Source of the DNA: Pseudarthrobacter sp. NIBRBAC000502772
GTDB taxonomy: Bacteria > Actinomycetota > Actinomycetes > Actinomycetales > Micrococcaceae
Length of the DNA stretch: 64,000 bases
Reading direction: 5' to 3'
Assembly: GCF_006517235.1 (NCBI RefSeq)
Contig: NZ_CP041188.1
Coordinates: 310,001 to 374,000 of the forward strand
Shown piece by piece: positions 1-64,000 of the stretch; position 1 is the first letter of the stretch, and each line of letters starts with the position of its first letter. The notes under the pieces were generated by a model, which saw only the letters and a list, made by a program, of their open reading frames with translations, was not told the origin of the DNA and searched no databases. A program made the position numbers and the translations under genes.

Positions 1-1002
1 GAGGAATACGCGGATTTCCTCAGCGACTACTGGAACAACCAGGCAATGCTGGACATGGGCATCGACCCCGCCAGCTGGGACACCTCCAAAGGCACCGAAC
101 ACAACTGGGAGACCATCAAGAAGGTCTACGACTTCTACGGCCAGGCGTACCTGTCCAACCCGGATCTGCAGTGGGCCGGCATGGCCAACATGATCGGCCC
201 TTCCTTCGCGGGCGGTTTTAAGGACATGGCCATGCTGCGGGACCTCGCCCAGCAGATCGCGGACAATCCGGCTTCGGACATCCCGCTCCCCATCCTTGAC
301 CAGATCGAACAGCTCGCCGGCATGACCGACCAGGAGATCCGCTATTACGAGACCAGCATGTTGGACATGAACAAGGAGATCTTCCTGGACCAGGCCCGCC
401 AGCACGAGGCCTACATGAACGGCGGCATCGAGGAAATCAACAGATTGCGGGACTCGGGCGCCATCGATACCGGTACCGCCGAGGAATGGGCCAAGATCGA
501 TTCCGGTGACCCGGACCTGATCCAGGAGGGCAACACCGCCCTGCTGTACCGCGAGCAGAACGAGATCATCGCGGACGATTACGACGACATGCGGAACCAC
601 CCTGGCGGAGAAGCCGTAACGTACCTGGTCACGCTGGCCGGCGAGCCATCCATCCCGGGCGCAAAGAGCTACCCGGAAGTCTTTCCCTACACCTTCAGCG
701 TGGAAAGCCCCGGCCCGGAAAGCCTGCCCTTCACCAACTGGGACAACCCCACCCAGTTCCGCACGGATTTCACCACCGGTTTCCCCGACGGGAACATCTC
801 CCTCGCGGACCAGCGGTGGGAGCTCATCCGGCAGGACACCCTCCCGGCCTACCAGGACCTCCTGGCGACGGATCCGGGACGGGCAGAGCAGATCATCGGC
901 TCGGACTTCAACGACCGGGTGGAGCAGCACCGCCCCACCAACAACATCCCCGGCATCATGGACCGCTTTGTGGATGGCTTCGGCGCGGAGGTCCACCAGT
1001 GA
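1..1002 (+). CDS. hypothetical protein, 5' end outside window
   Basis: The reading frame is already open at base 1 and runs to TGA at 1000-1002, so the true start lies to the left. About 333 residues are visible. The product is acidic and rich in D, E and N, with no membrane segment. A stretch around 75-180 (NPDLQWAGMANMIGPSFAGG) loosely recalls the aromatic NPxLxWA pattern of DUF2515-type proteins, but this is a weak resemblance from memory and I do not assign a function. The stop overlaps the GTG start of a lipoprotein gene, so the two are probably co-translated. An effector/partner relation is possible but unproven. Confidence 0.75.
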   Translation, partial: EEYADFLSDYWNNQAMLDMGIDPASWDTSKGTEHNWETIKKVYDFYGQAYLSNPDLQWAGMANMIGPSFAGGFKDMAMLRDLAQQIADNPASDIPLPILDQIEQLAGMTDQEIRYYETSMLDMNKEIFLDQARQHEAYMNGGIEEINRLRDSGAIDTGTAEEWAKIDSGDPDLIQEGNTALLYREQNEIIADDYDDMRNHPGGEAVTYLVTLAGEPSIPGAKSYPEVFPYTFSVESPGPESLPFTNWDNPTQFRTDFTTGFPDGNISLADQRWELIRQDTLPAYQDLLATDPGRAEQIIGSDFNDRVEQHRPTNNIPGIMDRFVDGFGAEVHQ

Positions 1003-1652
1003 AGACCACATGCCCAACCGCACCTCGGCGCCAGAGGCGGCGGCCCGCCGTCGTATTCCTTGCCCTTTCCGCTGGCCTCGCCCTGACGGGCTGCCAGATC
1101 AGTGGCACCACGAACGAACCGACCTCTCAAGGGAGCACCATGAGCACCTCGGAATTTTCCACCCTCGACGCTGCCGGCGTGGAGCAGATCCGCGACTCCA
1201 AGTCCGCGCGGCTGGACATGAGTTCGGGAAAGCTGGAAAAGGCTGCTGTCCGGGTCACGGAAGACAGCTACGGGCCCGAGATCAACACCAGGGACTCGGG
1301 CAAGATCAAGCTCACCATCGTTGCTCCGAGCGGCGAGATCAGTGGGGAAACGGACCGCATCCGCTTGAACACCACGGACAAGCGGCCGGACTTCAGCGAG
1401 GTCACCTACTTCCTCACCGCTGGCTCTCCTGACGAGTATTTTGAGCTCATCCGGGACGGTGTGGCGCGGTACGGGATCGACGCCGACTCCGCCGAACGCT
1501 GGATCGCCGGTGCCCAGCGGGACCCGGAACGAAAGACCGATTTCTCCATCACGTCCGGCACCTCCACGGGATTGGACGTGAACTACGACCTCCGGTACGA
1601 CGGCGGCAAGGACACCCAGGTGATCATCGTCCACGTCCGCCCCACGGACTGA
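999..1652 (+). CDS. putative lipoprotein
   Basis: 217 residues from a GTG at 999 that overlaps the preceding stop (GTGA). The N-terminus is basic (RRQRRR), followed by a hydrophobic stretch and a lipobox LTGC with the lipidated Cys at residue 32, so the mature protein should be anchored on the outer face of the membrane. The rest is a polar, beta-rich-looking domain without a family I recognise. The longer upstream frame from 816 is rejected because it overlaps the previous gene and has shadow-like composition. Overlap with the upstream gene argues for a shared function. Confidence 0.75.
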   Translation: MKTTCPTAPRRQRRRPAVVFLALSAGLALTGCQISGTTNEPTSQGSTMSTSEFSTLDAAGVEQIRDSKSARLDMSSGKLEKAAVRVTEDSYGPEINTRDSGKIKLTIVAPSGEISGETDRIRLNTTDKRPDFSEVTYFLTAGSPDEYFELIRDGVARYGIDADSAERWIAGAQRDPERKTDFSITSGTSTGLDVNYDLRYDGGKDTQVIIVHVRPTD

Positions 1653-1653
1653 G

Positions 1654-1691
1654 GCAACGCAGGATGGACGCAACGCAGGGACGCAACGCAG
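1654..1691. repeat. short tandem repeat of GCAACGCAG
   Basis: GCAACGCAG occurs at 1654-1662, 1670-1678 and 1683-1691, just after the lipoprotein stop and before the convergent Lrp gene. No hairpin is evident. It may be simple slippage-derived sequence. Confidence 0.6.
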
Positions 1692-1706
1692 AACAACGCC
1701 CAAGCG

Positions 1707-2162
1707 CTACAGCGGCGGGCCCGCATTGGATTTGATGTTCTTCATCACCAGCGTGGACGTCAGCCGCTCAACCCCGGGCAGTGACGTGAGTTCGGCGTCG
1801 TAGAAGCGCTGGTAACCCGGCAGGTCCTCGGCGATGACCTTCAGCAGGTAGTCCGGGGAGCCGAACAGCCGCTGGGCCTCCACAATGTTGGGATTGTCCG
1901 CCACCCGGTTCTCGAAGATCTCCATGGTGGAGCGGTCCACCTGTCGCAAAGTGACAAACACGATGGCCTCGAAACCCAGCCCGACGGCGGCCGGATCGAT
2001 GTCCGCCTTGTAGCCGCGGATCACGCCCGATGCCTCCAGATCCCGGAGCCTCCGGTGGCATGGCGCCACCGTGAGCCCGACCTTCGCGGCAAGTGCTGTG
2101 GCGGTCATCCGGCCATCTTCCTTGAGGTGGCGCAAAATGTTTCTGTCAATGTGGTCAATCAC
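1707..2162 (-). CDS. Lrp/AsnC family transcriptional regulator
   Basis: 151 residues. An N-terminal winged HTH (about residues 3-55, with DRNILRHLKEDGRM and HRRLRDLEASGVI) is followed by the RAM ligand-binding domain (about 65-145), the usual Lrp/AsnC size and layout. The start is a GTG without a Shine-Dalgarno; a TAAGAT box lies six bases upstream, so a leaderless transcript is likely. It is divergent from a LysE-type exporter, and Lrp regulators commonly control an adjacent amino-acid exporter in response to an amino acid. The ligand cannot be read from sequence. Confidence 0.92.
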   Translation of the reverse strand: MIDHIDRNILRHLKEDGRMTATALAAKVGLTVAPCHRRLRDLEASGVIRGYKADIDPAAVGLGFEAIVFVTLRQVDRSTMEIFENRVADNPNIVEAQRLFGSPDYLLKVIAEDLPGYQRFYDAELTSLPGVERLTSTLVMKNIKSNAGPPL

Positions 2163-2168
2163 GCAAAT

Positions 2169-2174
2169 ATCTTA
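2169..2174 (-). promoter_or_regulatory. -10 box for leaderless Lrp transcript
   Basis: On the minus strand TAAGAT is followed by exactly six bases and then the GTG start. TANNNT-N6-start is the arrangement known for leaderless actinobacterial genes. No good -35 box is visible. Confidence 0.45.
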
Positions 2175-2266
2175 CCAATTCGGACTCAAACCGGGCGAAA
2201 AGGGTAAGCACTTATGGCCTGAAACTTCATAAGGTTTGTCCTGTACCCATCGGACAGGAGCCCGTC

Positions 2267-2920
2267 ATGAATCCCCAGCTGTTTTTCGCCTTTGTGCTGG
2301 TGGCTGTCGCCCTCGCCTGCACCCCCGGCGTGGACTGGGCGTACTCCATCACGGCCGGTCTGCGGCAGCGCAGCTTCGTCCCGGCCGTGGCGGGACTGTG
2401 CGGCGGCTACGTCCTGCATACGCTGCTGATGGTGGCAGGCCTCGCGGCCCTGCTGTCCGGCCTGCCGGGCGTCCTGGGCTGGCTTACGGTGGCGGGCGCG
2501 GGCTACCTGCTGTGGCTGGGCATCAGCACCCTCCGCTCCTGGCGCGGGGCCTCCTTCAGTGCGGCAGACGCCGTCGGGAAGCCCGCCAACCAGCTCCGCA
2601 CGTTCCTTCAGGGCATGGGCACCAGCGGCATCAATCCCAAGGGGCTGCTGTTCTATGTGGCGCTGGTGCCGCAGTTCGTCAGCCCGGAGGCCTCCCTCCC
2701 GGTCCCCGTCCAGTCCGGCCTGCTGGGCCTGACGTTTGTCCTGTTGGCCGGGACCGTCTACACGTGCGTGGCGCTGCTGGCCCGCAAGCTCCTGCAGTCC
2801 CGGCCTGGCGCCGCGCGGACAGTCACCCTGGCCAGCGGCATCATCATGGTTGCCCTCGGCGTGGTGCTCCTCTCAGAGCAGCTGGTTCCGCTGGTTGCAG
2901 GGCTCACGCAGCAAGCCTAG
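2267..2920 (+). CDS. LysE/RhtB family amino acid exporter
   Basis: 217-residue membrane protein with about six hydrophobic segments. The N-terminal CTPGVDWAYSITAGLRQ and the central GTSGINPKGLLFYVALVPQF are typical of the LysE/RhtB family, which exports amino acids or their derivatives from the cytoplasm. An AGGAG six bases before the ATG supports the start. It is divergent from the Lrp regulator, the standard regulator/exporter arrangement. It ends in CTAG, which is shared with the stop of the convergent gene. Substrate unknown. Confidence 0.92.
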   Translation: MNPQLFFAFVLVAVALACTPGVDWAYSITAGLRQRSFVPAVAGLCGGYVLHTLLMVAGLAALLSGLPGVLGWLTVAGAGYLLWLGISTLRSWRGASFSAADAVGKPANQLRTFLQGMGTSGINPKGLLFYVALVPQFVSPEASLPVPVQSGLLGLTFVLLAGTVYTCVALLARKLLQSRPGAARTVTLASGIIMVALGVVLLSEQLVPLVAGLTQQA

Positions 2921-3294
2921 GCCTTGCGCTCCATAAACCATTCCGTGAACTCCGACGCCCGTCCGTCCGGTTCAAGGCGGATGACCCACAGGTTGTCGTA
3001 GCTGGGACCATCACCAAGGTAGTCCGTGAAACCCTGCACAAAGGCCAGCCCGCCGTCGGTCCCCAGCCCGCTATCCGCCCCCAACAGCGTCCAGTCAAAG
3101 GTCCAGTTCCCGGGGTCGTCCCGCGCCTCCAGCCAGCGGTCCACGATCTGTTCGCGCCCCCGCCAGGCATCGGGATCATGCGGCCGGGTGGCGTAGACGG
3201 CTTCCTCGGTGAACAGCGCCCTGATGTCCTCCGGGTCGTTGGAAGTCCACGCCGCGATGTACTTTTCCATCCAGGACCGCACTGCGTCGCTCAT
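2917..3294 (-). CDS. SnoaL/NTF2-like protein
   Basis: 125 residues from ATG at 3294; an in-frame GTG at 3327 is the alternative. The sequence has the NTF2-like fold pattern: an N-terminal helix (MEKYIAAWTSNDPEDIRALF), then TEEAVY, a WRGREQI loop, and C-terminal strands ending EFTEWFMERK. Members are small cone-shaped cytoplasmic proteins that act as isomerases, hydrolases or ligand binders. No catalytic set can be assigned. It converges with the LysE gene and shares four bases with it. Confidence 0.8.
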   Translation of the reverse strand: MSDAVRSWMEKYIAAWTSNDPEDIRALFTEEAVYATRPHDPDAWRGREQIVDRWLEARDDPGNWTFDWTLLGADSGLGTDGGLAFVQGFTDYLGDGPSYDNLWVIRLEPDGRASEFTEWFMERKA

Positions 3295-3357
3295 GCCTCC
3301 GTTGTACTCCGGGGCGGCCTGGTCCACAAGGCAAGTCCCCAGGGACTCGCCCGAAGC

Positions 3358-4323
3358 CTATTTCCCGTCCAGGTTTTCCCACTCCTGCTCCCACAGCCGG
3401 CGCTCATCAATGTCCTTGCGGATGACTTCGAACGTTTCCAGCTCCGCCGGCCGGCCGCGGAGCCAGTCCCGCGGGTTGAGGGATTTGCGGCCGTTGTCGA
3501 GCACCAGCAGGGCACGGTCGGTGAGGGCGTCGTTGCGGAGCACCACGTCTGTTTTCCGACGGCGGAGTACCTCCTTCAGGGCTTCGTGCGCCTTTGCGTG
3601 GGCGCCGAGCCGCCGGAGCGCGCGCCCGCGGAGCAGCAGCAGGGCCGCCGAGAGGTCGTCGGAGTTCAGCAGCCCCTCGGTCCAGATCACCACTTCCTTG
3701 TCGCGTCCCAGCGCCAACGCCAGTGCGCAGCGGGCCAAGGCTGAGGGCAACGACGGCGGCAGCCCGGCCACCGTCTGCAGCGCGGCTTCCAGCTGGCCCG
3801 TCTCCCGCAGGGAGTGCGACAGGGCCAGGAAGACCGCTTCCTGGCTAAACAGCACGGGGACTTCGATGCGCTCGGCAACCTCCACCCGGGTGACCACGCG
3901 CGTGAGATAGGTGGCCGCATACTGGTTGGCGTCGTCGTCGTTCCTGATGGACAGTCCGCGCTGGAGGAGTTCGGATGCGCGCAGGTAGCCGCCGTGCTGG
4001 TACGCGAGGAGGCCGGCCATGACGGAGCAGAGCCCCGCCCAGCCCGGATACATGCGGCCCACGGCGATGAGCCGCTCAGGTTCCCTGCTGGTGAAGATGG
4101 CATCGTGGACGGCTTTGGGCGCCTTGCCCGGCATCCGCTTGAGCCTGGGAACCTCGCCGTCCACGGCAATCAGCGCGGCGTCGCGGCCGCCCAGCACACC
4201 GTGGATCAGCCCGCCCACACTGCCGGCGAGTTCCCGGACAGGGGTCTGCAGGTGGGCGTTCCCGAACGGCGTCAGGTCACGAGTGTCCCGGTAGATCGGT
4301 CCTCTGGCATCCCCCGCGGTCAT
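3358..4323 (-). CDS. hypothetical helical-repeat protein
   Basis: 321 residues, rich in Leu, Ala and Arg, mostly helical. From about residue 105 onward there are repeated helix pairs (GYLRASELLQRGLSI, ETGQLEAALQTVAGL, GAHAKAHEALKEVL) resembling TPR repeats, which bind other proteins. No signal peptide or membrane segment is seen. The C-terminal EQEWENLDGK is charged. The family is not recognised by name; similar proteins are typical conserved hypotheticals in Arthrobacter. Confidence 0.75.
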   Translation of the reverse strand: MTAGDARGPIYRDTRDLTPFGNAHLQTPVRELAGSVGGLIHGVLGGRDAALIAVDGEVPRLKRMPGKAPKAVHDAIFTSREPERLIAVGRMYPGWAGLCSVMAGLLAYQHGGYLRASELLQRGLSIRNDDDANQYAATYLTRVVTRVEVAERIEVPVLFSQEAVFLALSHSLRETGQLEAALQTVAGLPPSLPSALARCALALALGRDKEVVIWTEGLLNSDDLSAALLLLRGRALRRLGAHAKAHEALKEVLRRRKTDVVLRNDALTDRALLVLDNGRKSLNPRDWLRGRPAELETFEVIRKDIDERRLWEQEWENLDGK

Positions 4324-4371
4324 CTCTCCATGCTACGTGGCAGACCTCCGTGCGCAGCCTACGTGGCACAC

Positions 4372-4872
4372 CTACGTGGCCGCCGCGACCCAGAGCCCGA
4401 TCACCCAGGTGCTGGCCGCCAGGCACGCGAGCCCGAACTCGGCCAGCATGCCCAGCCCGGTGGCCTTCAGGGCGGCCCAGCTGGTGGTGGTTGCGGTGCC
4501 GAAGTTCCGGGTGCGTAGGAACTCGCTGAGCAGCAGTCCCACGGCGAAACCCACAAAAAGCCCCACCACCGGGATGACGAACATGCCGGCCACACCGGCT
4601 GCCAGGCCAATCACCACACTGCGGTTGGGAATGTTGTGCTCCCTGAGCTTTCGTCCGGTCAGCACGGCGCTGGCAGCCATGCCGGCCAGCACAAACACCA
4701 TTCCCACCGCGAAGACCACCCAGCCCGTGGCCCCGGCACCGCCCCAGATGGCCCACGCCAGCAGGCTGAGCCCGATCAGGAAGCTGCCGGGCAGGACCGG
4801 GATGATGGTGCCGGCCACGCCCACCAGGATCGCCAGGCCGCACAGGATGCTCACCACGGTTTCGGAGTTCAT
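4372..4872 (-). CDS. DUF456 family membrane protein
   Basis: 166 residues, almost entirely hydrophobic, with five or so transmembrane helices. The Gly-rich pattern with the IIPVLPGSFLIGLSLLAWA motif near residues 23-41 and later VIPVVGLFVGFAVGLLLSEF is characteristic of DUF456 small membrane proteins, whose function is unknown. Start ATG at 4872. The stop lies within a short region holding three copies of CTACGTGGC (4333, 4359, 4372). Confidence 0.85.
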   Translation of the reverse strand: MNSETVVSILCGLAILVGVAGTIIPVLPGSFLIGLSLLAWAIWGGAGATGWVVFAVGMVFVLAGMAASAVLTGRKLREHNIPNRSVVIGLAAGVAGMFVIPVVGLFVGFAVGLLLSEFLRTRNFGTATTTSWAALKATGLGMLAEFGLACLAASTWVIGLWVAAAT

Positions 4873-4914
4873 GAGCCCCAGTTTAGGGCGGCACGGCGGT
4901 CAGCTTCGCCGCTT

Positions 4915-4967
4915 AACGCCCGACGGCGGTGCGTCCCCTGCGCGGGGAGGCACCGCCGTCGGGCGTT
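4915..4967 (-). terminator. nested hairpin, probable terminator of malic enzyme gene
   Basis: Perfect 18-bp inverted repeat, 4915-4932 with 4950-4967 (arm AACGCCCGACGGCGGTGC). The 17-base loop contains a second CCCC/GGGG stem. It sits just past the stop of the malic enzyme gene. There is no T-run, as is common in high-GC actinobacteria. Confidence 0.7.
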
Positions 4968-4990
4968 GTGGCAGTGTGTGGCGGCGGAGG

Positions 4991-6190
4991 TTACTCGGCT
5001 TCCACTGCGGCGGCTACGGCGGCCGTCACTGCCGGGGCAACGCGCGGATCCAGCGGGCTGGGCACGATGTAGTCCACCGAAAGGTCGGCTTCCGCGAGTT
5101 CGGCAATGGCGCGGGCCGCGGCGAGTTTCATGGCGGGCGTGATCCGGCGGGCGCCGGCGTCCAGCGCGCCGCGGAAGATTCCGGGGAAGGCCAGGACGTT
5201 GTTGATCTGGTTGGGGAAGTCGCTGCGGCCGGTTGCCACCACGGCAGCGTACTTGGCGGCCACCTCGGGCAGGACTTCGGGGTCCGGGTTGGAGAGGGCG
5301 AACACGATGGAATCGGCGTTCATCAGCTTCAGGTGCGCCTCGTCCAGCTTCGAGGAGGAAACCCCGATGAACACGTCAGCGCCCAGCAGCGCTTCGCCGG
5401 GGCCGCCCGTGACGCTGCGGGGGTTGCTGCGCTCTGCCATCTGGGACTTCTTGCTCTGCGGGTCGGCGGCGATGTCCGCCCGCTCCCGGTTGATGACGCC
5501 CTTGGAGTCGAGCAGGACAACATCCGTGATGCCGGCGGCGAGCAGGATTTCGGCGACGGCGATGCCTGCGGCTCCGGCGCCCGAAACCACCACGCGGAGG
5601 TCAGCGAGTTCGCGGCCGGTGACCTTGGCGGCGTTCGTCAGGGCGGCGAGGGCCACCACCGCGGTGCCGTGCTGGTCATCGTGCATGACCGGGCAGTCCA
5701 GCGCCTCGATCAGCTTCTCCTCCAGCTCGAAGCACCGGGGGGCCGAGATGTCCTCAAGGTTGACCGCGCCGAAGCTGGGGCGGAGGCGGACCAGGGTTTC
5801 CACGATCTCATCAACGTCCGTGGTGTTCAGGACCAGCGGAATGGAATCCAGCTCGCCGAAGGTCTTGAACAGGGCAGACTTGCCCTCCATCACGGGCAGG
5901 GAGGCGGCGGCCCCGATGTTGCCCAGGCCCAGCACCGCGGTGCCGTCGCTGACCACAACCACCAGGCGCTGCGCCCAGGTGAGGGTCTTGGCGAGTTCCG
6001 GGTTGTTGTGGATGGCGCGGCTGACCTCGGCCACACCGGGGGTGTAGGCGATGGACAGGTCGCGCTTGTTGGACAGCGGGACCGTGCTGGTGACCGAGAG
6101 CTTGCCGCCCTGGTGGGCATCGAAGATCTCGGCCTCTGTCAGGGCGGTGGCTGCTGAATTGTCTGTAGGTGCGATTACGTCAATGGACAC
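4991..6190 (-). CDS. malic enzyme, NAD(P)-dependent
   Basis: 399 residues. It converts malate to pyruvate and CO2 with reduction of NAD(P), linking the TCA cycle to pyruvate. YTPGVAEVSRAI near the N-terminus, VNLEDISAPRCFELE, HDDQHGTAVV, the Rossmann motif VVSGAGAAGIAVAEI and SNPDPEVLPEVA are the short bacterial malic enzyme signature in the right order. The start is the GTG at 6190, which has AGGAGA seven bases upstream; the longer frame to 6256 lacks this. A CRP-like and a DasR-like site lie 230-290 bases upstream. NAD versus NADP preference cannot be decided by eye. Confidence 0.93.
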   Translation of the reverse strand: MSIDVIAPTDNSAATALTEAEIFDAHQGGKLSVTSTVPLSNKRDLSIAYTPGVAEVSRAIHNNPELAKTLTWAQRLVVVVSDGTAVLGLGNIGAAASLPVMEGKSALFKTFGELDSIPLVLNTTDVDEIVETLVRLRPSFGAVNLEDISAPRCFELEEKLIEALDCPVMHDDQHGTAVVALAALTNAAKVTGRELADLRVVVSGAGAAGIAVAEILLAAGITDVVLLDSKGVINRERADIAADPQSKKSQMAERSNPRSVTGGPGEALLGADVFIGVSSSKLDEAHLKLMNADSIVFALSNPDPEVLPEVAAKYAAVVATGRSDFPNQINNVLAFPGIFRGALDAGARRITPAMKLAAARAIAELAEADLSVDYIVPSPLDPRVAPAVTAAVAAAVEAE

Positions 6191-6422
6191 GTCGTTGTCT
6201 CCTGGGGCTAGCCGTGGGCGCACGGCGCAGAATGGCTCAAGCACAGGGAGGCTCAAGGTGGAATTCGTTGCTTCTTGGGCCCAGAGGTGGCGGGCCCGGG
6301 GTGAAGCCCTTGCAGATGCGGGTTGCCAGCCACTCCGGTCCTGCCATAATAATCAGCGCGGACGGCCGAAAAAGTGCACTCGACCCTCCGGGAGCGTGCC
6401 AAATCGTTTAATCAGGCCATTT

Positions 6423-6438
6423 TGTGAGCCACGTCACG
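6423..6438. promoter_or_regulatory. CRP/GlxR-like operator
   Basis: TGTGAGCCACGTCACG matches the TGTGA-N6-TCACA consensus of CRP/GlxR proteins at nine of ten fixed positions. The only gene reading away from it is malic enzyme, whose start is about 235 bases downstream on the minus strand. The 287-base gap 6191-6477 holds only this, the palindrome at 6464 and AT-rich patches. Confidence 0.5.
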
Positions 6439-6463
6439 GCATAAAGACGTATTTATTGGCTTT

Positions 6464-6477
6464 CTGGTCTAGACCAG
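6464..6477. promoter_or_regulatory. DasR-type (GntR/HutC) palindrome
   Basis: CTGGTCTAGACCAG is a perfect 14-bp palindrome. It matches the core of the dre element (ACTGGTCTAGACCACT-like) bound by DasR, the GntR/HutC amino-sugar regulator of Streptomyces and relatives. It directly abuts the TetR stop and lies upstream of malic enzyme. No GntR gene is in the window. Confidence 0.5.
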
Positions 6478-7086
6478 TTACGCCGATCGGTGGGCAGCGC
6501 GGGCCCCGGAAGCTACCGGAGCAAGCAGGGTGCAGGCCTTTTTGAGGTCTTCTTCGGCCTCAAAGAGCGAGAGCCGGCGGTTGCGGACTGACTGGACCAG
6601 ACCAGTGACGGTCAGCAGGAGCACGCGGGCCGCCACGGCGTCGTCGGAGGCGGTGGCTACAGCCGTTTCGCTCAGGGCATCGATTTCATGCAGGAGCGCC
6701 GTGGTGTCCTTGTCTTTGAGGTACACGCAGCGGGTCAGGCACTGCTCGACGGCGGGCTGCATCACGCGCATATGGAAGATCTCCATCACCACGCCGGTGA
6801 GGGCCCGGCCACCGAAGCTGGCCGCCGACGTGCGGGCCCTGCCCTGAAGCTCGTCCAGCTGCTGGCGGTAGAGGGACAGCATCAGGTGGTTGGCGGTGGG
6901 GAAATAGCGGTAGACGGTGCCCGACGGCACGCCGGACTTCTCCGAAATTTCCGCGAGGTCCACAGACTCCAGCCCCTTGCGGGCAAACCCTGCGGCAGAC
7001 TCAAGGACGCGCGTGTAGCGCAGCCGTTGGCGCGGCGTGGAGGGCCGGGCGGCCATGGACGGATGGGCTGAAAGTGTCTCGGGCAT
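6478..7086 (-). CDS. TetR family transcriptional regulator
   Basis: 202 residues. The N-terminal HTH (about 20-65) has RYTRVLESAAGFARKGLESVDLAEIS followed by GVPSGTVYRYFPTANHLMLSLY, the TetR recognition-helix signature. The C-terminal half is the variable helical ligand domain. It resembles KstR-like TetR proteins in the HTH only, so I do not transfer that name. It lies downstream of an MFS gene on the same strand (101-base gap), which is a plausible target. Confidence 0.9.
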   Translation of the reverse strand: MPETLSAHPSMAARPSTPRQRLRYTRVLESAAGFARKGLESVDLAEISEKSGVPSGTVYRYFPTANHLMLSLYRQQLDELQGRARTSAASFGGRALTGVVMEIFHMRVMQPAVEQCLTRCVYLKDKDTTALLHEIDALSETAVATASDDAVAARVLLLTVTGLVQSVRNRRLSLFEAEEDLKKACTLLAPVASGARAAHRSA

Positions 7087-7187
7087 CAGGATTCCGGGGT
7101 TGTGTTCCTATGGTGCAGCGGCTGGCGGATCCCCATCCCGGCCGCCCTGCAGTCTGCCTCAACAATACGCCACGCGGCGTTGGCGCC

Positions 7188-8492
7188 TCAGTCCACGCCC
7201 TTGATCTTGACCACGAACACAGCGCCGAGCAGCCCAATGACGGCCGCAGTGGTGAACAGAGTGACGTACCCGCCGAACTGCGTCACCGCGAGGAAAGCGA
7301 GGCCTGTCGCGAACACCTGCGGCAACGAGGCGGCCACGTTAATGACTCCCATATCCTTGCCGCGGTCCGCGGCCTGCGGCAGCACCTGCGTCAGCAGCGC
7401 AAAGTCAACGGCTTGGTAGGCGCCGTAGCCGATACCCAGGATGGCGGCCCCAACCAGGGCGCCGGTCCACACGGGGAAGAACGCCATAGTGAGGCCCGCC
7501 ATGGCAATCATGACGGAGGAAGCGATCACGAAGGGCTTGCGCTTGCCCACCCGGTCGCTCCACGGCCCCGCAATCACCGCAGTAACCATGACCAGCGCCG
7601 CATAGATCCCGGTCAGGGTCAGGACTCCCAGCGCCGGGTTCTCATGCTTGAGGACGTCTCCGAGGAAAAAGATCAGGTACACAATGGTCAGCTGGTTGCA
7701 GACGTTGACCAGGAAGCGGGTGAGCCAGGCCCAGGCGAAGTCCGGGTGGCGGGCCGGGCTGATCCAGAAGCCGCGGAGGAAACTGCCCCACGAGAACGGC
7801 GGCCGGAGCTCCCTGGGCAGCGGCGGGTCATTCCGGTGGAACAGGTAGGGCACCACGGAGAACAGCAGGGCGGCCGCACACATGGTGTACCCCACCATGA
7901 AGTTTCCCGAAACCACCGCCCCGAAGACTGCGCCCAGGAGGATGCCCGCCGTTTGGCCCAGGGCCGCCAGTCCCCCCACTCCGCCGCGCTGCAGCACCGG
8001 CACCCGGTCCGGAATGGCGGCAGTGATGGCGGCATAGGCCGCGTTGGCGCCCAGCTGGACCAGGCACCAGAACAGGACCATCAGGGCAACGGCCGTGGCT
8101 CCGGACATCGCCAGCAAGGCGGCGGTGGCCAGGACGGCGCCGGCCAGGACCCAGGGGGAACGACGGCCGAAACCGGAGACCGTCCGGTCGGACAGCGCCC
8201 CGAAGAGTGGATTGGCCACCAGGGATACGGCGGCGCCGCACCCAAGTACGAGGGAAGCGATGGCTTCCTTGTTTGTTTCGTCGATGCCAATGGCCTGCTG
8301 GGCGATGAAGATGTTGATGGGTCCGAAGAACGCGGCGTTGATGCCAACATTGACCAGTACCAGACCGGTGACCCAGCGCGCGGTGACCCTCTGCGTCGGC
8401 TCGGCGAGTGCCGCCGTCGGGCCCCCCGCTCCCGCTTCGGGAGCCGATGCGGCGCTGGGATCCGGTACTGCGGGCGTGTCGGACAGGCTCAT
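7188..8492 (-). CDS. MFS transporter
   Basis: 434 residues with about twelve transmembrane helices after a 35-residue polar N-terminus. It has NPLFGALSDRTVSGFGRRSPW, the MFS motif A loop between helices 2 and 3, and a matching GPWSDRVGKRKPF in the second half. The wide spacing and SDRT...GRRSPW recall the sugar-porter-like GPH/SLC45 group. A strong AGGGGGAA ribosome site precedes the ATG. It is followed by a TetR gene on the same strand. The substrate is not determinable; a glycoside or sugar is a guess. Confidence 0.88.
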   Translation of the reverse strand: MSLSDTPAVPDPSAASAPEAGAGGPTAALAEPTQRVTARWVTGLVLVNVGINAAFFGPINIFIAQQAIGIDETNKEAIASLVLGCGAAVSLVANPLFGALSDRTVSGFGRRSPWVLAGAVLATAALLAMSGATAVALMVLFWCLVQLGANAAYAAITAAIPDRVPVLQRGGVGGLAALGQTAGILLGAVFGAVVSGNFMVGYTMCAAALLFSVVPYLFHRNDPPLPRELRPPFSWGSFLRGFWISPARHPDFAWAWLTRFLVNVCNQLTIVYLIFFLGDVLKHENPALGVLTLTGIYAALVMVTAVIAGPWSDRVGKRKPFVIASSVMIAMAGLTMAFFPVWTGALVGAAILGIGYGAYQAVDFALLTQVLPQAADRGKDMGVINVAASLPQVFATGLAFLAVTQFGGYVTLFTTAAVIGLLGAVFVVKIKGVD

Positions 8493-8630
8493 GGCTGGTT
8501 CCCCCTGGAACGGTTGGTGATGCTGAAAATCAGACTATCGTGGGCTGCATCGCCCCGCTTTGTTATTCGGAGCCCAACCTGTGCGGCTAAGGAAACCGCG
8601 GAGCCCGCCACGACAACACCTGGAGATCCA

Positions 8631-9125
8631 ATGACCGCATCTGCTGGCAACACCAACAGCCCCGTCAACACCGCCGATCTGTACGATGAGCGCGGCGAGG
8701 CCCTGGCGTCCGTTTCACTCCAGTTCCAGTCCCTCGGCGGCCGTTCGCACTTCAGCGGCCCGGTGCGGACCATCCGCTGCTTCCAGGACAACGCCCTGGT
8801 CAAGTCCACCCTGGCCACCCCCGGCCATGGCGCCGTGCTGGTGGTGGACGGCGGCGGCTCGCTGGGCACAGCCCTGATGGGGGACATGATCGCCGAGAGC
8901 GCCGTGGCGAACGGCTGGGCCGGCGTCGTAATTAACGGCGCCATCCGCGACCGCGAGGCGATCGCCCAACTGGATCTGGGCGTCAAGGCGCTGGGCAGCA
9001 ACCCGCGCAAGAGCGCCAAGGCCGGCGCCGGTGAGGTTGACGTTGATGTAGTGCTCGACGGCGTGACCTTCCGTCCCGGCGTCACCGTCTGGTGCGATCC
9101 GGACGGCATCCTCGTGGAGCGCTGA
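8631..9125 (+). CDS. rraA: RraA family protein
   Basis: 164 residues from ATG at 8631 with GGAG six bases upstream. The frame is open much further left, but that part is antisense shadow of the MFS gene. The sequence has the RraA core: GDMIAESAVANGWAGVVING then AIRD, with Asp and Arg as in HMG/oxaloacetate aldolases of this fold. Homologues either inhibit RNase E or act as 4-hydroxy-4-methyl-2-oxoglutarate aldolase. Many actinobacterial members are annotated as RNase E inhibitor only by similarity, so the aldolase alternative is real. Confidence 0.88.
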   Translation: MTASAGNTNSPVNTADLYDERGEALASVSLQFQSLGGRSHFSGPVRTIRCFQDNALVKSTLATPGHGAVLVVDGGGSLGTALMGDMIAESAVANGWAGVVINGAIRDREAIAQLDLGVKALGSNPRKSAKAGAGEVDVDVVLDGVTFRPGVTVWCDPDGILVER

Positions 9126-9211
9126 TCGAGGTCCTCCAGCTTGGGGGAGTCCGCGGCGGGGCTGAGCTTCCGGAAGAAATCTCTGGCAGCGGGAATGAAA
9201 CGCGAACTAAC

Positions 9212-9232
9212 ATAGTTACTGAAAGCAACTAT
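9212..9232. promoter_or_regulatory. MarR-type inverted repeat before drug exporter
   Basis: ATAGTT at 9212-9217 and AACTAT at 9227-9232 form a 6-bp inverted repeat with a 9-base centre. It lies about 35 bases before the exporter ATG, so bound protein would cover the promoter or leader. The half-site resembles MarR family operators. No MarR gene is adjacent. Confidence 0.45.
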
Positions 9233-9266
9233 CGAGCGCGATCCCTCATTCTTTCCTGGAGAAGCC

Positions 9267-10928
9267 ATGTCCAAAACAACCGCTGTGCGTGCCGCCGGCG
9301 AAACCCTGACACAGCGTCAGATCGTCACCGTGATGGTGGGGCTCATGCTGGGCATGTTCCTGGCATCCCTGGACCAGACCATCGTGTCCACCTCCATCTA
9401 CACCATCGCCAATGACCTGGACGGGCTGTCCCTCCAGGCGTGGGCCACCACCGCCTACCTCATCACGTCCACCGTCAGCACGCCGCTGTACGGCAAGCTG
9501 AGCGACATTTTCGGCCGCCGTCCGCTGTACCTGATCGCCATCGTCATCTTCCTGATCGGCTCGCTCTACGCCGGCTCAGTGCACTCCATGACCGAACTGG
9601 CCATCGCCCGCGGCGTCCAGGGCCTGGGCGCCGGCGGCCTGCTGGCCCTCGCGCTGACCATCATCGGCGACATCGTGTCCCTCAAGGACCGGGCCAAGTA
9701 CCAGGGCTACTTTATGTCGGTGTTCGGCATCTCCTCCGTGCTCGGCCCGGTGGTGGGCGGCGCGTTCGCAGGGTCGGCCAACATCCTGGGCTTTGACGGC
9801 TGGCGCTGGGTGTTCTTCATCAACCTGCCCATCGGCCTGGCGGCCCTGGCCGTGGTGTTTATGTTCCTGCACCTGCCGGCCAAGCACGTGAAGCAGAAGA
9901 TCGACTACTTCGGCGCGGCCGCCATCACGCTCGCCATCGTCCCGCTGCTGCTCGTGGCGGAACAGGGCCGCAGCTGGGGCTTTATGTCGCTGAACTCCTT
10001 CCTTTGCTACGGCCTGGGCGCTGTAGGCATCATCTGGTTCCTGCTGGCTGAAAAGCGCGCCGGAGACTACGCCCTGATCCCGCTCCGGCTCTTCCGGAAC
10101 GCTACTTTTGGCCTGTCCTCGCTGCTGAACTTCATCATCGGCATCGGCATGTTCGGCGCCATCGCCATGCTGCCCATGTACCTGCAGCTGGTCAAAGGGC
10201 TCACACCCACCGAAGCCGGCCTGATGATGATCACCTTCACCCTGGGCATCCTGACCGGTTCCATCACGGCGGGCCGCACCATTTCGGCGTCGGGCACATA
10301 CCGGATCTTCCCCATCGTGGGTACTGGCATCCTCACCGTCGCCGCGCTGGTCATGGGACTGTCCCTGGGCGTGGACACGGGCCTCTGGGTTCCCGGCGTG
10401 ATCGCCGTGTTCTTCGGCATGGGCCTGGGTTTCTGCATGCAGCCGCTTACGCTGGCCATGCAGGTCTCCGTTCCCCCGAAGGACATGGGTGTTGGCACCT
10501 CCTCCGCGGCGTTCTTCCGGTCCATGGGCGGCGCGGTGGGCACGGCCGTGTTCATCTCCATGCTGTTCAGCCTGGCCGCGAGCCGGATCGCCGACACCAT
10601 GAAGTCAGCCATGGCCAGCTCCGACTACCAGGCCGTGCTGCGCGACCCGGCGGTGGCCGCGGACCCGGCCAACGCCAAGCTCTACGAGTTCTTCCAGAAC
10701 GGCGCGTCGGACGAATCGCTCAATGACACCAGCTGGCTCCACTCCGCCAACAGCGTGCTCACCCGGCCCATTACGGAGGGCTTCGCGTACGCGATCGACA
10801 CCGTGATGATCACCGCAGCCGTCCTCACCGGGATCGCGTTCCTGATCAGCTTCGCCCTGCCTAACAAGAAGCTGACGGATCCGAAGTTGGCCCCGCAGGG
10901 AAACGCAGCTGCCGTGGCGGCCCACTAA
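9267..10928 (+). CDS. DHA2 family MFS multidrug exporter (EmrB/QacA type)
   Basis: 553 residues with 14 predicted transmembrane segments, the DHA2 size. LASLDQTIVSTSI in helix 1 is the DHA2 motif D1 (LDxTIVNVA-like). GKLSDIFGRRPLY is motif A, and VGGAFAGS with GWRWVFFINLPIG are typical of EmrB/QacA exporters, which expel drugs using the proton gradient. The ATG has GGAGA upstream. A long cytoplasmic or external insert near residues 440-490 is polar. Substrates are unknown. A strong terminator follows. Confidence 0.93.
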   Translation: MSKTTAVRAAGETLTQRQIVTVMVGLMLGMFLASLDQTIVSTSIYTIANDLDGLSLQAWATTAYLITSTVSTPLYGKLSDIFGRRPLYLIAIVIFLIGSLYAGSVHSMTELAIARGVQGLGAGGLLALALTIIGDIVSLKDRAKYQGYFMSVFGISSVLGPVVGGAFAGSANILGFDGWRWVFFINLPIGLAALAVVFMFLHLPAKHVKQKIDYFGAAAITLAIVPLLLVAEQGRSWGFMSLNSFLCYGLGAVGIIWFLLAEKRAGDYALIPLRLFRNATFGLSSLLNFIIGIGMFGAIAMLPMYLQLVKGLTPTEAGLMMITFTLGILTGSITAGRTISASGTYRIFPIVGTGILTVAALVMGLSLGVDTGLWVPGVIAVFFGMGLGFCMQPLTLAMQVSVPPKDMGVGTSSAAFFRSMGGAVGTAVFISMLFSLAASRIADTMKSAMASSDYQAVLRDPAVAADPANAKLYEFFQNGASDESLNDTSWLHSANSVLTRPITEGFAYAIDTVMITAAVLTGIAFLISFALPNKKLTDPKLAPQGNAAAVAAH

Positions 10929-10940
10929 GCCGCCTCCCCT

Positions 10941-10994
10941 GAAACAGACAGACGACGACGGCGGCACACCCCGCCGTCGTCGTCTTTCTGTTTC
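10941..10994 (+). terminator. intrinsic terminator after drug exporter
   Basis: Long hairpin: GACGACGACGGCGG (10951-10964) pairs with CCGCCGTCGTCGTC (10971-10984) around a 6-base loop. The stem is extended by GAAACAG/CTGTTTC at the outside. A TTTCTGTTT stretch follows the GC stem. Confidence 0.85.
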
Positions 10995-11133
10995 GGAGGG
11001 TACAAGTCGCAAGTGGAACGGCGGGCGGTGACGTGCCACACTGTTTAGCGCGTGTGCGCCGGCCATCCGAGCCGGTACCGCAGCCGACGACGTCCGCACC
11101 GCATCCACCCGACCCCCAAACCCAGGGAGCACC

Positions 11134-12573
11134 ATGTCCACCGCCAAGGAGCAGACCACCGCCAAGATCCCGCAGCGGGTGATCTGGCTGGCACTCGCAG
11201 GCGCGGTGGGCGGATTCCTGTTCGGCTTCGACTCCTCCGTGGTCAACGGTGCAGTGGATGCCATCAAGGATGAGTTCGCGCTTTCCGAGGCCGTGACCGG
11301 CTTCGCCGTGGCCATCGCCCTGCTGGGCTGCGCGGCAGGCGCCTTCCTCGCTGGCAAAGTCGCCGACCGCTACGGCCGCATCCCCGCCATGAAGCTGGGC
11401 GCGGTGCTGTTCCTGGTCAGCGCCATCGGAACCGGCTTCGCCTTCGGCGTCTGGGACCTGATCTTCTGGCGTCTGGTGGGCGGCCTGGGCATCGGCCTCG
11501 CGTCGGTGATTGCGCCGGCCTACATTTCCGAGATTTCCCCGCGGCAGGTCCGTGGCCGGCTGGCGTCGCTGCAGCAGCTGGCCATCACCACCGGTATCTT
11601 CGCCGCACTCCTGTCCGACGCGCTCTTCGCCACCACCGCCGGCGGCGCGGACCAGGCCTTCTGGCTCGGACTGGAAGCCTGGCGCTGGATGTTCCTCGCC
11701 GCTGCGGTTCCCGCCGTGGTCTACGGCTGGATCGCCTACACCCTCCCGGAATCCCCGCGGTTCCTGGTGTTCCAGGGCAAGGAAGACGAAGCCCGCAAGG
11801 TGTTCGACTCCATCGCCCCGTCCGAGGACACCGACCGGCACATCCGCGAGATCCAGGACGCCATCGAAGAGGACAAGCTGTCCGGCCAGAAGGGCTCGCT
11901 CCGCGGCAAGACGTTCGGCCTGCAGGCAGTGGTCTGGGTGGGCATCGTCCTCTCGGTCCTGCAGCAGTTCGTTGGCATCAACGTGATCTTCTACTACTCC
12001 ACCACGCTGTGGAAGGCCGTCGGTTTCCAGGAGAAGGACTCGCTCACCATCTCGGTGGCAACCTCCATCACCAACATCCTGGTGACACTCGTGGCCATCG
12101 CACTGGTGGACCGGATCGGCCGCCGCCCCATTCTCCTGGCCGGGTCCATCGGCATGGCGGTCTCACTGGGCACCATGGCGCTGGCATTCTCCGCCGCCGT
12201 GGGTTCAGGCTCCGAGATCTCCTTGCCGGGCGCCTGGGGTCCGGTGGCCCTCGTGGCGGCCAACATCTTTGTGGTCAGCTTCGGCGCTTCCTGGGGCCCG
12301 CTGGTCTGGGTCCTCCTTGGTGAGATCTTCCCGTCCCGGATCCGTGCCCGCGCCTTGGGCCTGGCCGCCGCAGCGCAGTGGGTGGCCAACTTTGCCATCA
12401 CGCTCAGCTTCCCCGTGATGGCCGCTGCTTCCCTGCCGCTGACCTACGCCATGTACGCGCTGTTCGCGGCGGCGTCATTCTTCTTTGTGATGTTCAAGGT
12501 GCCGGAGACCAACGGCATGTCCCTGGAGCAGGCCGAGACCCTGTTTGTGCCCAAGGGTTCCAAGAAGGCCTGA
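11134..12573 (+). CDS. sugar porter family MFS transporter
   Basis: 479 residues, twelve helices. Sugar porter marks are all present: GFDSSVVNGA in helix 1, GKVADRYGRIPAM, PAYISEISPRQVRGRLASLQQL, the PESPRFL signature after helix 6, QQFVGINVIFYYS in helix 7, VDRIGRRPILLAG, and PETNGMSLEQAE at the C-terminus. It therefore imports a monosaccharide or polyol by proton symport. The exact sugar (xylose, glucose, inositol and so on) is not readable. The gene is single, with no catabolic gene adjacent. Confidence 0.93.
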   Translation: MSTAKEQTTAKIPQRVIWLALAGAVGGFLFGFDSSVVNGAVDAIKDEFALSEAVTGFAVAIALLGCAAGAFLAGKVADRYGRIPAMKLGAVLFLVSAIGTGFAFGVWDLIFWRLVGGLGIGLASVIAPAYISEISPRQVRGRLASLQQLAITTGIFAALLSDALFATTAGGADQAFWLGLEAWRWMFLAAAVPAVVYGWIAYTLPESPRFLVFQGKEDEARKVFDSIAPSEDTDRHIREIQDAIEEDKLSGQKGSLRGKTFGLQAVVWVGIVLSVLQQFVGINVIFYYSTTLWKAVGFQEKDSLTISVATSITNILVTLVAIALVDRIGRRPILLAGSIGMAVSLGTMALAFSAAVGSGSEISLPGAWGPVALVAANIFVVSFGASWGPLVWVLLGEIFPSRIRARALGLAAAAQWVANFAITLSFPVMAAASLPLTYAMYALFAAASFFFVMFKVPETNGMSLEQAETLFVPKGSKKA

Positions 12574-12580
12574 CGCCGGG

Positions 12581-13102
12581 TCAGAGAGTGAGCTTCATGC
12601 CCTCATGGCTGGCGTCAAAGCCGAGCCGCTCGTAGAACCGATGGGCGGCTGTCCGCGACTTGTGCGTGGTCAGCTGCATCAGCGTGCAGCCGCGGCGCCT
12701 CGATTCCTCGATCGCCCACCCCACCATCAGGTTTCCCAGGCCCTGGCCACGAAGGCTGCCCGCCACACGGACCGCCTCAAGCTGCGAGCGCCAGGAGCCC
12801 TGCCGCGAAATGCCGGGCAGGAAGCTCAGCTGGAAGGTGCCCACGACGCGGCCGTCAGCCGCCCCAGCCGGCACGTGCTCGCCCACCACCAGCAAATGGC
12901 ACGGGTCGGCGTCGATCGCTTCGAAGGCCCGCTCGTACGGCGCCATGTCGTGGCCCAGTTCTCGGCTGGCGCCGAGGGAATCGTCGGCCAGCAGCGCCAC
13001 AATGGCGGGCAGGTCCCCGGACACGGCGTGCCTGAGGCGGAAGGTCCCGCCGTCGACGTCGGCAGTCAGCAAGGCGGTCAGGGCACCGGGGTTCGTGGTC
13101 AT
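12581..13102 (-). CDS. GNAT family N-acetyltransferase
   Basis: 173 residues from ATG at 13102. GNAT motif A, with the acetyl-CoA pyrophosphate loop, is AGSLRGQGLGNLMVGWAIEESRRRG (about 115-140). AAHRFYERLGFDASHEGM at the end is motif B. The N-terminus FRLRHAVSGDLPAIVALL is the usual first strand and helix. The frame is open upstream to 13177, but that would run into the repeat hairpin at 13173. The acceptor substrate is unknown. The gene converges with the sugar porter, 7 bases apart. Confidence 0.85.
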   Translation of the reverse strand: MTTNPGALTALLTADVDGGTFRLRHAVSGDLPAIVALLADDSLGASRELGHDMAPYERAFEAIDADPCHLLVVGEHVPAGAADGRVVGTFQLSFLPGISRQGSWRSQLEAVRVAGSLRGQGLGNLMVGWAIEESRRRGCTLMQLTTHKSRTAAHRFYERLGFDASHEGMKLTL

Positions 13103-13148
13103 CTCCCCAGCATTCCACAAGGCTTGCGAACCTATCCCTCCGAGACCC

Positions 13149-13267
13149 TCTCTCACTTTCGGTGCCTTAAACGCCAACGCTCTCTCATCCAGGTGAGAGA
13201 GCGTTGGCCAAAAACCGCATTATCTGCGAGAGGGTTGCTCGAAAACCCACTTTAAGTGAGAGAGCGT
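13149..13267. repeat. GTGAGAGAGCG repeat element with hairpin
   Basis: A perfect 15-bp hairpin, GCCAACGCTCTCTCA (13173-13187) with its complement at 13194-13208 and a 6-base loop. It is flanked by an inverted CTCTCTCACTT (13149) and a direct AAGTGAGAGAGCG (about 13255-13267). A related copy with the same spacing lies at 25716-25762. This looks like a dispersed intergenic REP-type element. Confidence 0.7.
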
Positions 13268-13309
13268 CCTGGGGGTGGGTGCGTGCGGTGGGGGTCAGGC
13301 CGTCGGAGG

Positions 13310-14473
13310 TCAGGCCGGCGCCTTCGCCCCTTCCGCCTGGCGTTCCTCCACCAGCGTGGACACCGCCGCAAACAGCGGGTGCTCCGGTGCCAGCCCGGTA
13401 ATCCTGGCTGTGGCGTCGGCAGGCGACGACGAAGCCAGGATCTGCGCGAGTTCGGTGGCCTCGGCGTCGGCGGGGTCTGTGAAGCGCAGGGCCGCGGCGA
13501 TGGCACCCAGGAGCGCCTCGGGCACGATCCCGCGTTCGGCGAGTTCAGCCGCGGGGCCGATGAACCGTTCATGCCGGCTGAGCTTGCGCATGGGGGCGCG
13601 GCCCACCCGGTTCACGGTGTCCGGCAGGTGCGGGTTGGAGAAACGGACCAGGATCTTCTGGACGTAGGCTTCCTGCTCGTCGTTGTTGAAGCCGTGCTTG
13701 GCCACAAGGAGTTGCTTGGTTTCCTCTAGGACGGCCCGCACATCTTCCGCCACGTCCTGATCGGCCATGGCCTCGGAGATCTTTTCCAGCCCGGCCTCAA
13801 AGCCGAAGTACGCAGCGGCCGCGTGCCCCGTATTCACGGTGAAGAGCTTCCGCTCGATGTAGGGCGAGAGCTCGTCCACAAACGTTGCGCCCGGGATGAC
13901 CGGGGCCGCATCGCCAAACGCTGTCCGGTCGATGACCCACTCATAGAACGTTTCCACGGTCACGTCCAGGCCCTGGCCCGGCTCCTGGTTGGGCACAATC
14001 CGGTCCACGGCAGTGTTCGCAAACACCGCCGCGGCGTCCAGGGACCCGGCGGCGTCGTCCCAGAGGGCGGCGACTTCGGCCCGCAGGACGTCGGTGGCGT
14101 TGATGGCGTTCTCGCAGGCCATGACTTGCAGCGGCGCCAGCCCGGCAGCCCGCGCGGCGATGCCCTTGGTGATGGCGGGCGCGACGAACTTCAGGATGTG
14201 CGGCCCCACGGCGGTGGTGACGATGTCCGCCGTCGCGATTTCCCGCACCAGCGCCGCTTCCTGCGTGCCGGAGTTCAGCGCGCGGAAGTTGTCCACCGTC
14301 CGGACCGTGGGGTTCTCCCCCACCTCGTGGACGTTGTAGCTGTCTGCTGCCACGAGCTGGTCGATGAGTGCGTCCGCGACATCCGCGAATACCACCTCAT
14401 AACCGGCCTGGTGCAGCAGCAGCCCCACAAAGCCGCGGCCGATGTTCCCGGCTCCGAAATGTACCGCCTTCAC
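13310..14473 (-). CDS. mtlD: mannitol-1-phosphate 5-dehydrogenase
   Basis: 387 residues. It oxidises mannitol-1-phosphate, the product of the mannitol PTS, to fructose-6-phosphate with NAD. The Rossmann motif HFGAGNIGRGFVG starts at residue 5, and KLFTVNTGHAAAAYFG carries the catalytic Lys-Asn-His set of the long-chain mannitol dehydrogenase family. The GTG start overlaps the stop of the EIICBA gene by one base (TAGTG), so translation is coupled. The length is normal for MtlD. Confidence 0.96.
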   Translation of the reverse strand: MKAVHFGAGNIGRGFVGLLLHQAGYEVVFADVADALIDQLVAADSYNVHEVGENPTVRTVDNFRALNSGTQEAALVREIATADIVTTAVGPHILKFVAPAITKGIAARAAGLAPLQVMACENAINATDVLRAEVAALWDDAAGSLDAAAVFANTAVDRIVPNQEPGQGLDVTVETFYEWVIDRTAFGDAAPVIPGATFVDELSPYIERKLFTVNTGHAAAAYFGFEAGLEKISEAMADQDVAEDVRAVLEETKQLLVAKHGFNNDEQEAYVQKILVRFSNPHLPDTVNRVGRAPMRKLSRHERFIGPAAELAERGIVPEALLGAIAAALRFTDPADAEATELAQILASSSPADATARITGLAPEHPLFAAVSTLVEERQAEGAKAPA

Positions 14474-16524
14474 TATGCGTTCACCTTTCCGAATAGCTCC
14501 AGGACTTCCTCAACGGACGTGGCCGCTTCCAGCTGGGCCACCTGGGCCTTGCTGGTGAAGACCTTCGCGATGGAGGACAGGATGTGGAGGTGTTCGTTGT
14601 TGATGCCGGCCACGCCCACCACGAACTTGACCTGTTTGCCGTTCCAGTCGATGCCGTCCGGGTAGCGGATCACGGACACAGCGGACTTCAGGATATGGTC
14701 CTTGGCGGCGTTGGTGCCGTGCGGGATGGCCAGGAAGCTGCCCATGTAGGTGGACACGGATTCCTCGCGCTCGTGCATGGCCGCGAGGTAGCCCTCGTCC
14801 ACAGCGCCGCGGGCCAGGAGCAGCTGGCCTGCTTCGTCGATGGCGGCATCGCGGGTGGTGGCTGTGCCGTTAAGGATCACGCTGTCGGCCACGAGGATGT
14901 CCGACGGCGCCGCCGTCTCCGCAGCCTCGGTGGGTTCTGCACCGCCGGGTGCCGCTTCCACCGGGGCACTGGCTACGTGCGCGCCGTGGCCGGCGGCAGT
15001 TGCGGCGGCGGCAGCACCGGCGTCGGGCGTTGCGCCTTCAGTGTTGTGCTCCTTGACCAGCTCCACAATCTCGTCGTACCGCGGGCTGTTCATGAAGTTA
15101 TCCACCGAGAAGTGCGCTGCGCTGGACGTGACGGGCTTGGCGCGTTCGGTCAGGTCCTGGTGGGTGATCACCACGTCGTAGGTGTCACTGAGGTTGGCGA
15201 TCGCCGCATTGGTGACCTTGACGTCCGGGAACCCGGCCGCCTTGATCTTGTTCCGCAGCACCGAGGCGCCCATGGCACTGGAGCCCATGCCGGCGTCGCA
15301 CGCGAACACGATGTTCTTGATGGGGCCGGCCAGGACGGCCGTACCCACGCCTGCGCCCGCACCGGTCAGCATGGAGGAGACGGAGCTCTTTTTGCCCTTC
15401 ATCGCTTCCATCTTGGACGTGGCGTCGCTGAGGTCCACCTCGTCGCTGTGCTTGGTGGTTTTCAGGATCACCGAGGCCACCAGGAACGAGACCGTCATGG
15501 CGAGCAACACCGCGAGGATCACCCCGACGTAGCTGTCACGGGACGTCTGGGCGAGCACCGCGATGATCGAGCCAGGCGCCGCCGGAGCGACGAGTCCGGA
15601 GCCGGTGATGGCCAGGGTTGCGATGCCCGTCATGCCGCCGGCGATCGCGGCCAGGATCAGCAGCGGGCGCATCAGGACGTACGGGAAGTAGATTTCGTGG
15701 ATGCCGCCGAAGAAGTGGATGATCGCTGCGCCGGAGGCCGAACCCTTGGCAATGCCCTTCCCGAAGAACATGTAGGCCAGCAGGATGCCCATGCCGGGGC
15801 CGGGGTTGGCCTCCAGCAGGAACAGGATGGACTTGCCCTGCTCCAGCGACTGCTGGATGCCGAGCGGGGTCAGCACGCCGTGGTTGATGGCGTTGTTCAG
15901 GAACAGCACCTTGGCGGGCTCGATGAAAATGCTGGTGAGCGGCAGCAGGCCGTTGTTGACCAGGAACTGCACGACGTTGCCGGCGGCCGTGCTGAAGGCC
16001 TGGACCAGCGGCGAGATGCCGTAGAAGCCCAGCATCGCCAGCAGCGCGCCCCAGATACCGGCCGAGAAGTTGTTGACCAGCATCTCGAAGCCGGGGCGGA
16101 TCTTGCCCTCCCACAGGAGGTCGATCTTCTTCATGGTCCAGCCGCCGAGCGGGCCCATGATCATGGCGCCGATGAACATCGGGATGCCGGCGCCCACAAT
16201 GACGCCCATGGTGCCGATGGCTCCGACCACGCCGCCGCGGACGTCGTAGACCATCCGGCCGCCGGTGTAGGCGATCAGGAGCGGCAGCAGGTAGGTGATC
16301 ATGGGGCCAACCAGGCCCACGTTGGGCGTTCCGTCGGCGTTGGTGTCGAAGCCGCCCAAGGCCGGGACCGGGATCCAGCCCTTCTCAATAAAGAGGGCCG
16401 TGATGAGGCCCCACGCGATGAACGCGCCAATGTTGGGCATGATCATGCCGGACAGGAACGTCCCGAACTTCTGGACGTGAACCCGCAGGCTGGTGCGGGA
16501 TTTCGCAACTGTCTCTGTTGCCAT
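14473..16524 (-). CDS. mtlA: PTS mannitol transporter EIICBA
   Basis: 683 residues in the full C-B-A order. The EIIC membrane domain is residues 1-350 and contains GGIHEIYFPYVLM (273-285). EIIB has the phosphorylated Cys409 in VFACDAGMGSSAMG. An Ala/Pro/Glu-rich linker spans 495-545. EIIA (545-683) carries His602 in FLAIPHGT. The protein takes up mannitol with phosphorylation, receiving phosphate from HPr and EI encoded 1-3 kb away. It is the first gene of the mtlA-mtlD operon; AGGAAAG precedes the ATG. No MtlR activator is nearby. Confidence 0.96.
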   Translation of the reverse strand: MATETVAKSRTSLRVHVQKFGTFLSGMIMPNIGAFIAWGLITALFIEKGWIPVPALGGFDTNADGTPNVGLVGPMITYLLPLLIAYTGGRMVYDVRGGVVGAIGTMGVIVGAGIPMFIGAMIMGPLGGWTMKKIDLLWEGKIRPGFEMLVNNFSAGIWGALLAMLGFYGISPLVQAFSTAAGNVVQFLVNNGLLPLTSIFIEPAKVLFLNNAINHGVLTPLGIQQSLEQGKSILFLLEANPGPGMGILLAYMFFGKGIAKGSASGAAIIHFFGGIHEIYFPYVLMRPLLILAAIAGGMTGIATLAITGSGLVAPAAPGSIIAVLAQTSRDSYVGVILAVLLAMTVSFLVASVILKTTKHSDEVDLSDATSKMEAMKGKKSSVSSMLTGAGAGVGTAVLAGPIKNIVFACDAGMGSSAMGASVLRNKIKAAGFPDVKVTNAAIANLSDTYDVVITHQDLTERAKPVTSSAAHFSVDNFMNSPRYDEIVELVKEHNTEGATPDAGAAAAATAAGHGAHVASAPVEAAPGGAEPTEAAETAAPSDILVADSVILNGTATTRDAAIDEAGQLLLARGAVDEGYLAAMHEREESVSTYMGSFLAIPHGTNAAKDHILKSAVSVIRYPDGIDWNGKQVKFVVGVAGINNEHLHILSSIAKVFTSKAQVAQLEAATSVEEVLELFGKVNA

Positions 16525-16573
16525 GTGCTTTCCTAACCGTCATTCCTGCTGCAGCGCAGGATGGGTCCGATAC

Positions 16574-17302
16574 TTACGACGAAGTGCTGGTGGAGATTCG
16601 GTGAAGCCATTCGAGGAACAGTTTGAGTTCCGAGCTTGAAAGCTGGTCTGAGTGCGAAGCCTGAAGTGCGGCATTCAGGGCAATCGCTGCCACCACTACC
16701 GAGGACTTGCCGGAGTCTTCCGGCGCGGCCCCTTCGGCCTGTGCCGCAGACACCGCAAAGATCATGGCGTCCCGGGTCATAGTGGACAGTTCAAGGTTCC
16801 GTTCGGCGGCGGGTTCCGCAATCAGCATCAGGGTCACACCCACGTTGGCGGCCAGGATGGACCTGGCTGCTTCGCGCGGCTGGACGTTCAGCTGGCCCGC
16901 TGCCGCTGCCTTGTTCAGCATCTCCTCCATGAGCGCCTCGGCATCGGCAACGATGGCGGGGCGGCTTTCGGGGCGGATATTGCCGAACATCACCAGGTAC
17001 AGTTCCGGCTGCTTGAGCCCGAACTGGACGTGGTTATCCCACATCCGCCGGATGTCCTCCAGCGGCTTTCCGGACGGGGCGAAGTCCCTCTCGCCCGCAA
17101 CATACTCTTCAAAACCTGCGGCGACGACGGCGTCGAAAAGACCTTCCTTGTCACCGAAGTGGTGGTACAGGGTGGGCGCCGTGACCCCTGCCAGCTGCGT
17201 GATCTGGCGGGTGGAGACGGCTGATCCCGCGGACTTTGCCAGCAATTCGGCCGCTGCACGCAACAGACGCATTTTGGGGGGAAGCTGGCCATCCAAACTC
17301 AT
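16574..17302 (-). CDS. TetR family transcriptional regulator
   Basis: 242 residues. The HTH spans about 10-55 (RLLRAAAELLAKS, then ITQLAGVTAPTLYHHFGDKEGLFDAVV), clear TetR. The C-terminal ligand domain is not assignable. The gene lies between the mannitol operon, which it precedes on the same strand with a 49-base gap, and divergent ptsI. A 15-bp palindrome 19 bases before its start overlaps the ptsI -35 box. That position suggests it controls itself and the PTS genes, which is unusual since PTS control by TetR proteins is rarely described. Confidence 0.9.
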   Translation of the reverse strand: MSLDGQLPPKMRLLRAAAELLAKSAGSAVSTRQITQLAGVTAPTLYHHFGDKEGLFDAVVAAGFEEYVAGERDFAPSGKPLEDIRRMWDNHVQFGLKQPELYLVMFGNIRPESRPAIVADAEALMEEMLNKAAAAGQLNVQPREAARSILAANVGVTLMLIAEPAAERNLELSTMTRDAMIFAVSAAQAEGAAPEDSGKSSVVVAAIALNAALQASHSDQLSSSELKLFLEWLHRISTSTSS

Positions 17303-17320
17303 AGCCGCTACCCTATCACC

Positions 17321-17355
17321 TATAGCATTGCTATATGAACTGAATCACATACAAT
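17321..17355 (+). promoter_or_regulatory. ptsI promoter with overlapping TetR-type operator
   Basis: TATAGCATTGCTATA (17321-17335) is a perfect 7-1-7 palindrome. It overlaps a candidate -35 TTGCTA (17328-17333), which is 16 bases from a -10 TACAAT (17350-17355). Transcription would start near 17362, leaving a leader of about 100 bases before ptsI. The palindrome is also 19 bases upstream of the divergent TetR start. Confidence 0.6.
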
Positions 17356-17462
17356 TTTTTCAGGCACGTTTCCGCCCTCGCACATAGTGGTCGCGGCGGC
17401 CCCGGCATGGCGCCGGGATAACCTAGGCGGGCCTGGCTACCGGCAGAGAATGAGGACCTTCA

Positions 17463-19148
17463 GTGCAGACCTTCCCAGGAGTTGGCGTCAGCCCCGGCCG
17501 CATCATCGGAACCGTCCGGCAGATGCCCAAACCGATCAGCGAACCCCCTGCAGGTGAGCAGCTGGCCGGCGGTACGTCCGCCGAAGAAGCCACGGCCGGG
17601 CTCAAGGCAGCCTCTCAGTCCGTCCACGACGAACTTAAGGCCCGGGCCGCGCACGCCACCGGAGATGGCAAGGCCGTCCTGGAGGCCACGGCGCTGATGG
17701 CCAAGGACACCATGCTGATCAAGGGCGCGGCCAAGCTCATTGCCCGCGGCCTCTCGAGCGAACGCGCCATCTGGGAATCCGGTTCCTCCGTCGCGGAGAT
17801 GCTCCATAACCTTGGCGGCTACATGGCCGAACGCGCCACCGACGTCCTGGACGTCCGCGCCCGGATCGTGGCGGAACTCCGCGGCGTCCCTGCGCCCGGC
17901 ATCCCTACCTCCAGCACGCCCTTCATCCTGGTTGCCGAGGACCTGGCACCGGCCGACACCGCAACCCTGGACCCGAACAAGGTCCTGGCACTCGTAACAG
18001 CCGGCGGCGGCCCACAGTCCCACACCGCCATCATTGCGCGTTCGCTTGGCCTGCCGGCCGTCGTGGCTGCTATAGGGGTGGACGAACTCCCTGACGGCAC
18101 GGAAGTCTATGTTGACGGCGCCGCAGGCAGCATCACCGCCGATCCCGATGCCTCGCTGCGTGCCGCAGCGGATGCGTGGGCGGCCACGGCTTCCCTGCTG
18201 GCCGAGTTCAGTGGCACGGGCACGACGGCGGACGGCCACCTGGTGCCGCTCCTCGCCAACGTGGGCGGCGGCAAGGACGCCGAGGCGGCAGCCAAGCTGG
18301 GCGCCCAGGGCGTGGGCCTTTTCCGCACCGAATTCTGCTTCCTGGAACGCGATACCGAACCCTCCGTGGAAGAGCAGGCAGCCGCGTACAAGAGCGTGTT
18401 TGATGCGTTCCCGGGCAAAAAAGTGGTTCTGCGTACGCTCGACGCCGGCGCCGACAAGCCGCTTCCGTTCCTGACCGACTCCACGGAGCCCAACCCCGCC
18501 CTGGGCGTCCGCGGCTACCGCACGGACTTCACCACACCGGGCGTGCTGGACCGCCAGCTGGAAGCCATTGCCCTGGCCGAGAAGCAGTCCGAAGCGGACG
18601 TGTGGGTCATGGCCCCAATGATCTCGACGGCGGAAGAGGCGGCCCGCTTCGCCTCTATGTGCGCCGACGCCGGCATCAAGACGCCCGGCGTGATGGTTGA
18701 AGTCCCCTCCGCCGCACTCACCGCCGAGGCCATCCTGCGCGAGGTGGGCTTCGCGAGCCTGGGCACCAACGACCTCACCCAGTACGCCATGGCGGCCGAC
18801 CGCCAGCTGGGCCCCCTGGCAAACCTCAACACCCCGTGGCAGCCTGCCGTGCTGCGCCTGGTGGGTTTGACCGTGGAAGGCTCCCGCGCGGAAGGCCACA
18901 ACAAGCCCGTGGGCGTCTGCGGTGAGGCGGCCGCTGACCCGGCCCTCGCCGTCGTGCTTACAGGGCTGGGCGTCAACACGCTGTCCATGACCGCGCGGTC
19001 CCTGGCCGCCGTGGCCGCGGTGCTGAAGACCGTCACGCTGGCCGAGGCGCAGCAGTTGGCCAAGCTGGCCCTGTCCGCGCCCAGCGCCACCGAAGCCAAG
19101 GCCTGGGTGCGGGAAAAACTGCCCGTCCTCGAAGAACTCGGCCTCTGA
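17463..19148 (+). CDS. ptsI: phosphoenolpyruvate-protein phosphotransferase (PTS enzyme I)
   Basis: 561 residues. It takes phosphate from PEP and passes it to HPr, the first step for all PTS sugars. The phospho-His is His187 in GGGPQSHTAIIARSLGLPA. Next come the swivelling-domain strand, then the PEP-binding barrel with GVGLFRTEFCFLERD, NPALGVRGYR and SLGTNDLTQYAMAADRQ, and CGEAAADPA near the end with the catalytic Cys. GTG start with GAGG six bases upstream. It is followed by ptsH 79 bases later. Confidence 0.96.
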   Translation: MQTFPGVGVSPGRIIGTVRQMPKPISEPPAGEQLAGGTSAEEATAGLKAASQSVHDELKARAAHATGDGKAVLEATALMAKDTMLIKGAAKLIARGLSSERAIWESGSSVAEMLHNLGGYMAERATDVLDVRARIVAELRGVPAPGIPTSSTPFILVAEDLAPADTATLDPNKVLALVTAGGGPQSHTAIIARSLGLPAVVAAIGVDELPDGTEVYVDGAAGSITADPDASLRAAADAWAATASLLAEFSGTGTTADGHLVPLLANVGGGKDAEAAAKLGAQGVGLFRTEFCFLERDTEPSVEEQAAAYKSVFDAFPGKKVVLRTLDAGADKPLPFLTDSTEPNPALGVRGYRTDFTTPGVLDRQLEAIALAEKQSEADVWVMAPMISTAEEAARFASMCADAGIKTPGVMVEVPSAALTAEAILREVGFASLGTNDLTQYAMAADRQLGPLANLNTPWQPAVLRLVGLTVEGSRAEGHNKPVGVCGEAAADPALAVVLTGLGVNTLSMTARSLAAVAAVLKTVTLAEAQQLAKLALSAPSATEAKAWVREKLPVLEELGL

Positions 19149-19227
19149 CCGGCCGGTTCGGACCAACCGCCCGCCTTCGACCCACCGCCCGCCGCTAGCC
19201 ACAAAGAAGCACCCACCAGGAGGAACA

Positions 19228-19506
19228 ATGCCCGAACGCATCGCCACCATCGCCAGCCGCTCCGGCCTGCACGCGCGCCCCGCCGCGCTGTTTGCGGAAG
19301 CCGCCGGAGACGTGGGAGTTGAGGTCACCATTGCCATGCAGGGCGACCCGGAGGACGACGCACTGGACGCTTCGAGCATCCTGTCGCTGATGACCTTGGG
19401 CGCCGCCAAGGGCGATGTTGTGGTGCTCCGGGCTGAAGGTGACGGCGCCGACGCGGCACTGGATTCGCTGGTCAAGCTCCTGGAAACGGACCTCGACGCC
19501 GAATAG
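19228..19506 (+). CDS. ptsH: PTS phosphocarrier protein HPr
   Basis: 92 residues. His15 in SGLHARPAALF is the phosphorylation site. The ASSILSLMTLGA segment (48-59) corresponds to the regulatory-Ser region of HPr, here with Ser49-Ser50. HPr relays phosphate from enzyme I to EIIA domains such as MtlA. A strong AGGAGG precedes the ATG. It lies 79 bases after ptsI on the same strand, the general PTS operon. Whether HPr kinase acts here is unknown. Confidence 0.95.
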   Translation: MPERIATIASRSGLHARPAALFAEAAGDVGVEVTIAMQGDPEDDALDASSILSLMTLGAAKGDVVVLRAEGDGADAALDSLVKLLETDLDAE

Positions 19507-19518
19507 CTTCTTCTTCGC

Positions 19519-19584
19519 CGTTTCGATGGTTCCCTGCCGGATCGACGCTCGCAAACATCTGGTGGGCAGGGAACCATCGAAACG
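19519..19584 (+). terminator. 20-bp-stem hairpin after ptsH
   Basis: CGTTTCGATGGTTCCCTGCC (19519-19538) is perfectly complementary to 19565-19584, with a 26-base loop. It lies just after the ptsH stop. The large loop and absence of a T-run leave open whether it is a terminator or a REP-like element. Confidence 0.5.
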
Positions 19585-19702
19585 GGCGACGGCCAGGGCC
19601 CTGGACACCGTCGGCGCCCTGGAACTCGACCCCGCGGCACGGCAGGCGCTTGCCTCCGAGCTGGCCAACGCCGACGAGCCCCGCCGCGGACTCCAAACGT
19701 GA
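19580..19702 (+). pseudogene. possible C-terminal gene remnant
   Basis: The frame ending in TGA at 19700-19702 encodes about 40 residues, with ALDTVGALELDPAARQALAS then ELANADEPRRG. The codon use and amphipathic pattern are gene-like, and it ends like the tail of a helical enzyme such as a polyprenyl synthase. No matching upstream part exists in the window; the sequence before it is the hairpin at 19519. It could equally be chance. Very tentative. Confidence 0.25.
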
Positions 19703-19741
19703 GATCTCGGCCCTGCGAGGACCCAATAACGCCGAGATCTC
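19701..19741. repeat. inverted repeat GAGATCTCGGC
   Basis: GAGATCTCGGC (19701-19711) and GCCGAGATCTC (19731-19741) form an 11-bp stem with a 19-base loop; each arm also contains AGATCT. Together with the hairpin at 19519 it occupies most of the 350-base gap 19507-19856, which has no clear intact gene. Confidence 0.55.
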
Positions 19742-19844
19742 GCCTCTGGAACGTGCCGGCCGTGGCTGGAGTGCGGTGCGGGCGTCGGATTCTGCTCCAT
19801 CATTCGCGCGTCCCGAAGCGGCTCGGCCGCGGAAGTGCTCGGGT

Positions 19845-19850
19845 TAGGCT
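19845..19850 (+). promoter_or_regulatory. -10 box for leaderless HTH gene
   Basis: TAGGCT followed by exactly six bases and ATG at 19857, with no Shine-Dalgarno. This is the TANNNT-N6-start pattern of leaderless actinobacterial transcripts. Confidence 0.45.
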
Positions 19851-19856
19851 TCTGGC

Positions 19857-20252
19857 ATGGCACTGATAGCTCCACGCGTCACGGCCGGCCTGCCCGCCGA
19901 CGACGCCCGGAACCTCGCGCGTTCCCTCCGGGACAGCAACGACATCACCGTGTTCGTGGACGGCACGGTCCACCGCCTGACGCCCCAGGCGAGGGACGCC
20001 GTCGTGGACCTGCTCGCTCGGCTGGGCCGCGGCGAAGCGGTGACCGTCAGCAGCGTGGAAGAAATGCTCACCACCTCCCAGGCGGCCGAACTCGCCGGGA
20101 TTTCCCACACGTACCTGCGCAACTTGACCGATCGCGGCGAGATCCCCGTGGAATACCGCGGCACGCACCGCCGGATCAGGCTGGCCGCCATCATGGCCTG
20201 GCTGGACCGGCAGAAGAAGCCTGACGGGCCAGAGCAGGCAGAGCAGGCCTAG
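19857..20252 (+). CDS. excisionase-family helix-turn-helix protein
   Basis: 131 residues. The C-terminal half contains a MerR/excisionase-type HTH: MLTTSQAAELAGISHTYLRN then LTDRGEIP and THRRIRLAAIMAWL. The N-terminal 60 residues (DITVFVDGTVHRLTPQARDAVVDLLARL) form a small alpha/beta part common in antitoxin-like members. Such proteins are often paired with a PIN-domain toxin, but none is next to it here. It is probably leaderless. It may be an orphan DNA-binding regulator. Confidence 0.85.
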   Translation: MALIAPRVTAGLPADDARNLARSLRDSNDITVFVDGTVHRLTPQARDAVVDLLARLGRGEAVTVSSVEEMLTTSQAAELAGISHTYLRNLTDRGEIPVEYRGTHRRIRLAAIMAWLDRQKKPDGPEQAEQA

Positions 20253-20327
20253 CCCCGTCGTGAGCTGGGTCAGGGGCGGACGGGTCCCGGGTGTTGAGTC
20301 CCGGGTGTTGGATCCCGGCGCGCGAGC

Positions 20328-21545
20328 CTAAATCCGCGGGCGCGCCGCCCAGCGCCGCATTTTCAGTGCCGCATGGAGTTCCAGCCGCGGCATCCCCTTC
20401 AGCGGGTCCACGCCCAGGAGCTGCCGGATGCGGCCCAGCCGGTTGTAGATGCTGCTGCGGTGCAGGTGGAGTTTGGTGGCCACGTCCTGGACTGAGCCGT
20501 CGTTGTCATAAATGAGCTCAAGTACGGGGAGAAGTTCATCGTTGCGGTCGTGGTCCTCCAGCATCCGCACATAAACGGACCCCGAGTCAGCCCAGGCACC
20601 GGCTCCCCCGCCCGCCGAGGCCAGCAGCTGGTACACCCCGGTGGCACGGCAGTCCACCAGTTCGCCCAGCTGGGGGTCCACAGCCGCCGCCTGCGCCGCC
20701 AGCCGGGACTGCCGGTATGCCTCGGCTAGCTCGCGTGGCTTGGCGAAACCCTCGCTGATGCCAAGGATGATGCGGTGCACCGGTCGGCCCGAACGTTTGG
20801 CCAGCTCCAGCTGGTAGTGGACCAGCACCTGGGCATGGTTGGCCCGGCCTACCGACTCACGGAACAGCACCACCGAATGGGTTTCCGTGCCGGCACTGAA
20901 CAGCGCCACGTCCACCCCCACCGTGGCCTGCAGGGCGGCTGAGCGGTGGATCAGCGTGGAAGCTATGGGATCCGGGCCGCCGGCCCAGCCATCGGCGTCG
21001 AGCACAGTGACCATCTGCCACGGCCCCTTGCCCTGGATTTCCTTCCAGCCCGCCACGGCGGCCACCGCGTTGGCCTCGCCGGAACAGGCGGCCAGGAACT
21101 CGCGTTCGCGGCCCCGCCGGAACTCGGACTCGGCGGTGTTGGAGTCCAGCAGCAGGCCGGAAAGCAGCTCGATCTCCGGGGTCACGAGCGGCAACTGGGA
21201 GAGGATCGCCTTCGGACTTTCCTCTGCCGAGTCCTGCTGCACCCAGAGGTAGCCGACGCGGAAACCGCGCACCATCAACGGGACACACACCCGGCCCAGC
21301 ATCCCCAGCTCCTGGTTGGCGGGAATCGCCACCGGGCGGACCGCCGTGGCGATGCCGTGGGAAAGCTGCCAGGCGCTGACATCGGCCGGGACCCGCTTGC
21401 TCAACAGGAAGTTCACCCGGACCCTGTCCGCGTGGGACTGGTTGGAGCTGTAAGCGAGCAGCAGTCCGTCCAGGTCCTCCAGCGACAGTCCCCGGCCAAG
21501 CTTCTGCGCCACCTGCTCCACCAGTTGTTCCACGTCCTGCTGCAT
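20328..21545 (-). CDS. PucR family transcriptional regulator (AdeR-like)
   Basis: 405 residues. The C-terminal PucR HTH (about 345-400) reads GSVQDVATKLHLHRSSIYNR, then LGRIRQLLGVDPLKG. A GGDEF-like CdaR middle domain and an N-terminal sensor region precede it. The gene is divergent from alanine dehydrogenase. In Bacillus the PucR protein AdeR activates ald, so the position suggests the same job here. The inducer is expected to be alanine, though this is inference. Confidence 0.9.
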   Translation of the reverse strand: MQQDVEQLVEQVAQKLGRGLSLEDLDGLLLAYSSNQSHADRVRVNFLLSKRVPADVSAWQLSHGIATAVRPVAIPANQELGMLGRVCVPLMVRGFRVGYLWVQQDSAEESPKAILSQLPLVTPEIELLSGLLLDSNTAESEFRRGREREFLAACSGEANAVAAVAGWKEIQGKGPWQMVTVLDADGWAGGPDPIASTLIHRSAALQATVGVDVALFSAGTETHSVVLFRESVGRANHAQVLVHYQLELAKRSGRPVHRIILGISEGFAKPRELAEAYRQSRLAAQAAAVDPQLGELVDCRATGVYQLLASAGGGAGAWADSGSVYVRMLEDHDRNDELLPVLELIYDNDGSVQDVATKLHLHRSSIYNRLGRIRQLLGVDPLKGMPRLELHAALKMRRWAARPRI

Positions 21546-21689
21546 GGGGTAACCCTACTGCTCCGGCAGGCATCCAGGCGAACGAACAGCAGGCGACACC
21601 TGACGCCCTGACGCTGAACATTTGTCGACCCACGAAAGCAGAAATTCCCGGAATCACGGGGAGCCTGCACGCCCCGAACCCTGCTTTCC

Positions 21690-21705
21690 TGTCAGTTGGG
21701 TCACA
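21690..21705. promoter_or_regulatory. CRP-like site upstream of ald
   Basis: TGTCAGTTGGGTCACA differs from TGTGA-N6-TCACA at one fixed base. Its centre is about 81 bases before the ald start, in the 233-base divergent promoter region shared with the PucR regulator. Confidence 0.35.
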
Positions 21706-21778
21706 ACCGGATTTATTCTGGAATCACAACTTCCCCCGCAATTTCGGGCCTACACGGCCTGAGAATATGGAGCCCCAA

Positions 21779-22897
21779 ATGATCATCGGTGTCCCCAAAG
21801 AGATCAAGAACAACGAATTCCGCGTCGCCATCACCGCTGCTGGCGTTCACGAGTTCCGGACCCACGGCCACACGGTCCTGGTAGAGCGCGGCGCAGGCTT
21901 GGGCTCAGGGATCACGGATGAGGAATACGCGATCGCCGGCGCCGAAATCGTTGCCGAGGCCGACGACGTCTGGGGCCGGGCCGACATGGTCATGAAGGTC
22001 AAGGAACCCATCAAGGCCGAGTACCACCGCTTCCGCAAGGGCATGATCCTCTTCACGTACCTCCACCTCGCCGCAGAGCCGGAACTCACGCAGGAACTCA
22101 TCAACTCCGGCGTCACCGCCATCGCCTACGAGACCGTGCAGGAAGGCCGCACGCTGCCGCTGCTGGCCCCCATGTCCGAGGTTGCCGGCCGGCTGTCCGT
22201 GCAGGTCGGCGCCACCTCCCTGATGGCACCCGCCGGCGGCAAAGGCGTCCTCCTGGGCGGCGTACCTGGTGTCCGCCCGGCGAAGGTGGTTGTCCTGGGC
22301 GCCGGCGTCGCCGGCACCAACGCCGCCGCCATGGCCCTGGGTCTGGGCGCCGACGTCACCATCCTGGACATCAACATCAACCGCCTCCGCGAGCTCGACG
22401 CCCAGTACCAGGGCAGGCTCAAGACGGTGGCGTCCAACAAGTACGAGATCGAAAAGTCAGTGGTGGACGCGGACCTGGTGATCGGTTCCGTCCTGATCCC
22501 CGGCGCCAAGGCCCCCAAGCTGGTCAGCAACGAACTCGTGGCCCGCATGAAGCCCGGCTCCGTGCTCGTGGATATCGCCGTGGACCAGGGCGGCTGCTTC
22601 GAGGACACCCACCCCACCACGCACCAGGAACCGACGTACAAGGTCCACAACACGATCTTCTACTGCGTGGCCAACATGCCGGGCGCCGTACCCAACACGT
22701 CCACCTACGCGCTGACCAACGTCACCCTGCGCTACGCCGTGGCCCTGGCCAACCTGGGCGTCCGGGCCGCCTTCGACCGCGACCCGGCCCTCGCCGCCGG
22801 CCTCAACATCGCCGCCGGCCACGTGGCACACCACTCCGTCTCCGAGGCGCACAACCTGCCCCTCGTGGCGGACTGGCACGAGCTGGTTTCCGCCTAG
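21779..22897 (+). CDS. ald: alanine dehydrogenase
   Basis: 372 residues, the normal Ald length. It interconverts alanine and pyruvate plus ammonia with NAD. It starts MIIGVPKEIKNNEFRVAI. Other family marks are KVKEPIKAEY (substrate Lys region), FTYLHLAAEP, the Rossmann motif VVLGAGVAGTNAA, and DIAVDQGGCFEDTHPTTHQ. The ATG at 21779 is chosen over the one at 21767 because GGAG sits six bases before it and the family begins with MIIGVPKE. The divergent PucR gene is the likely activator. Confidence 0.96.
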   Translation: MIIGVPKEIKNNEFRVAITAAGVHEFRTHGHTVLVERGAGLGSGITDEEYAIAGAEIVAEADDVWGRADMVMKVKEPIKAEYHRFRKGMILFTYLHLAAEPELTQELINSGVTAIAYETVQEGRTLPLLAPMSEVAGRLSVQVGATSLMAPAGGKGVLLGGVPGVRPAKVVVLGAGVAGTNAAAMALGLGADVTILDININRLRELDAQYQGRLKTVASNKYEIEKSVVDADLVIGSVLIPGAKAPKLVSNELVARMKPGSVLVDIAVDQGGCFEDTHPTTHQEPTYKVHNTIFYCVANMPGAVPNTSTYALTNVTLRYAVALANLGVRAAFDRDPALAAGLNIAAGHVAHHSVSEAHNLPLVADWHELVSA

Positions 22898-22915
22898 TCC
22901 TCTAGGTCGCCGCCT

Positions 22916-24448
22916 TCAGCCGCCGACCGCGCGGAGGGCGTTCACCTGGCCGTGGCCGTTGAACCCGTTGTAGCCGGCACCGCCCTGGCACACCTGGGGT
23001 GCACCGTTGTCCGTTGCAGGGAACGGGGCGTACACACTCATGTCAGCCGGGCAGTCCATCGTGTCGGCGGTGGTGTTGATCCGCGATGCCACGGTGCCCG
23101 GGTTGCTGACTCCGGTGCTGACCACCAGCGCCGCGACACCGGCAACGTGAGGTCCGGCCATCGATGTGCCTTGCAGGTAGCAGTACGTGGCACCCGAGTC
23201 CACCACCGGACGGGCGCACGGTGCAGCGGACGGCCACGCGGACAGCACGCGGCCGTTAGTGGCGGCCGCCGTCTGCTGCAGGATCGAGTCGCCGCCAGGC
23301 GCGATCACGCTGACGGCGCCCACACCGTAGCTGGAGTAGAACGACTTGATCAGCTTGTTGCCGTTGGCGCTCACGCCGATCACGCCGGGAACTTCCACCG
23401 GAACCACGGCGCAGGCGTTGGTGATGTCGCGCGTGAACGGGGTGGTGTTATCCGGGCTGGTGACATCCTGGGTGGGATGAGCCAGGTCGTCTGACTGGTT
23501 GCCTGCCGAGGCGACAACTGTGGTGCCGTTTTGCTGGGCAAACTTGATGGCCCGGCGCTCGGCTTCCCAGATGGCCCGCTGGGTGGGGTCATTCTTGCAG
23601 TTGAAGAGCCAGGGATCGGCAAAGTAGCTGTTGTTGGTGACCTGGATACCGTTCGATCCTGCCCACATGAAGGCGCAGACCACGGCTTCGGGGTAGAAGA
23701 ATCCGTCGTCATCGCCGGCCTTGATTCCGGCAATCTTCACGTTCGGCGCCACGCCCACCATGCCGATGCCGTTCTTCGCGGCGGCGATGGTTCCTGCCGT
23801 GTGCGTGCCGTGGCCGTTGTTGTCCATCCAGGCCGCCGGATCCGTGTTCGGGACGCCGCCAACGCAGGAAACGCTCCTGGAGAAATCAACGTTCGGGGCA
23901 AGGTCCGGGTGCGTGTGGTCCAGTCCGGTGTCGATGTCGCCCACCACCACCGAGGCGCTGCCGCCATTGATCGCCCGGGCGGCCGGGGCCTGGATCTGGT
24001 CCATATCCCATTGGAGTGCGGCCAGGTTGTCATCGCCGGGCGCCGGGGCGCCGGGTGCTATGGCCGCCACAGCCGCACCGGAGTTGTCGTCTTCGACAGC
24101 CACGGCGAAGCCTGCTGTGGAAGCGGCCCCCTGAACGGAAGAATCTGCCGCGCGCAGGGCCGCATCAAAGCCGCCGCGGTCCGACTTTACGATCGCCACA
24201 CCGATCTGCGGATAAGCCTGCACCACCGTGCCCCCGGCGGCCCGCACGGCCGCAAGCGAAGTGCGGGAAACGCCGTTGGCCTTGTACAGGACAATGTAGG
24301 TTTGGCTTCCGGCTTGGGCATTTGCCTGCATTACGGTTTTGGCAGGCTGCCCACTGGCCGACAACGCCGCAGGAGCCGCGGCGGTCGAAAGGCCAATGGC
24401 GAGGGCTAGTGCCCCGATTGGCGCCACAAGCTTGGTGAATCTTTGCAT
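22916..24448 (-). CDS. secreted S8 (subtilisin-like) serine protease
   Basis: 510 residues. A signal peptide of about 30 residues (KLVAPIGALALAIGL, AAPAALSA) is followed by an inhibitor-type prodomain (50-130). The catalytic domain has Asp173 in GDIDTGLDHTHPDL, His213 in NGHGTHTAGT, oxyanion Asn273 in VTNNSYF and Ser429 in QGTSMAGPHVAG, a complete triad. Several Cys (195, 284, 346, 411, 423) may form disulfides in the exported enzyme. It should degrade protein outside the cell, fitting with the peptide importer at 25849-31805. A CRP-like site lies about 155 bases upstream. Confidence 0.95.
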   Translation of the reverse strand: MQRFTKLVAPIGALALAIGLSTAAAPAALSASGQPAKTVMQANAQAGSQTYIVLYKANGVSRTSLAAVRAAGGTVVQAYPQIGVAIVKSDRGGFDAALRAADSSVQGAASTAGFAVAVEDDNSGAAVAAIAPGAPAPGDDNLAALQWDMDQIQAPAARAINGGSASVVVGDIDTGLDHTHPDLAPNVDFSRSVSCVGGVPNTDPAAWMDNNGHGTHTAGTIAAAKNGIGMVGVAPNVKIAGIKAGDDDGFFYPEAVVCAFMWAGSNGIQVTNNSYFADPWLFNCKNDPTQRAIWEAERRAIKFAQQNGTTVVASAGNQSDDLAHPTQDVTSPDNTTPFTRDITNACAVVPVEVPGVIGVSANGNKLIKSFYSSYGVGAVSVIAPGGDSILQQTAAATNGRVLSAWPSAAPCARPVVDSGATYCYLQGTSMAGPHVAGVAALVVSTGVSNPGTVASRINTTADTMDCPADMSVYAPFPATDNGAPQVCQGGAGYNGFNGHGQVNALRAVGG

Positions 24449-24597
24449 GGTGTTGCTCCAATTCCGCCGGCGGGCACCACGCGATCGCAGGTGCCGCTGG
24501 CAAGAGTCAATCGATCACGACCCTGACGGCTGTTTGCCTCGGATCCTTCCGGGCTACACCTGCCCAACAATTCGGTATCACCCGCAACAGAGACCTT

Positions 24598-24613
24598 AGT
24601 GACTCACATCACG
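24598..24613. promoter_or_regulatory. CRP/GlxR-like site upstream of protease
   Basis: AGTGACTCACATCACG contains GTGA-N6-TCAC. It lies about 155 bases before the protease start and just past the stop of the Gfo/Idh gene on the same strand, within the 170-base gap 24449-24618. Confidence 0.35.
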
Positions 24614-24618
24614 CAATT

Positions 24619-25689
24619 TCAATAGGCGGCGGTTCCGTAAGCCCGGGCTGATTCGATAATCTTCAGCACCTCGACGGCGTCTGCCGGGTCTACCGGGAGG
24701 GGCAGGTTGGAGGAGGCGCCGCCGTCGTCGATCTTGGCTGCCAGGAGCCGGTAGAACTCGGGGTAGGCACCTCGTTCCGTGGGCAGAGGATCGAGGTGGC
24801 CGTCGCGGCCCAGGGCTCCTGCCCATTCCGGCTCCTCAACGCCGTATTCAGTGTCCAGCGGGCTGCCGCCGGCAACGATGTACGGTTCCTGCGGGTCGAT
24901 CCCGTGCTTGGTGAACGCGCCAGTGGATCCGAGAATGCGGAAGCGCGGGCCCTGCTGGGCGCAAAGCATGTTCATGCTCAGGTGGCTGGTCACCCCGGAC
25001 TCGTGGTTGAGCACCAGGAAAACGTCATCGTCCACCTTCTCGTGCGGACGCCGCGCCTGCAGTTCCGCGTGGGCCACGGCGGCTGGACCGAAAAGCAAAA
25101 GCGTCTGGTCGATAAGGTGGGTGCCCAGGTCGAACAGCACGCCGCCGCCGTCCGCCGCCGTGGCGCTGGCTTTCCACGCCTTCGAGATGTCCGGGGACCA
25201 GCGCTCGAAGCTGGACTCAAAGCGGGTCACGCTGCCCAGCGCTTCGCCGGCCAGCAACTTCTGCACGGTCAGGAAATCGCCGTCCCAGCGCCGGTTCTGG
25301 AAAACCGACAGCACGCGGCCCAGCCGCTCCGCGAGGGCGATCAGCTCCTGCCCCTCGGCGCTGCTGACGGCGAACGGCTTGTCGACGACGACGTCGACCC
25401 CGGCCTCCAGGGCGGCCTTCGCCAGCGGAAAGTGAGTGGCCGGTGGGGTCCCCAGCACCACAAGATCAAGGTCACCGGCGAGCGCAAGGACAGCAACGCC
25501 GTCGGGCACTGTCTTGGCGCCGGGGTACCGCTGTGTCGCGGCAGCCTGCCGGCCGGCGTCGGACGTGGCGATAACGTCCAGCGAGTAGCGGGGATCCGCC
25601 GCGATGAGCGGCGCGTGGAAAACGCTCCCTGAGAGTCCATAGCCGACGACGGCGGTGCGGATAGTGCGTTCAGCTTCAGTCCCGGTCAT
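24619..25689 (-). CDS. Gfo/Idh/MocA family oxidoreductase
   Basis: 356 residues. The N-terminal Rossmann domain has VVGYGLSGSVFHAPLI (about 15-30), slightly off the usual GxGxxG. The family dinucleotide-binding motif is VVDKPFAVSSAEGQEL (about 118-133), with Lys of the EKP-type triad. FDLGTHLIDQTLLLFG in the C-terminal domain carries the usual GxHxxD catalytic pattern. Such enzymes oxidise or reduce sugars and inositols with NAD(P). The gene stands alone, so its substrate is unknown. Confidence 0.92.
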   Translation of the reverse strand: MTGTEAERTIRTAVVGYGLSGSVFHAPLIAADPRYSLDVIATSDAGRQAAATQRYPGAKTVPDGVAVLALAGDLDLVVLGTPPATHFPLAKAALEAGVDVVVDKPFAVSSAEGQELIALAERLGRVLSVFQNRRWDGDFLTVQKLLAGEALGSVTRFESSFERWSPDISKAWKASATAADGGGVLFDLGTHLIDQTLLLFGPAAVAHAELQARRPHEKVDDDVFLVLNHESGVTSHLSMNMLCAQQGPRFRILGSTGAFTKHGIDPQEPYIVAGGSPLDTEYGVEEPEWAGALGRDGHLDPLPTERGAYPEFYRLLAAKIDDGGASSNLPLPVDPADAVEVLKIIESARAYGTAAY

Positions 25690-25715
25690 AAGGGCTAGGC
25701 TACCGCGCCGGCACT

Positions 25716-25762
25716 TGTGAGAGAGCGATCCGGAAAAACCTGCGAAAGGTGAGAGCGCGTCC
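25716..25762. repeat. second GTGAGAGAGCG repeat copy
   Basis: GTGAGAGAGCG at 25717-25727 and GGTGAGAGCGCGTCC at about 25748-25762, separated by a CCGGAAAAACCTGCG stretch. It matches the right half of the element at 13149-13267 in motif and spacing. Confidence 0.6.
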
Positions 25763-25777
25763 GGGGGCGGGAACGAC

Positions 25778-25818
25778 GAAGGCCGGCACTTCCCGGTTTG
25801 CGGGTTGTGCCGGCCTTC
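25778..25818 (-). terminator. terminator of oligopeptide ABC operon
   Basis: GAAGGCCGGCAC (25778-25789) pairs perfectly with GTGCCGGCCTTC (25807-25818) around a 17-base loop, 31 bases past the stop of the binding-protein gene on the minus strand. No T-run. Confidence 0.7.
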
Positions 25819-25848
25819 GCCGCATAGCGCTGATTCAGTCAGGAAATG

Positions 25849-27567
25849 TTACTTCTTGATCCAGCCCAGGGTGGACCAGTCCGGAACCTGCGAGAGGCTC
25901 TGGAACAGGGACGGGCCGTAGTTGGCCAGGCCGGTGCGGACGAAGGAGATCTGCGGGCCGTTCATCACAACACCCATGGAGAAGTACTTGGCCATGTGCT
26001 CCTTTTCAACCTCCATGGCTGCCTTGTTGCGCTCGGCGTTGTCCTCGATGGAGGCGAGATCGGCGATCTTCTTGTCCAGCTCGGCATCGCCAAGACCGTT
26101 TTCGTTGACCGTGGAGTCGTAGTACTGCTTGACGGCATCGGTGGCATCCGGGCCAACGGTGTAGCCGGAGACGCTCATGTCGAAGTCGCGGCCGCCGATG
26201 ACCTTGCCGAAGTCGGCGGAGGCACGCTGGTCAATACCAACATCCATGCCGCCGGCCTGGAGCTGCTTCTGCAGGGTCTGGGTGAAGGCGAGGGTGGTGG
26301 GGTCGTCACCAAAGTTGCTGATCTTGAAGGCGGCGGGCTTGCCGTCCTTCTCCATGATTCCGGCGGCGTTGGGCGCGTAGCCGGCGTCGGTCAGGACCTT
26401 CTTGGCAACGTCCGCGCCGGTTTCCTTCACCGGGTAGTTGTCCTGGTAGTAGTCCGAGAACGGCAGGACCATCATGGAACCGGAGCTGGGCTCTTCCCAG
26501 TTCAGGCCATTGAAGCGGACCTTGCGGAGGGCTTCGCGGTCAACAGCGGCGAAGATGGCCTCGCGGACGGCGACGTCGGTGATCTTCTGGGCGTTGATGT
26601 TCATGCCACCGGCGAAGAGGCGCTGGCCACGGCGGACCTCGGAGTCCTTGGTGCCCTCAAGCTGCTTGTACAGGGCGATGGTGTTGGCGGACATGGCATC
26701 GATCTCGCCATTCTTGAAAGCAGCGATCTGTGCGCTGGTTTCCAGCTGGCGGAAGACGACGCTTTCCAGGACCGGCTTGGTGCCCCACCAGTTGTCGTTG
26801 GGGACCATGGTGACGGTTTTGGCTGCGGCGTCGTACTGGTCCACCTTGAAGGGGCCGGCCATCCATTCCGGATGCATTTCGCCCACGAAGCCTTCGTTGA
26901 AGATCGCAGGCGTGTTCACGGCCGGGTGGATCAGGCCGAAGAAGAGCGAATCCACGGGGTAAACCGGCTGGGTGGTCTTGACGATGATTTCTTTGTCGCT
27001 GCTGCCAGCCTCGACGGACTCAACGAATTCATAGGCCCCCGAGCTCACAATGTCGTAGCCGGCATCCGGGCTCTTCAGGATGTTCCAGGTGTTCTGGAAG
27101 GCCTTGATGTCGATCGGGGTGCCGTCGTTGTACGTGGCCTTGTCATTGACCTTGATGGTGACGGTCTGCTTGCCGTCCACAACCTTGCTCTCCACCGACT
27201 CGCAGAAGTCCTTGTTAGGCGTTGCCTTGCCGACGAAGTCGACCTTCCAGCAACCGCCGATGCCGCCACTGTTCACGGCCACCGGGTTGATCGGGGCCAT
27301 CATCGCGGAGTTGTCCGAGCTGTTGCCGTTGTTGGAGAACCCGTTGAAATCCGGCCCGATGCTGCCCAGCGGCAGGGTGACCTTGCCACCAGGCTCAAGA
27401 TCAGCGGCCGGCTTCTCGTTGATGCTGATGAGCTTGGCCAGGTCACTGCCCGTTCCCTGCCCCTTGGCGGTTTCCGGTCCGGTGGGTGTTCCGCCACCGC
27501 CGCAGGCCGTCAGCGCCAGGGCTGCGGCAATGGCCGCTGCGCCGCCGATCTTGGTCAGATTCCTCAT
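25849..27567 (-). CDS. ABC transporter substrate-binding lipoprotein (oligopeptide, SBP family 5)
   Basis: 572 residues from ATG at 27567, preceded by AAGGGA. The signal sequence and lipobox (AAIAAALALTAC, Cys about 22) anchor it outside the membrane. The family 5 binding-protein fold is shown by length and by segments such as TYNDGTPIDIKAFQNTWN and LIHPAVNTPAIFNEGFVGE. It captures peptides or similar ligands for the two permeases and double ATPase upstream. It is the last gene of that operon, 49 bases after the ATPase. The frame upstream of 27567 has no lipoprotein start and is excluded. Confidence 0.93.
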   Translation of the reverse strand: MRNLTKIGGAAAIAAALALTACGGGGTPTGPETAKGQGTGSDLAKLISINEKPAADLEPGGKVTLPLGSIGPDFNGFSNNGNSSDNSAMMAPINPVAVNSGGIGGCWKVDFVGKATPNKDFCESVESKVVDGKQTVTIKVNDKATYNDGTPIDIKAFQNTWNILKSPDAGYDIVSSGAYEFVESVEAGSSDKEIIVKTTQPVYPVDSLFFGLIHPAVNTPAIFNEGFVGEMHPEWMAGPFKVDQYDAAAKTVTMVPNDNWWGTKPVLESVVFRQLETSAQIAAFKNGEIDAMSANTIALYKQLEGTKDSEVRRGQRLFAGGMNINAQKITDVAVREAIFAAVDREALRKVRFNGLNWEEPSSGSMMVLPFSDYYQDNYPVKETGADVAKKVLTDAGYAPNAAGIMEKDGKPAAFKISNFGDDPTTLAFTQTLQKQLQAGGMDVGIDQRASADFGKVIGGRDFDMSVSGYTVGPDATDAVKQYYDSTVNENGLGDAELDKKIADLASIEDNAERNKAAMEVEKEHMAKYFSMGVVMNGPQISFVRTGLANYGPSLFQSLSQVPDWSTLGWIKK

Positions 27568-27616
27568 GGTTTTCCCTTCATAGGTGCGGGTGGTGCTTGT
27601 GATGGGTCGAAAAAAT

Positions 27617-29844
<2,228 letters not shown>

Positions 29845-29848
<4 letters not shown>

Positions 29849-30819
29849 TTGCTCATCTTCTCTGCGCTGTTCTTTTTGGCCCGGCCAACCGAACTGGAGC
29901 TCGGGTCGAAGGCGTCGCGCAGGCCATCGTTCATCATGGCCAGGGACCCCGTAAGCAGGAACATCACGGTGAGCGGGACCCAGAACATCCAGGGGAAGGT
30001 CTGGACCTGGGACGTGGCGCCGCCAATCAGCACGCCGAGGCTCACATCCGGCACCTTGATGCCGATGCCGATGAAGGAGAACGCCACTTCGGCCAGGATG
30101 GCCCCGGTGACGCCGCGGGTGATGTCCAGGACCAGCAGCGACCCAATGTTGGGGACCAGGTGCCGCCACACGATGCGCCGCGGCGGGACGCCCATGTACT
30201 GGGCCGCTTTGACGAAGTCCCGCTGCATCAGCGACATGGACATCGAGCGGATAAGCCGCGCGGTCCCCATCCAGCTGAACACGAGGAGCACGATGATCAG
30301 CAGGAGCCAGCTGGGGAGGTTCTTCTTCAGGCCGTCCCCTCCGCCGCTGGTGGCCACTGCCACCACCAGCAGGGCGGGCATCATAATGAGGGCCTCCAGG
30401 ACGAAGAGCATCACCTTGTCCACTTTGCCGCCGAAATAGGCCATGGTGCAGCCATAGACCGCGGCAACCAGGACGGATACGAGGCCCACAATCAGGCCGA
30501 TCATGATGGAGATCCTGGTGCCCTCAACAGTCATGGCGTAGAGATCGATGCCGGCCTGCGAGGTGCCGAGGAAGTGGTCGCCGGAAGGCGGCATGCCGAT
30601 ATTGAAGGGGTCTATGGTCTCCTTGTCCCAAGGACTGAAGAACCCGCCGACAAAGGAGAAGATGGTCAGGCCCAGGAAAACCGCCAGCCCGGCGACGGCA
30701 GTTTTGTTCCGCATAAAGCGGCGGAAAATGATGGTGGATTTGGCGATCACCACATCGGCATTTTCGAGGTGCGCGTCCTGCGCCACTGCTGCCGGATCCA
30801 CGGCATTGAGGTTGGTCAT
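29845..30819 (-). CDS. ABC transporter permease, OppC/DppC type
   Basis: 324 residues, about six transmembrane helices. The N-terminal OppC-type region, FMRNKTAVAGLAVFLGLTI then FFSPWDKETIDPFNIGMPPS followed by HFLGTSQAGID, is diagnostic of the second permease. The EAA-like coupling loop AAQYMGVPPRRIVWRHLVPN faces the ATPase. It pairs with the OppB-type permease encoded just upstream (2 bases apart). Its stop overlaps the ATPase start. Confidence 0.94.
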
Positions 30820-30821
30820 GG

Positions 30822-31805
30822 CTACTGCACCCTCACTCTCGGGTCAACAAGCGTGGTGGCGAAGTCGGCGAGGATGGCGCCCAGGGCGAAGATGACCGAG
30901 CCGTAGGCGAGGGTGGCCGTGGCCGCATTCACATCCTGCAGCGAGATGGCGTCAATGCTCCAGGACCCCACTCCTGGCCAGGCGAAGATCTTCTCGGCGA
31001 AGAAACCGCCGGCGAAGATGGCCGGGATGGTGAAGGCGATGCTTTGGGCGACCGGGATGAAGGAAACCCGGAGGGCGTGCCTGGTGATGGCCTGGTTCCG
31101 GGTGAGCCCCTTGGCCCGTGCCGTCCGGACGAAGTCCGCATTGACGTTGTCCAGCAGGTACTGGCGCTGCGCGATCTGGTACGAACCCCAGCCGACGAGC
31201 GTGATGGCGATCGTCGGAACCGCATAGTGGGCCACCATGTCCACAAACTGCGCCCACCCGGGTTGCATGCCCGGCGTGGAGATGCCTGTCACGAAGAAGA
31301 TGCGCTTTCCGACGGTTTCGTTGATGTTGATGGCACCGAGCTGCACCAGGAAGTAGGCAATGGGGGCGGGCACGATGTACGCGAGGTAGCTGTAGGACGT
31401 GATCACCCGGTCCTGGAACTTGTACTGCCGGGCCGCCGAGTAGACCCCGAGGGCGACGCCGATGACGAGGGTCAGGACGATGGATGCGAGGAAGAGCCGG
31501 GTGGAGATCCAGACGCGGTCCCCGAATTCAGCGTTGATGAAGGCGCCGTTGGGGCTGCGTCCCCAGTCCCAGCGGGTCACGATCCCGGTGAGCCACTCAA
31601 CGTAGCGCTCCCATGGGCTGAGGTCCGGATCCAGGCCTTTCAGGCGCATGGAATTGGCGACCTGCTCGGGGGTGGGGCGGGGAATCCGCTCCTGTTCGAG
31701 GAGGGCTGGCTTGAGGGAGCTGACGGCCAGGAAATAGCCGGCTGACGTGGTCAGGAAAATCATGAAGACGTAGGTGATGCCGCGCTTGGCGAGGTACCTG
31801 ATCAT
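30822..31805 (-). CDS. ABC transporter permease, OppB/DppB type
   Basis: 327 residues, six helices. It begins MIRYLAKRGITYVFMIFLTTS as OppB proteins do. The coupling loop ARAKGLTRNQAITRHALR and the conserved GGFFAEKIFAWPGVGSWSIDAI (FAWPG) region are present. It is the first gene of the operon OppB-OppC-OppDF-OppA. The unusual external segment of about 80 residues between helices 1 and 2 (LKPALLEQERIPRPTPEQVANSM in two parts) is also seen in other long OppB proteins. Confidence 0.94.
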   Translation of the reverse strand: MIRYLAKRGITYVFMIFLTTSAGYFLAVSSLKPALLEQERIPRPTPEQVANSMRLKGLDPDLSPWERYVEWLTGIVTRWDWGRSPNGAFINAEFGDRVWISTRLFLASIVLTLVIGVALGVYSAARQYKFQDRVITSYSYLAYIVPAPIAYFLVQLGAININETVGKRIFFVTGISTPGMQPGWAQFVDMVAHYAVPTIAITLVGWGSYQIAQRQYLLDNVNADFVRTARAKGLTRNQAITRHALRVSFIPVAQSIAFTIPAIFAGGFFAEKIFAWPGVGSWSIDAISLQDVNAATATLAYGSVIFALGAILADFATTLVDPRVRVQ

Positions 31806-32165
31806 GTGGCAGCTACTTCGGGTTCGTTGCCGCCGGGATTCTGGACGAACACTCCAAGGGATGCCCTTGGGCCGGCATCGGAGTTCCTGCCTTCACTACA
31901 TCCACGTTCCAGATCCTTCCGATTTCCCGGCCAGCAACGGGTCTCGCCGCCACCGGGTCCCCACCAGCGTGTAGCCGGCCTCCCGCGACCAGCGCAGAGC
32001 AAGTCCGGGTGGACTATGTTGCGGGTCACATTCCAGAGGAAACTACCACAGAGTAGCGTCCGAAATGCGGGCACCTGAGCGGAATCCGCGCGCTCCGTAT
32101 CAGATTGTTATGAATAATTCAGTGGAATTGATATGACTGGACGAGCCGCTGGATTCAGGCGTAGT
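31806..32165. other. 360-base gene-free gap upstream of opp operon
   Basis: This holds the promoter region of the minus-strand peptide transporter operon. I see an AT-rich patch at about 32104-32132 and a small hairpin AGTCC/GGACT at 32002-32015. No clear -10/-35 pair or convincing ORF was found. Confidence 0.5.
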
Positions 32166-32774
32166 CTACCGCCCGCGGACCACCCGCGTGACAAGTTCCC
32201 GCCAGGAGTCCGTCAGCCGCTCGGGCGCCAGGCCGTGGACGCGGACGGCGTGCAGGAGCCGGTCCGGATCCAGTGTTGCGGTCAGGGACATGGCCATCAG
32301 CAGCGGGTCCGCGTCCATGCCCTCCTCCCGGAGGAGGAGCTCGATGTGGCGCTGCCACAGCTTGACTGCCGGGACCTCATAGCGGCTGTGGGCCGAAGCC
32401 TCGGCCGCCCTCGCCAGGTCCCCGTGCTCCATCACATAGGCGATCCGCTCCGCACCGAAGGCGATCAGCCGCTCCAGGCCCGGGGCGCCCGGCCCCAAGG
32501 GCGGCGGGCCGAACATAAAGCGGGCCTGGAAGGCGGCCTCGGAATCGCTCAGCAGCGTCATCATCAGCCCGGCGCGGCTGCCGAACCGGCGGAAGACGGT
32601 GCCCTTGCCCACGCCGGCGCGCTCGGCCAGCCGGTCCATGGTCAGGGCGTCCGGGCCACACTCGGCAATCAGCTCCCGCGCCGCGCCCAACAGCCGCTCA
32701 CGATTCCGGGCAGCATCACTGCGCTCAGCGGGCGGGCCGGAGAGCGAACCGGGCAGCAGCGGGATAAAGCTCAC
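32166..32774 (-). CDS. TetR family transcriptional regulator
   Basis: 202 residues. The HTH (about 20-65) has NRERLLGAARELIAECGPDA and LTMDRLAERAGVGKGTVFRRF then GSRAGLMMTLL, clear TetR. The ligand domain carries an Arg/Met-rich C-terminus. It is divergent from an NADPH-dependent FMN reductase gene, with an inverted repeat CGGAC/GTCCG between them at 32805. It most likely represses that gene in response to an electrophile or quinone; this is inference from gene order. Confidence 0.92.
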   Translation of the reverse strand: MSFIPLLPGSLSGPPAERSDAARNRERLLGAARELIAECGPDALTMDRLAERAGVGKGTVFRRFGSRAGLMMTLLSDSEAAFQARFMFGPPPLGPGAPGLERLIAFGAERIAYVMEHGDLARAAEASAHSRYEVPAVKLWQRHIELLLREEGMDADPLLMAMSLTATLDPDRLLHAVRVHGLAPERLTDSWRELVTRVVRGR

Positions 32775-32804
32775 AGTCCATATCCTAGACCCGGGAATAA
32801 TAAT

Positions 32805-32818
32805 CGGACTACGGTCCG
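32805..32818. promoter_or_regulatory. TetR-type operator
   Basis: CGGACTACGGTCCG: 5-bp arms CGGAC/GTCCG around TACG, in the 121-base space between the divergent TetR and FMN reductase genes, 31 bases before the TetR start. Confidence 0.55.
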
Positions 32819-32895
32819 TTTAGTCCATGAAGGCACCAAGCCTCCACCCTTCCATCGGCCAGCGGTCCCACCGCGGCCCACTAAAGGAGTCCGTT

Positions 32896-33453
32896 ATGTC
32901 GAAGAGCACCGTCCTTACCCTTGTTGGCAGCCTCCGCGCCGAATCCACCAACCAGAAGCTCGCCGAAGCTATCCAGCTGAACGCTCCCGAGCAGGTTGAC
33001 GTGGTCATCCACGAAAGCCTGGGCAACATCCCGTTCTATAACGAGGACATCGACGTCGAGGGCCAGGTTCCCGCCGCGGCCGCCGCCCTCCGCGCAGCCG
33101 CCAACGATGCCGACACCATTCTCCTGGTGACCCCGGAGCACAACGGCACCGTGCCCGCATCGCTGAAGAACGCCATCGACTGGCTGTCCCGCCCCTTCGG
33201 TGCCGGCGCCCTCTCCGGCAAGCCCACCGCCGTCGTCGGTACCGCATTTGGCCAGTTCGGTGGCGTGTGGGCACAGGACGAGGCCCGCAAGGCAGTGGGC
33301 ATTGCCGGCGCCCAGGTGCTCGAGGACGTCAAGCTGGCCGTCCCGGGCTCCATGGTCCGCTTTGCCGAGCTGCACCCGAAGGACGATGCCGAGGTAGTGG
33401 AGCAGATCAAGGGCGTCTTCGACGCACTCGCCGCCGCAAAGCCGGCAGCGTAA
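32896..33453 (+). CDS. NADPH-dependent FMN reductase
   Basis: 185 residues from ATG at 32896, with AAAGGAG at ideal spacing. The flavodoxin-like fold shows GSLRAESTNQKLAEAI (FMN phosphate loop, about 9-24) and TPEHNGTVPASLKNAIDW (about 80-97), both diagnostic of the NADPH-dependent FMN/quinone reductase family. It probably reduces quinones, azo compounds or free FMN. It is divergent from and probably controlled by the TetR gene. A terminator follows. Confidence 0.94.
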   Translation: MSKSTVLTLVGSLRAESTNQKLAEAIQLNAPEQVDVVIHESLGNIPFYNEDIDVEGQVPAAAAALRAAANDADTILLVTPEHNGTVPASLKNAIDWLSRPFGAGALSGKPTAVVGTAFGQFGGVWAQDEARKAVGIAGAQVLEDVKLAVPGSMVRFAELHPKDDAEVVEQIKGVFDALAAAKPAA

Positions 33454-33482
33454 GGCAGCCGCACGCAGCAGCGCCAAGCAAC

Positions 33483-33520
33483 CAAATGCCCCGGGCACCG
33501 CAAGGTGGCCGGGGCATTTG
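33483..33520 (+). terminator. terminator after FMN reductase
   Basis: CAAATGCCCCGG (33483-33494) pairs with CCGGGGCATTTG (33509-33520). A nested CACC-GCAA-GGTG stem with a GNRA tetraloop lies in between. TTATC follows. Confidence 0.85.
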
Positions 33521-33629
33521 TTATCGCACCGTGAGCGGACCGGCGCTGACGCCCGTACGTGTGACCAAGTCTTGTTCCAACCGGTACCTCGCGGGCATTT
33601 TCAGGGCTGAGGGACCGCCGTAACGTTTA

Positions 33630-34529
33630 ATGCACGGAGAGCATTCGGGGATGGAACGCGGTGCGGACATGGCAGGCAGGCGGAGCGCCGGAAAGCTGAT
33701 GGCGACGGCGGCAGCACTTACGCTTCCGCTGTGGCTGGGATGCTGCGCCCCCACCTCCAACCCGTCTGCCGGGAGCAGCGTCGCACCCGGCGCAACCACC
33801 ATTGAACACTCGGACCGCGTCCAGCCGCCGTTGGTTCCAGTTCCCCAGCCGCAGGCACCCCCGCCGGTCACCGCTGTGCCCGCCGAAACCACCGGCCCGT
33901 CCGCCGCTTCGTCCCCCGAGCCCTCGGGCCACGCCTCCGGCGGGACGCCCGGAACACCCGGGCAGGGCTCCGGCACCACTCCCTCGTCCGGAACGGCTTC
34001 GCCCGGAACTGCCGCGCCGGGAGCCGCCGCGGCACCCGGTACAACTACTGCCTTGGGAGCGAGCCCCTCGCCGGCCCCCGAGTCCTCGGCCCCGCCCCCG
34101 GTCCAGCCGGCCCCTGGCCAGTCCGGCGGATCCCAGACGGTGACCGCCTACTACGTGCTGCTCGACGACGGCGGGGCGGGAGGTGTGCGCTTTGGCTGCA
34201 ACGACAGCCTGGCCGGCGTCCGCCGCACCATGGCGGGCTCCACGGAACCGTTGGCCAACGCCATGCGCGCCCTGCTCGACAACGCCACAGAACCGGCCCC
34301 TGGCCTGTACAACTCCCTGTCCGGCTCAACCCTCACGTTCCTGTCCGGCACCTTCGACGGCACGGCCGTGACAGTCTACCTGTCCGGCTCGATCCGCCCG
34401 GCGGGGGTGTGCGACGTCCCGCGCATCGAGGCCCAACTCACGCAGACTGCCGTCGCGTCGGTGGGCGCCATCCGCGCCGAGGTCTACGTCAACGGCGTGA
34501 GGCTCGCCGAGGCACTACGCCTCCAGTAG
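33630..34529 (+). CDS. lipoprotein with Pro/Ala/Thr-rich linker and GerMN-like domain
   Basis: 299 residues from ATG at 33630; ATGs at 33651 and 33669 are alternatives. A signal with lipobox-like WLGC (Cys about 38, next to a second Cys) is followed by about 125 residues of Pro, Ala, Thr, Ser and Gly, a likely wall-spanning linker. The last 125 residues (YYVLLDDGG, RALLDN, STLTFLSGTFDGTAVTVYLS, VNGVRLAEAL) resemble the GerMN fold found in spore germination and actinobacterial lipoproteins. Its function is unknown; exposure on the outer surface is expected. Confidence 0.8.
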   Translation: MHGEHSGMERGADMAGRRSAGKLMATAAALTLPLWLGCCAPTSNPSAGSSVAPGATTIEHSDRVQPPLVPVPQPQAPPPVTAVPAETTGPSAASSPEPSGHASGGTPGTPGQGSGTTPSSGTASPGTAAPGAAAAPGTTTALGASPSPAPESSAPPPVQPAPGQSGGSQTVTAYYVLLDDGGAGGVRFGCNDSLAGVRRTMAGSTEPLANAMRALLDNATEPAPGLYNSLSGSTLTFLSGTFDGTAVTVYLSGSIRPAGVCDVPRIEAQLTQTAVASVGAIRAEVYVNGVRLAEALRLQ

Positions 34530-34547
34530 CGCAACTGATCAACAGAT

Positions 34548-34579
34548 GTTGCCTTATCGGCAACTGCCGGCTGTATCCT
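34548..34579 (+). promoter_or_regulatory. operator-like inverted repeat and -10 box of aminotransferase
   Basis: GTTGCC (34548-34553) and GGCAAC (34559-34564) form an inverted repeat. TATCCT (34574-34579) is followed by exactly six bases and GTG at 34586, the leaderless-type arrangement. A repressor at the repeat would sit in the -35 region. Confidence 0.45.
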
Positions 34580-34585
34580 GAAGGT

Positions 34586-35890
34586 GTGAGCCACGAAACA
34601 CTTGATGCCGGCGCAGTGCAGCTACCGGCCGAAGCCATTGATGCCATCGAGCGCGCGGCCACGTCCGCCCACCGCGCCGCCCATCCCCACGAGGCGCTGT
34701 TTTCGGAGCGCGCAGCCAACATTAAGCAGTCAGCGGTGCGGGACGTTTTCGACATTTCGATGCGCCCCGGACTGGTGTCCCTTGCCGGGGGCAGTCCGTA
34801 CCTGCAATCCCTTCCGCTTGAGCGGCTGGCCGCCACGGCGGCAAGCATCATCGCCAACGAAGGGCTCACGGCCCTGCAGTACGGCGGCGGGCAGGGCACG
34901 GAAGAACTGCGCACCCAGATCTGCGAGGTGATGGCGGCAGAAGGAATCCTGGACGCGGTCCCGGAGAATGTGGTGATCACCGCAGGCTCCCAGTCGGCCC
35001 AGGATGTGGCCACCAAGGTCTTCTGCAACCCGGGCGACGTGGTGCTGGTCGAGAACCCCACCTACGTGGGTGCCCTCAATACGTTTGAGGCATACCAGGT
35101 GGAGGTGGCCACCGTGGAAATGGACGACGACGGCCTGGTGCCTGAGCTGCTGGAGGCCCGGATCGCCGCCCTCCAGACAGCCGGGAAGAACATTAAGTTC
35201 CTCTACACCATCCCCAACTTCAACAACCCCTCAGGAATCACCCTGGCCGGGGAACGCCGCCAGCGGGTTGTTGATATATGCCGGAACGCGAATATTCTCG
35301 TGCTGGAAGACAACCCGTATGGGCTCCTCCGGTACAACGGGACACCGCTGGAACCGCTCCGCGCGGCCAACCCCGCCGATGTCATCTACATGGGATCGTT
35401 CTCCAAGATCTTCGCCCCTGGTCTCCGCATCGGCTGGGCATTGGTCCCGGAGCACCTCCAGCGGCGCTACTACCTGGCATCCGAATCTGTGACGCTGTGC
35501 CCGCCGACGCTGAACCAGATGCTGGTGTCCGCCTACCTCAGGGACTATGACTGGAAGGGCCAGATCGAGACCTACCGGGATCTGTACGCCGAACGATGCA
35601 CGGCGATGTTGGCCGCCCTGGACGAATACATGCCAGCCGGCACCAGCTGGACAAGCCCGGAAGGCGGCTTCTTCGTCTGGGTCACGCTGCCGGCAGGCGT
35701 GGATACCTATCCCCTGCTGCAGAAGGCGATCGAAGCCGGTGTTGTCTTTATCCCCGGGGCTGCCTTCACTCCGTCCGATTCGCCGTCCAATAAGCTGCGG
35801 CTGGCGTTCAGCGCGGTGCCGCCCAACGCCATCAAGGAAGGCGTCCGCCGTTTGGCCCCGGTACTGCGCGAAGCCCTTGCAGCGCTGTAA
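34586..35890 (+). CDS. PLP-dependent aminotransferase (class I/II, AAT-I fold)
   Basis: 434 residues. LVSLAGGSPYLQSLPLE, QYGGGQGTEELR, ITAGSQSAQDV and YTIPNFNNPSG are typical of the LysN/kynurenine-type aminotransferase group. The PLP Lys is in GSFSKIFAPGLRIGW and the substrate Arg near KLRLAFS. It transfers amino groups between amino acids and 2-oxoacids; the substrate (aromatic, branched-chain or 2-aminoadipate) is not fixed. GTG start, no Shine-Dalgarno. The earlier open frame to 34409 overlaps the lipoprotein gene. Confidence 0.92.
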   Translation: MSHETLDAGAVQLPAEAIDAIERAATSAHRAAHPHEALFSERAANIKQSAVRDVFDISMRPGLVSLAGGSPYLQSLPLERLAATAASIIANEGLTALQYGGGQGTEELRTQICEVMAAEGILDAVPENVVITAGSQSAQDVATKVFCNPGDVVLVENPTYVGALNTFEAYQVEVATVEMDDDGLVPELLEARIAALQTAGKNIKFLYTIPNFNNPSGITLAGERRQRVVDICRNANILVLEDNPYGLLRYNGTPLEPLRAANPADVIYMGSFSKIFAPGLRIGWALVPEHLQRRYYLASESVTLCPPTLNQMLVSAYLRDYDWKGQIETYRDLYAERCTAMLAALDEYMPAGTSWTSPEGGFFVWVTLPAGVDTYPLLQKAIEAGVVFIPGAAFTPSDSPSNKLRLAFSAVPPNAIKEGVRRLAPVLREALAAL

Positions 35891-35943
35891 CGTTGGCCGG
35901 ACTGAGTGTGGCCACGATTGATACTGAACAAGGAGTACAAAGC

Positions 35944-36372
35944 ATGAGCGGAATTATTGTTGTCGGCGTTGACGGCAGCGGCACCGCCAAGAAGGCCGCC
36001 GAATCGGCGCGGGATCTCGCCGCCGCCCTGGGCGCCTCGCTGCACGTCGTCTCAGCCTTCGACAGCGACCGCACCGAGGTCTTCGGCACGGGCAGCGACC
36101 AGTGGATCGTTTCCGACGCCGACGGTGCCGAGCATGTTGCCAAGACAGTGGCCGAGGCCCTGGCCGGCTCCACCAAGGTGACCTACTCGGCCGCCCGCGG
36201 CAAGCCTGCCGAAGCGCTCATCAAGGAAGCCGAGCGCCTGGACGCCAAGATGATCGTGGTGGGCAACCGGCGGATGCGCGGCATTGGCCGGGTCCTGGGA
36301 AGCGTGGCCAACAGCGTGGCCCACAACGCCACCTGCGACGTCTATATCGCCAACACCTACGACGCCGACTAG
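35944..36372 (+). CDS. universal stress protein (UspA family)
   Basis: 142 residues from ATG at 35944 with AAGGAG at proper spacing. One Usp domain: IIVVGVDGSGTAKKAAESA at the start, and the ATP-binding pattern GNRRMRGIGRVLGSVANSV (G-2x-G-9x-S) near the C-terminus, followed by CDVYIANT. Family members bind ATP and aid survival under stress by unknown means. Single gene, terminator following. Confidence 0.94.
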   Translation: MSGIIVVGVDGSGTAKKAAESARDLAAALGASLHVVSAFDSDRTEVFGTGSDQWIVSDADGAEHVAKTVAEALAGSTKVTYSAARGKPAEALIKEAERLDAKMIVVGNRRMRGIGRVLGSVANSVAHNATCDVYIANTYDAD

Positions 36373-36377
36373 CTGAC

Positions 36378-36427
36378 AACGGGACACCATGCACCACCCG
36401 CGGCGGGCGCGGTGCATGGTGTCCGTT
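36378..36427 (+). terminator. hairpin after universal stress gene
   Basis: AACGGGACACCATGCACC (36378-36395) pairs with GGTGCATGGTGTCCGTT (36411-36427) with one bulged G and a 15-base GC-rich loop, 6 bases after the stop. Confidence 0.7.
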
Positions 36428-36648
36428 CTCACCCCCGCCACGGCAACCACATCGCGCCGGGGCTGCTCTTGCCGGAAACCCTGGAGAGCGTGCTGCGCGG
36501 CGACTGGAAATTCTTCGCGGCCCTCTCAGGCATTGCCCTGGTTCTGGGCGGCCTGATGTTCGCCACGTTGCCTGCCTTGACTGACGGCATGGCGGGTAAT
36601 CCCGAGATGGTCGAGATGATGACGGCCTACTCCGCCTACGGCTACTGA
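36412..36648 (+). CDS. possible small single-helix membrane protein or gene fragment
   Basis: 78 codons with one hydrophobic segment (FFAALSGIALVLGGLMFATL, about 35-54), ending MTAYSAYGY. The first third lies inside the terminator hairpin, so a later start (GTG near 36490) would be needed. It recalls the N-terminal helix of ABC exporter permeases and could be a remnant. Without a clear ribosome site I treat it as doubtful. Confidence 0.3.
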   Translation: MHGVRSHPRHGNHIAPGLLLPETLESVLRGDWKFFAALSGIALVLGGLMFATLPALTDGMAGNPEMVEMMTAYSAYGY

Positions 36649-36661
36649 CGCCAGGCTTCCG

Positions 36662-37270
36662 CTAAAGGAGCCAGCCGCGCAAAAGCCACCACAGGCCGGC
36701 TATCACCAGGCCGCCGAACAGCGACCCGGCCACCACCTGCGCCAGGGTGTGCGCGCGGAGCACCACCCGGGACCAGCCGACGGCGGGAACCAGCAGGAGT
36801 AACGGCAGCCAGGCCGGACCGAGCATCAGGACGGAAATAACTGCGGCCGACGACACCGCCGCCGCGTGGCCGCTGATCTTCCAGAAGGGGCTCACGGCGG
36901 CCAGCACAACGATGCCGCCGACGATGGCCAGCACCATGACCATCACGCTTCGCGGCGCACCGGCGGCTTGCAGCACCACCAGGCCGGCGGTCACGGACGC
37001 CAGTGCCATGAGCAGTACGGGTGCCCGCTGTTTGCGGTTGCTGACGTGGTGGTCCGTGACCTTGCCCAGCCTTACGAGCCCCAGGAGCACAACGAGCGGC
37101 AGTACGCACACAAACAGCGCGGCCAAGGCTCCATAGCCGATGGTGCCTGGGAATCCGGCCTCCACCACAGGGCTGACCAGGAGCTGAAGCGTCACCACCA
37201 CCGGCGGCTGGAACACCTCTGTCAGCCATCGGGCGGCCAGGTTCCTGGACTGAATGGCGGTTTGGTCCAC
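36662..37270 (-). CDS. PAP2-type phosphatase family membrane protein
   Basis: 202 residues, about six helices. The three PAP2 motifs are present in degraded form: DHHVSNRKQRAP (motif 1), ISGHAAAVSS with the catalytic His (motif 2), and SRVVLRAHTLAQ (motif 3), where the usual final Asp is Gln. Family members dephosphorylate lipid phosphates such as phosphatidate or undecaprenyl pyrophosphate. The Gln substitution may alter activity. Start ATG at 37270. Confidence 0.85.
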   Translation of the reverse strand: MDQTAIQSRNLAARWLTEVFQPPVVVTLQLLVSPVVEAGFPGTIGYGALAALFVCVLPLVVLLGLVRLGKVTDHHVSNRKQRAPVLLMALASVTAGLVVLQAAGAPRSVMVMVLAIVGGIVVLAAVSPFWKISGHAAAVSSAAVISVLMLGPAWLPLLLLVPAVGWSRVVLRAHTLAQVVAGSLFGGLVIAGLWWLLRGWLL

Positions 37271-37297
37271 GGTGTTGATGTTCGTAGTCCCGGCGTC

Positions 37298-38764
37298 CTA
37301 GTCCAGCAGGAGCGCTGGCTCCTCAAGGATCGCGGCGACGTCGGCCATAAAGCGGGCGGACAGGTCCCCGTCCACCACCCGGTGGTCAAAGGAGCCGCCG
37401 AGGGTGGTGATCCAGCGCGGGATGACCTCTCCGTCCAGGACCCAGGGCTTCTGCTTGATGGTTCCGAAGGCAACAATGGCCACTTCACCCGGGTTGATGA
37501 TCGGCGTTCCGGTATCAATGCCAAGCGCCCCGATGTTGGTGATGGTGAGCGTTCCGCCTTGCATTTCGGCGGGCTGGGTCTTGCCCGCCCGGGCCGTGGT
37601 GGCCAGGTTGTTCAGCGCCAGCGCCAGCTCCTTGAGCGACAGGTCCTGCGCATCCTTGATGTTCGGCACCATCAGCCCGCGCGGGGTGGCTGCGGCGATG
37701 CCGAGGTTCATGTAGTGCTTGACCTGAATCTCCGCGGCGTCGGTCCCGTCCACGTTGTCCACCCAGGTGGCGTTGACGCTGGGGTTCCGGGCGGCAGCCC
37801 AGATGACGGCCTTGGCAAGGATCAGCAGCGGGGAGACCTTGATTCCCTCAAAGTCTCGTGAAGCCTTCAGCCGCTTGACGAATTCCATGGTGCGGCTGGC
37901 ATCAACATCAACAAAGATGCTCACGTGCGGCGCGGAGAAAGCCGACTCCACCATCGCCTTGGCCGTCGCCTTGCGGACGCCCTTGACCGGAATCCGTTCA
38001 ATCCGCTGGTCCTGGGGCTTGCCAGCCTTGCCCCAGAAGCCCTCGGCCTGGTCCAGCTCTGCATCGCGCTGGGACTGGTAGCTGACCAGGTCCTCGCGCG
38101 TGACTTCGCCGCGGGAGCCGGTGGCCACCACATCGGCGAGATCGATCCCCAGATCCCGGGCGATCTTGCGGACGGGAGGCTTGGCCAGAACGCGGTTCAC
38201 GAGGCCTGTGATGGTTCCGCCGAGGGTGGGCCGGTTATCGACGGCTTCGGTGATTGACTGGGTCTCGACAGGCCTGACCGCCGGGTTTTCGGTGATTGAG
38301 CTTGTCGAAATCGCCGGGACCGCGGCTGACCCGGCCTGGGCGGCGGGTGCCGCCTTCCGGGGACGGCGCTTGACGGCGTCGGCCTTGGGGCCCGATCCCA
38401 CCAGCGGACCGCCGGCCAGGGCACTGCCTGAAGTGCCGCCGTCGTCCGCGGGAAGCTTGCCGTACAGGGGCTGGACGGGAGTTTCAGGGGCCGGGACATC
38501 GGCCGGCGTCGGGTCACCGGCGACGGCGTCAGAGACGCTGATGATGGCGGTTCCGACGTCGATGGTCACGCCCTCGGGGACCAGCAGTTCGGTGACGGTG
38601 CCGGCGAAGGGGGACGGCAGCTCAACGAGCGACTTGGCGGTCTCGATCTCGCACAGGACGTCGTTGATGGCCACGGTGTCCCCTGGCTTGACCTTCCAGG
38701 CGACGATTTCCGCCTCGGTGAGGCCTTCGCCCACGTCGGGCAGGTTGAACTTGTTCAGAGTCAT
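37298..38764 (-). CDS. 2-oxoacid dehydrogenase E2 (dihydrolipoamide acyltransferase)
   Basis: 488 residues. The lipoyl domain (1-78) carries Lys44 in [12 protein letters not shown] long flexible linker rich in Ala/Pro leads to a peripheral-subunit-binding domain (about 195-230, [13 protein letters not shown]), then a catalytic core ending in [14 protein letters not shown] with the active His. It moves the acyl group from E1 to CoA. It is last in the E1alpha-E1beta-E2 operon. The linker between about 155 and 180 contains two SITE motifs encoded by a dispersed DNA repeat (38245-38312). Branched-chain (BkdC) is more likely than pyruvate, judged from the separate E1alpha/E1beta. Confidence 0.94.
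38245..38312. repeat. dispersed repeat inside the E2 coding sequence
   Basis: TTCGGTGATTGA occurs at 38246-38257 and 38288-38299, 42 bases apart, each followed by a TCTCGACAGG or TTGTCGAAATC end. This GGTgaTTGAGC-TGTCGAAA unit is related to sequences at 46309 and 61674. It is in frame within the E2 linker. Confidence 0.6.
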
Positions 38765-38782
38765 GGTGTCCTCTTTCGCGGC

Positions 38783-38808
38783 AAGCGTGAGCGGGAAGCG
38801 TGAGCGGG
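38783..38808. repeat. 13-bp tandem duplication
   Basis: AAGCGTGAGCGGG is repeated directly (38783-38795 and 38796-38808) in the 57-base gap between the E1beta and E2 genes. It lies just upstream of the E2 ribosome site. Confidence 0.6.
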
Positions 38809-38821
38809 AAGGTGCCTGCGC

Positions 38822-39802
38822 CTAGTAGGCCAGGGCGCGGTCCAGCGCCTCGAGGATGCGGTCGATGTCGGGGAGGTAGTCTTCCTCGACCTTGGCCACC
38901 GGGTACGGCATGTGGAAGCCGCCCACACGGATCACGGGAGCCTCCAGTGAGAGGAATGCACGTTCGCTGATCCGGGCAGCAATCTCGCCGCCGATGCCGC
39001 CGAAGGTCGGTGCCTCATGCGCCACCACGAGCCGGCCTGTCTTCTTGGCGGACGCCGTGACGGTGTCGAAGTCGATCGGCGAAATGGAGCGCAGGTCGAT
39101 GACCTCAATGCTGTGGCCGTCCTCGGCAGCGGCGTCAGCAGCGGCAAGGGCCACCGGCACGAGCGGTCCGTAGGCCACCACTGTGGCGTCCGTACCCTCG
39201 CGGAGCACGTGCGCCTTGAAGGGGTCGGCCGACGCGCCGGGGTTCTGCGTGTCGACCTCGCCCTTGAGCCAGTAGCGGCGTTTCGGTTCGAAGACGATTA
39301 CGGGGTCCTGGCACTCCACTGCCTGCCGGGTCATCCAGTACGCGTCGTGGGCGTTGGACGGTGTGATGATGCGCAGGCCTGCGGTGTGGGCGAACAGCGC
39401 CTCCGGTGATTCCGAATGGTGCTCAATGGAGCCGATACCGCCGCCGTAAGGGATCCGCACAACGACGGGAACGGTGAGGTTGCCGTTGCTACGGGCGTGC
39501 AACTTGGCCAGCTGGGTGGTGATCTGGTTGAAACCGGGGAACACAAACCCGTCGAACTGGATCTCGCAGACGGGCAGGTAGCCGCGCAGGGCCAGGCCGA
39601 TGGCCGTGCCGATGATGCCGGACTCGGCGAGCGGTGTGTCCACCACGCGGTCCGGGCCGAACTCCGCGAGGAGTCCGTCGGTGACGCGGTAGACGCCGCC
39701 CAGGGCCCCGATGTCCTCGCCCATGAGCAGGGTCCGCGGGTTGTTGTCCAAGGTGGCGCGCAGGCCCTCGTTAATGGCCTTGGCTATGGTCATGGTGGTC
39801 AT
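38822..39802 (-). CDS. 2-oxoacid dehydrogenase E1 beta subunit
   Basis: 326 residues. With E1alpha it forms the thiamine-diphosphate enzyme that decarboxylates branched-chain 2-oxoacids or pyruvate. LMGEDIGALGGVYRVTDGL, DTPLAESGIIGTAIGLALRG and PYGGGIGSIEHHSESPEALF are standard E1beta blocks, and the C-terminal transketolase domain ends VIRVGGFHMPYPVAK. The ATG shares one base with the E1alpha stop (TGATG), showing coupled translation. Confidence 0.95.
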   Translation of the reverse strand: MTTMTIAKAINEGLRATLDNNPRTLLMGEDIGALGGVYRVTDGLLAEFGPDRVVDTPLAESGIIGTAIGLALRGYLPVCEIQFDGFVFPGFNQITTQLAKLHARSNGNLTVPVVVRIPYGGGIGSIEHHSESPEALFAHTAGLRIITPSNAHDAYWMTRQAVECQDPVIVFEPKRRYWLKGEVDTQNPGASADPFKAHVLREGTDATVVAYGPLVPVALAAADAAAEDGHSIEVIDLRSISPIDFDTVTASAKKTGRLVVAHEAPTFGGIGGEIAARISERAFLSLEAPVIRVGGFHMPYPVAKVEEDYLPDIDRILEALDRALAY

Positions 39803-41082
39803 CAGCGGGCCACTCCTGTCGCTGCGTCATCCGGATCGGGGCTGCCGGGCTCAGCGCTGTTGTGCTCCGGCGTTCCGGCGAAGCCTGCGCTGTATTCCTC
39901 AAACCAGGCCAGTTCCTCGGCCACCAGGGGGTGGGCCTCGACATAGGTGTTGGCGAAGGCGGTCCGGATGTCCGGGGTTTCGAGGTCGTAGGTGGTCTTG
40001 CGGACGTAGGCGGCGAGTTCGTCGCCGTCGGCCTTGACCTGGTCAAAGAAGGCGTCATCTGCCAGCCCCTGCGCCCGAAGGTACTTTTCCAGGCGGTCAA
40101 GCGGATCCTTGGCCCGCCATAGGGTTTCCTCGGCGGATTCCCGGTACTTCGTGGGGTCATCAGCCGTGGTGTGTGCACCAACGCGGTAGGTGAACGCCTC
40201 GATCAGCACCGGCCCCTTGCCCTCGCGGGCATGTTCGAGCGCCCACTCGGTCACGGCGTGGACGGCGATCGCATCATTGCCGTCCACCCGGATTCCCGGG
40301 AATCCGTAACCCTTGGCACGGTTGGACAGCGGAATGCGGGTCTGCACCGAGCTGGGAACGGAGATGGCCCAGTGGTTGTTCTGGCAGAAGAACACCACCG
40401 GCGCGTTGTAGGAGGCGGCGAACACCATGGATTCGTGGACATCGCCCTCGGAACTGGCCCCGTCACCGAAGTAGACCATCACCGCGGCCTTGGGCTCGGC
40501 CGGACGGTCCGGCGCCCCATCCGCGGCGACTGCGGCGGCCGCCTTCTGGTCCCGCTGGATCCCCATGGCGTAGCCGACGGCATGCGGCGTCTGCGCGGCG
40601 AGGACCAGGGTGTAGAGATGGAAGTTGGTGTCCTTCGGGTTCCAGCCGCCGTTCGAAACCCCGCGGAACTGGCGTAGGAGCTCAGCAAGGTCCACATTGC
40701 GGGTCAGCGCCACGCCATGCTCGCGGTAGGTGGGGAAGATGTAGTCCTGCGGCTGGCTGGCCCGCCCGGAGCCGATCTGCGCGGCCTCCTGGCCGGTCAG
40801 CGGGACCCACAGGGCCAGCTGGCCCTGGCGCTGGAGTGCGGTTGCCTCAACATCAAACCGGCGGATCTTGGCCATGTCAGCGTAGAAGCCACGCAGCTTT
40901 TCACCGTCCAGCCGATCCGCATACGCGGAGAAGACCGGATCCGTCCCCAGGGTCCCGTCAGGCGCCAGCAGTTGCACCATAGGCTCGGCCGGACTGCCCA
41001 GTTGGGCCTCGGCCTCAGCCTCAAGCTGGTCGTCTGCCGCTGTCTCATCGAACTCGGTGGAGGGCAGATGTGTGGCGCCCAT
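39802..41082 (-). CDS. 2-oxoacid dehydrogenase E1 alpha subunit
   Basis: 426 residues. The thiamine diphosphate motif begins GDGASSEGDVHE at residue 206 and ends QNN at 236. Arg/Ser phosphorylation-loop-like RAKGYGFPGIRVDG follows, then GKGPVLIEAFTYRVGAHTTADDP. It is the first gene of the three-gene operon. AAGGAGAC precedes the ATG. No separate E3 gene is in the window. The acidic N-terminal 45 residues are an extension before the catalytic core. The upstream 149 bases hold inverted repeats. Confidence 0.95.
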   Translation of the reverse strand: MGATHLPSTEFDETAADDQLEAEAEAQLGSPAEPMVQLLAPDGTLGTDPVFSAYADRLDGEKLRGFYADMAKIRRFDVEATALQRQGQLALWVPLTGQEAAQIGSGRASQPQDYIFPTYREHGVALTRNVDLAELLRQFRGVSNGGWNPKDTNFHLYTLVLAAQTPHAVGYAMGIQRDQKAAAAVAADGAPDRPAEPKAAVMVYFGDGASSEGDVHESMVFAASYNAPVVFFCQNNHWAISVPSSVQTRIPLSNRAKGYGFPGIRVDGNDAIAVHAVTEWALEHAREGKGPVLIEAFTYRVGAHTTADDPTKYRESAEETLWRAKDPLDRLEKYLRAQGLADDAFFDQVKADGDELAAYVRKTTYDLETPDIRTAFANTYVEAHPLVAEELAWFEEYSAGFAGTPEHNSAEPGSPDPDDAATGVAR

Positions 41083-41129
41083 ACCGTCTCCTTGCTTGCC
41101 GCATGCGGATGCATTGCAATGTCGCTGGG

Positions 41130-41171
41130 ATATATGCCGCTAGAGGAATGCATTCCCGCGTTGGCATATAT
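41130..41171 (-). promoter_or_regulatory. nested palindromes upstream of E1alpha-E1beta-E2 operon
   Basis: ATATATGCC (41130-41138) and GGCATATAT (41163-41171) form a 9-bp inverted repeat. Between them is the perfect palindrome GGAATGCATTCC (41145-41156). The block lies about 50-90 bases before the E1alpha start and is a good operator candidate. No regulator gene is adjacent. Confidence 0.5.
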
Positions 41172-41231
41172 ATTGGCTTACTGGTCCTTACTTTATCTTC
41201 AGTAGGTGCCGCTCCTGATGCATGTTAAGCG

Positions 41232-42347
41232 CTAGGAACGTCGTGGCGCCTTTGTATAGTTTGCACAGAGAGCGAGGAACCGGCTGTTGGCCTCTGCCTC
41301 GCCGATGCTGACCCGCACGCCTTCGCCGCCGAAGGCTCGCACCGAAAGCGCCTGCGTGCCCGCCAGTTCGGCAAATTCCGAGCTGTTTTCGCCAAGGTTC
41401 AACCAGACGAAGTTGCCCTCCGCCTCGGGTACGAACCAGCCGAGTTCACGCAGTCCGGAGGTTACGCGGGTTCGTTCGTCCACGATGCTTTGTACCCTTT
41501 CTACAACCAAGGGGTAATTCTGCAGCGACACTATGGCTGCATTTTCAGCGATCTGTGACACGGCGAACGGCGTGGCCGCCACACGCAAGTACTGGGTCAG
41601 CACAGGGTTCGAGACGCTGTAGCCCACCCGCAGGCCCGCCAGTCCATGTGCCTTGGAGAACGTCCGGAGCACCACAACGTTCGGGTATTTGCGGTACATC
41701 GCGATGCCGTCCACAGCACCGCTGGCGCGGACGAACTCTTGGTAGGCCTCATCAATCACCACCACGACGTCGGACGGGACCGCCTGGATGAACCGCTCCG
41801 TTTCCGCAGTGGTCAGGACGGGGCCCGTGGGGTTATTCGGGGTGCAGAGCAGGATGACTTTGGTGCGGACCGTTACGGCCGCAGCCATCGCATCCAGGTC
41901 GTGGCGTCCCTCGGCCGTCAGCGGAATGCGGACGCTCTCTGCGCCCACGAGGCCCACGCTGATGGGATACGCCTCGAAGGACCGCCACGCATAAATCACC
42001 TCGTCCGCTTTGCCGTCGTCGTTCTGGCCGGCGAACGTGGACAGCAGCTGGTTGAGGGCGCCGAGGCTTCCGGCGCCGGTGACCACATCCTCGGCCGGCA
42101 CTGCCAGGAATTCGGCGAGCGCCGCACGAAGCTTGCTGCTGAGGGGATCGGGGTAACGGTTGAAGTCCGTCTGGTTGGAAATTGCCTCCAGCACTGCCGG
42201 AAGAGGGGGCAGGGGGTTCTCGTTGGACGACAGCTTGTAGCTGGCCAGCCCATCCACGGCGACGGGAGGCTTTCCTGCGGCGTACCGGGGTAGCCGGCTA
42301 ACCACGGGGCGCGGCCGGATTTCGCCAGGCAGGATCTCTGAAGTCAT
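41232..42347 (-). CDS. HisC-like aminotransferase (histidinol-phosphate or aromatic)
   Basis: 371 residues from ATG at 42347. SSNENPLPPLPAVLEAI, VLTTAETERFIQAVPSDVVVVIDEAYQEFV and the PLP Lys in LRTFSKAHGLAGLRVGYS are HisC-family marks, with NFVWLNLG near the end. Homologues in related bacteria act as phenylalanine/aromatic aminotransferase (Pat) rather than in histidine synthesis, and here no other his gene is near, so Pat-like use is plausible. A TAGGCT box 7 bases before the ATG and no Shine-Dalgarno suggest a leaderless start. The upstream frame beyond 42347 is shadow. Confidence 0.92.
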   Translation of the reverse strand: MTSEILPGEIRPRPVVSRLPRYAAGKPPVAVDGLASYKLSSNENPLPPLPAVLEAISNQTDFNRYPDPLSSKLRAALAEFLAVPAEDVVTGAGSLGALNQLLSTFAGQNDDGKADEVIYAWRSFEAYPISVGLVGAESVRIPLTAEGRHDLDAMAAAVTVRTKVILLCTPNNPTGPVLTTAETERFIQAVPSDVVVVIDEAYQEFVRASGAVDGIAMYRKYPNVVVLRTFSKAHGLAGLRVGYSVSNPVLTQYLRVAATPFAVSQIAENAAIVSLQNYPLVVERVQSIVDERTRVTSGLRELGWFVPEAEGNFVWLNLGENSSEFAELAGTQALSVRAFGGEGVRVSIGEAEANSRFLALCANYTKAPRRS

Positions 42348-42429
42348 GCAAACTAGCCTACTTCGCCTGACCGGCACGGGCCGGGTGGGCGCCCAGGCGG
42401 GGCTCAGGGCAGTGTGACAGCATGGGCCT

Positions 42430-42858
42430 ATGCGCTCTTTTATTGTTCGAGTCCTTATCAACGGGCTGGCCCTCTGGATTGCCAGCTGGATACTGCCGGG
42501 CCTGGATATCTCTACTTCGGCCACTACCGAGGCGGTGGCCAACACGGGCGTATCGCAGGGCACCGAGACGATTGGCATCGTTCTCGCGTATCTGTTCATC
42601 GGGTTGATCTTCGGCGTGGTGAATGCGTTTGTCCGCCCCCTGGTCAGCTTTCTGTCCCTGCCCATCACCATCCTCACGCTGGGCCTGTTCACCATCGTTA
42701 TCAACGCCGCCATGCTGTATCTGACGTCCTGGCTCAGCAGTTACACGCCGGTGAACTTCACCATCGATTCGTTCTTCTGGACGGCCGTCCTCGCGGCCAT
42801 CATCATCACGCTCATTTCACTGGTTGCCGGGCGGCTGACAGGCGCCGGCAGGCGCTGA
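42430..42858 (+). CDS. four-helix membrane protein (phage holin family 4 type)
   Basis: 142 residues with four transmembrane helices. VNAFVRPLVSFLSLPITILTLGLFTIVINAAML is the hallmark of PF04020-type small membrane proteins, named after phage holins but common as chromosomal genes of unknown role in actinobacteria. No phage genes are near, so the holin label should not be taken as function. It is divergent from the HisC-like gene. Confidence 0.88.
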   Translation: MRSFIVRVLINGLALWIASWILPGLDISTSATTEAVANTGVSQGTETIGIVLAYLFIGLIFGVVNAFVRPLVSFLSLPITILTLGLFTIVINAAMLYLTSWLSSYTPVNFTIDSFFWTAVLAAIIITLISLVAGRLTGAGRR

Positions 42859-42875
42859 CGGGCGCTGACGGCGGA

Positions 42876-44315
42876 TCACTTCGCCCGGTCAATCTCAGAC
42901 GCCCGCTGAGGAGGGTCTGGCATCGGCTTCGGTACAGGTTCGGGAGGCTTCGAACGGGACAGCGCGAAGCGGGTGGCCGTTGCCGTGCCGCCTGCCCCCA
43001 GGACGCCGCCAAGAACCGCGGTTGACGCCATCAGAGAGGGATCGTCGCTTGCTGCGACGAGCCGCGCGGCTCCCTGGTAGTTGTTGAGATTGTGGCCGGG
43101 CCCAATACCGAATGCACCACCTTCTGGCGTGGTTACTGGGCTGTTGAGGGTCACCGTAACCCGGTTTCGGGCGTCCGGGTTCGGTGTACCGTCGCTGCCG
43201 GGCACCCAATCCTGCCGGTGCTCCAGGTGAAGGGCGGTGACGTCGGCGTCCGGAACAATGCCACCCACGGGAGACCCTGCGGTGAGGACATATTTCATGT
43301 CGTACTCGTTAAGGAAGAGATCGTCGGCCGCCAGGTTCATTGCGTGGATTCCACCTTGGCTGTAACCCACGGCCACGACGGGCGCCCCCTTTTCCGCGCC
43401 GGCAGCCTGCAGGGCCCGTAGCACCGCAGCGTTGACTTCTGCGGAGCTGTGGCCCAGCCCTTCAACGATGCCGGCTTCGTCGAACGGATTAACGCCGCCC
43501 ATTTCACCTCCGGCCTGCGTTCCTGGAATGACCACCACGTAGGCCTTCTGTCCCCCGTTATCCACTTCGACGACTTCGATGTAGCCTTCACCGCGGTCAT
43601 CGATGATCCGTGCCCGTTCCAACAACGCAGCCGGAGAACCGTCGAATTCAATGGGCAGCGTCTCCTTCTTTTCCACGGTGACCGAACGCGGCTGAAGGAT
43701 TCGGTTTGAACGCCCGGACACACCGGCGAGCAAAGGTACCGCCGCCGCAATATGCCTGCCCGCCGCCATGTCTGCCGCGAGCGCTACCCAAAAGCGCTCC
43801 GGGGAGACTGCCAGCAAGGCAGCCATCGCAAGAGGTCCCACGGCGAGTTCCGTGACTTCCCTGTTGGGAACCGGACCCAAGCCGAGGTCCACCGCCAGCC
43901 TGCCAAGGGTTTCGGGGCTCGTCAGGCCGCCGCCAATTCCGCGCGAGAATCCCGCCCACGCTTCCGCCGTTTCGTAGTCCCTTTTGCAGTCCCGCACCTG
44001 GCTGCTGATTCCCTGCAGCTCCGCACGGACCGCCTGGACACTCCACTGCGCCTCCCCGACGTCCATCAGGGCCGCCGTTCCGGTGGGACGCGCTTCATCC
44101 TGGTACGGACACAGGTCTTCCCAGATGCGGCGCACCTCCACTTCGACGGCAGCCAGCTCGCCCGCAGCAGCGTCGAGCTTCTCCGCGCCGCCTACGAGCT
44201 CCTCCAACTGAAAACTGATCCCTCCGATGCCGCCCCTGATTTCCATGCCCCCGTCCACGGCAGGCCCTGTCAGCTGGATAGGGCCGCCGCTGCCGGATGG
44301 CGTCACCTCGGCCAT
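42876..44315 (-). CDS. alpha/beta-hydrolase (lipase-like) with N-terminal helical domain
   Basis: 479 residues from ATG at 44315. Residues 1-125 are helical (LVGGAEKLDAAAGELAAVEV, AEAWAGFSRGIGGGL), resembling the long helical head of type VII-secreted proteins. A hydrophobic middle spans about 155-200. An alpha/beta-hydrolase then has GYSQGG with Ser319, a likely Asp369 in RQDWVPG and His408 in GPGHNLNNY. The start overlaps the stop of a 100-residue WXG100-like gene (TGATG). I infer a secreted lipase or esterase with a partner, but no secretion machinery is in the window. A plain cytoplasmic hydrolase is the alternative. Confidence 0.85.
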   Translation of the reverse strand: MAEVTPSGSGGPIQLTGPAVDGGMEIRGGIGGISFQLEELVGGAEKLDAAAGELAAVEVEVRRIWEDLCPYQDEARPTGTAALMDVGEAQWSVQAVRAELQGISSQVRDCKRDYETAEAWAGFSRGIGGGLTSPETLGRLAVDLGLGPVPNREVTELAVGPLAMAALLAVSPERFWVALAADMAAGRHIAAAVPLLAGVSGRSNRILQPRSVTVEKKETLPIEFDGSPAALLERARIIDDRGEGYIEVVEVDNGGQKAYVVVIPGTQAGGEMGGVNPFDEAGIVEGLGHSSAEVNAAVLRALQAAGAEKGAPVVAVGYSQGGIHAMNLAADDLFLNEYDMKYVLTAGSPVGGIVPDADVTALHLEHRQDWVPGSDGTPNPDARNRVTVTLNSPVTTPEGGAFGIGPGHNLNNYQGAARLVAASDDPSLMASTAVLGGVLGAGGTATATRFALSRSKPPEPVPKPMPDPPQRASEIDRAK

Positions 44316-44617
44316 CAGTACCGCCCCGCCGGGTTGCCGGCGGACGTTCCCACCGACTGCGCGTGGCGTTTCACGGAAGCCAGCGCGTCCTCGAGCCGTA
44401 CCCTCGCCCTCCCAAGGGCCACTTCCTGCAGAGCCACCGAATTCCGGTATGCCCGCCCGGCAGGTGACTGCCAGTCCAAAAGCTGGATCTCGCGAAAGCC
44501 GCCGAGGACCTTTTCCACCCTCCCCAAGCAAAGGTCAACCCGGGCCGCCAACTGCTGAACCTCATAACCTCGGGACATGCATGCCGCCATGTCGGCTGCC
44601 GTCACGTCACTGCCCAT
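44315..44617 (-). CDS. small WXG100-like helical protein
   Basis: 100 residues from ATG at 44617 with GGGAGG upstream. Two long helices (about 5-45 and 55-90) flank LLDWQSPAGRAYR, with Trp49 in a WxS turn where WXG100 proteins have WxG. Size, hairpin shape and Trp turn match ESAT-6/WXG100-type proteins, which are secreted as dimers by type VII systems. Its stop overlaps the start of the lipase-like gene, so the two form an operon. The exact family is not confirmed. Confidence 0.75.
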   Translation of the reverse strand: MGSDVTAADMAACMSRGYEVQQLAARVDLCLGRVEKVLGGFREIQLLDWQSPAGRAYRNSVALQEVALGRARVRLEDALASVKRHAQSVGTSAGNPAGRY

Positions 44618-44789
44618 GCCCGTTCCCCCTCCCGGATACCGCCCGAACTTTTCGTCCGTCAAGGCCCAACTCCTGAACGCCGACGCTACGGAAGGCAGAC
44701 CACACGACGGAAGCACCGCCGTCGGCTATGTGGACAAGTCACGCCGTTGTTCACATGCGACGGACCGCTTCAGCGGCGGTGAGGAGTTC

Positions 44790-44813
44790 ATGAAAGAATC
44801 AGCACATGCCTGA
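44790..44813 (+). other. possible 7-codon leader ORF overlapping purB start
   Basis: ATG at 44790, preceded by GAGGAG, encodes MKESAHA and stops at 44811-44813, overlapping the purB ATG at 44806 in another frame. purB itself has only a weak ribosome site, so coupling through this leader is possible. Confidence 0.35.
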
Positions 44814-46246
44814 AACTGCCGCCACAGCTGATACCCGCACGCCCTCCGGACGCCTGGCCCTCGCCGCGTCACCGGACCAGATCGCCCTGGGTCCGCTGGA
44901 CGGCCGTTACCAGTCCGCCGTTGCGCCCCTCGTTGACTACCTGTCCGAGGCAGCCCTGAACCGTGACCGCGTGGCCGTGGAAGTCGAATGGCTCATCCAC
45001 CTGACCAGCAACAATGTCCTTCCCGGCGCAGGCGCGCTCACCGCGGAACAGCAGGAAAAGCTCCGCGCGATTGTCACCGAATTCAACTCCGCCTCGGTGT
45101 CCGAGCTCGCCGAAATCGAAGCCGTTACGGTCCATGACGTGAAGGCCGTGGAGTACTACATCGGCCGCCGGCTGCCCGCCATCGGTATCGAGAACCTGAC
45201 CGCCATGGTCCACTTCGGCTGCACGTCCGAGGACATCAACAACCTCTCCTACGCCCTGGGCGTCAAGGGTGCTGTGGAGGACGTGTGGCTGCCCGCCGCA
45301 CGCGCCCTCGTGGCCCAGATCAGCAAGATGGCCGAGGACAACCGCGCAGTCCCCATGCTGTCCCGCACGCACGGCCAGCCCGCAACGCCCACCACCCTGG
45401 GCAAGGAACTGGCAGTCATCGCGCACCGCCTGACCCGCCAGCTGGACCGGATCGCGAAGACCGAATACCTGGGCAAGATCAACGGCGCCACCGGAACCTA
45501 CGCAGCCCATGTGGCCTCTGTCCCCGGCGCTGACTGGCAGCAGGTGGCCAAGTCCTTCGTCGAGGGCCTGGGCCTGACCTGGAACCCGCTGACCACCCAG
45601 ATCGAAAGCCACGACTGGCAGGCCGAGCTCTACGCCGACGTCGCCCGGTTCAACCGGATCCTGCACAACGTCTGCACGGACATGTGGAGCTATATCTCCA
45701 TCGGCTACTTCGCCCAGATCCCCGTGGCCGGCGCCACCGGATCCTCCACCATGCCGCACAAGGTCAACCCCATCCGGTTCGAGAACGCCGAGGCCAACCT
45801 GGAAATCTCCTCCGGCCTCCTGGACGTGCTGGGCTCCACGCTGGTGACCTCCCGCTGGCAGCGCGACCTCACCGACTCCTCCAGCCAGCGCAACATCGGT
45901 GTGGCGTTCGGCCACTCCCTCCTGGCGATCTCCAACGTGGCCAAAGGCCTTGACCGCCTCGATGTTGCCGAAGACGTCCTCGCCGACGACCTCGACACCA
46001 ACTGGGAAGTCCTGGGCGAGGCCATCCAGATGGTCATGCGCGCCGAGGCGATTGCCGGCGTCGAAGGCATGGAAAACCCGTACGAGCGGCTCAAGGACCT
46101 CACCCGCGGACAGCGCGTTGACGCCGCCCGGATGCAGGAATTCGTCCAGTCCCTGGGCTCTCCCCGAGGCCGAGGCCCGGCTGCTCGCCCTCACGCCGGG
46201 CAAGTACACTGGCATCGCGGACCAGCTGGTGGACCACCTCAAGTAG
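44806..46246 (+). CDS. purB: adenylosuccinate lyase with apparent frameshift near the C-terminus
   Basis: Cleaves adenylosuccinate to AMP and SAICAR to AICAR plus fumarate in purine synthesis. The signature GSSTMPHKVNPIRFENAE and the His-rich SRTHGQPATPTTLGKEL are intact. The frame from 44806 reads normally to about codon 451, then changes character. From 46160 the normal C-terminus (LPEAEARLLALTPGKYTGIA) continues in another frame, to TAG at 46244-46246. One extra T near 46159 explains it; without it the protein is 479 residues, the family length. As given, the frame runs on to 47076 through the next gene. Since PurB is normally needed for purine synthesis, a sequencing error or a very recent mutation is most likely. 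Confidence 0.88.
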
Positions 46247-46308
46247 GACGCCGCAGGCACAAGAAGTACAACGGCGGCGCCGGGTCCCTGGCGGGCCCGG
46301 CGCCTTCC

Positions 46309-46329
46309 GTGGTTGAGCCTGCCCAAACC
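46309..46329. repeat. dispersed GGTTGAGCCTG repeat copy
   Basis: GTGGTTGAGCCTGCCCAAACC between purB and the histidine phosphatase gene. It is close to the unit at 61674-61693 (GGTTGAGCCTGTCGAAACC on the minus strand) and more loosely to 38291-38312. Confidence 0.5.
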
Positions 46330-46404
46330 GGTTGCGGTGGGCGCGCCCGACGTCGGCCCGGCAGCCAGACGCCGGATCCCGCCGCCGGATGCGAAACTGG
46401 AGTC

Positions 46405-47076
46405 ATGAAGCTGCTCCTCATCCGCCACGGACAGACCCCCGGCAACGTACTCGGCCAGCTGGACACCGCCCACCCGGGGCCGGGGCTGACCGAGCTGGGA
46501 GAACGCCAGGCCGAGGCCATGGCACGGTCCCTGGCCAACGAGCAGATAGGCGCAGTGTACGCATCCACACTTCTGCGGACCCAGATCACGGCCGCCCCGC
46601 TGTCCCGGCTCCACGGGCTTGAGGTTGAAGTCCTGGATGGGCTGCACGAGATCGAAGCAGGGGCGCTGGAGAAACTGACCGACCACGAGTCGCACATGCG
46701 CTACATGGGGACAGTGTTCGCATGGGCAGCCGGTGACCTGGACCGCCGGATGCCGGCGGGCCCGGACGGCCACGAGTTTTTCGAACGGTACGACGCCGCC
46801 ATCAACCGGATTGCCGAGCGCGCGGCCAGCAATGGTGGCTCCGCCGTCGCGGCCGTGGTGAGTCACGGCGCGGCCATCCGCACCTGGACCGGGCTCCGCG
46901 CCGCCGGCGCCGACCATGAGTTCGCGGCCCGCCATGTCCTGTCCAACACGGGCATCGTGGCCCTGGAAGGGGACCCCGGCGCAGGCTGGAAGCTGATCCA
47001 CTGGGACGGGAGCCCGGTGGGCGGCCTCGCTCTCGCGGATCCGACCGCCGAGGACCCTATGGGCGGCGCCGCGTAG
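46405..47076 (+). CDS. histidine phosphatase family protein
   Basis: 223 residues from ATG at 46405. LLLIRHGQTPGN with the phospho-accepting His at about 8, then ERQAEAMARSL, the acid/base region HEIEAGALEKL, and VVSHGAAIRTWTG with the second catalytic His, give the phosphoglycerate-mutase-like phosphatase fold. The substrate is unknown. The frame upstream is open into purB because of the shift there, but the family begins exactly at MKLLLIRHG. Confidence 0.93.
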   Translation: MKLLLIRHGQTPGNVLGQLDTAHPGPGLTELGERQAEAMARSLANEQIGAVYASTLLRTQITAAPLSRLHGLEVEVLDGLHEIEAGALEKLTDHESHMRYMGTVFAWAAGDLDRRMPAGPDGHEFFERYDAAINRIAERAASNGGSAVAAVVSHGAAIRTWTGLRAAGADHEFAARHVLSNTGIVALEGDPGAGWKLIHWDGSPVGGLALADPTAEDPMGGAA

Positions 47077-47191
47077 CCGCTGGGAAACACTGGACGCCAT
47101 GTGGCGGGGCGTCCATGATGAAGTCAGGCATGAGGCTTCCCCAAGGGACCACGGCCAGTGGTGCCAGCCCTTGCCGTGGAGGCGCAGTGGA

Positions 47192-50100
47192 ATGTCACGC
47201 GAAACCGCACCGGCTGCCCAGGGAGGGGCTGCCGGTCCGTTCGAGGCCAACGATTCCTTCTTCGCGGACTACTACGAGCACGTCGCGGCAGAGGACCTCC
47301 TGGACTACAGTCCGGAGACCCTGGGCCGGCGGGCCCGGTACCACGCGGAATTAGCGGGCATCCGCGCTCCCGGACAGTCCGTCGTCGGGGTCCTGAATGA
47401 AACCGATGCGAGCATCGTGATGGTGGTCGCCAATGACATGCCCCATCTGGTTCACTCGGTGACAGCCGAGCTGACCAGGGAGAGCGCGTCGATCCGGCTG
47501 CTCGTGCACCCCACGTTCCGGGTGCGGCGGGACCCTGAAACGCATGCGTTGCTGGACGTCGCGCATGGGCCATCGCGGGCCGGACTGACAGCGGCGAACG
47601 CCGGCCACGCGGAAATCCCGGACGTCCGCCCGGACGAGTTGGACGGCATCCAGGATGGGACCACAGAGACTTGGGTGGCCGTGGAAATCGGCCGGCTGCC
47701 TGGGGACTCGGGCGCCGAGGAAGTCATCGCGAACCTCCACGGGGTGCTGGCCGATGTTCAGGCAGTCGCCGAAGACCTCCCAGCCATCCATGCCCAGGTG
47801 ACAGCCGCCGTCGGCTCCGTTGACGGATTCCCCAGCGCCACGGACCCGGCCCCGGATCAGCTCCGGGAACTGCTGCTCTGGCTGGACAACGGCAACTTCG
47901 TGTTCCTCGGGTACAGCGAATATGAGCGCACGACGGCGGGCGGCCGGGATGCCCTGCGCGTGCGGGCGGGCGCGGGGCTGGGGCTGCTCCGGGAGGACCG
48001 TCCGGAAGGCGGGACTGGTCCGGCCTCCGGCGCACCGCACACAGCGGGGTCCGCGGAGGCAAGCCTCCTCAGCCCGCGGGCACTCACGCTCGCTACCTCG
48101 GATCTGCGTTCCTCGGTCCCCCGGCCCGCCTACCTGGACGAGATCCGTCTTCGGATCTTCGACGATGGCGGAGCCGTGGCCGGAGAGCGGCGCTTTGTGG
48201 GCCTGCTCGCTCCGGGCGCCACCGGCCAGTCCGTACGCCGCATTCCGGTGGTCCGGGACAAGGTCCTGGCCGTGCAGGAGCACCTTGGTTTCAAGACTGC
48301 CTCGCACCAGGGCAAGGAACTGCTGGCGGTGCTGGAGTCGTTCCCACTCGACGAACTGTTCCATATGGAACAGCTCGATCTGGCCCAGCTGGCCACGGAG
48401 ATCCTGCGCCTGCAGCAGCGCCGCCAAACGCGGCTTTTCCTGCGGCCGGACAGCATCGGCCGCTTCATGTCCGCCCTGGTTTTCCTTCCCCGGCGCCGCT
48501 ACAACACTGCGGTCCGGCTCAGGATCGAGCAGGAACTCAGGCACGCCTTCAAATCCCCGTCCATCGAGTTCGAGGTCCGGCTAGGCGACTCCCCTATGGC
48601 CCGGGTGTTCTTCCGGATCCTGCTGGGCCCCGGGACGCCAGCGCCCGACGTCGACCCCCTGGAGCTGGAGCGGCGTGTAGTGGCGGCAAGCCGCTCGTGG
48701 ACGGAGGGCCTGGACGAGTCCCTCCGTGACCGATTCACCGCAGAGGAGGCGGCGCGGCTCTCGACACTGTGGCAGGGCTCGTTTCCGCCCGGCTACCGTG
48801 CGGACCATGACGCCGAGGACACGGTCCGCGACATCGCCGCCTTCGAGGAATTCGACCTTGACGGGACGGGCGGGCGGGCGCTGGACAACCCTTTGTTGAC
48901 TGTCTATGTCCGGCCGGAAGCCACGCGGCCGCCGGCAGAGGACGCGCGGATGCGCCTCTACCTGACCAGCGCCCAGAGCCTTACCCGGTTCCTGCCATTC
49001 CTCCACAACCTGGGGCTTGAGGTGCTGGACCAACGTCCCTTTGAGCTTCGGCGCGCCAACGGACAGGACCTCTTCCTCTACGACCTCGGGCTGAAGTACC
49101 CGCCCGGCATCGATCCCCTGGAAACCAGCATGCTGTTGGCGGATTCGTTCTGCGCGGCCATGCGCGGAGACATCGAGTCGGACGGCTTCGATGCCCTGGT
49201 GATCAGGGAGAAGGTCAGCTGGCGCCAGGCCGTGGTCCTCCGCAGCTACGCCAAATACCTGCAGCAACTGGGCACCCTGAATTCCTACGGCTTCATGGCG
49301 GACACCCTGCTGTCCAACACCCGGGCCACGCACGCACTGCTCGCGCTGTTCCACGCCAAATTCGTTCCCGGCATTGACTGGACCCGGCGCCTCCGCGACA
49401 CGGCCGCCGCCAGGAAGGAACTGATGGCCGCGATCGAGGAAATCCCCAGCCTCGACGCCGACCGGCTGCTCCGAATGTTCATGAACCTGATCGAGGCCAC
49501 ACTCAGAACCAACTACTTCCTGGACAGGCCCCATGTGAGCTTCAAGCTCAGCCCGGCCGCCATCCCCAACGCACCGCTTCCGAGGCCCAAGTTCGAAATC
49601 TGGGTGTACTCGCCGCGAGTGGAAGGGGTTCACCTGCGGTTCGGCATGTTGGCCCGCGGCGGCCTGCGCTGGTCGAACCGCAGCGAGGACTTCCGCACCG
49701 AAGTCCTGGGGCTGGTCAAGGCCCAGAACGTCAAGAACTCGGTCATTGTGCCCACCGGGGCCAAAGGCGGCTTCTACGCCAAACGGCTTCCGGATCCTGC
49801 GATTGACCGGGCCGCCTGGATGGCCGAGGGGCAGGAAAGCTACCGGATCTTCATCAGGGGAATGCTCGATCTCACGGACAACCTGCTTGGTTCCGGAAAC
49901 GGCGGCACGGTGGTGGCCCCCAAGAATGTGGTCCGTCACGACGGCGACGATTACTACCTGGTGGTGGCCGCAGACAAGGGGACGGCTGCTTTTTCGGACA
50001 CCGCCAACGAGGTGGCCCACGCGTACGGCTTCTGGCTCGACGATGCCTTCGCCTCCGGCGGGTCCGTAGGCTACGACCACAAGGAAATGGGCATCACGGC

Positions 50101-52081
50101 CCGCGGCGTGTGGGCGTCGGTGAAGCAGCACTTCAGCGAGCTGGGCCTGGACACGCAGCGGGAGGATTTCACGGTCGCGGGCATCGGCGACATGAGCGGC
50201 GACGTCTTCGGCAACGGGATGCTGCTCTCCCGCCATATCGTGCTGGTGGCGGCCTTCGACCACCGGCACATCTTCCTGGACCCAAACCCCGATCCGGACA
50301 CCTCCTATGCGGAACGCCGGCGGCTTTTCGGGCTGCCCCGGTCCTCCTGGGCCGACTATGACGCCCGGGCCATCAGCGCGGGCGGCGGCGTCTACGCCCG
50401 GTCCGCAAAGACCGTCCCAATCAGCGATCCGGTCCGGATCGCGCTGGGCCTCGAAAGTGGCCGGAGCAGCATGGCGCCGCAGGAACTCCTGCAGGCCATC
50501 CTCCGCGCGCCGGTGGATCTGATCTACAACGGCGGCATCGGCACGTACATCAAGGCCTCCAGCGAAACCCAGGCCGAGGTGGGAGACAAAGCCAACGACG
50601 CCATCCGCATCAACGGACACGAACTGCGGGCCCGGGTCATCGCCGAAGGCGGGAACCTTGGCGTCACCCAGCGGGGCCGGATCGAAGCCGCGCTGCACGG
50701 AGTCCTCCTGAACACCGACGCAATCGACAACTCGGCCGGCGTCGACTGTTCCGACCACGAGGTCAACATCAAGATCTTCGTCGATGCGATGATCGCGGCA
50801 GGACTGATGCGCCGGGAGGAGCGGACCGGGTTCCTGCATTCGCTCACCGATGAGGTGGCCAGGCTCGTCCTGAAGGACAACACCGAGCAAAACGCGCTCC
50901 TCGTGGCCGAGCGGCAGCTGGTGCTGAACTGGAGCCCCGGCTTCGAACGGACCATGGACTGGCTGGAATCCACCACGGACCTGGACCGGAACCTTGAGGG
51001 ACTGCCAAGCACGGAGGCGCTGCATGCCCGCCTGCAGCGCGGGGAAGGGCTGACCTCCCCGGAACTCTCCGTGCTGGCCGCCTACGCCAAGATCGAACTG
51101 GCCCGGGAACTGAATGCCAGCGACCTGGCCGATGACCCCTGGTTCAGGCAGACGCTGCGCAGCTACTTCCCGCGCCAGATCGTGGAACGCTTCGGCGACG
51201 AGCTGGACAGGCATCCACTGCGCCGCGAGATCGTGGGCACCGTCATGGCCAACGACATCGTCAATATCGGCGGAATTACTTTCGCGTTCCGCGCCATCGA
51301 GGAAACCACGGCCAGCGCCGCCGCCGTTGCCAGGGCCTTCGTGGTCCTGCGGGAGGCTTACGATCTGGATTCGATAGTCGCGGCCCTGGCCGCACTTCCC
51401 CCGGAATTCCCCAGCAAGGAAAGCGCCGGGGTGGCCCTGCACATGCGCAGGCTTTTGGACCGCGCCACCCGCTGGTATGTGACCCATGACCACAGGGACC
51501 AGCCGATCTCCGAAGCCCTGGCCCGGATCAAGCCGACGCTCGACATCCTGCGAACCAAGACCTCGCACTACTTGCGCGGGGCCGATCTTGACCTTGTGGA
51601 GGACCGCCTGGCGCACTGGGACAGCGTCGGTCTGCCCGCGGAGCTCGGCAAGCGGGCGTCTGATTTGCTGGAAAGCTTCGGTCTCCTGGACATCTCGCTC
51701 ATCTCGGAACAAGTCCGGGAGCCCGTCACCGCGATCATCGACGTCCACTACGCAATCTTCGAGCGCATTGGCGTGGTCAGGTTGTTGCTTCGCATCACGG
51801 ACCTCCCCAGGGCGAACCGCTGGGAAGCCCTTGCCCGGGCGGCGCTGCGTGACGATGCCTATTCGGCCGGCGCCGACATGACCACGTCCGTCATGAAGTC
51901 CACTCCGCCACAAGCTGCAGGAGTCGATGCCGTGGAACGGATCGTGGCATGGGAGCGCGGGTACCAGGAGCAGCTGGCCCGGATCAAGGACACGTTTGCC
52001 GAAGTGACCAAACCAGGGGATGTGGACATCGCTTCGATCTCCGTCGCCCTGAAGCTGCTGCGAACCCTGGTCCGCCGGTAG
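47192..52081 (+). CDS. gdh: NAD-specific glutamate dehydrogenase (large, 180-kDa class)
   Basis: 1629 residues, the size of the large NAD-GDH class known from Streptomyces and Pseudomonas. It deaminates glutamate to 2-oxoglutarate, mainly in catabolism. The long N-terminal part (about 1-700) has ACT-like regulatory repeats. The catalytic part has HLRFGMLARGGLRWSNRSED, KGGFYAKRLP, the glycine-rich DMSGDVFGNGMLLSRH and DLIYNGGIGTYIKAS. ATG at 47192 with GGAGG upstream; the frame extends to 47099 without a better start. Alone on its strand between unrelated genes. The large antisense open frames over it are composition artefacts. Confidence 0.96.
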   Translation: MSRETAPAAQGGAAGPFEANDSFFADYYEHVAAEDLLDYSPETLGRRARYHAELAGIRAPGQSVVGVLNETDASIVMVVANDMPHLVHSVTAELTRESASIRLLVHPTFRVRRDPETHALLDVAHGPSRAGLTAANAGHAEIPDVRPDELDGIQDGTTETWVAVEIGRLPGDSGAEEVIANLHGVLADVQAVAEDLPAIHAQVTAAVGSVDGFPSATDPAPDQLRELLLWLDNGNFVFLGYSEYERTTAGGRDALRVRAGAGLGLLREDRPEGGTGPASGAPHTAGSAEASLLSPRALTLATSDLRSSVPRPAYLDEIRLRIFDDGGAVAGERRFVGLLAPGATGQSVRRIPVVRDKVLAVQEHLGFKTASHQGKELLAVLESFPLDELFHMEQLDLAQLATEILRLQQRRQTRLFLRPDSIGRFMSALVFLPRRRYNTAVRLRIEQELRHAFKSPSIEFEVRLGDSPMARVFFRILLGPGTPAPDVDPLELERRVVAASRSWTEGLDESLRDRFTAEEAARLSTLWQGSFPPGYRADHDAEDTVRDIAAFEEFDLDGTGGRALDNPLLTVYVRPEATRPPAEDARMRLYLTSAQSLTRFLPFLHNLGLEVLDQRPFELRRANGQDLFLYDLGLKYPPGIDPLETSMLLADSFCAAMRGDIESDGFDALVIREKVSWRQAVVLRSYAKYLQQLGTLNSYGFMADTLLSNTRATHALLALFHAKFVPGIDWTRRLRDTAAARKELMAAIEEIPSLDADRLLRMFMNLIEATLRTNYFLDRPHVSFKLSPAAIPNAPLPRPKFEIWVYSPRVEGVHLRFGMLARGGLRWSNRSEDFRTEVLGLVKAQNVKNSVIVPTGAKGGFYAKRLPDPAIDRAAWMAEGQESYRIFIRGMLDLTDNLLGSGNGGTVVAPKNVVRHDGDDYYLVVAADKGTAAFSDTANEVAHAYGFWLDDAFASGGSVGYDHKEMGITARGVWASVKQHFSELGLDTQREDFTVAGIGDMSGDVFGNGMLLSRHIVLVAAFDHRHIFLDPNPDPDTSYAERRRLFGLPRSSWADYDARAISAGGGVYARSAKTVPISDPVRIALGLESGRSSMAPQELLQAILRAPVDLIYNGGIGTYIKASSETQAEVGDKANDAIRINGHELRARVIAEGGNLGVTQRGRIEAALHGVLLNTDAIDNSAGVDCSDHEVNIKIFVDAMIAAGLMRREERTGFLHSLTDEVARLVLKDNTEQNALLVAERQLVLNWSPGFERTMDWLESTTDLDRNLEGLPSTEALHARLQRGEGLTSPELSVLAAYAKIELARELNASDLADDPWFRQTLRSYFPRQIVERFGDELDRHPLRREIVGTVMANDIVNIGGITFAFRAIEETTASAAAVARAFVVLREAYDLDSIVAALAALPPEFPSKESAGVALHMRRLLDRATRWYVTHDHRDQPISEALARIKPTLDILRTKTSHYLRGADLDLVEDRLAHWDSVGLPAELGKRASDLLESFGLLDISLISEQVREPVTAIIDVHYAIFERIGVVRLLLRITDLPRANRWEALARAALRDDAYSAGADMTTSVMKSTPPQAAGVDAVERIVAWERGYQEQLARIKDTFAEVTKPGDVDIASISVALKLLRTLVRR

Positions 52082-52178
52082 CCCGTAGTTCTCCGGACGC
52101 TTACGCCAAGGAAACACCACGGTAACCGCGGCTTCGTAGGCTTGATGTGCATAACCCCTTCGGCGAAAGAGGCTCGCG

Positions 52179-52682
52179 ATGCAGACCAACCCACGGCTCA
52201 ACATCAGGCAGGTCACCTGGGCCAACCCTGTGGGTGCCGATCTGCGCAGGGCCCAGCAGGCGGAACTGGACGCCCGCTTCGGTACCCCTGACCACGAACC
52301 GGGGACCCCGCCGTCGGGCGCTGACTGTGCCGTGTTCCTGGTGGCGTACGACAAAGGCTCGGGACAGCCCGTGGGCTGCGGCGGACTCAGGCTGCTGGAC
52401 AGCGCCACGGCCGAAATCAAGCGGCTCTACGTGCTCCCGTATACGCGCGGCTCTGGCGTTGCCAGCTCCATCCTGGCTGCCCTCGAAGCGGAGGCGCACA
52501 AGCAGGGCATCACGCGCATCAAGGCCGAAGCAGGCTCGGCGCAGCCGGACGGCCGGAACTTCTACGAGAACTCCGGCTTCGATTCCGTCCCCAACTTCGG
52601 CGCTTACGTGGGCGTGGAGCACTCTTACTGCTACGCCAAGTCGATTGACTCGCACAGCGCCGCCCACACTGCCATGGCCTGA
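52179..52682 (+). CDS. GNAT family N-acetyltransferase
   Basis: 167 residues. The acetyl-CoA loop is IKRLYVLPYTRGSGVASSIL (motif A, about 84-103), followed by KAEAGSAQPDGRNFYENSGF (motif B region). The N-terminus is a polar strand and helix. Substrate unknown. It stands between NAD-GDH and a thioesterase with gaps of 97 and 75 bases. Confidence 0.9.
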   Translation: MQTNPRLNIRQVTWANPVGADLRRAQQAELDARFGTPDHEPGTPPSGADCAVFLVAYDKGSGQPVGCGGLRLLDSATAEIKRLYVLPYTRGSGVASSILAALEAEAHKQGITRIKAEAGSAQPDGRNFYENSGFDSVPNFGAYVGVEHSYCYAKSIDSHSAAHTAMA

Positions 52683-52757
52683 GCCAAATCCGGGCGGCGG
52701 TCCGTTAACAACAACTGCCACCACGTAACCTGCGCCGCTGCACGCTAACCTCGCCAT

Positions 52758-53192
52758 ATGGAATCCACTGACATCACCTTCCGCACCCGCAAATGGATCC
52801 GGCCGGAGGACCTGAACGCCAACGGGACCCTCTTCGGCGGAAGCCTGCTGAAATGGATCGATGAGGAAGCCGCAATCTACGCCATCCTCCAGCTTGGCAA
52901 CGGCCGTGCGGTCACGAAGTACATCTCGGAGATCAACTTCGTGAGCTCCGCGGTTCAGGGAGACCTGGTGGAAATGGGCCTGACGGCGACGCGCTTCGGA
53001 CGGACGTCATTGACTATGCGCGCCGAAGTCCGCAACATGATAACGCGCCAAAGCATCCTCACCATCGAAGAGATCGTCTTTGTGAACCTCAGCCCGGCCG
53101 GCAAGCCCGAGCCCCACGGCTACACCGAAATCACCTATGAGCGGGACCGGATTCCCACGCATCACCTGACGGAAACCCTCATTCAGGACTGA
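52758..53192 (+). CDS. acyl-CoA thioesterase (hotdog fold)
   Basis: 144 residues, one hotdog domain. RPEDLNANGTLFGGSLLKWIDEEAA (about 15-40) carries the conserved Asn-Gly and the Asp of the YciA/BFIT-type active site. INFVSSAVQGDLVEMGLTAT and EEIVFVNLSPAGKP follow. It hydrolyses acyl-CoA to free CoA and acid; the chain length is not readable. Start ATG at 52758. Confidence 0.93.
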   Translation: MESTDITFRTRKWIRPEDLNANGTLFGGSLLKWIDEEAAIYAILQLGNGRAVTKYISEINFVSSAVQGDLVEMGLTATRFGRTSLTMRAEVRNMITRQSILTIEEIVFVNLSPAGKPEPHGYTEITYERDRIPTHHLTETLIQD

Positions 53193-53205
53193 CGACGGCG
53201 GGACG

Positions 53206-53230
53206 CGCCCCGCGCGGGCTGGGCGGGGCG
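53206..53230 (+). terminator. GC hairpin after thioesterase
   Basis: CGCCCCGC (53206-53213) pairs with GCGGGGCG (53223-53230), 9-base loop, 13 bases after the stop. No T-run, so it is only a candidate. Confidence 0.35.
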
Positions 53231-53337
53231 GGTGAGACCTGAGCGGGCGTGCCGGCAGTCGGGGCGCCGGCCGTTTGCGATGGATCCCTGGGACGTACGG
53301 CATAGGATCGATAGCCGGACCCATTGAAAGGACCCTC

Positions 53338-53964
53338 TTGGCCAAGCTCTACTTCCGCTACGGCGCCATGAACTCAGGAAAGTCCACCGGGCTCCTGCAG
53401 GCCGCCTTCAACTACGAGGAGCGGGGCCAGCGTGTCCTTCTCGCCAAGCCCGACGTGGACACCAAAGGCGATACGGACATTGTGTCCCGTCTGGGCATGA
53501 CCCGGTCCGTGGACTTCCTGATCTCCGCCACCACCCCCGTGCGCGAGCTCTTTGCCGCCCATGCGGCCGGCGATGACCCCGATGCCCTGCTGGAGCACGT
53601 GGACCAGAAGCCGGTAGCCTGCCTGCTGGTGGACGAGGCCCAGTTCCTGACCCCGGACCAGGTGGATGACCTGTTCCGCATCGCCGTCCTGGACAACGTG
53701 CCGGTTCTCGCCTACGGCATCAGGACAGACTTCCTGACCCGCGCCTTCCCGGGATCGCGCCGGCTTATGGAGGTCGCCCACACGCTGGAAGAGCTCAAGA
53801 CCATTTGCCGGTGCGGGCGCAAAGCCATCTTCAACACCCGGCGCGTTGGCAACGAGGTGGTGTTCGACGGCGACCAGGTCGCCATCGACGGCCAGGACGT
53901 CTGGTACGAATCCCTGTGCGGCTCCTGCTACCTCGAGGAGTCCGGCGGCCGCCTGGGCTCGTGA
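53338..53964 (+). CDS. tdk: thymidine kinase
   Basis: 208 residues from TTG at 53338 with AAAGGA six bases upstream. YGAMNSGKSTGLLQ is the P-loop, LLVDEAQFL the Walker B Asp-Glu with the catalytic Glu, and YGIRTDFLTRAF the lasso-adjacent region. CRCGRKA (near 158) and CGSC (near 196) are the zinc cysteine pairs. It phosphorylates thymidine in the salvage pathway; type II, tetrameric. The upstream frame from 53275 lacks a ribosome site. Confidence 0.95.
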   Translation: MAKLYFRYGAMNSGKSTGLLQAAFNYEERGQRVLLAKPDVDTKGDTDIVSRLGMTRSVDFLISATTPVRELFAAHAAGDDPDALLEHVDQKPVACLLVDEAQFLTPDQVDDLFRIAVLDNVPVLAYGIRTDFLTRAFPGSRRLMEVAHTLEELKTICRCGRKAIFNTRRVGNEVVFDGDQVAIDGQDVWYESLCGSCYLEESGGRLGS

Positions 53965-54042
53965 GTTTGCCCCCGCCACCTGTTCCCACAATCGGAACGG
54001 CAGGGCAACGCCGCCGAAACACCCCGCTGTGATCCTTGAGGC

Positions 54043-54888
54043 ATGAAGCCCAACGCAAGGAACCCTGCCGCGGCTGATTTGAGCTGCGAAGTCTGCGGCC
54101 TGATGCCGGAACCCACCAAGACCCGCCTGACCTTGGCCAACGTGGCCGTTATGCTCCCGATCGAACTGCTGGTCCACGCCCTCGTGGTGGGAACGCACCT
54201 GCCGTATCTTGCCAAGGTGCTGGTCCTCACGCTCACGGCCACAGTGCTGGTGATCTGGGTGGCGGAGCCGTCCGCCGCCCGGCTGCTCCGCGGCTGGCTG
54301 CACGCGCCGACGCTGCGGCACCACAGGAAGCTGGGCAGCGCACCGTCGTTGTGGCGGGCGCGCACGGTGCTCCAGGACCACCCGGGTTCGCTGCAGAAAA
54401 TCACCCGGGCGCTGGCCCGCCTGGACACCAACATCCTCAGCATCCACGTCCACCCCGTTGAAGGGGGCGTGCTGGACGAGTTTGTGCTCTCGGCGCCGGG
54501 GAACCTCAGTGAACGGCACCTGCTGGAGGCACTGCACGACGGCGGCGGCTCGAGTTCGCGGGTCTGGCCCACCACCGCGCTGGCCATGGCGGACGGCCAG
54601 ACGAAGGCGCTGAGCCTGGCGGCACGGATCGCCGACGCCCCGGACGAGCTGCCGCTGGCGGTGGCCGAGCTGCTTCGCGCCCGCATCCTCACCCCCGCAG
54701 AGGCCACCCTGGAAGCGGACGACGCCGGGACCCGCCTGAAGATCCCCACCGCCTGGCACGGCCCCATCACCTTCGCCCGTCCCGGCGAACCCTTCACGCC
54801 CGCCGAGTCAGCCCGCGCGCACCGGCTCGCCGAGCTCGCCGAAATCCTGGCCCACCGGCCGGCGCCTGCCCAAGTGACCGGCACTTAA
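54043..54888 (+). CDS. membrane protein with two helices and an ACT domain
   Basis: 281 residues. CEVC at 15-18 may bind metal. Two transmembrane helices (about 31-50 and 55-75) are followed by an ACT domain at about 105-152 (RARTVLQDHPGSLQKITRAL, then NILSIHVHPVEGGVLDEFVLS). Residues 180-280 are a helical tail. ACT domains bind amino acids or other small ligands, usually in soluble enzymes, so a membrane-linked one is unusual. The function is not known. It could sense a ligand at the cytoplasmic face. Confidence 0.85.
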   Translation: MKPNARNPAAADLSCEVCGLMPEPTKTRLTLANVAVMLPIELLVHALVVGTHLPYLAKVLVLTLTATVLVIWVAEPSAARLLRGWLHAPTLRHHRKLGSAPSLWRARTVLQDHPGSLQKITRALARLDTNILSIHVHPVEGGVLDEFVLSAPGNLSERHLLEALHDGGGSSSRVWPTTALAMADGQTKALSLAARIADAPDELPLAVAELLRARILTPAEATLEADDAGTRLKIPTAWHGPITFARPGEPFTPAESARAHRLAELAEILAHRPAPAQVTGT

Positions 54889-54938
54889 CATTGTCATCTC
54901 CGCGTTTGACGACGTTAACTGCGAGCTAGTTGGGCCGG

Positions 54939-55856
54939 TTACATCCGGATGGTGAGCGCGCCGGGCTCAATGGTCATCAGGACGTGCTTGCCGTCGCCTT
55001 CGTGGTCGCCGTCGAGCTGATAGTCATCGTTGTGCTCAAGTGTGACCTCTACGGTTTTGCCCTGGTAGTACTCCACGGACGTGTCCTTGCCGCGGCCCTT
55101 GCCGATCATGCCGGCCACCACGGAGAACCACCCGAATTTCCCCCTCGGTGCCAGCACGGCCACGTCCAGCAGGCCGTCATCCATCTTGGCTTCCGGGAAG
55201 ATCTCCAGTCCGCCCTGGACCTTGCCGCAGTTTCCCACCATCACGCTGCGGACACCGCGGTGAACCACTGTTTTGCCGTCGAGGACGATGGTTGCCTTCA
55301 CCGGTTTGCCGGGCAGGTTCCGGATGCCGGCGTCCACGTAGGCCAGCCAGCCCACCTTTTCCTTGAGGTCCTCATTGGTGTCCGCCATGATGGTGGCGTC
55401 GTAGCCCACTCCGGCCATGACCAGGAAGACCTGTTCCTTGTCCGGATCATTGCGGGCGGCCCGGACCACGTCGATCTTCCGCTCCGTGCCCGCCAGGGCC
55501 CCGGCCATGGCGCCGTCAAAGTCGGTAACGTCCATCCCCAGGTTCCGGGCCAGTAGGTTTCCGGTGCCGAACGGAAGCAACCCCATGGGCACGTCCCCGC
55601 CGGAAAGGACCTCGGCCACACACCGCACGGTGCCGTCGCCGCCGGCAGCAATAACGACGTCGGCCCCTTGCTTGAGTGCCTCCTTCGCCTGGCCGACGCC
55701 GGGGTCCTCCTTGGTGGTCTCCAGCCAGATGGGATCGCCCCAGCCGTTCTCCGAGCAATGCTTGGCCACCAGGGCACGGACGTCGATGTCCACCGGCTTG
55801 GCAGGATTGATGATGATGGCCGGGCGCTTGGGGGAAGTGGAGCTGTTGGCTGTCAT
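54939..55856 (-). CDS. diacylglycerol kinase family lipid kinase
   Basis: 305 residues from ATG at 55856 (AAGGA upstream); an ATG at 55874 lacks a site. AIIINPAKP starts the first strand, VVIAAGGDGTVRCVAEVL is the nucleotide-binding GGDGT loop, and LGLLPFGTGNLLARNLGM the lipid-kinase motif, as in DagK/YegS-like enzymes. It phosphorylates diacylglycerol or a related lipid. It follows the transhydrogenase genes on the same strand, 49 bases from pntB. Confidence 0.93.
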   Translation of the reverse strand: MTANSSTSPKRPAIIINPAKPVDIDVRALVAKHCSENGWGDPIWLETTKEDPGVGQAKEALKQGADVVIAAGGDGTVRCVAEVLSGGDVPMGLLPFGTGNLLARNLGMDVTDFDGAMAGALAGTERKIDVVRAARNDPDKEQVFLVMAGVGYDATIMADTNEDLKEKVGWLAYVDAGIRNLPGKPVKATIVLDGKTVVHRGVRSVMVGNCGKVQGGLEIFPEAKMDDGLLDVAVLAPRGKFGWFSVVAGMIGKGRGKDTSVEYYQGKTVEVTLEHNDDYQLDGDHEGDGKHVLMTIEPGALTIRM

Positions 55857-55905
55857 GGTGTCCTTCGCTGACATGGGAATTGGGCCTTGGGGACAGCGTA
55901 CTTCG

Positions 55906-57279
55906 CTACAACGCCTTCACCGCGCCCAGCACCTTGGCCAGGGAATCCTTGGCGTCGCCGAAGAGCAGCGAGGTCTGCGGTTCGTACAGGAGCTCGTTCT
56001 CAATTCCCGCGAATCCGGGCCGCATGGACCGTTTCAGGAAGATCACCTGGCGGGCGTCGGCCACTTCCAGGATGGGCATGCCGTAGATCGGCGAGCCGGA
56101 GGACGTCTTCGCCGCCGGGTTCACCACGTCGTTGGCGCCCACCACCAAAGCGACGTCGGCCATGCGGAACTCGGAGTTGATCTCGCCCATTTCCTTGAGC
56201 GATTCGTACGGCACGTTCGCCTCGGCCAGGAGCACGTTCATGTGCCCCGGCATGCGGCCCGCCACGGGATGGATGGCGAAGTCCACCTCGATGCCGCGGG
56301 CTTCGAGGGCCAAGGCCAGCTCGGCGGCTGTGTGCTGGCCCTGCGCCACCGCCAGTCCGTAGCCGGGGACGATGATCACCCGCTGCGCGTAGCCCAGGAG
56401 CACCGCCACGTCCTCCGCGCTGGAGGACCTGACGGGACGTTCGCTCACGGCGGTGGACCCCGCCGTCGAACCTCCCTTGAAGGCGCCGAACAGGATGCCG
56501 GCCACGCTGCGGCCCATCGCGGCCGCCATGGCCCGGGTGAGGATGGTACCGGAGGCGCCCACCAGCGTGCCGGCCACCACCAGCAGCACGTTGCCGAGCA
56601 CCACGCCGGACGCCGCCACGGCCAGGCCGGTGAACGCGTTCAGGAGCGAGATGACGATAGGCACGTCCGCGCCGCCCACCGGCAGCACCAGCAGCGCACC
56701 GGCGGCCAGGCCCAGGACCATCAGCAGCACCGCGAGCGCCAGGGAACCGGACAGGACGACGGCGACGGCGGTGCCCACGGCGGCAAGCAGCACTGCCGCC
56801 ATCACCACGGGAAGGCCCGGAAAAACGATGGGCCGGGTGGTCATGAGTTCCTGGAGTTTGGCGAAAGTGACCCCGGAGCCCGCGAAGGACACGGCCCCCA
56901 CCAGCAGGGTGAACACGATGGCGACGCGGACCCAGGGGTCGGCGGTGTGGCTGAGTTCCAGCAGCGCCACCAGGGCTGCGGCGCCGCCGCCCACGCCGTT
57001 GAACAGTGCCACGAGCTGCGGCATCTGGGTCATCTGCACCCGCCGGGCCACCGGCGCGGCCACGGCGGACCCCACCGCGATGGCACCGATGATCCAGGGG
57101 ATGTTGTCCAGCCGGGCGGAAAGGAAGACCGTGACGACGGCGAGGAGCGCACCGAAGGCACCGATCAGGTTGCCGCGCCGGGCAGTCCGGGGCGAGCTGA
57201 GGCCGCGAAGGGCCAAGATAAAGAACACCGCGGCGGCGAGGTAAAGCAGCGAGGTCCAGACGGGGTCGAGGAGGGTCAC
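55906..57279 (-). CDS. pntB: NAD(P) transhydrogenase subunit beta
   Basis: 457 residues, about nine transmembrane helices and then the NADP-binding domain III (about 285-457) with VIIVPGYGLAVAQGQHTAAEL, HPVAGRMPGHMNVLLAEANVPY, GANDVVNPAAKTSSGSPIYGMPI and KRSM. It couples proton flow to hydride transfer from NADH to NADP. GTG start at 57279 overlaps the pntA2 stop (GTGA) with GGGAGGA upstream. Last gene of the pntA1-pntA2-pntB set. Confidence 0.96.
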   Translation of the reverse strand: MTLLDPVWTSLLYLAAAVFFILALRGLSSPRTARRGNLIGAFGALLAVVTVFLSARLDNIPWIIGAIAVGSAVAAPVARRVQMTQMPQLVALFNGVGGGAAALVALLELSHTADPWVRVAIVFTLLVGAVSFAGSGVTFAKLQELMTTRPIVFPGLPVVMAAVLLAAVGTAVAVVLSGSLALAVLLMVLGLAAGALLVLPVGGADVPIVISLLNAFTGLAVAASGVVLGNVLLVVAGTLVGASGTILTRAMAAAMGRSVAGILFGAFKGGSTAGSTAVSERPVRSSSAEDVAVLLGYAQRVIIVPGYGLAVAQGQHTAAELALALEARGIEVDFAIHPVAGRMPGHMNVLLAEANVPYESLKEMGEINSEFRMADVALVVGANDVVNPAAKTSSGSPIYGMPILEVADARQVIFLKRSMRPGFAGIENELLYEPQTSLLFGDAKDSLAKVLGAVKAL

Positions 57280-57611
57280 TTTGCTTCCTCCCTGCCGGTG
57301 GATTCCTTGAGCGTGGCTTCCTGGCGGACCACGTCTTTCCGGGCACGGAACATGTGCAGCATCCGGTCCGTCACCACAAAGCCGCCCACGAGGTTGGCGG
57401 TGGCCAGCACTACCGCGAGCAGCGCCACGGCCAGGATCCACGGGTCCGCCGCCTGGCCGGCCACGATGATCGCGCCCACCAGGATGATGCCGTGGATGGC
57501 GTTGGCTCCGGACATCAGCGGCGTGTGCAGGGTGCTGGAGACCTTGGAAACCACTTCGAAGCCCACAAACACCGCCAGCACGGTGACCGTCAGAAGGCTC
57601 ATGCCGTCCAT
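57276..57611 (-). CDS. pntA2: NAD(P) transhydrogenase subunit alpha, membrane part
   Basis: 111 residues with three to four helices (LLTVTVLAVFVGFEVV, ANAIHGIILVGAIIVAG, WILAVALLAVVLATANLVGGFVV). This is the domain II portion of PntA, encoded separately as in several actinobacteria and Rhodospirillum. FVVTDRMLHMF is a family mark. ATG at 57611 overlaps the pntA1 stop (TGATG), and its own stop overlaps the pntB start. Confidence 0.94.
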   Translation of the reverse strand: MDGMSLLTVTVLAVFVGFEVVSKVSSTLHTPLMSGANAIHGIILVGAIIVAGQAADPWILAVALLAVVLATANLVGGFVVTDRMLHMFRARKDVVRQEATLKESTGREEAK

Positions 57612-58819
57612 CAGATTCCCCCTTCGTTCTGGACCGTGTCGTTCTGGACCCGGGGCGCATGGTCGGGCAGGGCGGGGACGAGTGCCGCCAGGGCCTCGGC
57701 CGTGGGCAGGTGCCGCACCTCGCCGTCGTGCGTGAGGCACGCGCCGGCGATCACGTCGTCGTCGAAATCGGGGGCAACGGTGCCGTCCCGGACCATCAGG
57801 GCGAGCAGGTTGGCCACGTTCTTGGCATACAGGCGGGACGCGTCCTGCGCCATCGCGGACGGTGCGTCCTTCAGCCCCACCAGCGTGACGTGGCCCTGCC
57901 CGTCGGCGGTCGGAACCAGGATGTCCTCGCCGGGAACAACGCCCTCCACGTTGCCGCCGGACTCAGCGGCGAGGTCGACGACGACGGAGCCGGGGCGCAT
58001 GCCCTGCACCATTTGGCGGCTCACGAGGAGCGGTGCGCGCCTGCCCGGGACGGCCGCCGTCGTGATCAGGACATCCGCCACGGCGACGTGCGGGGCGAGG
58101 AGTTCACGCTGGAGGGCGCCGCGGTCGGCACTGAGTTCGCGGGCGTAGCCACCCGATGCCTCCGCCGTTTCCAGGTCCAGCTTGATGAACGTGCCGCCCA
58201 TCGACGCGACCTCGTCAGCGGAGGCGGGCCGGATGTCGTTGGCGGAGACCCGGGCGCCCAGCCGTTTTGCGGTGCCGATGGCCTGCAGCCCGGCAACCCC
58301 GGCGCCGAGCACCAGCACGCGGGCCGGCGGGACGGTGCCGGCGGCGGTCATGTACAGCGGGAAAAAGCGCGGGAGCCGGATGGCGGCTTCGAGCACGCAG
58401 CGGTAGCCGGCCACCAGGGCCTGGGAGCTGAGCGCGTCCATGGACTGGGCGCGCGAGATGCGGGGCACCAGTTCCAGGGCGAAGGCGCTGACGCCGGCCT
58501 CCACGAGCGCCTGCACGGTGGCGAGTTCGGACGACGGCGAGGCCAGGCCAATGGTGACGGCGCCCCTCTTCAGGGCTGCCGCCGTCGGGGGTTCCAGCGG
58601 GCGGACGTGGACCAGGACGTTCAGTTCGCCGGGATCCAGGTCCTGGACGATGCGGGCGCCGGCATCGGCGTAATCGTGGTCCGAGTGGCCGGCGGCGGCC
58701 CCTGCTCCTGCCTCGATCAGGACGTCCAGGCCAAGCCCCGCCAGCTGCTTGACCGTTTCCGGCGTGGCGGCCACACGCCGCTCACCCTCATGACGTTCCC
58801 GCGGTATGCCCAGTTTCAA
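57611..58819 (-). CDS. pntA1: NAD(P) transhydrogenase subunit alpha, NAD-binding part
   Basis: 402 residues from TTG at 58819 (LKLGIPRERHEGERRVA), with GGGAG eight bases upstream. The fold is like alanine dehydrogenase: IPRERHEGERRVAATPETV at the start, VRPLEPP loop, the Rossmann motif VLVLGAGVAGLQAIGTAKRLG and VDLAAESGGNVEGV. It binds NADH for the coupled enzyme. The frame is open to 58924, but only the TTG has a fitting site and matches family N-termini. Confidence 0.94.
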   Translation of the reverse strand: MKLGIPRERHEGERRVAATPETVKQLAGLGLDVLIEAGAGAAAGHSDHDYADAGARIVQDLDPGELNVLVHVRPLEPPTAAALKRGAVTIGLASPSSELATVQALVEAGVSAFALELVPRISRAQSMDALSSQALVAGYRCVLEAAIRLPRFFPLYMTAAGTVPPARVLVLGAGVAGLQAIGTAKRLGARVSANDIRPASADEVASMGGTFIKLDLETAEASGGYARELSADRGALQRELLAPHVAVADVLITTAAVPGRRAPLLVSRQMVQGMRPGSVVVDLAAESGGNVEGVVPGEDILVPTADGQGHVTLVGLKDAPSAMAQDASRLYAKNVANLLALMVRDGTVAPDFDDDVIAGACLTHDGEVRHLPTAEALAALVPALPDHAPRVQNDTVQNEGGI

Positions 58820-59057
58820 ACCGCCAACTCCCTTACGGACGAGTGCGGCAGTACCTCTGGCGTTGGCTCCCAGCCGTGGTCCGGCTGTTTCAGGGCGGGG
58901 CTTCGAGTAGCGGCACTGCTGCACGTAGTTGGCTAGAGTCTATGGCGCTTTGATGGGATGCGGTGGCTATGTTGCTGCGGGTCAACCGGTTGGCTGTCTT
59001 TTGGGGCGTGTCTGCGGCTGCCCCGGGCATCGGTCCGAAGCTTAAAACGCCAGCGAG

Positions 59058-59127
59058 TGTTTGAATATCCGCACATCCGACGATGTTGGTATATTCAAAC
59101 AATGCGCAATGTTGTAATATTCATACA
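59058..59127 (+). promoter_or_regulatory. triple operator cluster upstream of hipBA
   Basis: Three copies of a 19-bp motif ATGTTGGTATATTCAAACA-like: inverted at 59058-59076, direct at 59083-59101 and 59109-59127 (three mismatches each). The first two form a perfect 10-bp inverted repeat, GTTTGAATAT/ATATTCAAAC, with a 22-base loop. They lie 38-107 bases before hipB in the AT-rich 345-base gap 58820-59164. HipB proteins bind such palindromes to repress their own operon. Confidence 0.65.
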
Positions 59128-59164
59128 CTTGACAGTGTTGCCATAATCAATCATGAGGAGTGGT

Positions 59165-59407
59165 ATGCCCGCCTTCGAAGCCCGCAGCCCCAAGGAATTC
59201 GGCGCCGCAGTAAAGCACGCGCGCACTGGACGCGGATTGACGCAGGAACAGCTGGCGGAGGAACTCGGTATCCCCCGCCTGTATCTTGCGAGCCTTGAGT
59301 CCGGTACCCCGACCCTATGGGCCACACGCATGTTCCGGACTCTTCGTCGCCTTGGAATCAGGGTGACCATCAGCTACGACGTTCCCGCAGGATCCACTGG
59401 TGCCTGA
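59165..59407 (+). CDS. hipB: HipB-like antitoxin (XRE family)
   Basis: 80 residues from ATG at 59165; GAGGAG precedes it. One XRE HTH (about 12-65): FGAAVKHARTGRGLTQEQLA, then GIPRLYLASLESGTP, then RMFRTLRRLGIRVTI. It is encoded directly before and overlaps HipA by eight bases. HipB neutralises HipA and represses the operon together with it. Confidence 0.9.
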   Translation: MPAFEARSPKEFGAAVKHARTGRGLTQEQLAEELGIPRLYLASLESGTPTLWATRMFRTLRRLGIRVTISYDVPAGSTGA

Positions 59408-60728
59408 CCACTTGGACGCCTATCTCTACGATGATCACATTGGCACGGTAACGCCCACGCGGCGGGACCGGCGGCAGGTGACATTCACGGTGAACCCTTC
59501 ATTCGCCGGAGCGCCAGGGCTTCTCAGTGAGGGTTTCTCACTCGTCCCGGGGACAACTGTCGACACCCGGCAGGTCTCCAATTTTCTCGGCGGTTACGCC
59601 CCCGAAGGAAACCACCGCATCCAGCTTGCACGTAAGGCCCGCATTGATGAGAGTGACCTGTTCGCATTCCTCAAGAAATACGGCCTAACCATGGCCGGGG
59701 CCCTCTCCTTCCGAACCGATTCGCCCGGCGACCATGCCCCTGGAGCTTACCGGCCTCTCAACACGCGAGAAGTGATCCGTAAGCTCGAAACAGCCCAGCG
59801 GGACTTTGACCTGGGAAATGAGCCAGACAGCGGCCGCTCGATGCTCCCGGGGTTCCAGCCAAAAGTTCTCCTGGCGAAATTCGCTGATGAGTGGGCCTAC
59901 CCGGAGAATCGGGCGCATTCGACTCACATTCTTAAGCCGCCGCCACCACACCGCCCTGCCACAATCTTCGATGAGTACTACTCCCACGAACTGTCACGAC
60001 ACATGGGTCTGACCAGGTTCCAGAGTGAGCTGGTCACCTACAACCAAGTCACGTTCCTTGCCATCCAGCGATACGACCGCATCGTCGAGGGAGAAGCCGT
60101 CCGTCCCATCCATCAGGAGGACGCTGCACAGGCCCTCGGACTCGATTGGACTGACTCCGCCGTCAAGTTTCAGAATCCCGAGCAGCCCCACTCGCCGCTA
60201 AGGCCCACGGCCCGGAGGATCGCGGAACTCTTTGGATCCTTCGGCGACGGGACAGATCTTGAGATTTGGTTGCAGCACCTGGTCTACAACGTGATCATCG
60301 GCAATCATGACGCGCACGCGAAAAACGCGTCCATAGTTCATGAACCGAAGGGGGATTCACGGATCGCCGACCTCTACGACGCCGTCCCCATTCTGCACAT
60401 TAACGACGATCCGTCGCGGATCGGTTCTCGGAAGATTGGCGACGAGCTGTCGTTGGCGATCGGCGGTGAGTTCAACCACCACCGGATCACCCTTGATCAT
60501 TTCTACGCCGAAGCCGCCAGCTGGGGTGGAATTGGAAAACGACGCATCGAGTCGGTCATTCGCGACACGCTTGCCCGCCTGGCTGTTGCCCTGAACGATA
60601 CTCCGGTCATTTCCGGCGGTAGCCCCGCTCTCCGGGACAGGATCGGCTATAACCTCGATCGGATTGAATCCGGAAAGTCGATCGGAAAGCCAAAAAGGCC
60701 GATCGCCGCCTGGTCGAAACGCGCCTGA
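59400..60728 (+). CDS. hipA: HipA-like serine/threonine kinase toxin
   Basis: 442 residues from GTG at 59400. Ser147 in GRSMLPGFQPK corresponds to the autophosphorylated Ser150 of E. coli HipA. The catalytic NHDAHAKN is at 302-309 (Asp304), and Asp327 in LYDAVP binds metal, so the kinase is intact. E. coli HipA phosphorylates glutamyl-tRNA synthetase and slows growth, but HipA-type kinases differ in target. It overlaps the antitoxin gene, the usual order. Codon use looks slightly less GC-biased than neighbours, which suggests gain by transfer. Confidence 0.93.
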   Translation: MPDHLDAYLYDDHIGTVTPTRRDRRQVTFTVNPSFAGAPGLLSEGFSLVPGTTVDTRQVSNFLGGYAPEGNHRIQLARKARIDESDLFAFLKKYGLTMAGALSFRTDSPGDHAPGAYRPLNTREVIRKLETAQRDFDLGNEPDSGRSMLPGFQPKVLLAKFADEWAYPENRAHSTHILKPPPPHRPATIFDEYYSHELSRHMGLTRFQSELVTYNQVTFLAIQRYDRIVEGEAVRPIHQEDAAQALGLDWTDSAVKFQNPEQPHSPLRPTARRIAELFGSFGDGTDLEIWLQHLVYNVIIGNHDAHAKNASIVHEPKGDSRIADLYDAVPILHINDDPSRIGSRKIGDELSLAIGGEFNHHRITLDHFYAEAASWGGIGKRRIESVIRDTLARLAVALNDTPVISGGSPALRDRIGYNLDRIESGKSIGKPKRPIAAWSKRA

Positions 60729-60739
60729 CCTTACGGAGG

Positions 60740-61552
60740 CTACCGACGGGCCGTCAGGTCCGCCGAGACGAGCTTCGCGGTAGCCACGATTTCCCGGGCC
60801 ACTGCGGCCAGATACGCTTCCGGATCCGGCTGGGCCGCCACCGACTGGGCCTGGAGGGACACGTTCACCGCGGCCACCACCTTGGTTGGCCCATCGAACA
60901 CGGGAGCGGCAACGGACATCAGCCCGAGCTCAAGCTCCTGGTCAAGCAGGCACCAGCCCTGGGCGCGGACGGTATCCAGCACTGCCAGCAACTCCGGGAT
61001 AGTGCCAAGCCCGCGCGGCGTCAGCGGTTTGATGTCCGCCGCTGCCAGGTAGTCCTTGAGTCCGGCGGGCGGCAGGGCCGCGAGCAGCACCCTGCCCATG
61101 GACGTGGCATAGGCCGGGAAGCGTGTGCCCACGGTGATGCCGACATTCATGATGCGGCGCGTGGTCACCCTTGCGATGTAGGCGATGTCGGTGCCGTCCA
61201 GCACTGCCGCCGACGTCGACTCGCCCAATTTGAGCGACAGTTCCTCCAGGTGGGGCTGGGCCAGCTGCGGCAGGGACAGCCCGCTGAGGTAGGCGTAGCC
61301 GAGCTGCAGGACCTTGGCCGTGAGCGCAAACGTCTTGCCGTCAGTCCTGACGTAGTCCAGCTCAACAAGGGTGTGCAGGAAGCGCCGGGCCGTGGCTCGG
61401 GTCAGGTCTGTCCTGGCCGCCACCTCGGTGAGGGTCATGACCGGGTGGTCGGTATCAAAAGCCCGGATCACCGCCAGCCCGCGCGCCAGCGACTGCACGT
61501 ACTGGTCGCTCGCCTGCGGGGCGGCCCGTGAGTCTGCGGGTGCGTTGGTCAT
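60740..61552 (-). CDS. pcaR: IclR family regulator (PcaR/PobR-like)
   Basis: 270 residues from ATG at 61552. The winged HTH (about 18-75) has YVQSLARGLAVIRAFDTDHP and TLTEVAARTDLTRATARRFL then HTLVELDYVR. The ligand domain with STSAAVLDGTDIAYIARV and GLMSVAAPVFDG follows. SLARGL, RATARRFL and LVELDYVR match PcaR/PcaU-type IclR activators of beta-ketoadipate genes. It lies downstream of pcaJ on the same strand, fitting such a role. The gene symbol is likely, not certain. Confidence 0.88.
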   Translation of the reverse strand: MTNAPADSRAAPQASDQYVQSLARGLAVIRAFDTDHPVMTLTEVAARTDLTRATARRFLHTLVELDYVRTDGKTFALTAKVLQLGYAYLSGLSLPQLAQPHLEELSLKLGESTSAAVLDGTDIAYIARVTTRRIMNVGITVGTRFPAYATSMGRVLLAALPPAGLKDYLAAADIKPLTPRGLGTIPELLAVLDTVRAQGWCLLDQELELGLMSVAAPVFDGPTKVVAAVNVSLQAQSVAAQPDPEAYLAAVAREIVATAKLVSADLTARR

Positions 61553-61568
61553 GGTTACCAATCCTATT

Positions 61569-61670
61569 CGGCGCGAAGGGACAGTTGCGGCCCTCCCGAC
61601 CGGCGCGAAGGGACAGTTGCGGCCCTGGAAACGCCAGGGCTCGGGGGCTTAAGTGTCCGTTCGCGCCGGG
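61569..61670. repeat. REP-like element with 26-bp direct repeats
   Basis: CGGCGCGAAGGGACAGTTGC plus CGGCCCT is repeated exactly at 61569-61594 and 61601-61626. An inverted partial copy, TGTCCGTTCGCGCCG, lies at about 61655-61669. The second copy and the inverted one fold into a long stem with an inner CCCTGG/CCAGGG. The element lies between the IclR gene and pcaJ. Confidence 0.75.
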
Positions 61671-61673
61671 GTG

Positions 61674-61693
61674 GGGTTTCGACAGGCTCAACC
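61674..61693. repeat. dispersed GGTTGAGCCTGTCGAAACC unit forming pcaJ stop
   Basis: On the minus strand GGTTGAGCCTGTCGAAACC spans the TGA of pcaJ, so the repeat sequence supplies the stop codon. Related copies are at 46309 and 38291. Confidence 0.6.
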
Positions 61694-62380
61694 AACGACG
61701 GCGGCGGCTGGCTTGAGCGGGACGGGCACGAGGTCCTGGAGTTCCTCGAAGGTGCAGCCGAACGTCTCGCGGACCTGGACGCCGTCGGGCCCGGTGAGGA
61801 AGACGGCCTTGTCCGTGTACACGCGCGTCACGCAGCCGACGCCGGTGAGCGGGTACGTGCACGCGTCCACGATCTTCGAGGCGCCTTCACGGGTCAGGAG
61901 CGTCATCATCACAAACACGTCCTTGGCGCCGGTGGCGAGGTCCATGGCGCCGCCCACCGCGGGGATGGCGTCCGGGGCGCCGGTGTGCCAGTTGGCGAGG
62001 TCTCCGGTTGCCGAGACCTGGAACGCGCCGAGCACGCAGATGTCCAGGTGGCCGCCGCGCATGATCGCGAACGAGTCCGCGTGGTGGAAGTAGGACGCCC
62101 CGGGCAGCTCCGTGACCGGGATCTTGCCGGCGTTGATGAGGTCGCCGTCGATGTCGTCGCCCTCGGCTGCGGGACCCATGCCCAGCATGCCGTTCTCCGT
62201 GTGGAGCGTGATGTTCTGCTCCGGCCTGAGGTAGTTGGAGACCAGGGTGGGCTGGCCGATGCCGAGGTTCACGAAGGAACCCGGCGCGATGTCGCGGGCC
62301 ACGAGCTCGGCGAGTTCGTCGCGGCCCAGCGGCTTGTCGGACGTCTGGATGCTGGCCTGGCTGTTGGTCTGTGCGCTCAT
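61688..62380 (-). CDS. pcaJ: 3-oxoadipate CoA-transferase subunit B
   Basis: 230 residues. With PcaI it moves CoA from succinyl-CoA to 3-oxoadipate in the beta-ketoadipate pathway. FVNLGIGQPTLVSNY, the catalytic Glu in TENGMLGMGP, and GGHLDICVLGAFQVSATGDL are subunit B marks. ATG at 62380. The C-terminal end AAAVVG stops inside a dispersed repeat. It is directly followed upstream by pcaI (2 bases). Other succinyl-CoA:3-oxoacid transferases (Scot) share these motifs, but pcaF and an IclR gene favour the pca assignment. Confidence 0.93.
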   Translation of the reverse strand: MSAQTNSQASIQTSDKPLGRDELAELVARDIAPGSFVNLGIGQPTLVSNYLRPEQNITLHTENGMLGMGPAAEGDDIDGDLINAGKIPVTELPGASYFHHADSFAIMRGGHLDICVLGAFQVSATGDLANWHTGAPDAIPAVGGAMDLATGAKDVFVMMTLLTREGASKIVDACTYPLTGVGCVTRVYTDKAVFLTGPDGVQVRETFGCTFEELQDLVPVPLKPAAAVVG

Positions 62381-62382
62381 GT

Positions 62383-63042
62383 TCAGGCCACCTTCACGAT
62401 GCTGTTGACGTAGATGCCGGGGGTTACGACGTTTTCGGGATCAAGCCCGCCGGTGGGGACGATCTCGGACACCTGGACCACCGTGTGCTTGGCCGCGGCG
62501 GCCATGATGGGACCGAAGTTCCGGGCGGTCTTGCGGTACACGAGGTTCCCCACGCCGTCGGCCTTCAGGGCCTTGATCAACGCCACGTCTGCATGGATGG
62601 GGGTTTCGAACACCTGGCCGCGGCCGTCGATGATGCGGGTTTCCTTGCCCTCGGCCAGCATGGTGCCGTAGCCGGTGGGCGTGAAGAACCCGCCGATACC
62701 GGCTCCGGCGGCGCGGATCCGCTCGGCCAGGTTGCCCTGCGGCACCAGTTCCAGCTCGATCTCGCCGGCGTGATATTTGGCGTCGAAGTGCCAGGAATCG
62801 GACTGCCGCGGGAAGGAGCAGATCATCTTCCTGACCCGGCCCTCCTTGATCAGCAGCGCGAGGCCCTGGTCGCCCTGGCCGGCGTTGTTGTTCACCACGG
62901 TCAGGTCCGTGGCGCCGCAGTCCATCAGCGCGTCGATCAGTTCGAACGGCTGCCCGGCATTGCCGAAACCGCCGATCATCACGGTGGAGCCGTCCTTGAT
63001 ACCGGACACGGCGTCGGCAACGGTATCTACAAAAGTCAGCAT
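62383..63042 (-). CDS. pcaI: 3-oxoadipate CoA-transferase subunit A
   Basis: 219 residues. GSTVMIGGFGNAGQPFELID, DLTVVNNNAGQGDQGLALLI and GIGGFFTPTGYGTMLAEGKE are subunit A marks of the CoA-transferase family I. It partners PcaJ. ATG at 63042 with AAGGG upstream; 3 bases after the pcaF stop. Same operon as pcaF and pcaJ. Confidence 0.93.
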   Translation of the reverse strand: MLTFVDTVADAVSGIKDGSTVMIGGFGNAGQPFELIDALMDCGATDLTVVNNNAGQGDQGLALLIKEGRVRKMICSFPRQSDSWHFDAKYHAGEIELELVPQGNLAERIRAAGAGIGGFFTPTGYGTMLAEGKETRIIDGRGQVFETPIHADVALIKALKADGVGNLVYRKTARNFGPIMAAAAKHTVVQVSEIVPTGGLDPENVVTPGIYVNSIVKVA

Positions 63043-63045
63043 CTC

Positions 63046-64000
63046 TTAGCCCTTCACTGGTTTTGCCGGCGGGGCGGCGGTGACGTTTTCGAGGACAACG
63101 GCCAGACCCTGGCCCACGCCGATGCAGATCGCGGCGACGCCCCAGCGCTCACCGGAGGCCTGCAGGGACCGGGCTAGGGTGCCCAGGATCCGTGTGCCGG
63201 ACGCGCCGAGGGGGTGGCCCATGGCGAGTGCGCCGCCGTGGCGGTTCACGATCGAAGGATCGATGCCCCAGGCGTTGATGCAGGCCAGGGACTGTGCGGC
63301 GAACGCTTCGTTAAGTTCGACGGCGCCCACCTGGTCCCAGCCGATGCCCGCCTTCGCGAGGGCCTTGTTCGCGGCCTCCACCGGAGCGTAGCCGAAGAAC
63401 TGGGGATCGTTGGCGTGCGCGCCGCGGCCGGCGATGCGGGCCAGCGGTTCCAGCCCCAGCAGCCCGGCGGCCGCTTCGCTTCCGATCCAGGCCGCGGAGG
63501 CGCCGTCGGACAGCGGGGATGAGTTTCCGGCGGTGACGGTGCCGTTCTCGGTGCGGAACACGGTCTTGAGACCGGCGAGCTTCTCCGCGGAGGAGCCGGC
63601 ACGGATGCCTTCATCGCGGACCAGGTCCGTGCCCGGCACCGGGGCGACGAGGTTGTCGTAGAAGCCCTCGTCCCACGCTGCGGCGGAAAGGTTGTGCGAG
63701 TTCGCGGCGAACTCGTCCTGGTCCTCGCGGGTCACGCCGTACTTCTCGCGCAGCCGCTCGGTGGCCTCGCCCAGGGAGATGATCCAGTCCTTCGGCATCG
63801 CCTTGTTCACCAGGCGCCAGCCCAGCGTGGTGGAGGCCAGGGTCATGTCCCCGGCCGGGTAGGGCTTCTCCGTCTTGGGCAGCACCCAGGGGGCCCGGGA
63901 CATCGATTCGGCACCGCCCACGAGCATCAGCTCGGCGTCGCCGGCGTTGATCTGGCGCGAGGCGATGATCGCCGCGTCCAGCGACGAACCGCACAGCCGG
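63046..64000 (-). CDS. pcaF: 3-oxoadipyl-CoA thiolase, N-terminus outside window
   Basis: The frame is open to the right edge, so the start lies beyond 64000; 318 residues are visible. It cleaves 3-oxoadipyl-CoA to succinyl-CoA and acetyl-CoA. The active Cys is the third visible residue, in RLCGSS (codon 63991-63993). SDGASAAWIGSEAA, NEAFAAQSLACI, HGGALAMGHPLGASGTR and the C-terminal Cys-containing AICIGVGQGLAVVLEN give the second Cys and His of thiolases. The motif is CGSS where most have CGSG. It heads pcaF-pcaI-pcaJ. Confidence 0.92.
   Translation of the reverse strand, partial: RLCGSSLDAAIIASRQINAGDAELMLVGGAESMSRAPWVLPKTEKPYPAGDMTLASTTLGWRLVNKAMPKDWIISLGEATERLREKYGVTREDQDEFAANSHNLSAAAWDEGFYDNLVAPVPGTDLVRDEGIRAGSSAEKLAGLKTVFRTENGTVTAGNSSPLSDGASAAWIGSEAAAGLLGLEPLARIAGRGAHANDPQFFGYAPVEAANKALAKAGIGWDQVGAVELNEAFAAQSLACINAWGIDPSIVNRHGGALAMGHPLGASGTRILGTLARSLQASGERWGVAAICIGVGQGLAVVLENVTAAPPAKPVKG

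What the first reader, a model, noticed from the sequence alone, without database searches (positions are those of the whole stretch)
42876..44617. Two-gene module: WXG100-like protein with lipase-like partner
A 100-residue helical protein with a WxS turn (Trp49) overlaps by one base (TGATG) the gene of a 479-residue protein with a helical head and an alpha/beta-hydrolase with Ser319, Asp369 and His408. Size, overlap and head shape resemble type VII secretion substrates and their partners, but no secretion gene is in the window. This may be an undescribed exported lipase or esterase module of Micrococcaceae.
Basis: partly seen in the sequence, partly recalled or inferred. Interest (0 to 1): 0.7.

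Follow-up and report, generated by a model that had tools for sequence, protein, structure and literature searches.

The report
Lipase with type-VII export tags
Two neighbouring genes in a soil bacterium look like a fat- or ester-cutting enzyme and its small helper protein, carrying between them the two-part tag that sends proteins out through a 'type VII' secretion machine, although the marker parts of the best-studied versions of that machine were not found in this genome.

Summary
The small protein is a WXG100-like helical hairpin (WxS turn, Trp49). The 479-aa partner has an EsxB-like hairpin head followed by an alpha/beta-hydrolase. It reads YxxxD/E in 34 of 34 hand-picked homologues and, with no picking, in 122 of the 131 loci where the column could be read. 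A profile of the large proteins, run against all PDB sequences, ranks EsxB first to third with the tyrosines in register. The pair is core in the genus (61 of 61 genomes, adjacent) and spread through Micrococcales, often at the same purB/hisC/BCKDH locus. In related Pseudonocardiaceae loci the partner passes Pfam's WXG100 cut-off in 3 of 4. EccD and EssB were not found in this genome, but two EssC-like FHA-FtsK ATPases were. Best reading: a housekeeping lipase or esterase exported as a heterodimer by a non-canonical type VII ATPase. Export, dimerisation and activity are untested. New variant of a known kind.

The parts
44315..44617 (-). Gene for the 100-aa WXG100-like partner protein
   Evidence: ORF; present in 61 of 61 genus genomes; AlphaFold2 helical hairpin; the ten best Foldseek matches in the PDB are all EsxA/EsxB chains, E 0.41-0.67, prob 0.98-0.99
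44465..44473 (-). WxS turn of the partner (Trp49-Gln50-Ser51), equivalent to the WxG turn
   Evidence: Trp in 34 of 34 rows of A1 and 46 of 46 of A4, Ser/Gly/Ala at +2 (rows were picked with a W motif). Picked without the motif: 46 of 60 upstream ORFs carry it, against 16% in shuffles
42876..44315 (-). Gene for the 479-aa protein: EsxB/PE-like head, helical linker, alpha/beta-hydrolase
   Evidence: ORF; model with mean pLDDT 87.8 and pTM 0.83; 150 of 150 genus genomes, 204 of 248 order genomes at E 0.001 or better
43929..44207 (-). Head hairpin of the large protein (residues 37-129)
   Evidence: AlphaFold2 H37-71 and H79-129; the A3 profile against the PDB puts EsxB first, second and third, profile positions 33-123
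43962..43976 (-). YxxxE motif (Tyr114-Glu118), type VII export arm
   Evidence: YxxxD/E in 34 of 34 rows (A2) and 45 of 47 rows (A3; the other two FxxxE); without picking, YxxxD/E in 122 and FxxxD/E in 3 of 131 readable loci
43710..43916 (-). Helical linker (residues 134-202), moderately hydrophobic
   Evidence: AlphaFold2; 19-residue Kyte-Doolittle maximum 1.58; above 1.6 in 12 of 47 rows
42954..43682 (-). alpha/beta-hydrolase domain (residues 212-454)
   Evidence: AlphaFold2; Foldseek best match is Bacillus subtilis lipase A, E 5.2e-3, none at 0.001 or better; Pfam PGAP1 or Abhydrolase_6 in 24 and 18 of 47 rows
43359..43361 (-). Ser319, nucleophile in GYSQGG
   Evidence: invariant in A2 and A3; sits between strand 312-318 and helix 320-330
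43209..43211 (-). Asp369, catalytic acid (inferred)
   Evidence: invariant in A2, at least 90% in A3; just after strand 360-366
43092..43094 (-). His408, catalytic histidine (inferred)
   Evidence: invariant in A2 and A3; just before helix 410-422

Best explanation
The two genes encode a type VII secretion substrate pair. The 100-aa protein is a WXG100-like hairpin that should pair with the EsxB/PE-like hairpin head of the hydrolase, so that its WxS turn lies beside the Tyr114-x-x-x-Glu118 at the open end of the head hairpin. That composite signal would be read by an EssC-like FHA-FtsK/SpoIIIE ATPase encoded elsewhere in the genome: the nearly universal orphan one, and/or the T7SSd-like one. 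The folded pair would be exported without a signal peptide, and the C-terminal Ser-Asp-His alpha/beta-hydrolase would act on an ester or lipid at or outside the cell envelope. Because the enzyme domain is constant, largely vertically inherited, core and not flanked by a recognisable immunity gene, a housekeeping envelope or nutrient role is likelier than an antibacterial toxin. Shown by computation: the gene pair, its conservation and synteny, both hairpins, both motifs, the hydrolase fold and the ATPases. Inferred: dimerisation, export, which ATPase, enzymatic activity and substrate.
For: YxxxD/E in 34 of 34 and 45 of 47 rows, acid at +4 in all rows of both sets (6 rows are shared); unpicked, 122 of 131 readable loci. 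Large-protein profile against the PDB: the top three of 177,635 sequences are EsxB (E 4.6e-4 to 9.6e-4), Tyr114 aligned to the Tyr of EsxB YSRAD. In related Pseudonocardiaceae loci the partner passes the PF06013 cut-off (27.3) in 3 of 4 (32.3, 28.0, 30.0; the fourth 27.0), and in one of them PF21725 too; in 2 of these loci the middle gene matches EspG PF14011 (26.6 and 23.9 bits, cut-off 27.0). hhalign of the partner profile against those four: prob 96.2, score 51.6, 30 column shuffles 9.6 +- 1.5, reversed 12.5. Pfam on 46 partners: T7SS_signal in 19, WXG100 in 8, PPE in 7, WXG100_2 in 4, all weak (best E 1.1e-4). Models. ATPases. Composite-signal and PE-lipase precedent: passages in PMC7028111 and PMC9600955.
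Against: P0001 itself has WxS, not WxG, and no Pfam WXG100 match. Against the 7 WXG100 proteins of the genus alone the partner profile reaches only prob 31 (score 24.5, shuffles 8.7 +- 1.4, reversed 16.2) and the head profile prob 13 (21.8 against 8.6 +- 1.7 and 11.6); the higher values (92.9 and 72.5) came from a mixed set with four fused heads that are themselves weak or blank in Pfam. EccD was not found in 9 of 9 genomes without a full EccCa, EssB in 13 of 13, so no complete known T7SS is shown. No ATPase gene is next to the pair. The hydrolase is found in 4 of 17 order genomes without an EssC-like hit. Six of 131 readable loci have neither YxxxD/E nor FxxxD/E. No complex was predicted and no secretion data exist. 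Three Brevibacterium small genes scanned give no WXG100 match.
Confidence: 0.8

Rival explanations
1. A cytoplasmic or membrane-associated hydrolase with a dedicated helical regulatory subunit: the WXG-like protein is a lid or chaperone, and nothing is secreted.
For: Tight overlap and constant pairing; no secretion machinery in the neighbourhood; hydrophobic helical linker in part of the family; 4 of 17 genomes without an EssC-like hit keep a hydrolase match.
Against: A fixed Tyr with an acid at +4 at the end of the second helix is not expected of a mere subunit interface; EsxB ranks first in the PDB; WXG100 partners above the cut-off and EspG-like genes in Pseudonocardiaceae loci.
Confidence: 0.13
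2. An antibacterial type VII toxin (like the lipase TslA) with its partner, used in competition.
For: Type VII lipase toxins exist (PMC10730906, start of abstract in the listing; passage in PMC11217815); lipase fold.
Against: The C-terminal domain is constant in the genus and widespread in the order, and its tree largely follows organism families; syntenic markers in 58 of 80 loci; no immunity-like neighbour was recognised by eye in the gene list.
Confidence: 0.12
3. Chance resemblance: a short coiled-coil protein beside an ordinary esterase, with motifs read into helical sequence.
For: Helical hairpins match many unrelated folds (one search also lists Rad50 and prefoldin chains; one search also lists SMC6, tropomyosin and flagellin); single-sequence Pfam matches are weak; low hhalign probability against the genus WXG100 set alone.
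Against: Shuffled and reversed controls; motif-blind partner choice, 46 of 60 against 16%; two independent signals (W in one protein, YxxxD/E in the other) plus related loci whose partner passes Pfam's cut-off.
Confidence: 0.03

Closest known systems
PE/PPE-linked lipases of mycobacteria (LipY; PE domain with YxxxD/E, PPE partner with WxG; ESX-5)
   Same: Hairpin head with YxxxD/E fused to an esterase/lipase; partner with a W-x-[G/S] turn; the composite signal is split over two proteins (PMC7028111 passages; PMC4536007, start of abstract in the listing)
   Different: Partner is a short WXG100-like protein, not PPE; no PE family match for P0002; different hydrolase family; no T7SSa marker found in the genome; found in Micrococcales
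EsxA/EsxB (WXG100 pairs)
   Same: Head aligns to EsxB over its hairpin with the Tyr in register; partner aligns with W on W to WXG100-passing partners and folds like EsxA/EsxB
   Different: The EsxB-like half carries a hydrolase; WxS instead of WxG in the genus; no esx or ecc genes beside it
LXG effectors with Lap1/Lap2 partners (T7SSb) and TslA
   Same: Effector plus small WXG100-like partner encoded together; FxxxD in Lap1 compares with YxxxD/E (PMC9600955 passages); TslA is a secreted lipase (PMC11217815 passage)
   Different: No LXG match for P0002; the export motif is in the effector head, not in the partner; N-terminal head, unlike TslA; no EssB found
T7SSd of Actinomycetota (Garrett et al. 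2024)
   Same: The own genome has a similar locus: FHA-ATPase, Ser/Thr kinase, large Ig-domain proteins, a WXG100 gene beside it in a relative (PMC11217815 section 9)
   Different: The paper's main text has no occurrence of Arthrobacter or Micrococc-; the pair studied here also persists in genomes whose best EccC_a hits lack this ATPase

Membership tests
WXG100 family (PF06013) | About 100 residues, helix-turn-helix hairpin | tested here: met
   100 aa; H7-45, turn, H52-93, pLDDT 85.7
WXG100 family (PF06013) | W-x-G in the turn | tested here: not met
   P0001 has W-Q-S; Gly at that place in 3 of 34 (A1) and 7 of 46 (A4) rows. W-x-S also stands in Pseudonocardiaceae partners that pass the Pfam cut-off
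WXG100 family (PF06013) | Match above the curated cut-off | tested here: not met
   No PF06013 match for P0001; 8 of 46 relatives match, best E 0.0018. Of related-locus partners 3 of 4 in Pseudonocardiaceae pass; 0 of 3 in Brevibacterium match
WXG100 superfamily (remote) | Profile similarity beyond chance | tested here: met
   hhalign to the four Pseudonocardiaceae partners: prob 96.2, score 51.6, shuffles 9.6 +- 1.5, reversed 12.5. To 7 genus WXG100 proteins alone only prob 31, score 24.5, above all 30 shuffles and reversed 16.2
[quoted passage not shown]
   Y114-E118 in helix 79-129; 34 of 34 and 45 of 47 rows; 122 of 131 unpicked
T7SSa-type substrate pair (EsxA/B, PE/PPE) | W-x-G turn in the other partner | tested here: inconclusive
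   Trp conserved but Ser at +2 in most rows
T7SSa-type substrate pair (EsxA/B, PE/PPE) | Bicistronic pair | tested here: met
   One-base overlap; 61 of 61 genomes on one contig and strand
T7SSa-type substrate pair (EsxA/B, PE/PPE) | Co-secreted heterodimer | not testable with these tools
   No complex prediction or proteomics available
T7SSa machinery in the genome | EccC above cut-off and EccD | tested here: not met
   EccC_a best 311.6 bits against cut-off 509; EccD 0 of 9 genomes without full EccCa, found in 4 of 4 with it, each under the family cut-off
T7SSb machinery in the genome | EssB/YukC | tested here: not met
   0 of 13 genomes; the B. subtilis control rings
EssC-like ATPase in the genome | FHA plus FtsK/SpoIIIE domains in one large protein | tested here: met
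   Two in the own genome; the orphan one at E below 1e-180 in 59 of 61 genus genomes
LXG effectors (PF04740) | LXG domain match | tested here: not met
   Absent from the results for P0002 and from the 25 families shown (of 31) for 47 relatives
alpha/beta-hydrolase | Fold and Ser-Asp-His at canonical places | tested here: met
   Model and placement, Foldseek lipase A at E 5.2e-3, conserved residues. Single-sequence Pfam matches of P0002 are under the cut-offs

The most novel reading that the evidence does not exclude
Micrococcales inherited an ancestral, housekeeping type VII-like export route that uses an orphan FHA-EssC ATPase and neither of the T7SSa or T7SSb components tested here (EccD, EssB), and this chromosomally fixed WXG-partner/YxxxE-lipase pair is one of its conserved cargoes. 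That would be type VII secretion in envelope upkeep rather than virulence or warfare, in an order of bacteria where no paper found here places it.
Probability: 0.4. Interest if true: 0.75.

Novelty: new variant of a known kind. Interest (0 to 1): 0.6.

Why it matters
Type VII secretion is known mainly from virulence and toxins. A cargo pair present in 61 of 61 sampled genomes of a soil genus, spread through its order, in a genome where EccD and EssB were not found, would point to a simpler form of the pathway and give a harmless model for how a WXG/YxxxD-E signal is read by an EssC ATPase. It also describes a protein family for which P0002 has no Pfam match above cut-off and no NCBIfam match.

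Tried and rejected
Pfam, NCBIfam and single-sequence PDB searches with P0001 and P0002 gave nothing usable (the PDB search was run with P0002 only), so relatives were needed. The partner profile against the PDB gave only weak type VII entries (EsxA 0.49-0.52, EspB 6.8-7.4) among designed coiled coils and other helical chains. My first profile comparison (partner 92.9, head 72.5) used 11 rows, four of them heads of fused hydrolases; on checking, those heads are weak or blank in Pfam and without them the probabilities fall to 31 and 13, though scores stay above all 30 shuffles and the reversed control. The claim now rests on the Pseudonocardiaceae partners and on EsxB in the PDB search. A comparison of the head profile with the partner profile was not used: its shuffled control was unstable (maximum 130.5). 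EspG was looked for in 8 middle or upstream genes of related loci and matched in 2, both Lentzea, under the cut-off; the own paralogue's upstream gene matches nothing. The further C-terminal WXG100 pattern (hydrophobic at +7 and +11 from the Tyr, PMC3935865 passages) is only partly seen: 0.70-0.74 and 0.59-0.62 hydrophobic, so it is not claimed. Co-occurrence with an EssC-like ATPase in the order (hydrolase match in 200 of 231 genomes with, 4 of 17 without; Fisher p 4.7e-8; the tables were read by eye, ATPase called present at best E below 1e-40, only a few candidates scored per genome) is confounded by ancestry and genome reduction, and hydrolase matches down to E 0.001 can include paralogues. 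A plasmid search found one record, without annotation. Papers: outline, passages and section 9 of PMC11217815; passages of PMC7028111, PMC9600955 and PMC3935865; PMC10730906 and PMC4536007 only as the start of the abstract in a search listing. Statements that the pair is not in print rest on the searches in an open-licence library only. Gene names purB, hisC, BCKDH, glf, whiB, MoxR and transglutaminase are recognised by eye or by recalled motifs, not by a family search; the holin-like gene is a Pfam match.

Rows dropped: A1/A2 hold 34 hand-picked loci of 58; A3 and A4 hold 46 and 45 of 51 named split-type pairs plus the window, leaving out L146, L147, L148, L165 and L177 (doubtful start or partner), and L138 from A4. 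therefore read the motif column in every locus: 138 loci, one frame too short (L100), 6 with a gap there, 131 readable: 122 YxxxD/E, 3 FxxxD/E, 6 neither (L158, L161 and L170, which have fused heads; L159, which groups with them in the tree; L131 and L165). Rows of A1 and A4 (except L060 and the window) had been picked with a W motif, hence the motif-blind test, which still used the [YF]xxx[DE] of the large gene to place its start: of 80 loci 60 had a candidate, 18 none, 2 no GxSxGG; its 14 misses are 8 three-gene loci, 2 with W-x-[S/G] but failing the stricter pattern (L141, L145), and L135, L146, L149 and L154.
Full report
WHAT IS THERE. On the minus strand, 44315-44617 encodes a 100-aa protein (P0001) and 42876-44315 a 479-aa protein (P0002); stop and start overlap by one base. 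The start of P0002 at the overlap is supported by MAEVTPSGSGG-like starts in many genus relatives. Neither protein has a usable Pfam or NCBIfam match on its own, and P0002 has no PDB match. A simple codon-usage gene caller written here scored P0002 low and did not call P0001; conservation, not codon usage, makes the case.

CONSERVATION. P0002 matches in 150 of 150 genomes of the genus and P0001 in 61 of 61. In all 61 the two lie on the same contig and strand (38 within 60 bases by raw coordinates, the other 23 with 144-730 bases, mostly because the large-protein match begins after the divergent head). In the order, 204 of 248 genomes have a P0002 match at E 0.001 or better, many in the hydrolase domain only. 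In the phylum 33 of 246 do; the matches at E below 1e-30 are all in the order, and most of the rest are short and weak. Named relatives, from the best 80 of a capped scan, include Pseudarthrobacter, Arthrobacter, Paenarthrobacter, Tersicoccus, Cellulomonas, Actinotalea, Demequina, Brevibacterium, Georgenia, Knoellia, Kineococcus, Nocardioides, Lentzea and Bifidobacteriaceae. The tree of hydrolase domains largely follows organism families. Within 6 kb, 58 of 80 named loci show at least one of purB, hisC, BCKDH E1-alpha, the holin-like gene or a low-molecular-weight phosphatase by recalled motifs, against 0 of 10 unrelated loci of the genus. In the window the pair lies between hisC/holin-like and purB, with the BCKDH genes beyond (names by eye). 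Both genes look under purifying selection.

THE SMALL PROTEIN. AlphaFold2 gives a hairpin, H7-45 and H52-93, with Trp49 in the turn (mean pLDDT 85.7). The ten best Foldseek matches in the PDB are all EsxA or EsxB chains, prob 0.98-0.99 but E 0.41-0.67. Each of 46 relatives scanned alone: T7SS_signal in 19, SgrR_N in 9, WXG100 in 8, PPE in 7, WXG100_2 in 4, EspA_EspE in 1, all weak. The safest bridge is through related loci: in four Pseudonocardiaceae loci (three Lentzea, one Actinokineospora) the partner scores 32.3, 28.0, 30.0 and 27.0 bits for PF06013 (cut-off 27.3) although its turn is W-x-S, and the profile of the 46 partners aligns to these four with prob 96.2, score 51.6, against 9.6 +- 1.5 for 30 column shuffles and 12.5 reversed, Trp on Trp. 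Against seven WXG100 proteins of the genus alone it reaches only prob 31, score 24.5, shuffles 8.7 +- 1.4, reversed 16.2. Partners were first picked with a W motif; chosen by overlap geometry alone, 46 of 60 carry W-x-[S/G/A]-x-x-[A/G], against 16% in shuffled copies.

THE LARGE PROTEIN. The model (mean pLDDT 87.8, pTM 0.83) has a hairpin H37-71/H79-129, linker helices to 202 and an alpha/beta-hydrolase from 212 to 454. S319 follows strand 312-318, D369 follows strand 360-366 and H408 precedes helix 410-422; S319 and H408 are invariant in both alignments, D369 in A2 and at least 90% in A3. Foldseek puts Bacillus subtilis lipase A first (E 5.2e-3; none at 0.001 or better) and also lists EsxB on the head (rank 45, prob 1.00, E 0.16). 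In the first 205 residues the one invariant residue of the 34-row alignment is Tyr114; with Glu or Asp at 118 this is YxxxD/E in 34 of 34 rows, and in the 47-row alignment 45 are YxxxD/E and 2 are FxxxE. Read in every locus without picking, the column gives YxxxD/E in 122, FxxxD/E in 3 and neither in 6 of 131; four of the six have fused WXG-like heads or group with them. A profile of the 47 large proteins against 177,635 distinct PDB sequences puts EsxB first, second and third (E 4.6e-4, 7.3e-4, 9.6e-4, three entries of one protein); the alignment runs through the hairpin and places Tyr114 on the Tyr of EsxB's YSRAD. PE25 also appears (E 0.043), but so do syndapin, SMC6, flagellin and tropomyosin. 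A hydrophobicity window over the first 45 residues shows no signal-like stretch in 47 of 47 (no signal-peptide predictor was run). A conserved GGxGG stretch before the hairpin (Gly28, Gly29, Gly32) is unexplained.

RELATED LOCI. In Lentzea the same hydrolase family is encoded after a 172-aa WXG100 partner and a middle gene; of three Pseudonocardiaceae middle genes scanned, two (both Lentzea) match EspG (26.6 and 23.9 bits, cut-off 27.0). In Brevibacterium a W-x-S small gene, a middle gene without an EspG match and the Y-headed hydrolase lie between purB and BCKDH; three of its small genes scanned gave no WXG100 match. The own genome has a paralogue (L069:6457-7929, minus strand) whose head looks WXG100-like by eye (W-K-G) and matches PF06013 only weakly (E 0.032), fused to the same hydrolase; similar fusions occur elsewhere (L158, L161, L170), with weak or no type VII family matches.

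THE MACHINE. The own genome has two FHA-FtsK/SpoIIIE proteins of EssC type. Type A (L067:7514-11959, 1481 aa) lies with a Ser/Thr kinase, PP2C, FHA proteins and two 1.9-2.0 kaa Ig/cadherin-like proteins, much like the T7SSd described in PMC11217815 (section 9). Type B (L094:9008-12757) is an orphan. By best EccC_a hit, 125 of 150 genus genomes have an ATPase at E below 1e-89, which lumps type A, a roughly 1450-aa form and seven EccCa above the cut-off; 23 of the other 25 have only hits at 1e-54 to 1e-61, and the last two (G030, G131) are assemblies with 6-7% contamination whose hits are broken. Type B is found at E below 1e-180 in 59 of 61 genomes, the two others being G005 and the incomplete G027, which show a hit of the first kind. 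EccD was not found in 9 of 9 genomes without a full EccCa, including this one, and was found, under the family cut-off, in 4 of 4 with it; EssB was not found in 13 of 13. At the level of these markers T7SSa and T7SSb can be set aside for this genome, while EssC-like ATPases are present.

READING. In mycobacteria the WxG of one partner and YxxxD/E of the other are thought to form a composite signal, and lipases are carried as PE proteins (PMC7028111 passages); in T7SSb an FxxxD in a small partner is needed for effector export (PMC9600955 passages). The pair here has the same logic: an EsxB/PE-like head with YxxxE on the enzyme, a W-x-S hairpin as its partner. I therefore read it as a type VII-exported lipase or esterase with its co-secretion partner or chaperone. 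The steps that remain inferred are complex formation, export, the ATPase used and the substrate.

NOVELTY. Substrate pairs, type VII lipases and small WXG100-like partners are known kinds. What seems new is a core, largely vertically inherited pair in Micrococcales with a hydrolase family of its own, in a genome where EccD and EssB were not found. The paper searches made found no description, in an open-licence library only.

Noticed in passing
own genome, locus L067 and L178 (G000:C1 about 1912700-1941600): A T7SSd-like locus: FHA-FtsK/SpoIIIE ATPase (1481 aa), Ser/Thr kinase, PP2C, RDD-FHA and FHA proteins, MoxR- and transglutaminase-like genes (by eye) and two roughly 2000-aa Ig/cadherin/fn3 proteins; in a relative (L073) a WXG100-like gene sits beside it, while in this genome a closely similar gene lies elsewhere (L070:4624-4881).
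   Followed up: partly
own genome, L068:6028-6315 (-): A classical 95-aa WXG100 protein (66 bits to PF06013); WXG100 genes over the cut-off occur in 61 of 61 genus genomes. Its machine is not identified.
   Followed up: no
own genome, L069:6044-8678 (-): Three-gene set: 248-aa protein of unknown family, hydrolase paralogue with a WXG100-like head (weak, E 0.032), small 122-aa protein; similar sets occur in Oerskovia and an Intrasporangiaceae assembly (L170, L161).
   Followed up: partly
window 44806-47076 (+): The purB-like frame runs on without a stop into a phosphoglycerate-mutase-like protein, and what looks like the usual PurB C-terminus lies in another frame (45899-46246): an apparent frameshift, real or from sequencing (by eye).
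   Followed up: no
   Followed up: no
window 46-1002 (+): 318-aa protein with a DUF2515 match (26.2 bits, cut-off 24.3).
   Followed up: no
own genome, L094:9008-12757 (+): Orphan EssC-like ATPase near genes that look like glf and whiB, at E below 1e-180 in 59 of 61 genus genomes; no described system found for it here.
   Followed up: partly
window 44220-44234 (-), residues 28-32 of the large protein: A GGxGG stretch just before the head hairpin is among the most conserved parts of the head (Gly28 and Gly29 in 46 of 47 rows); its role is unexplained.
   Followed up: no
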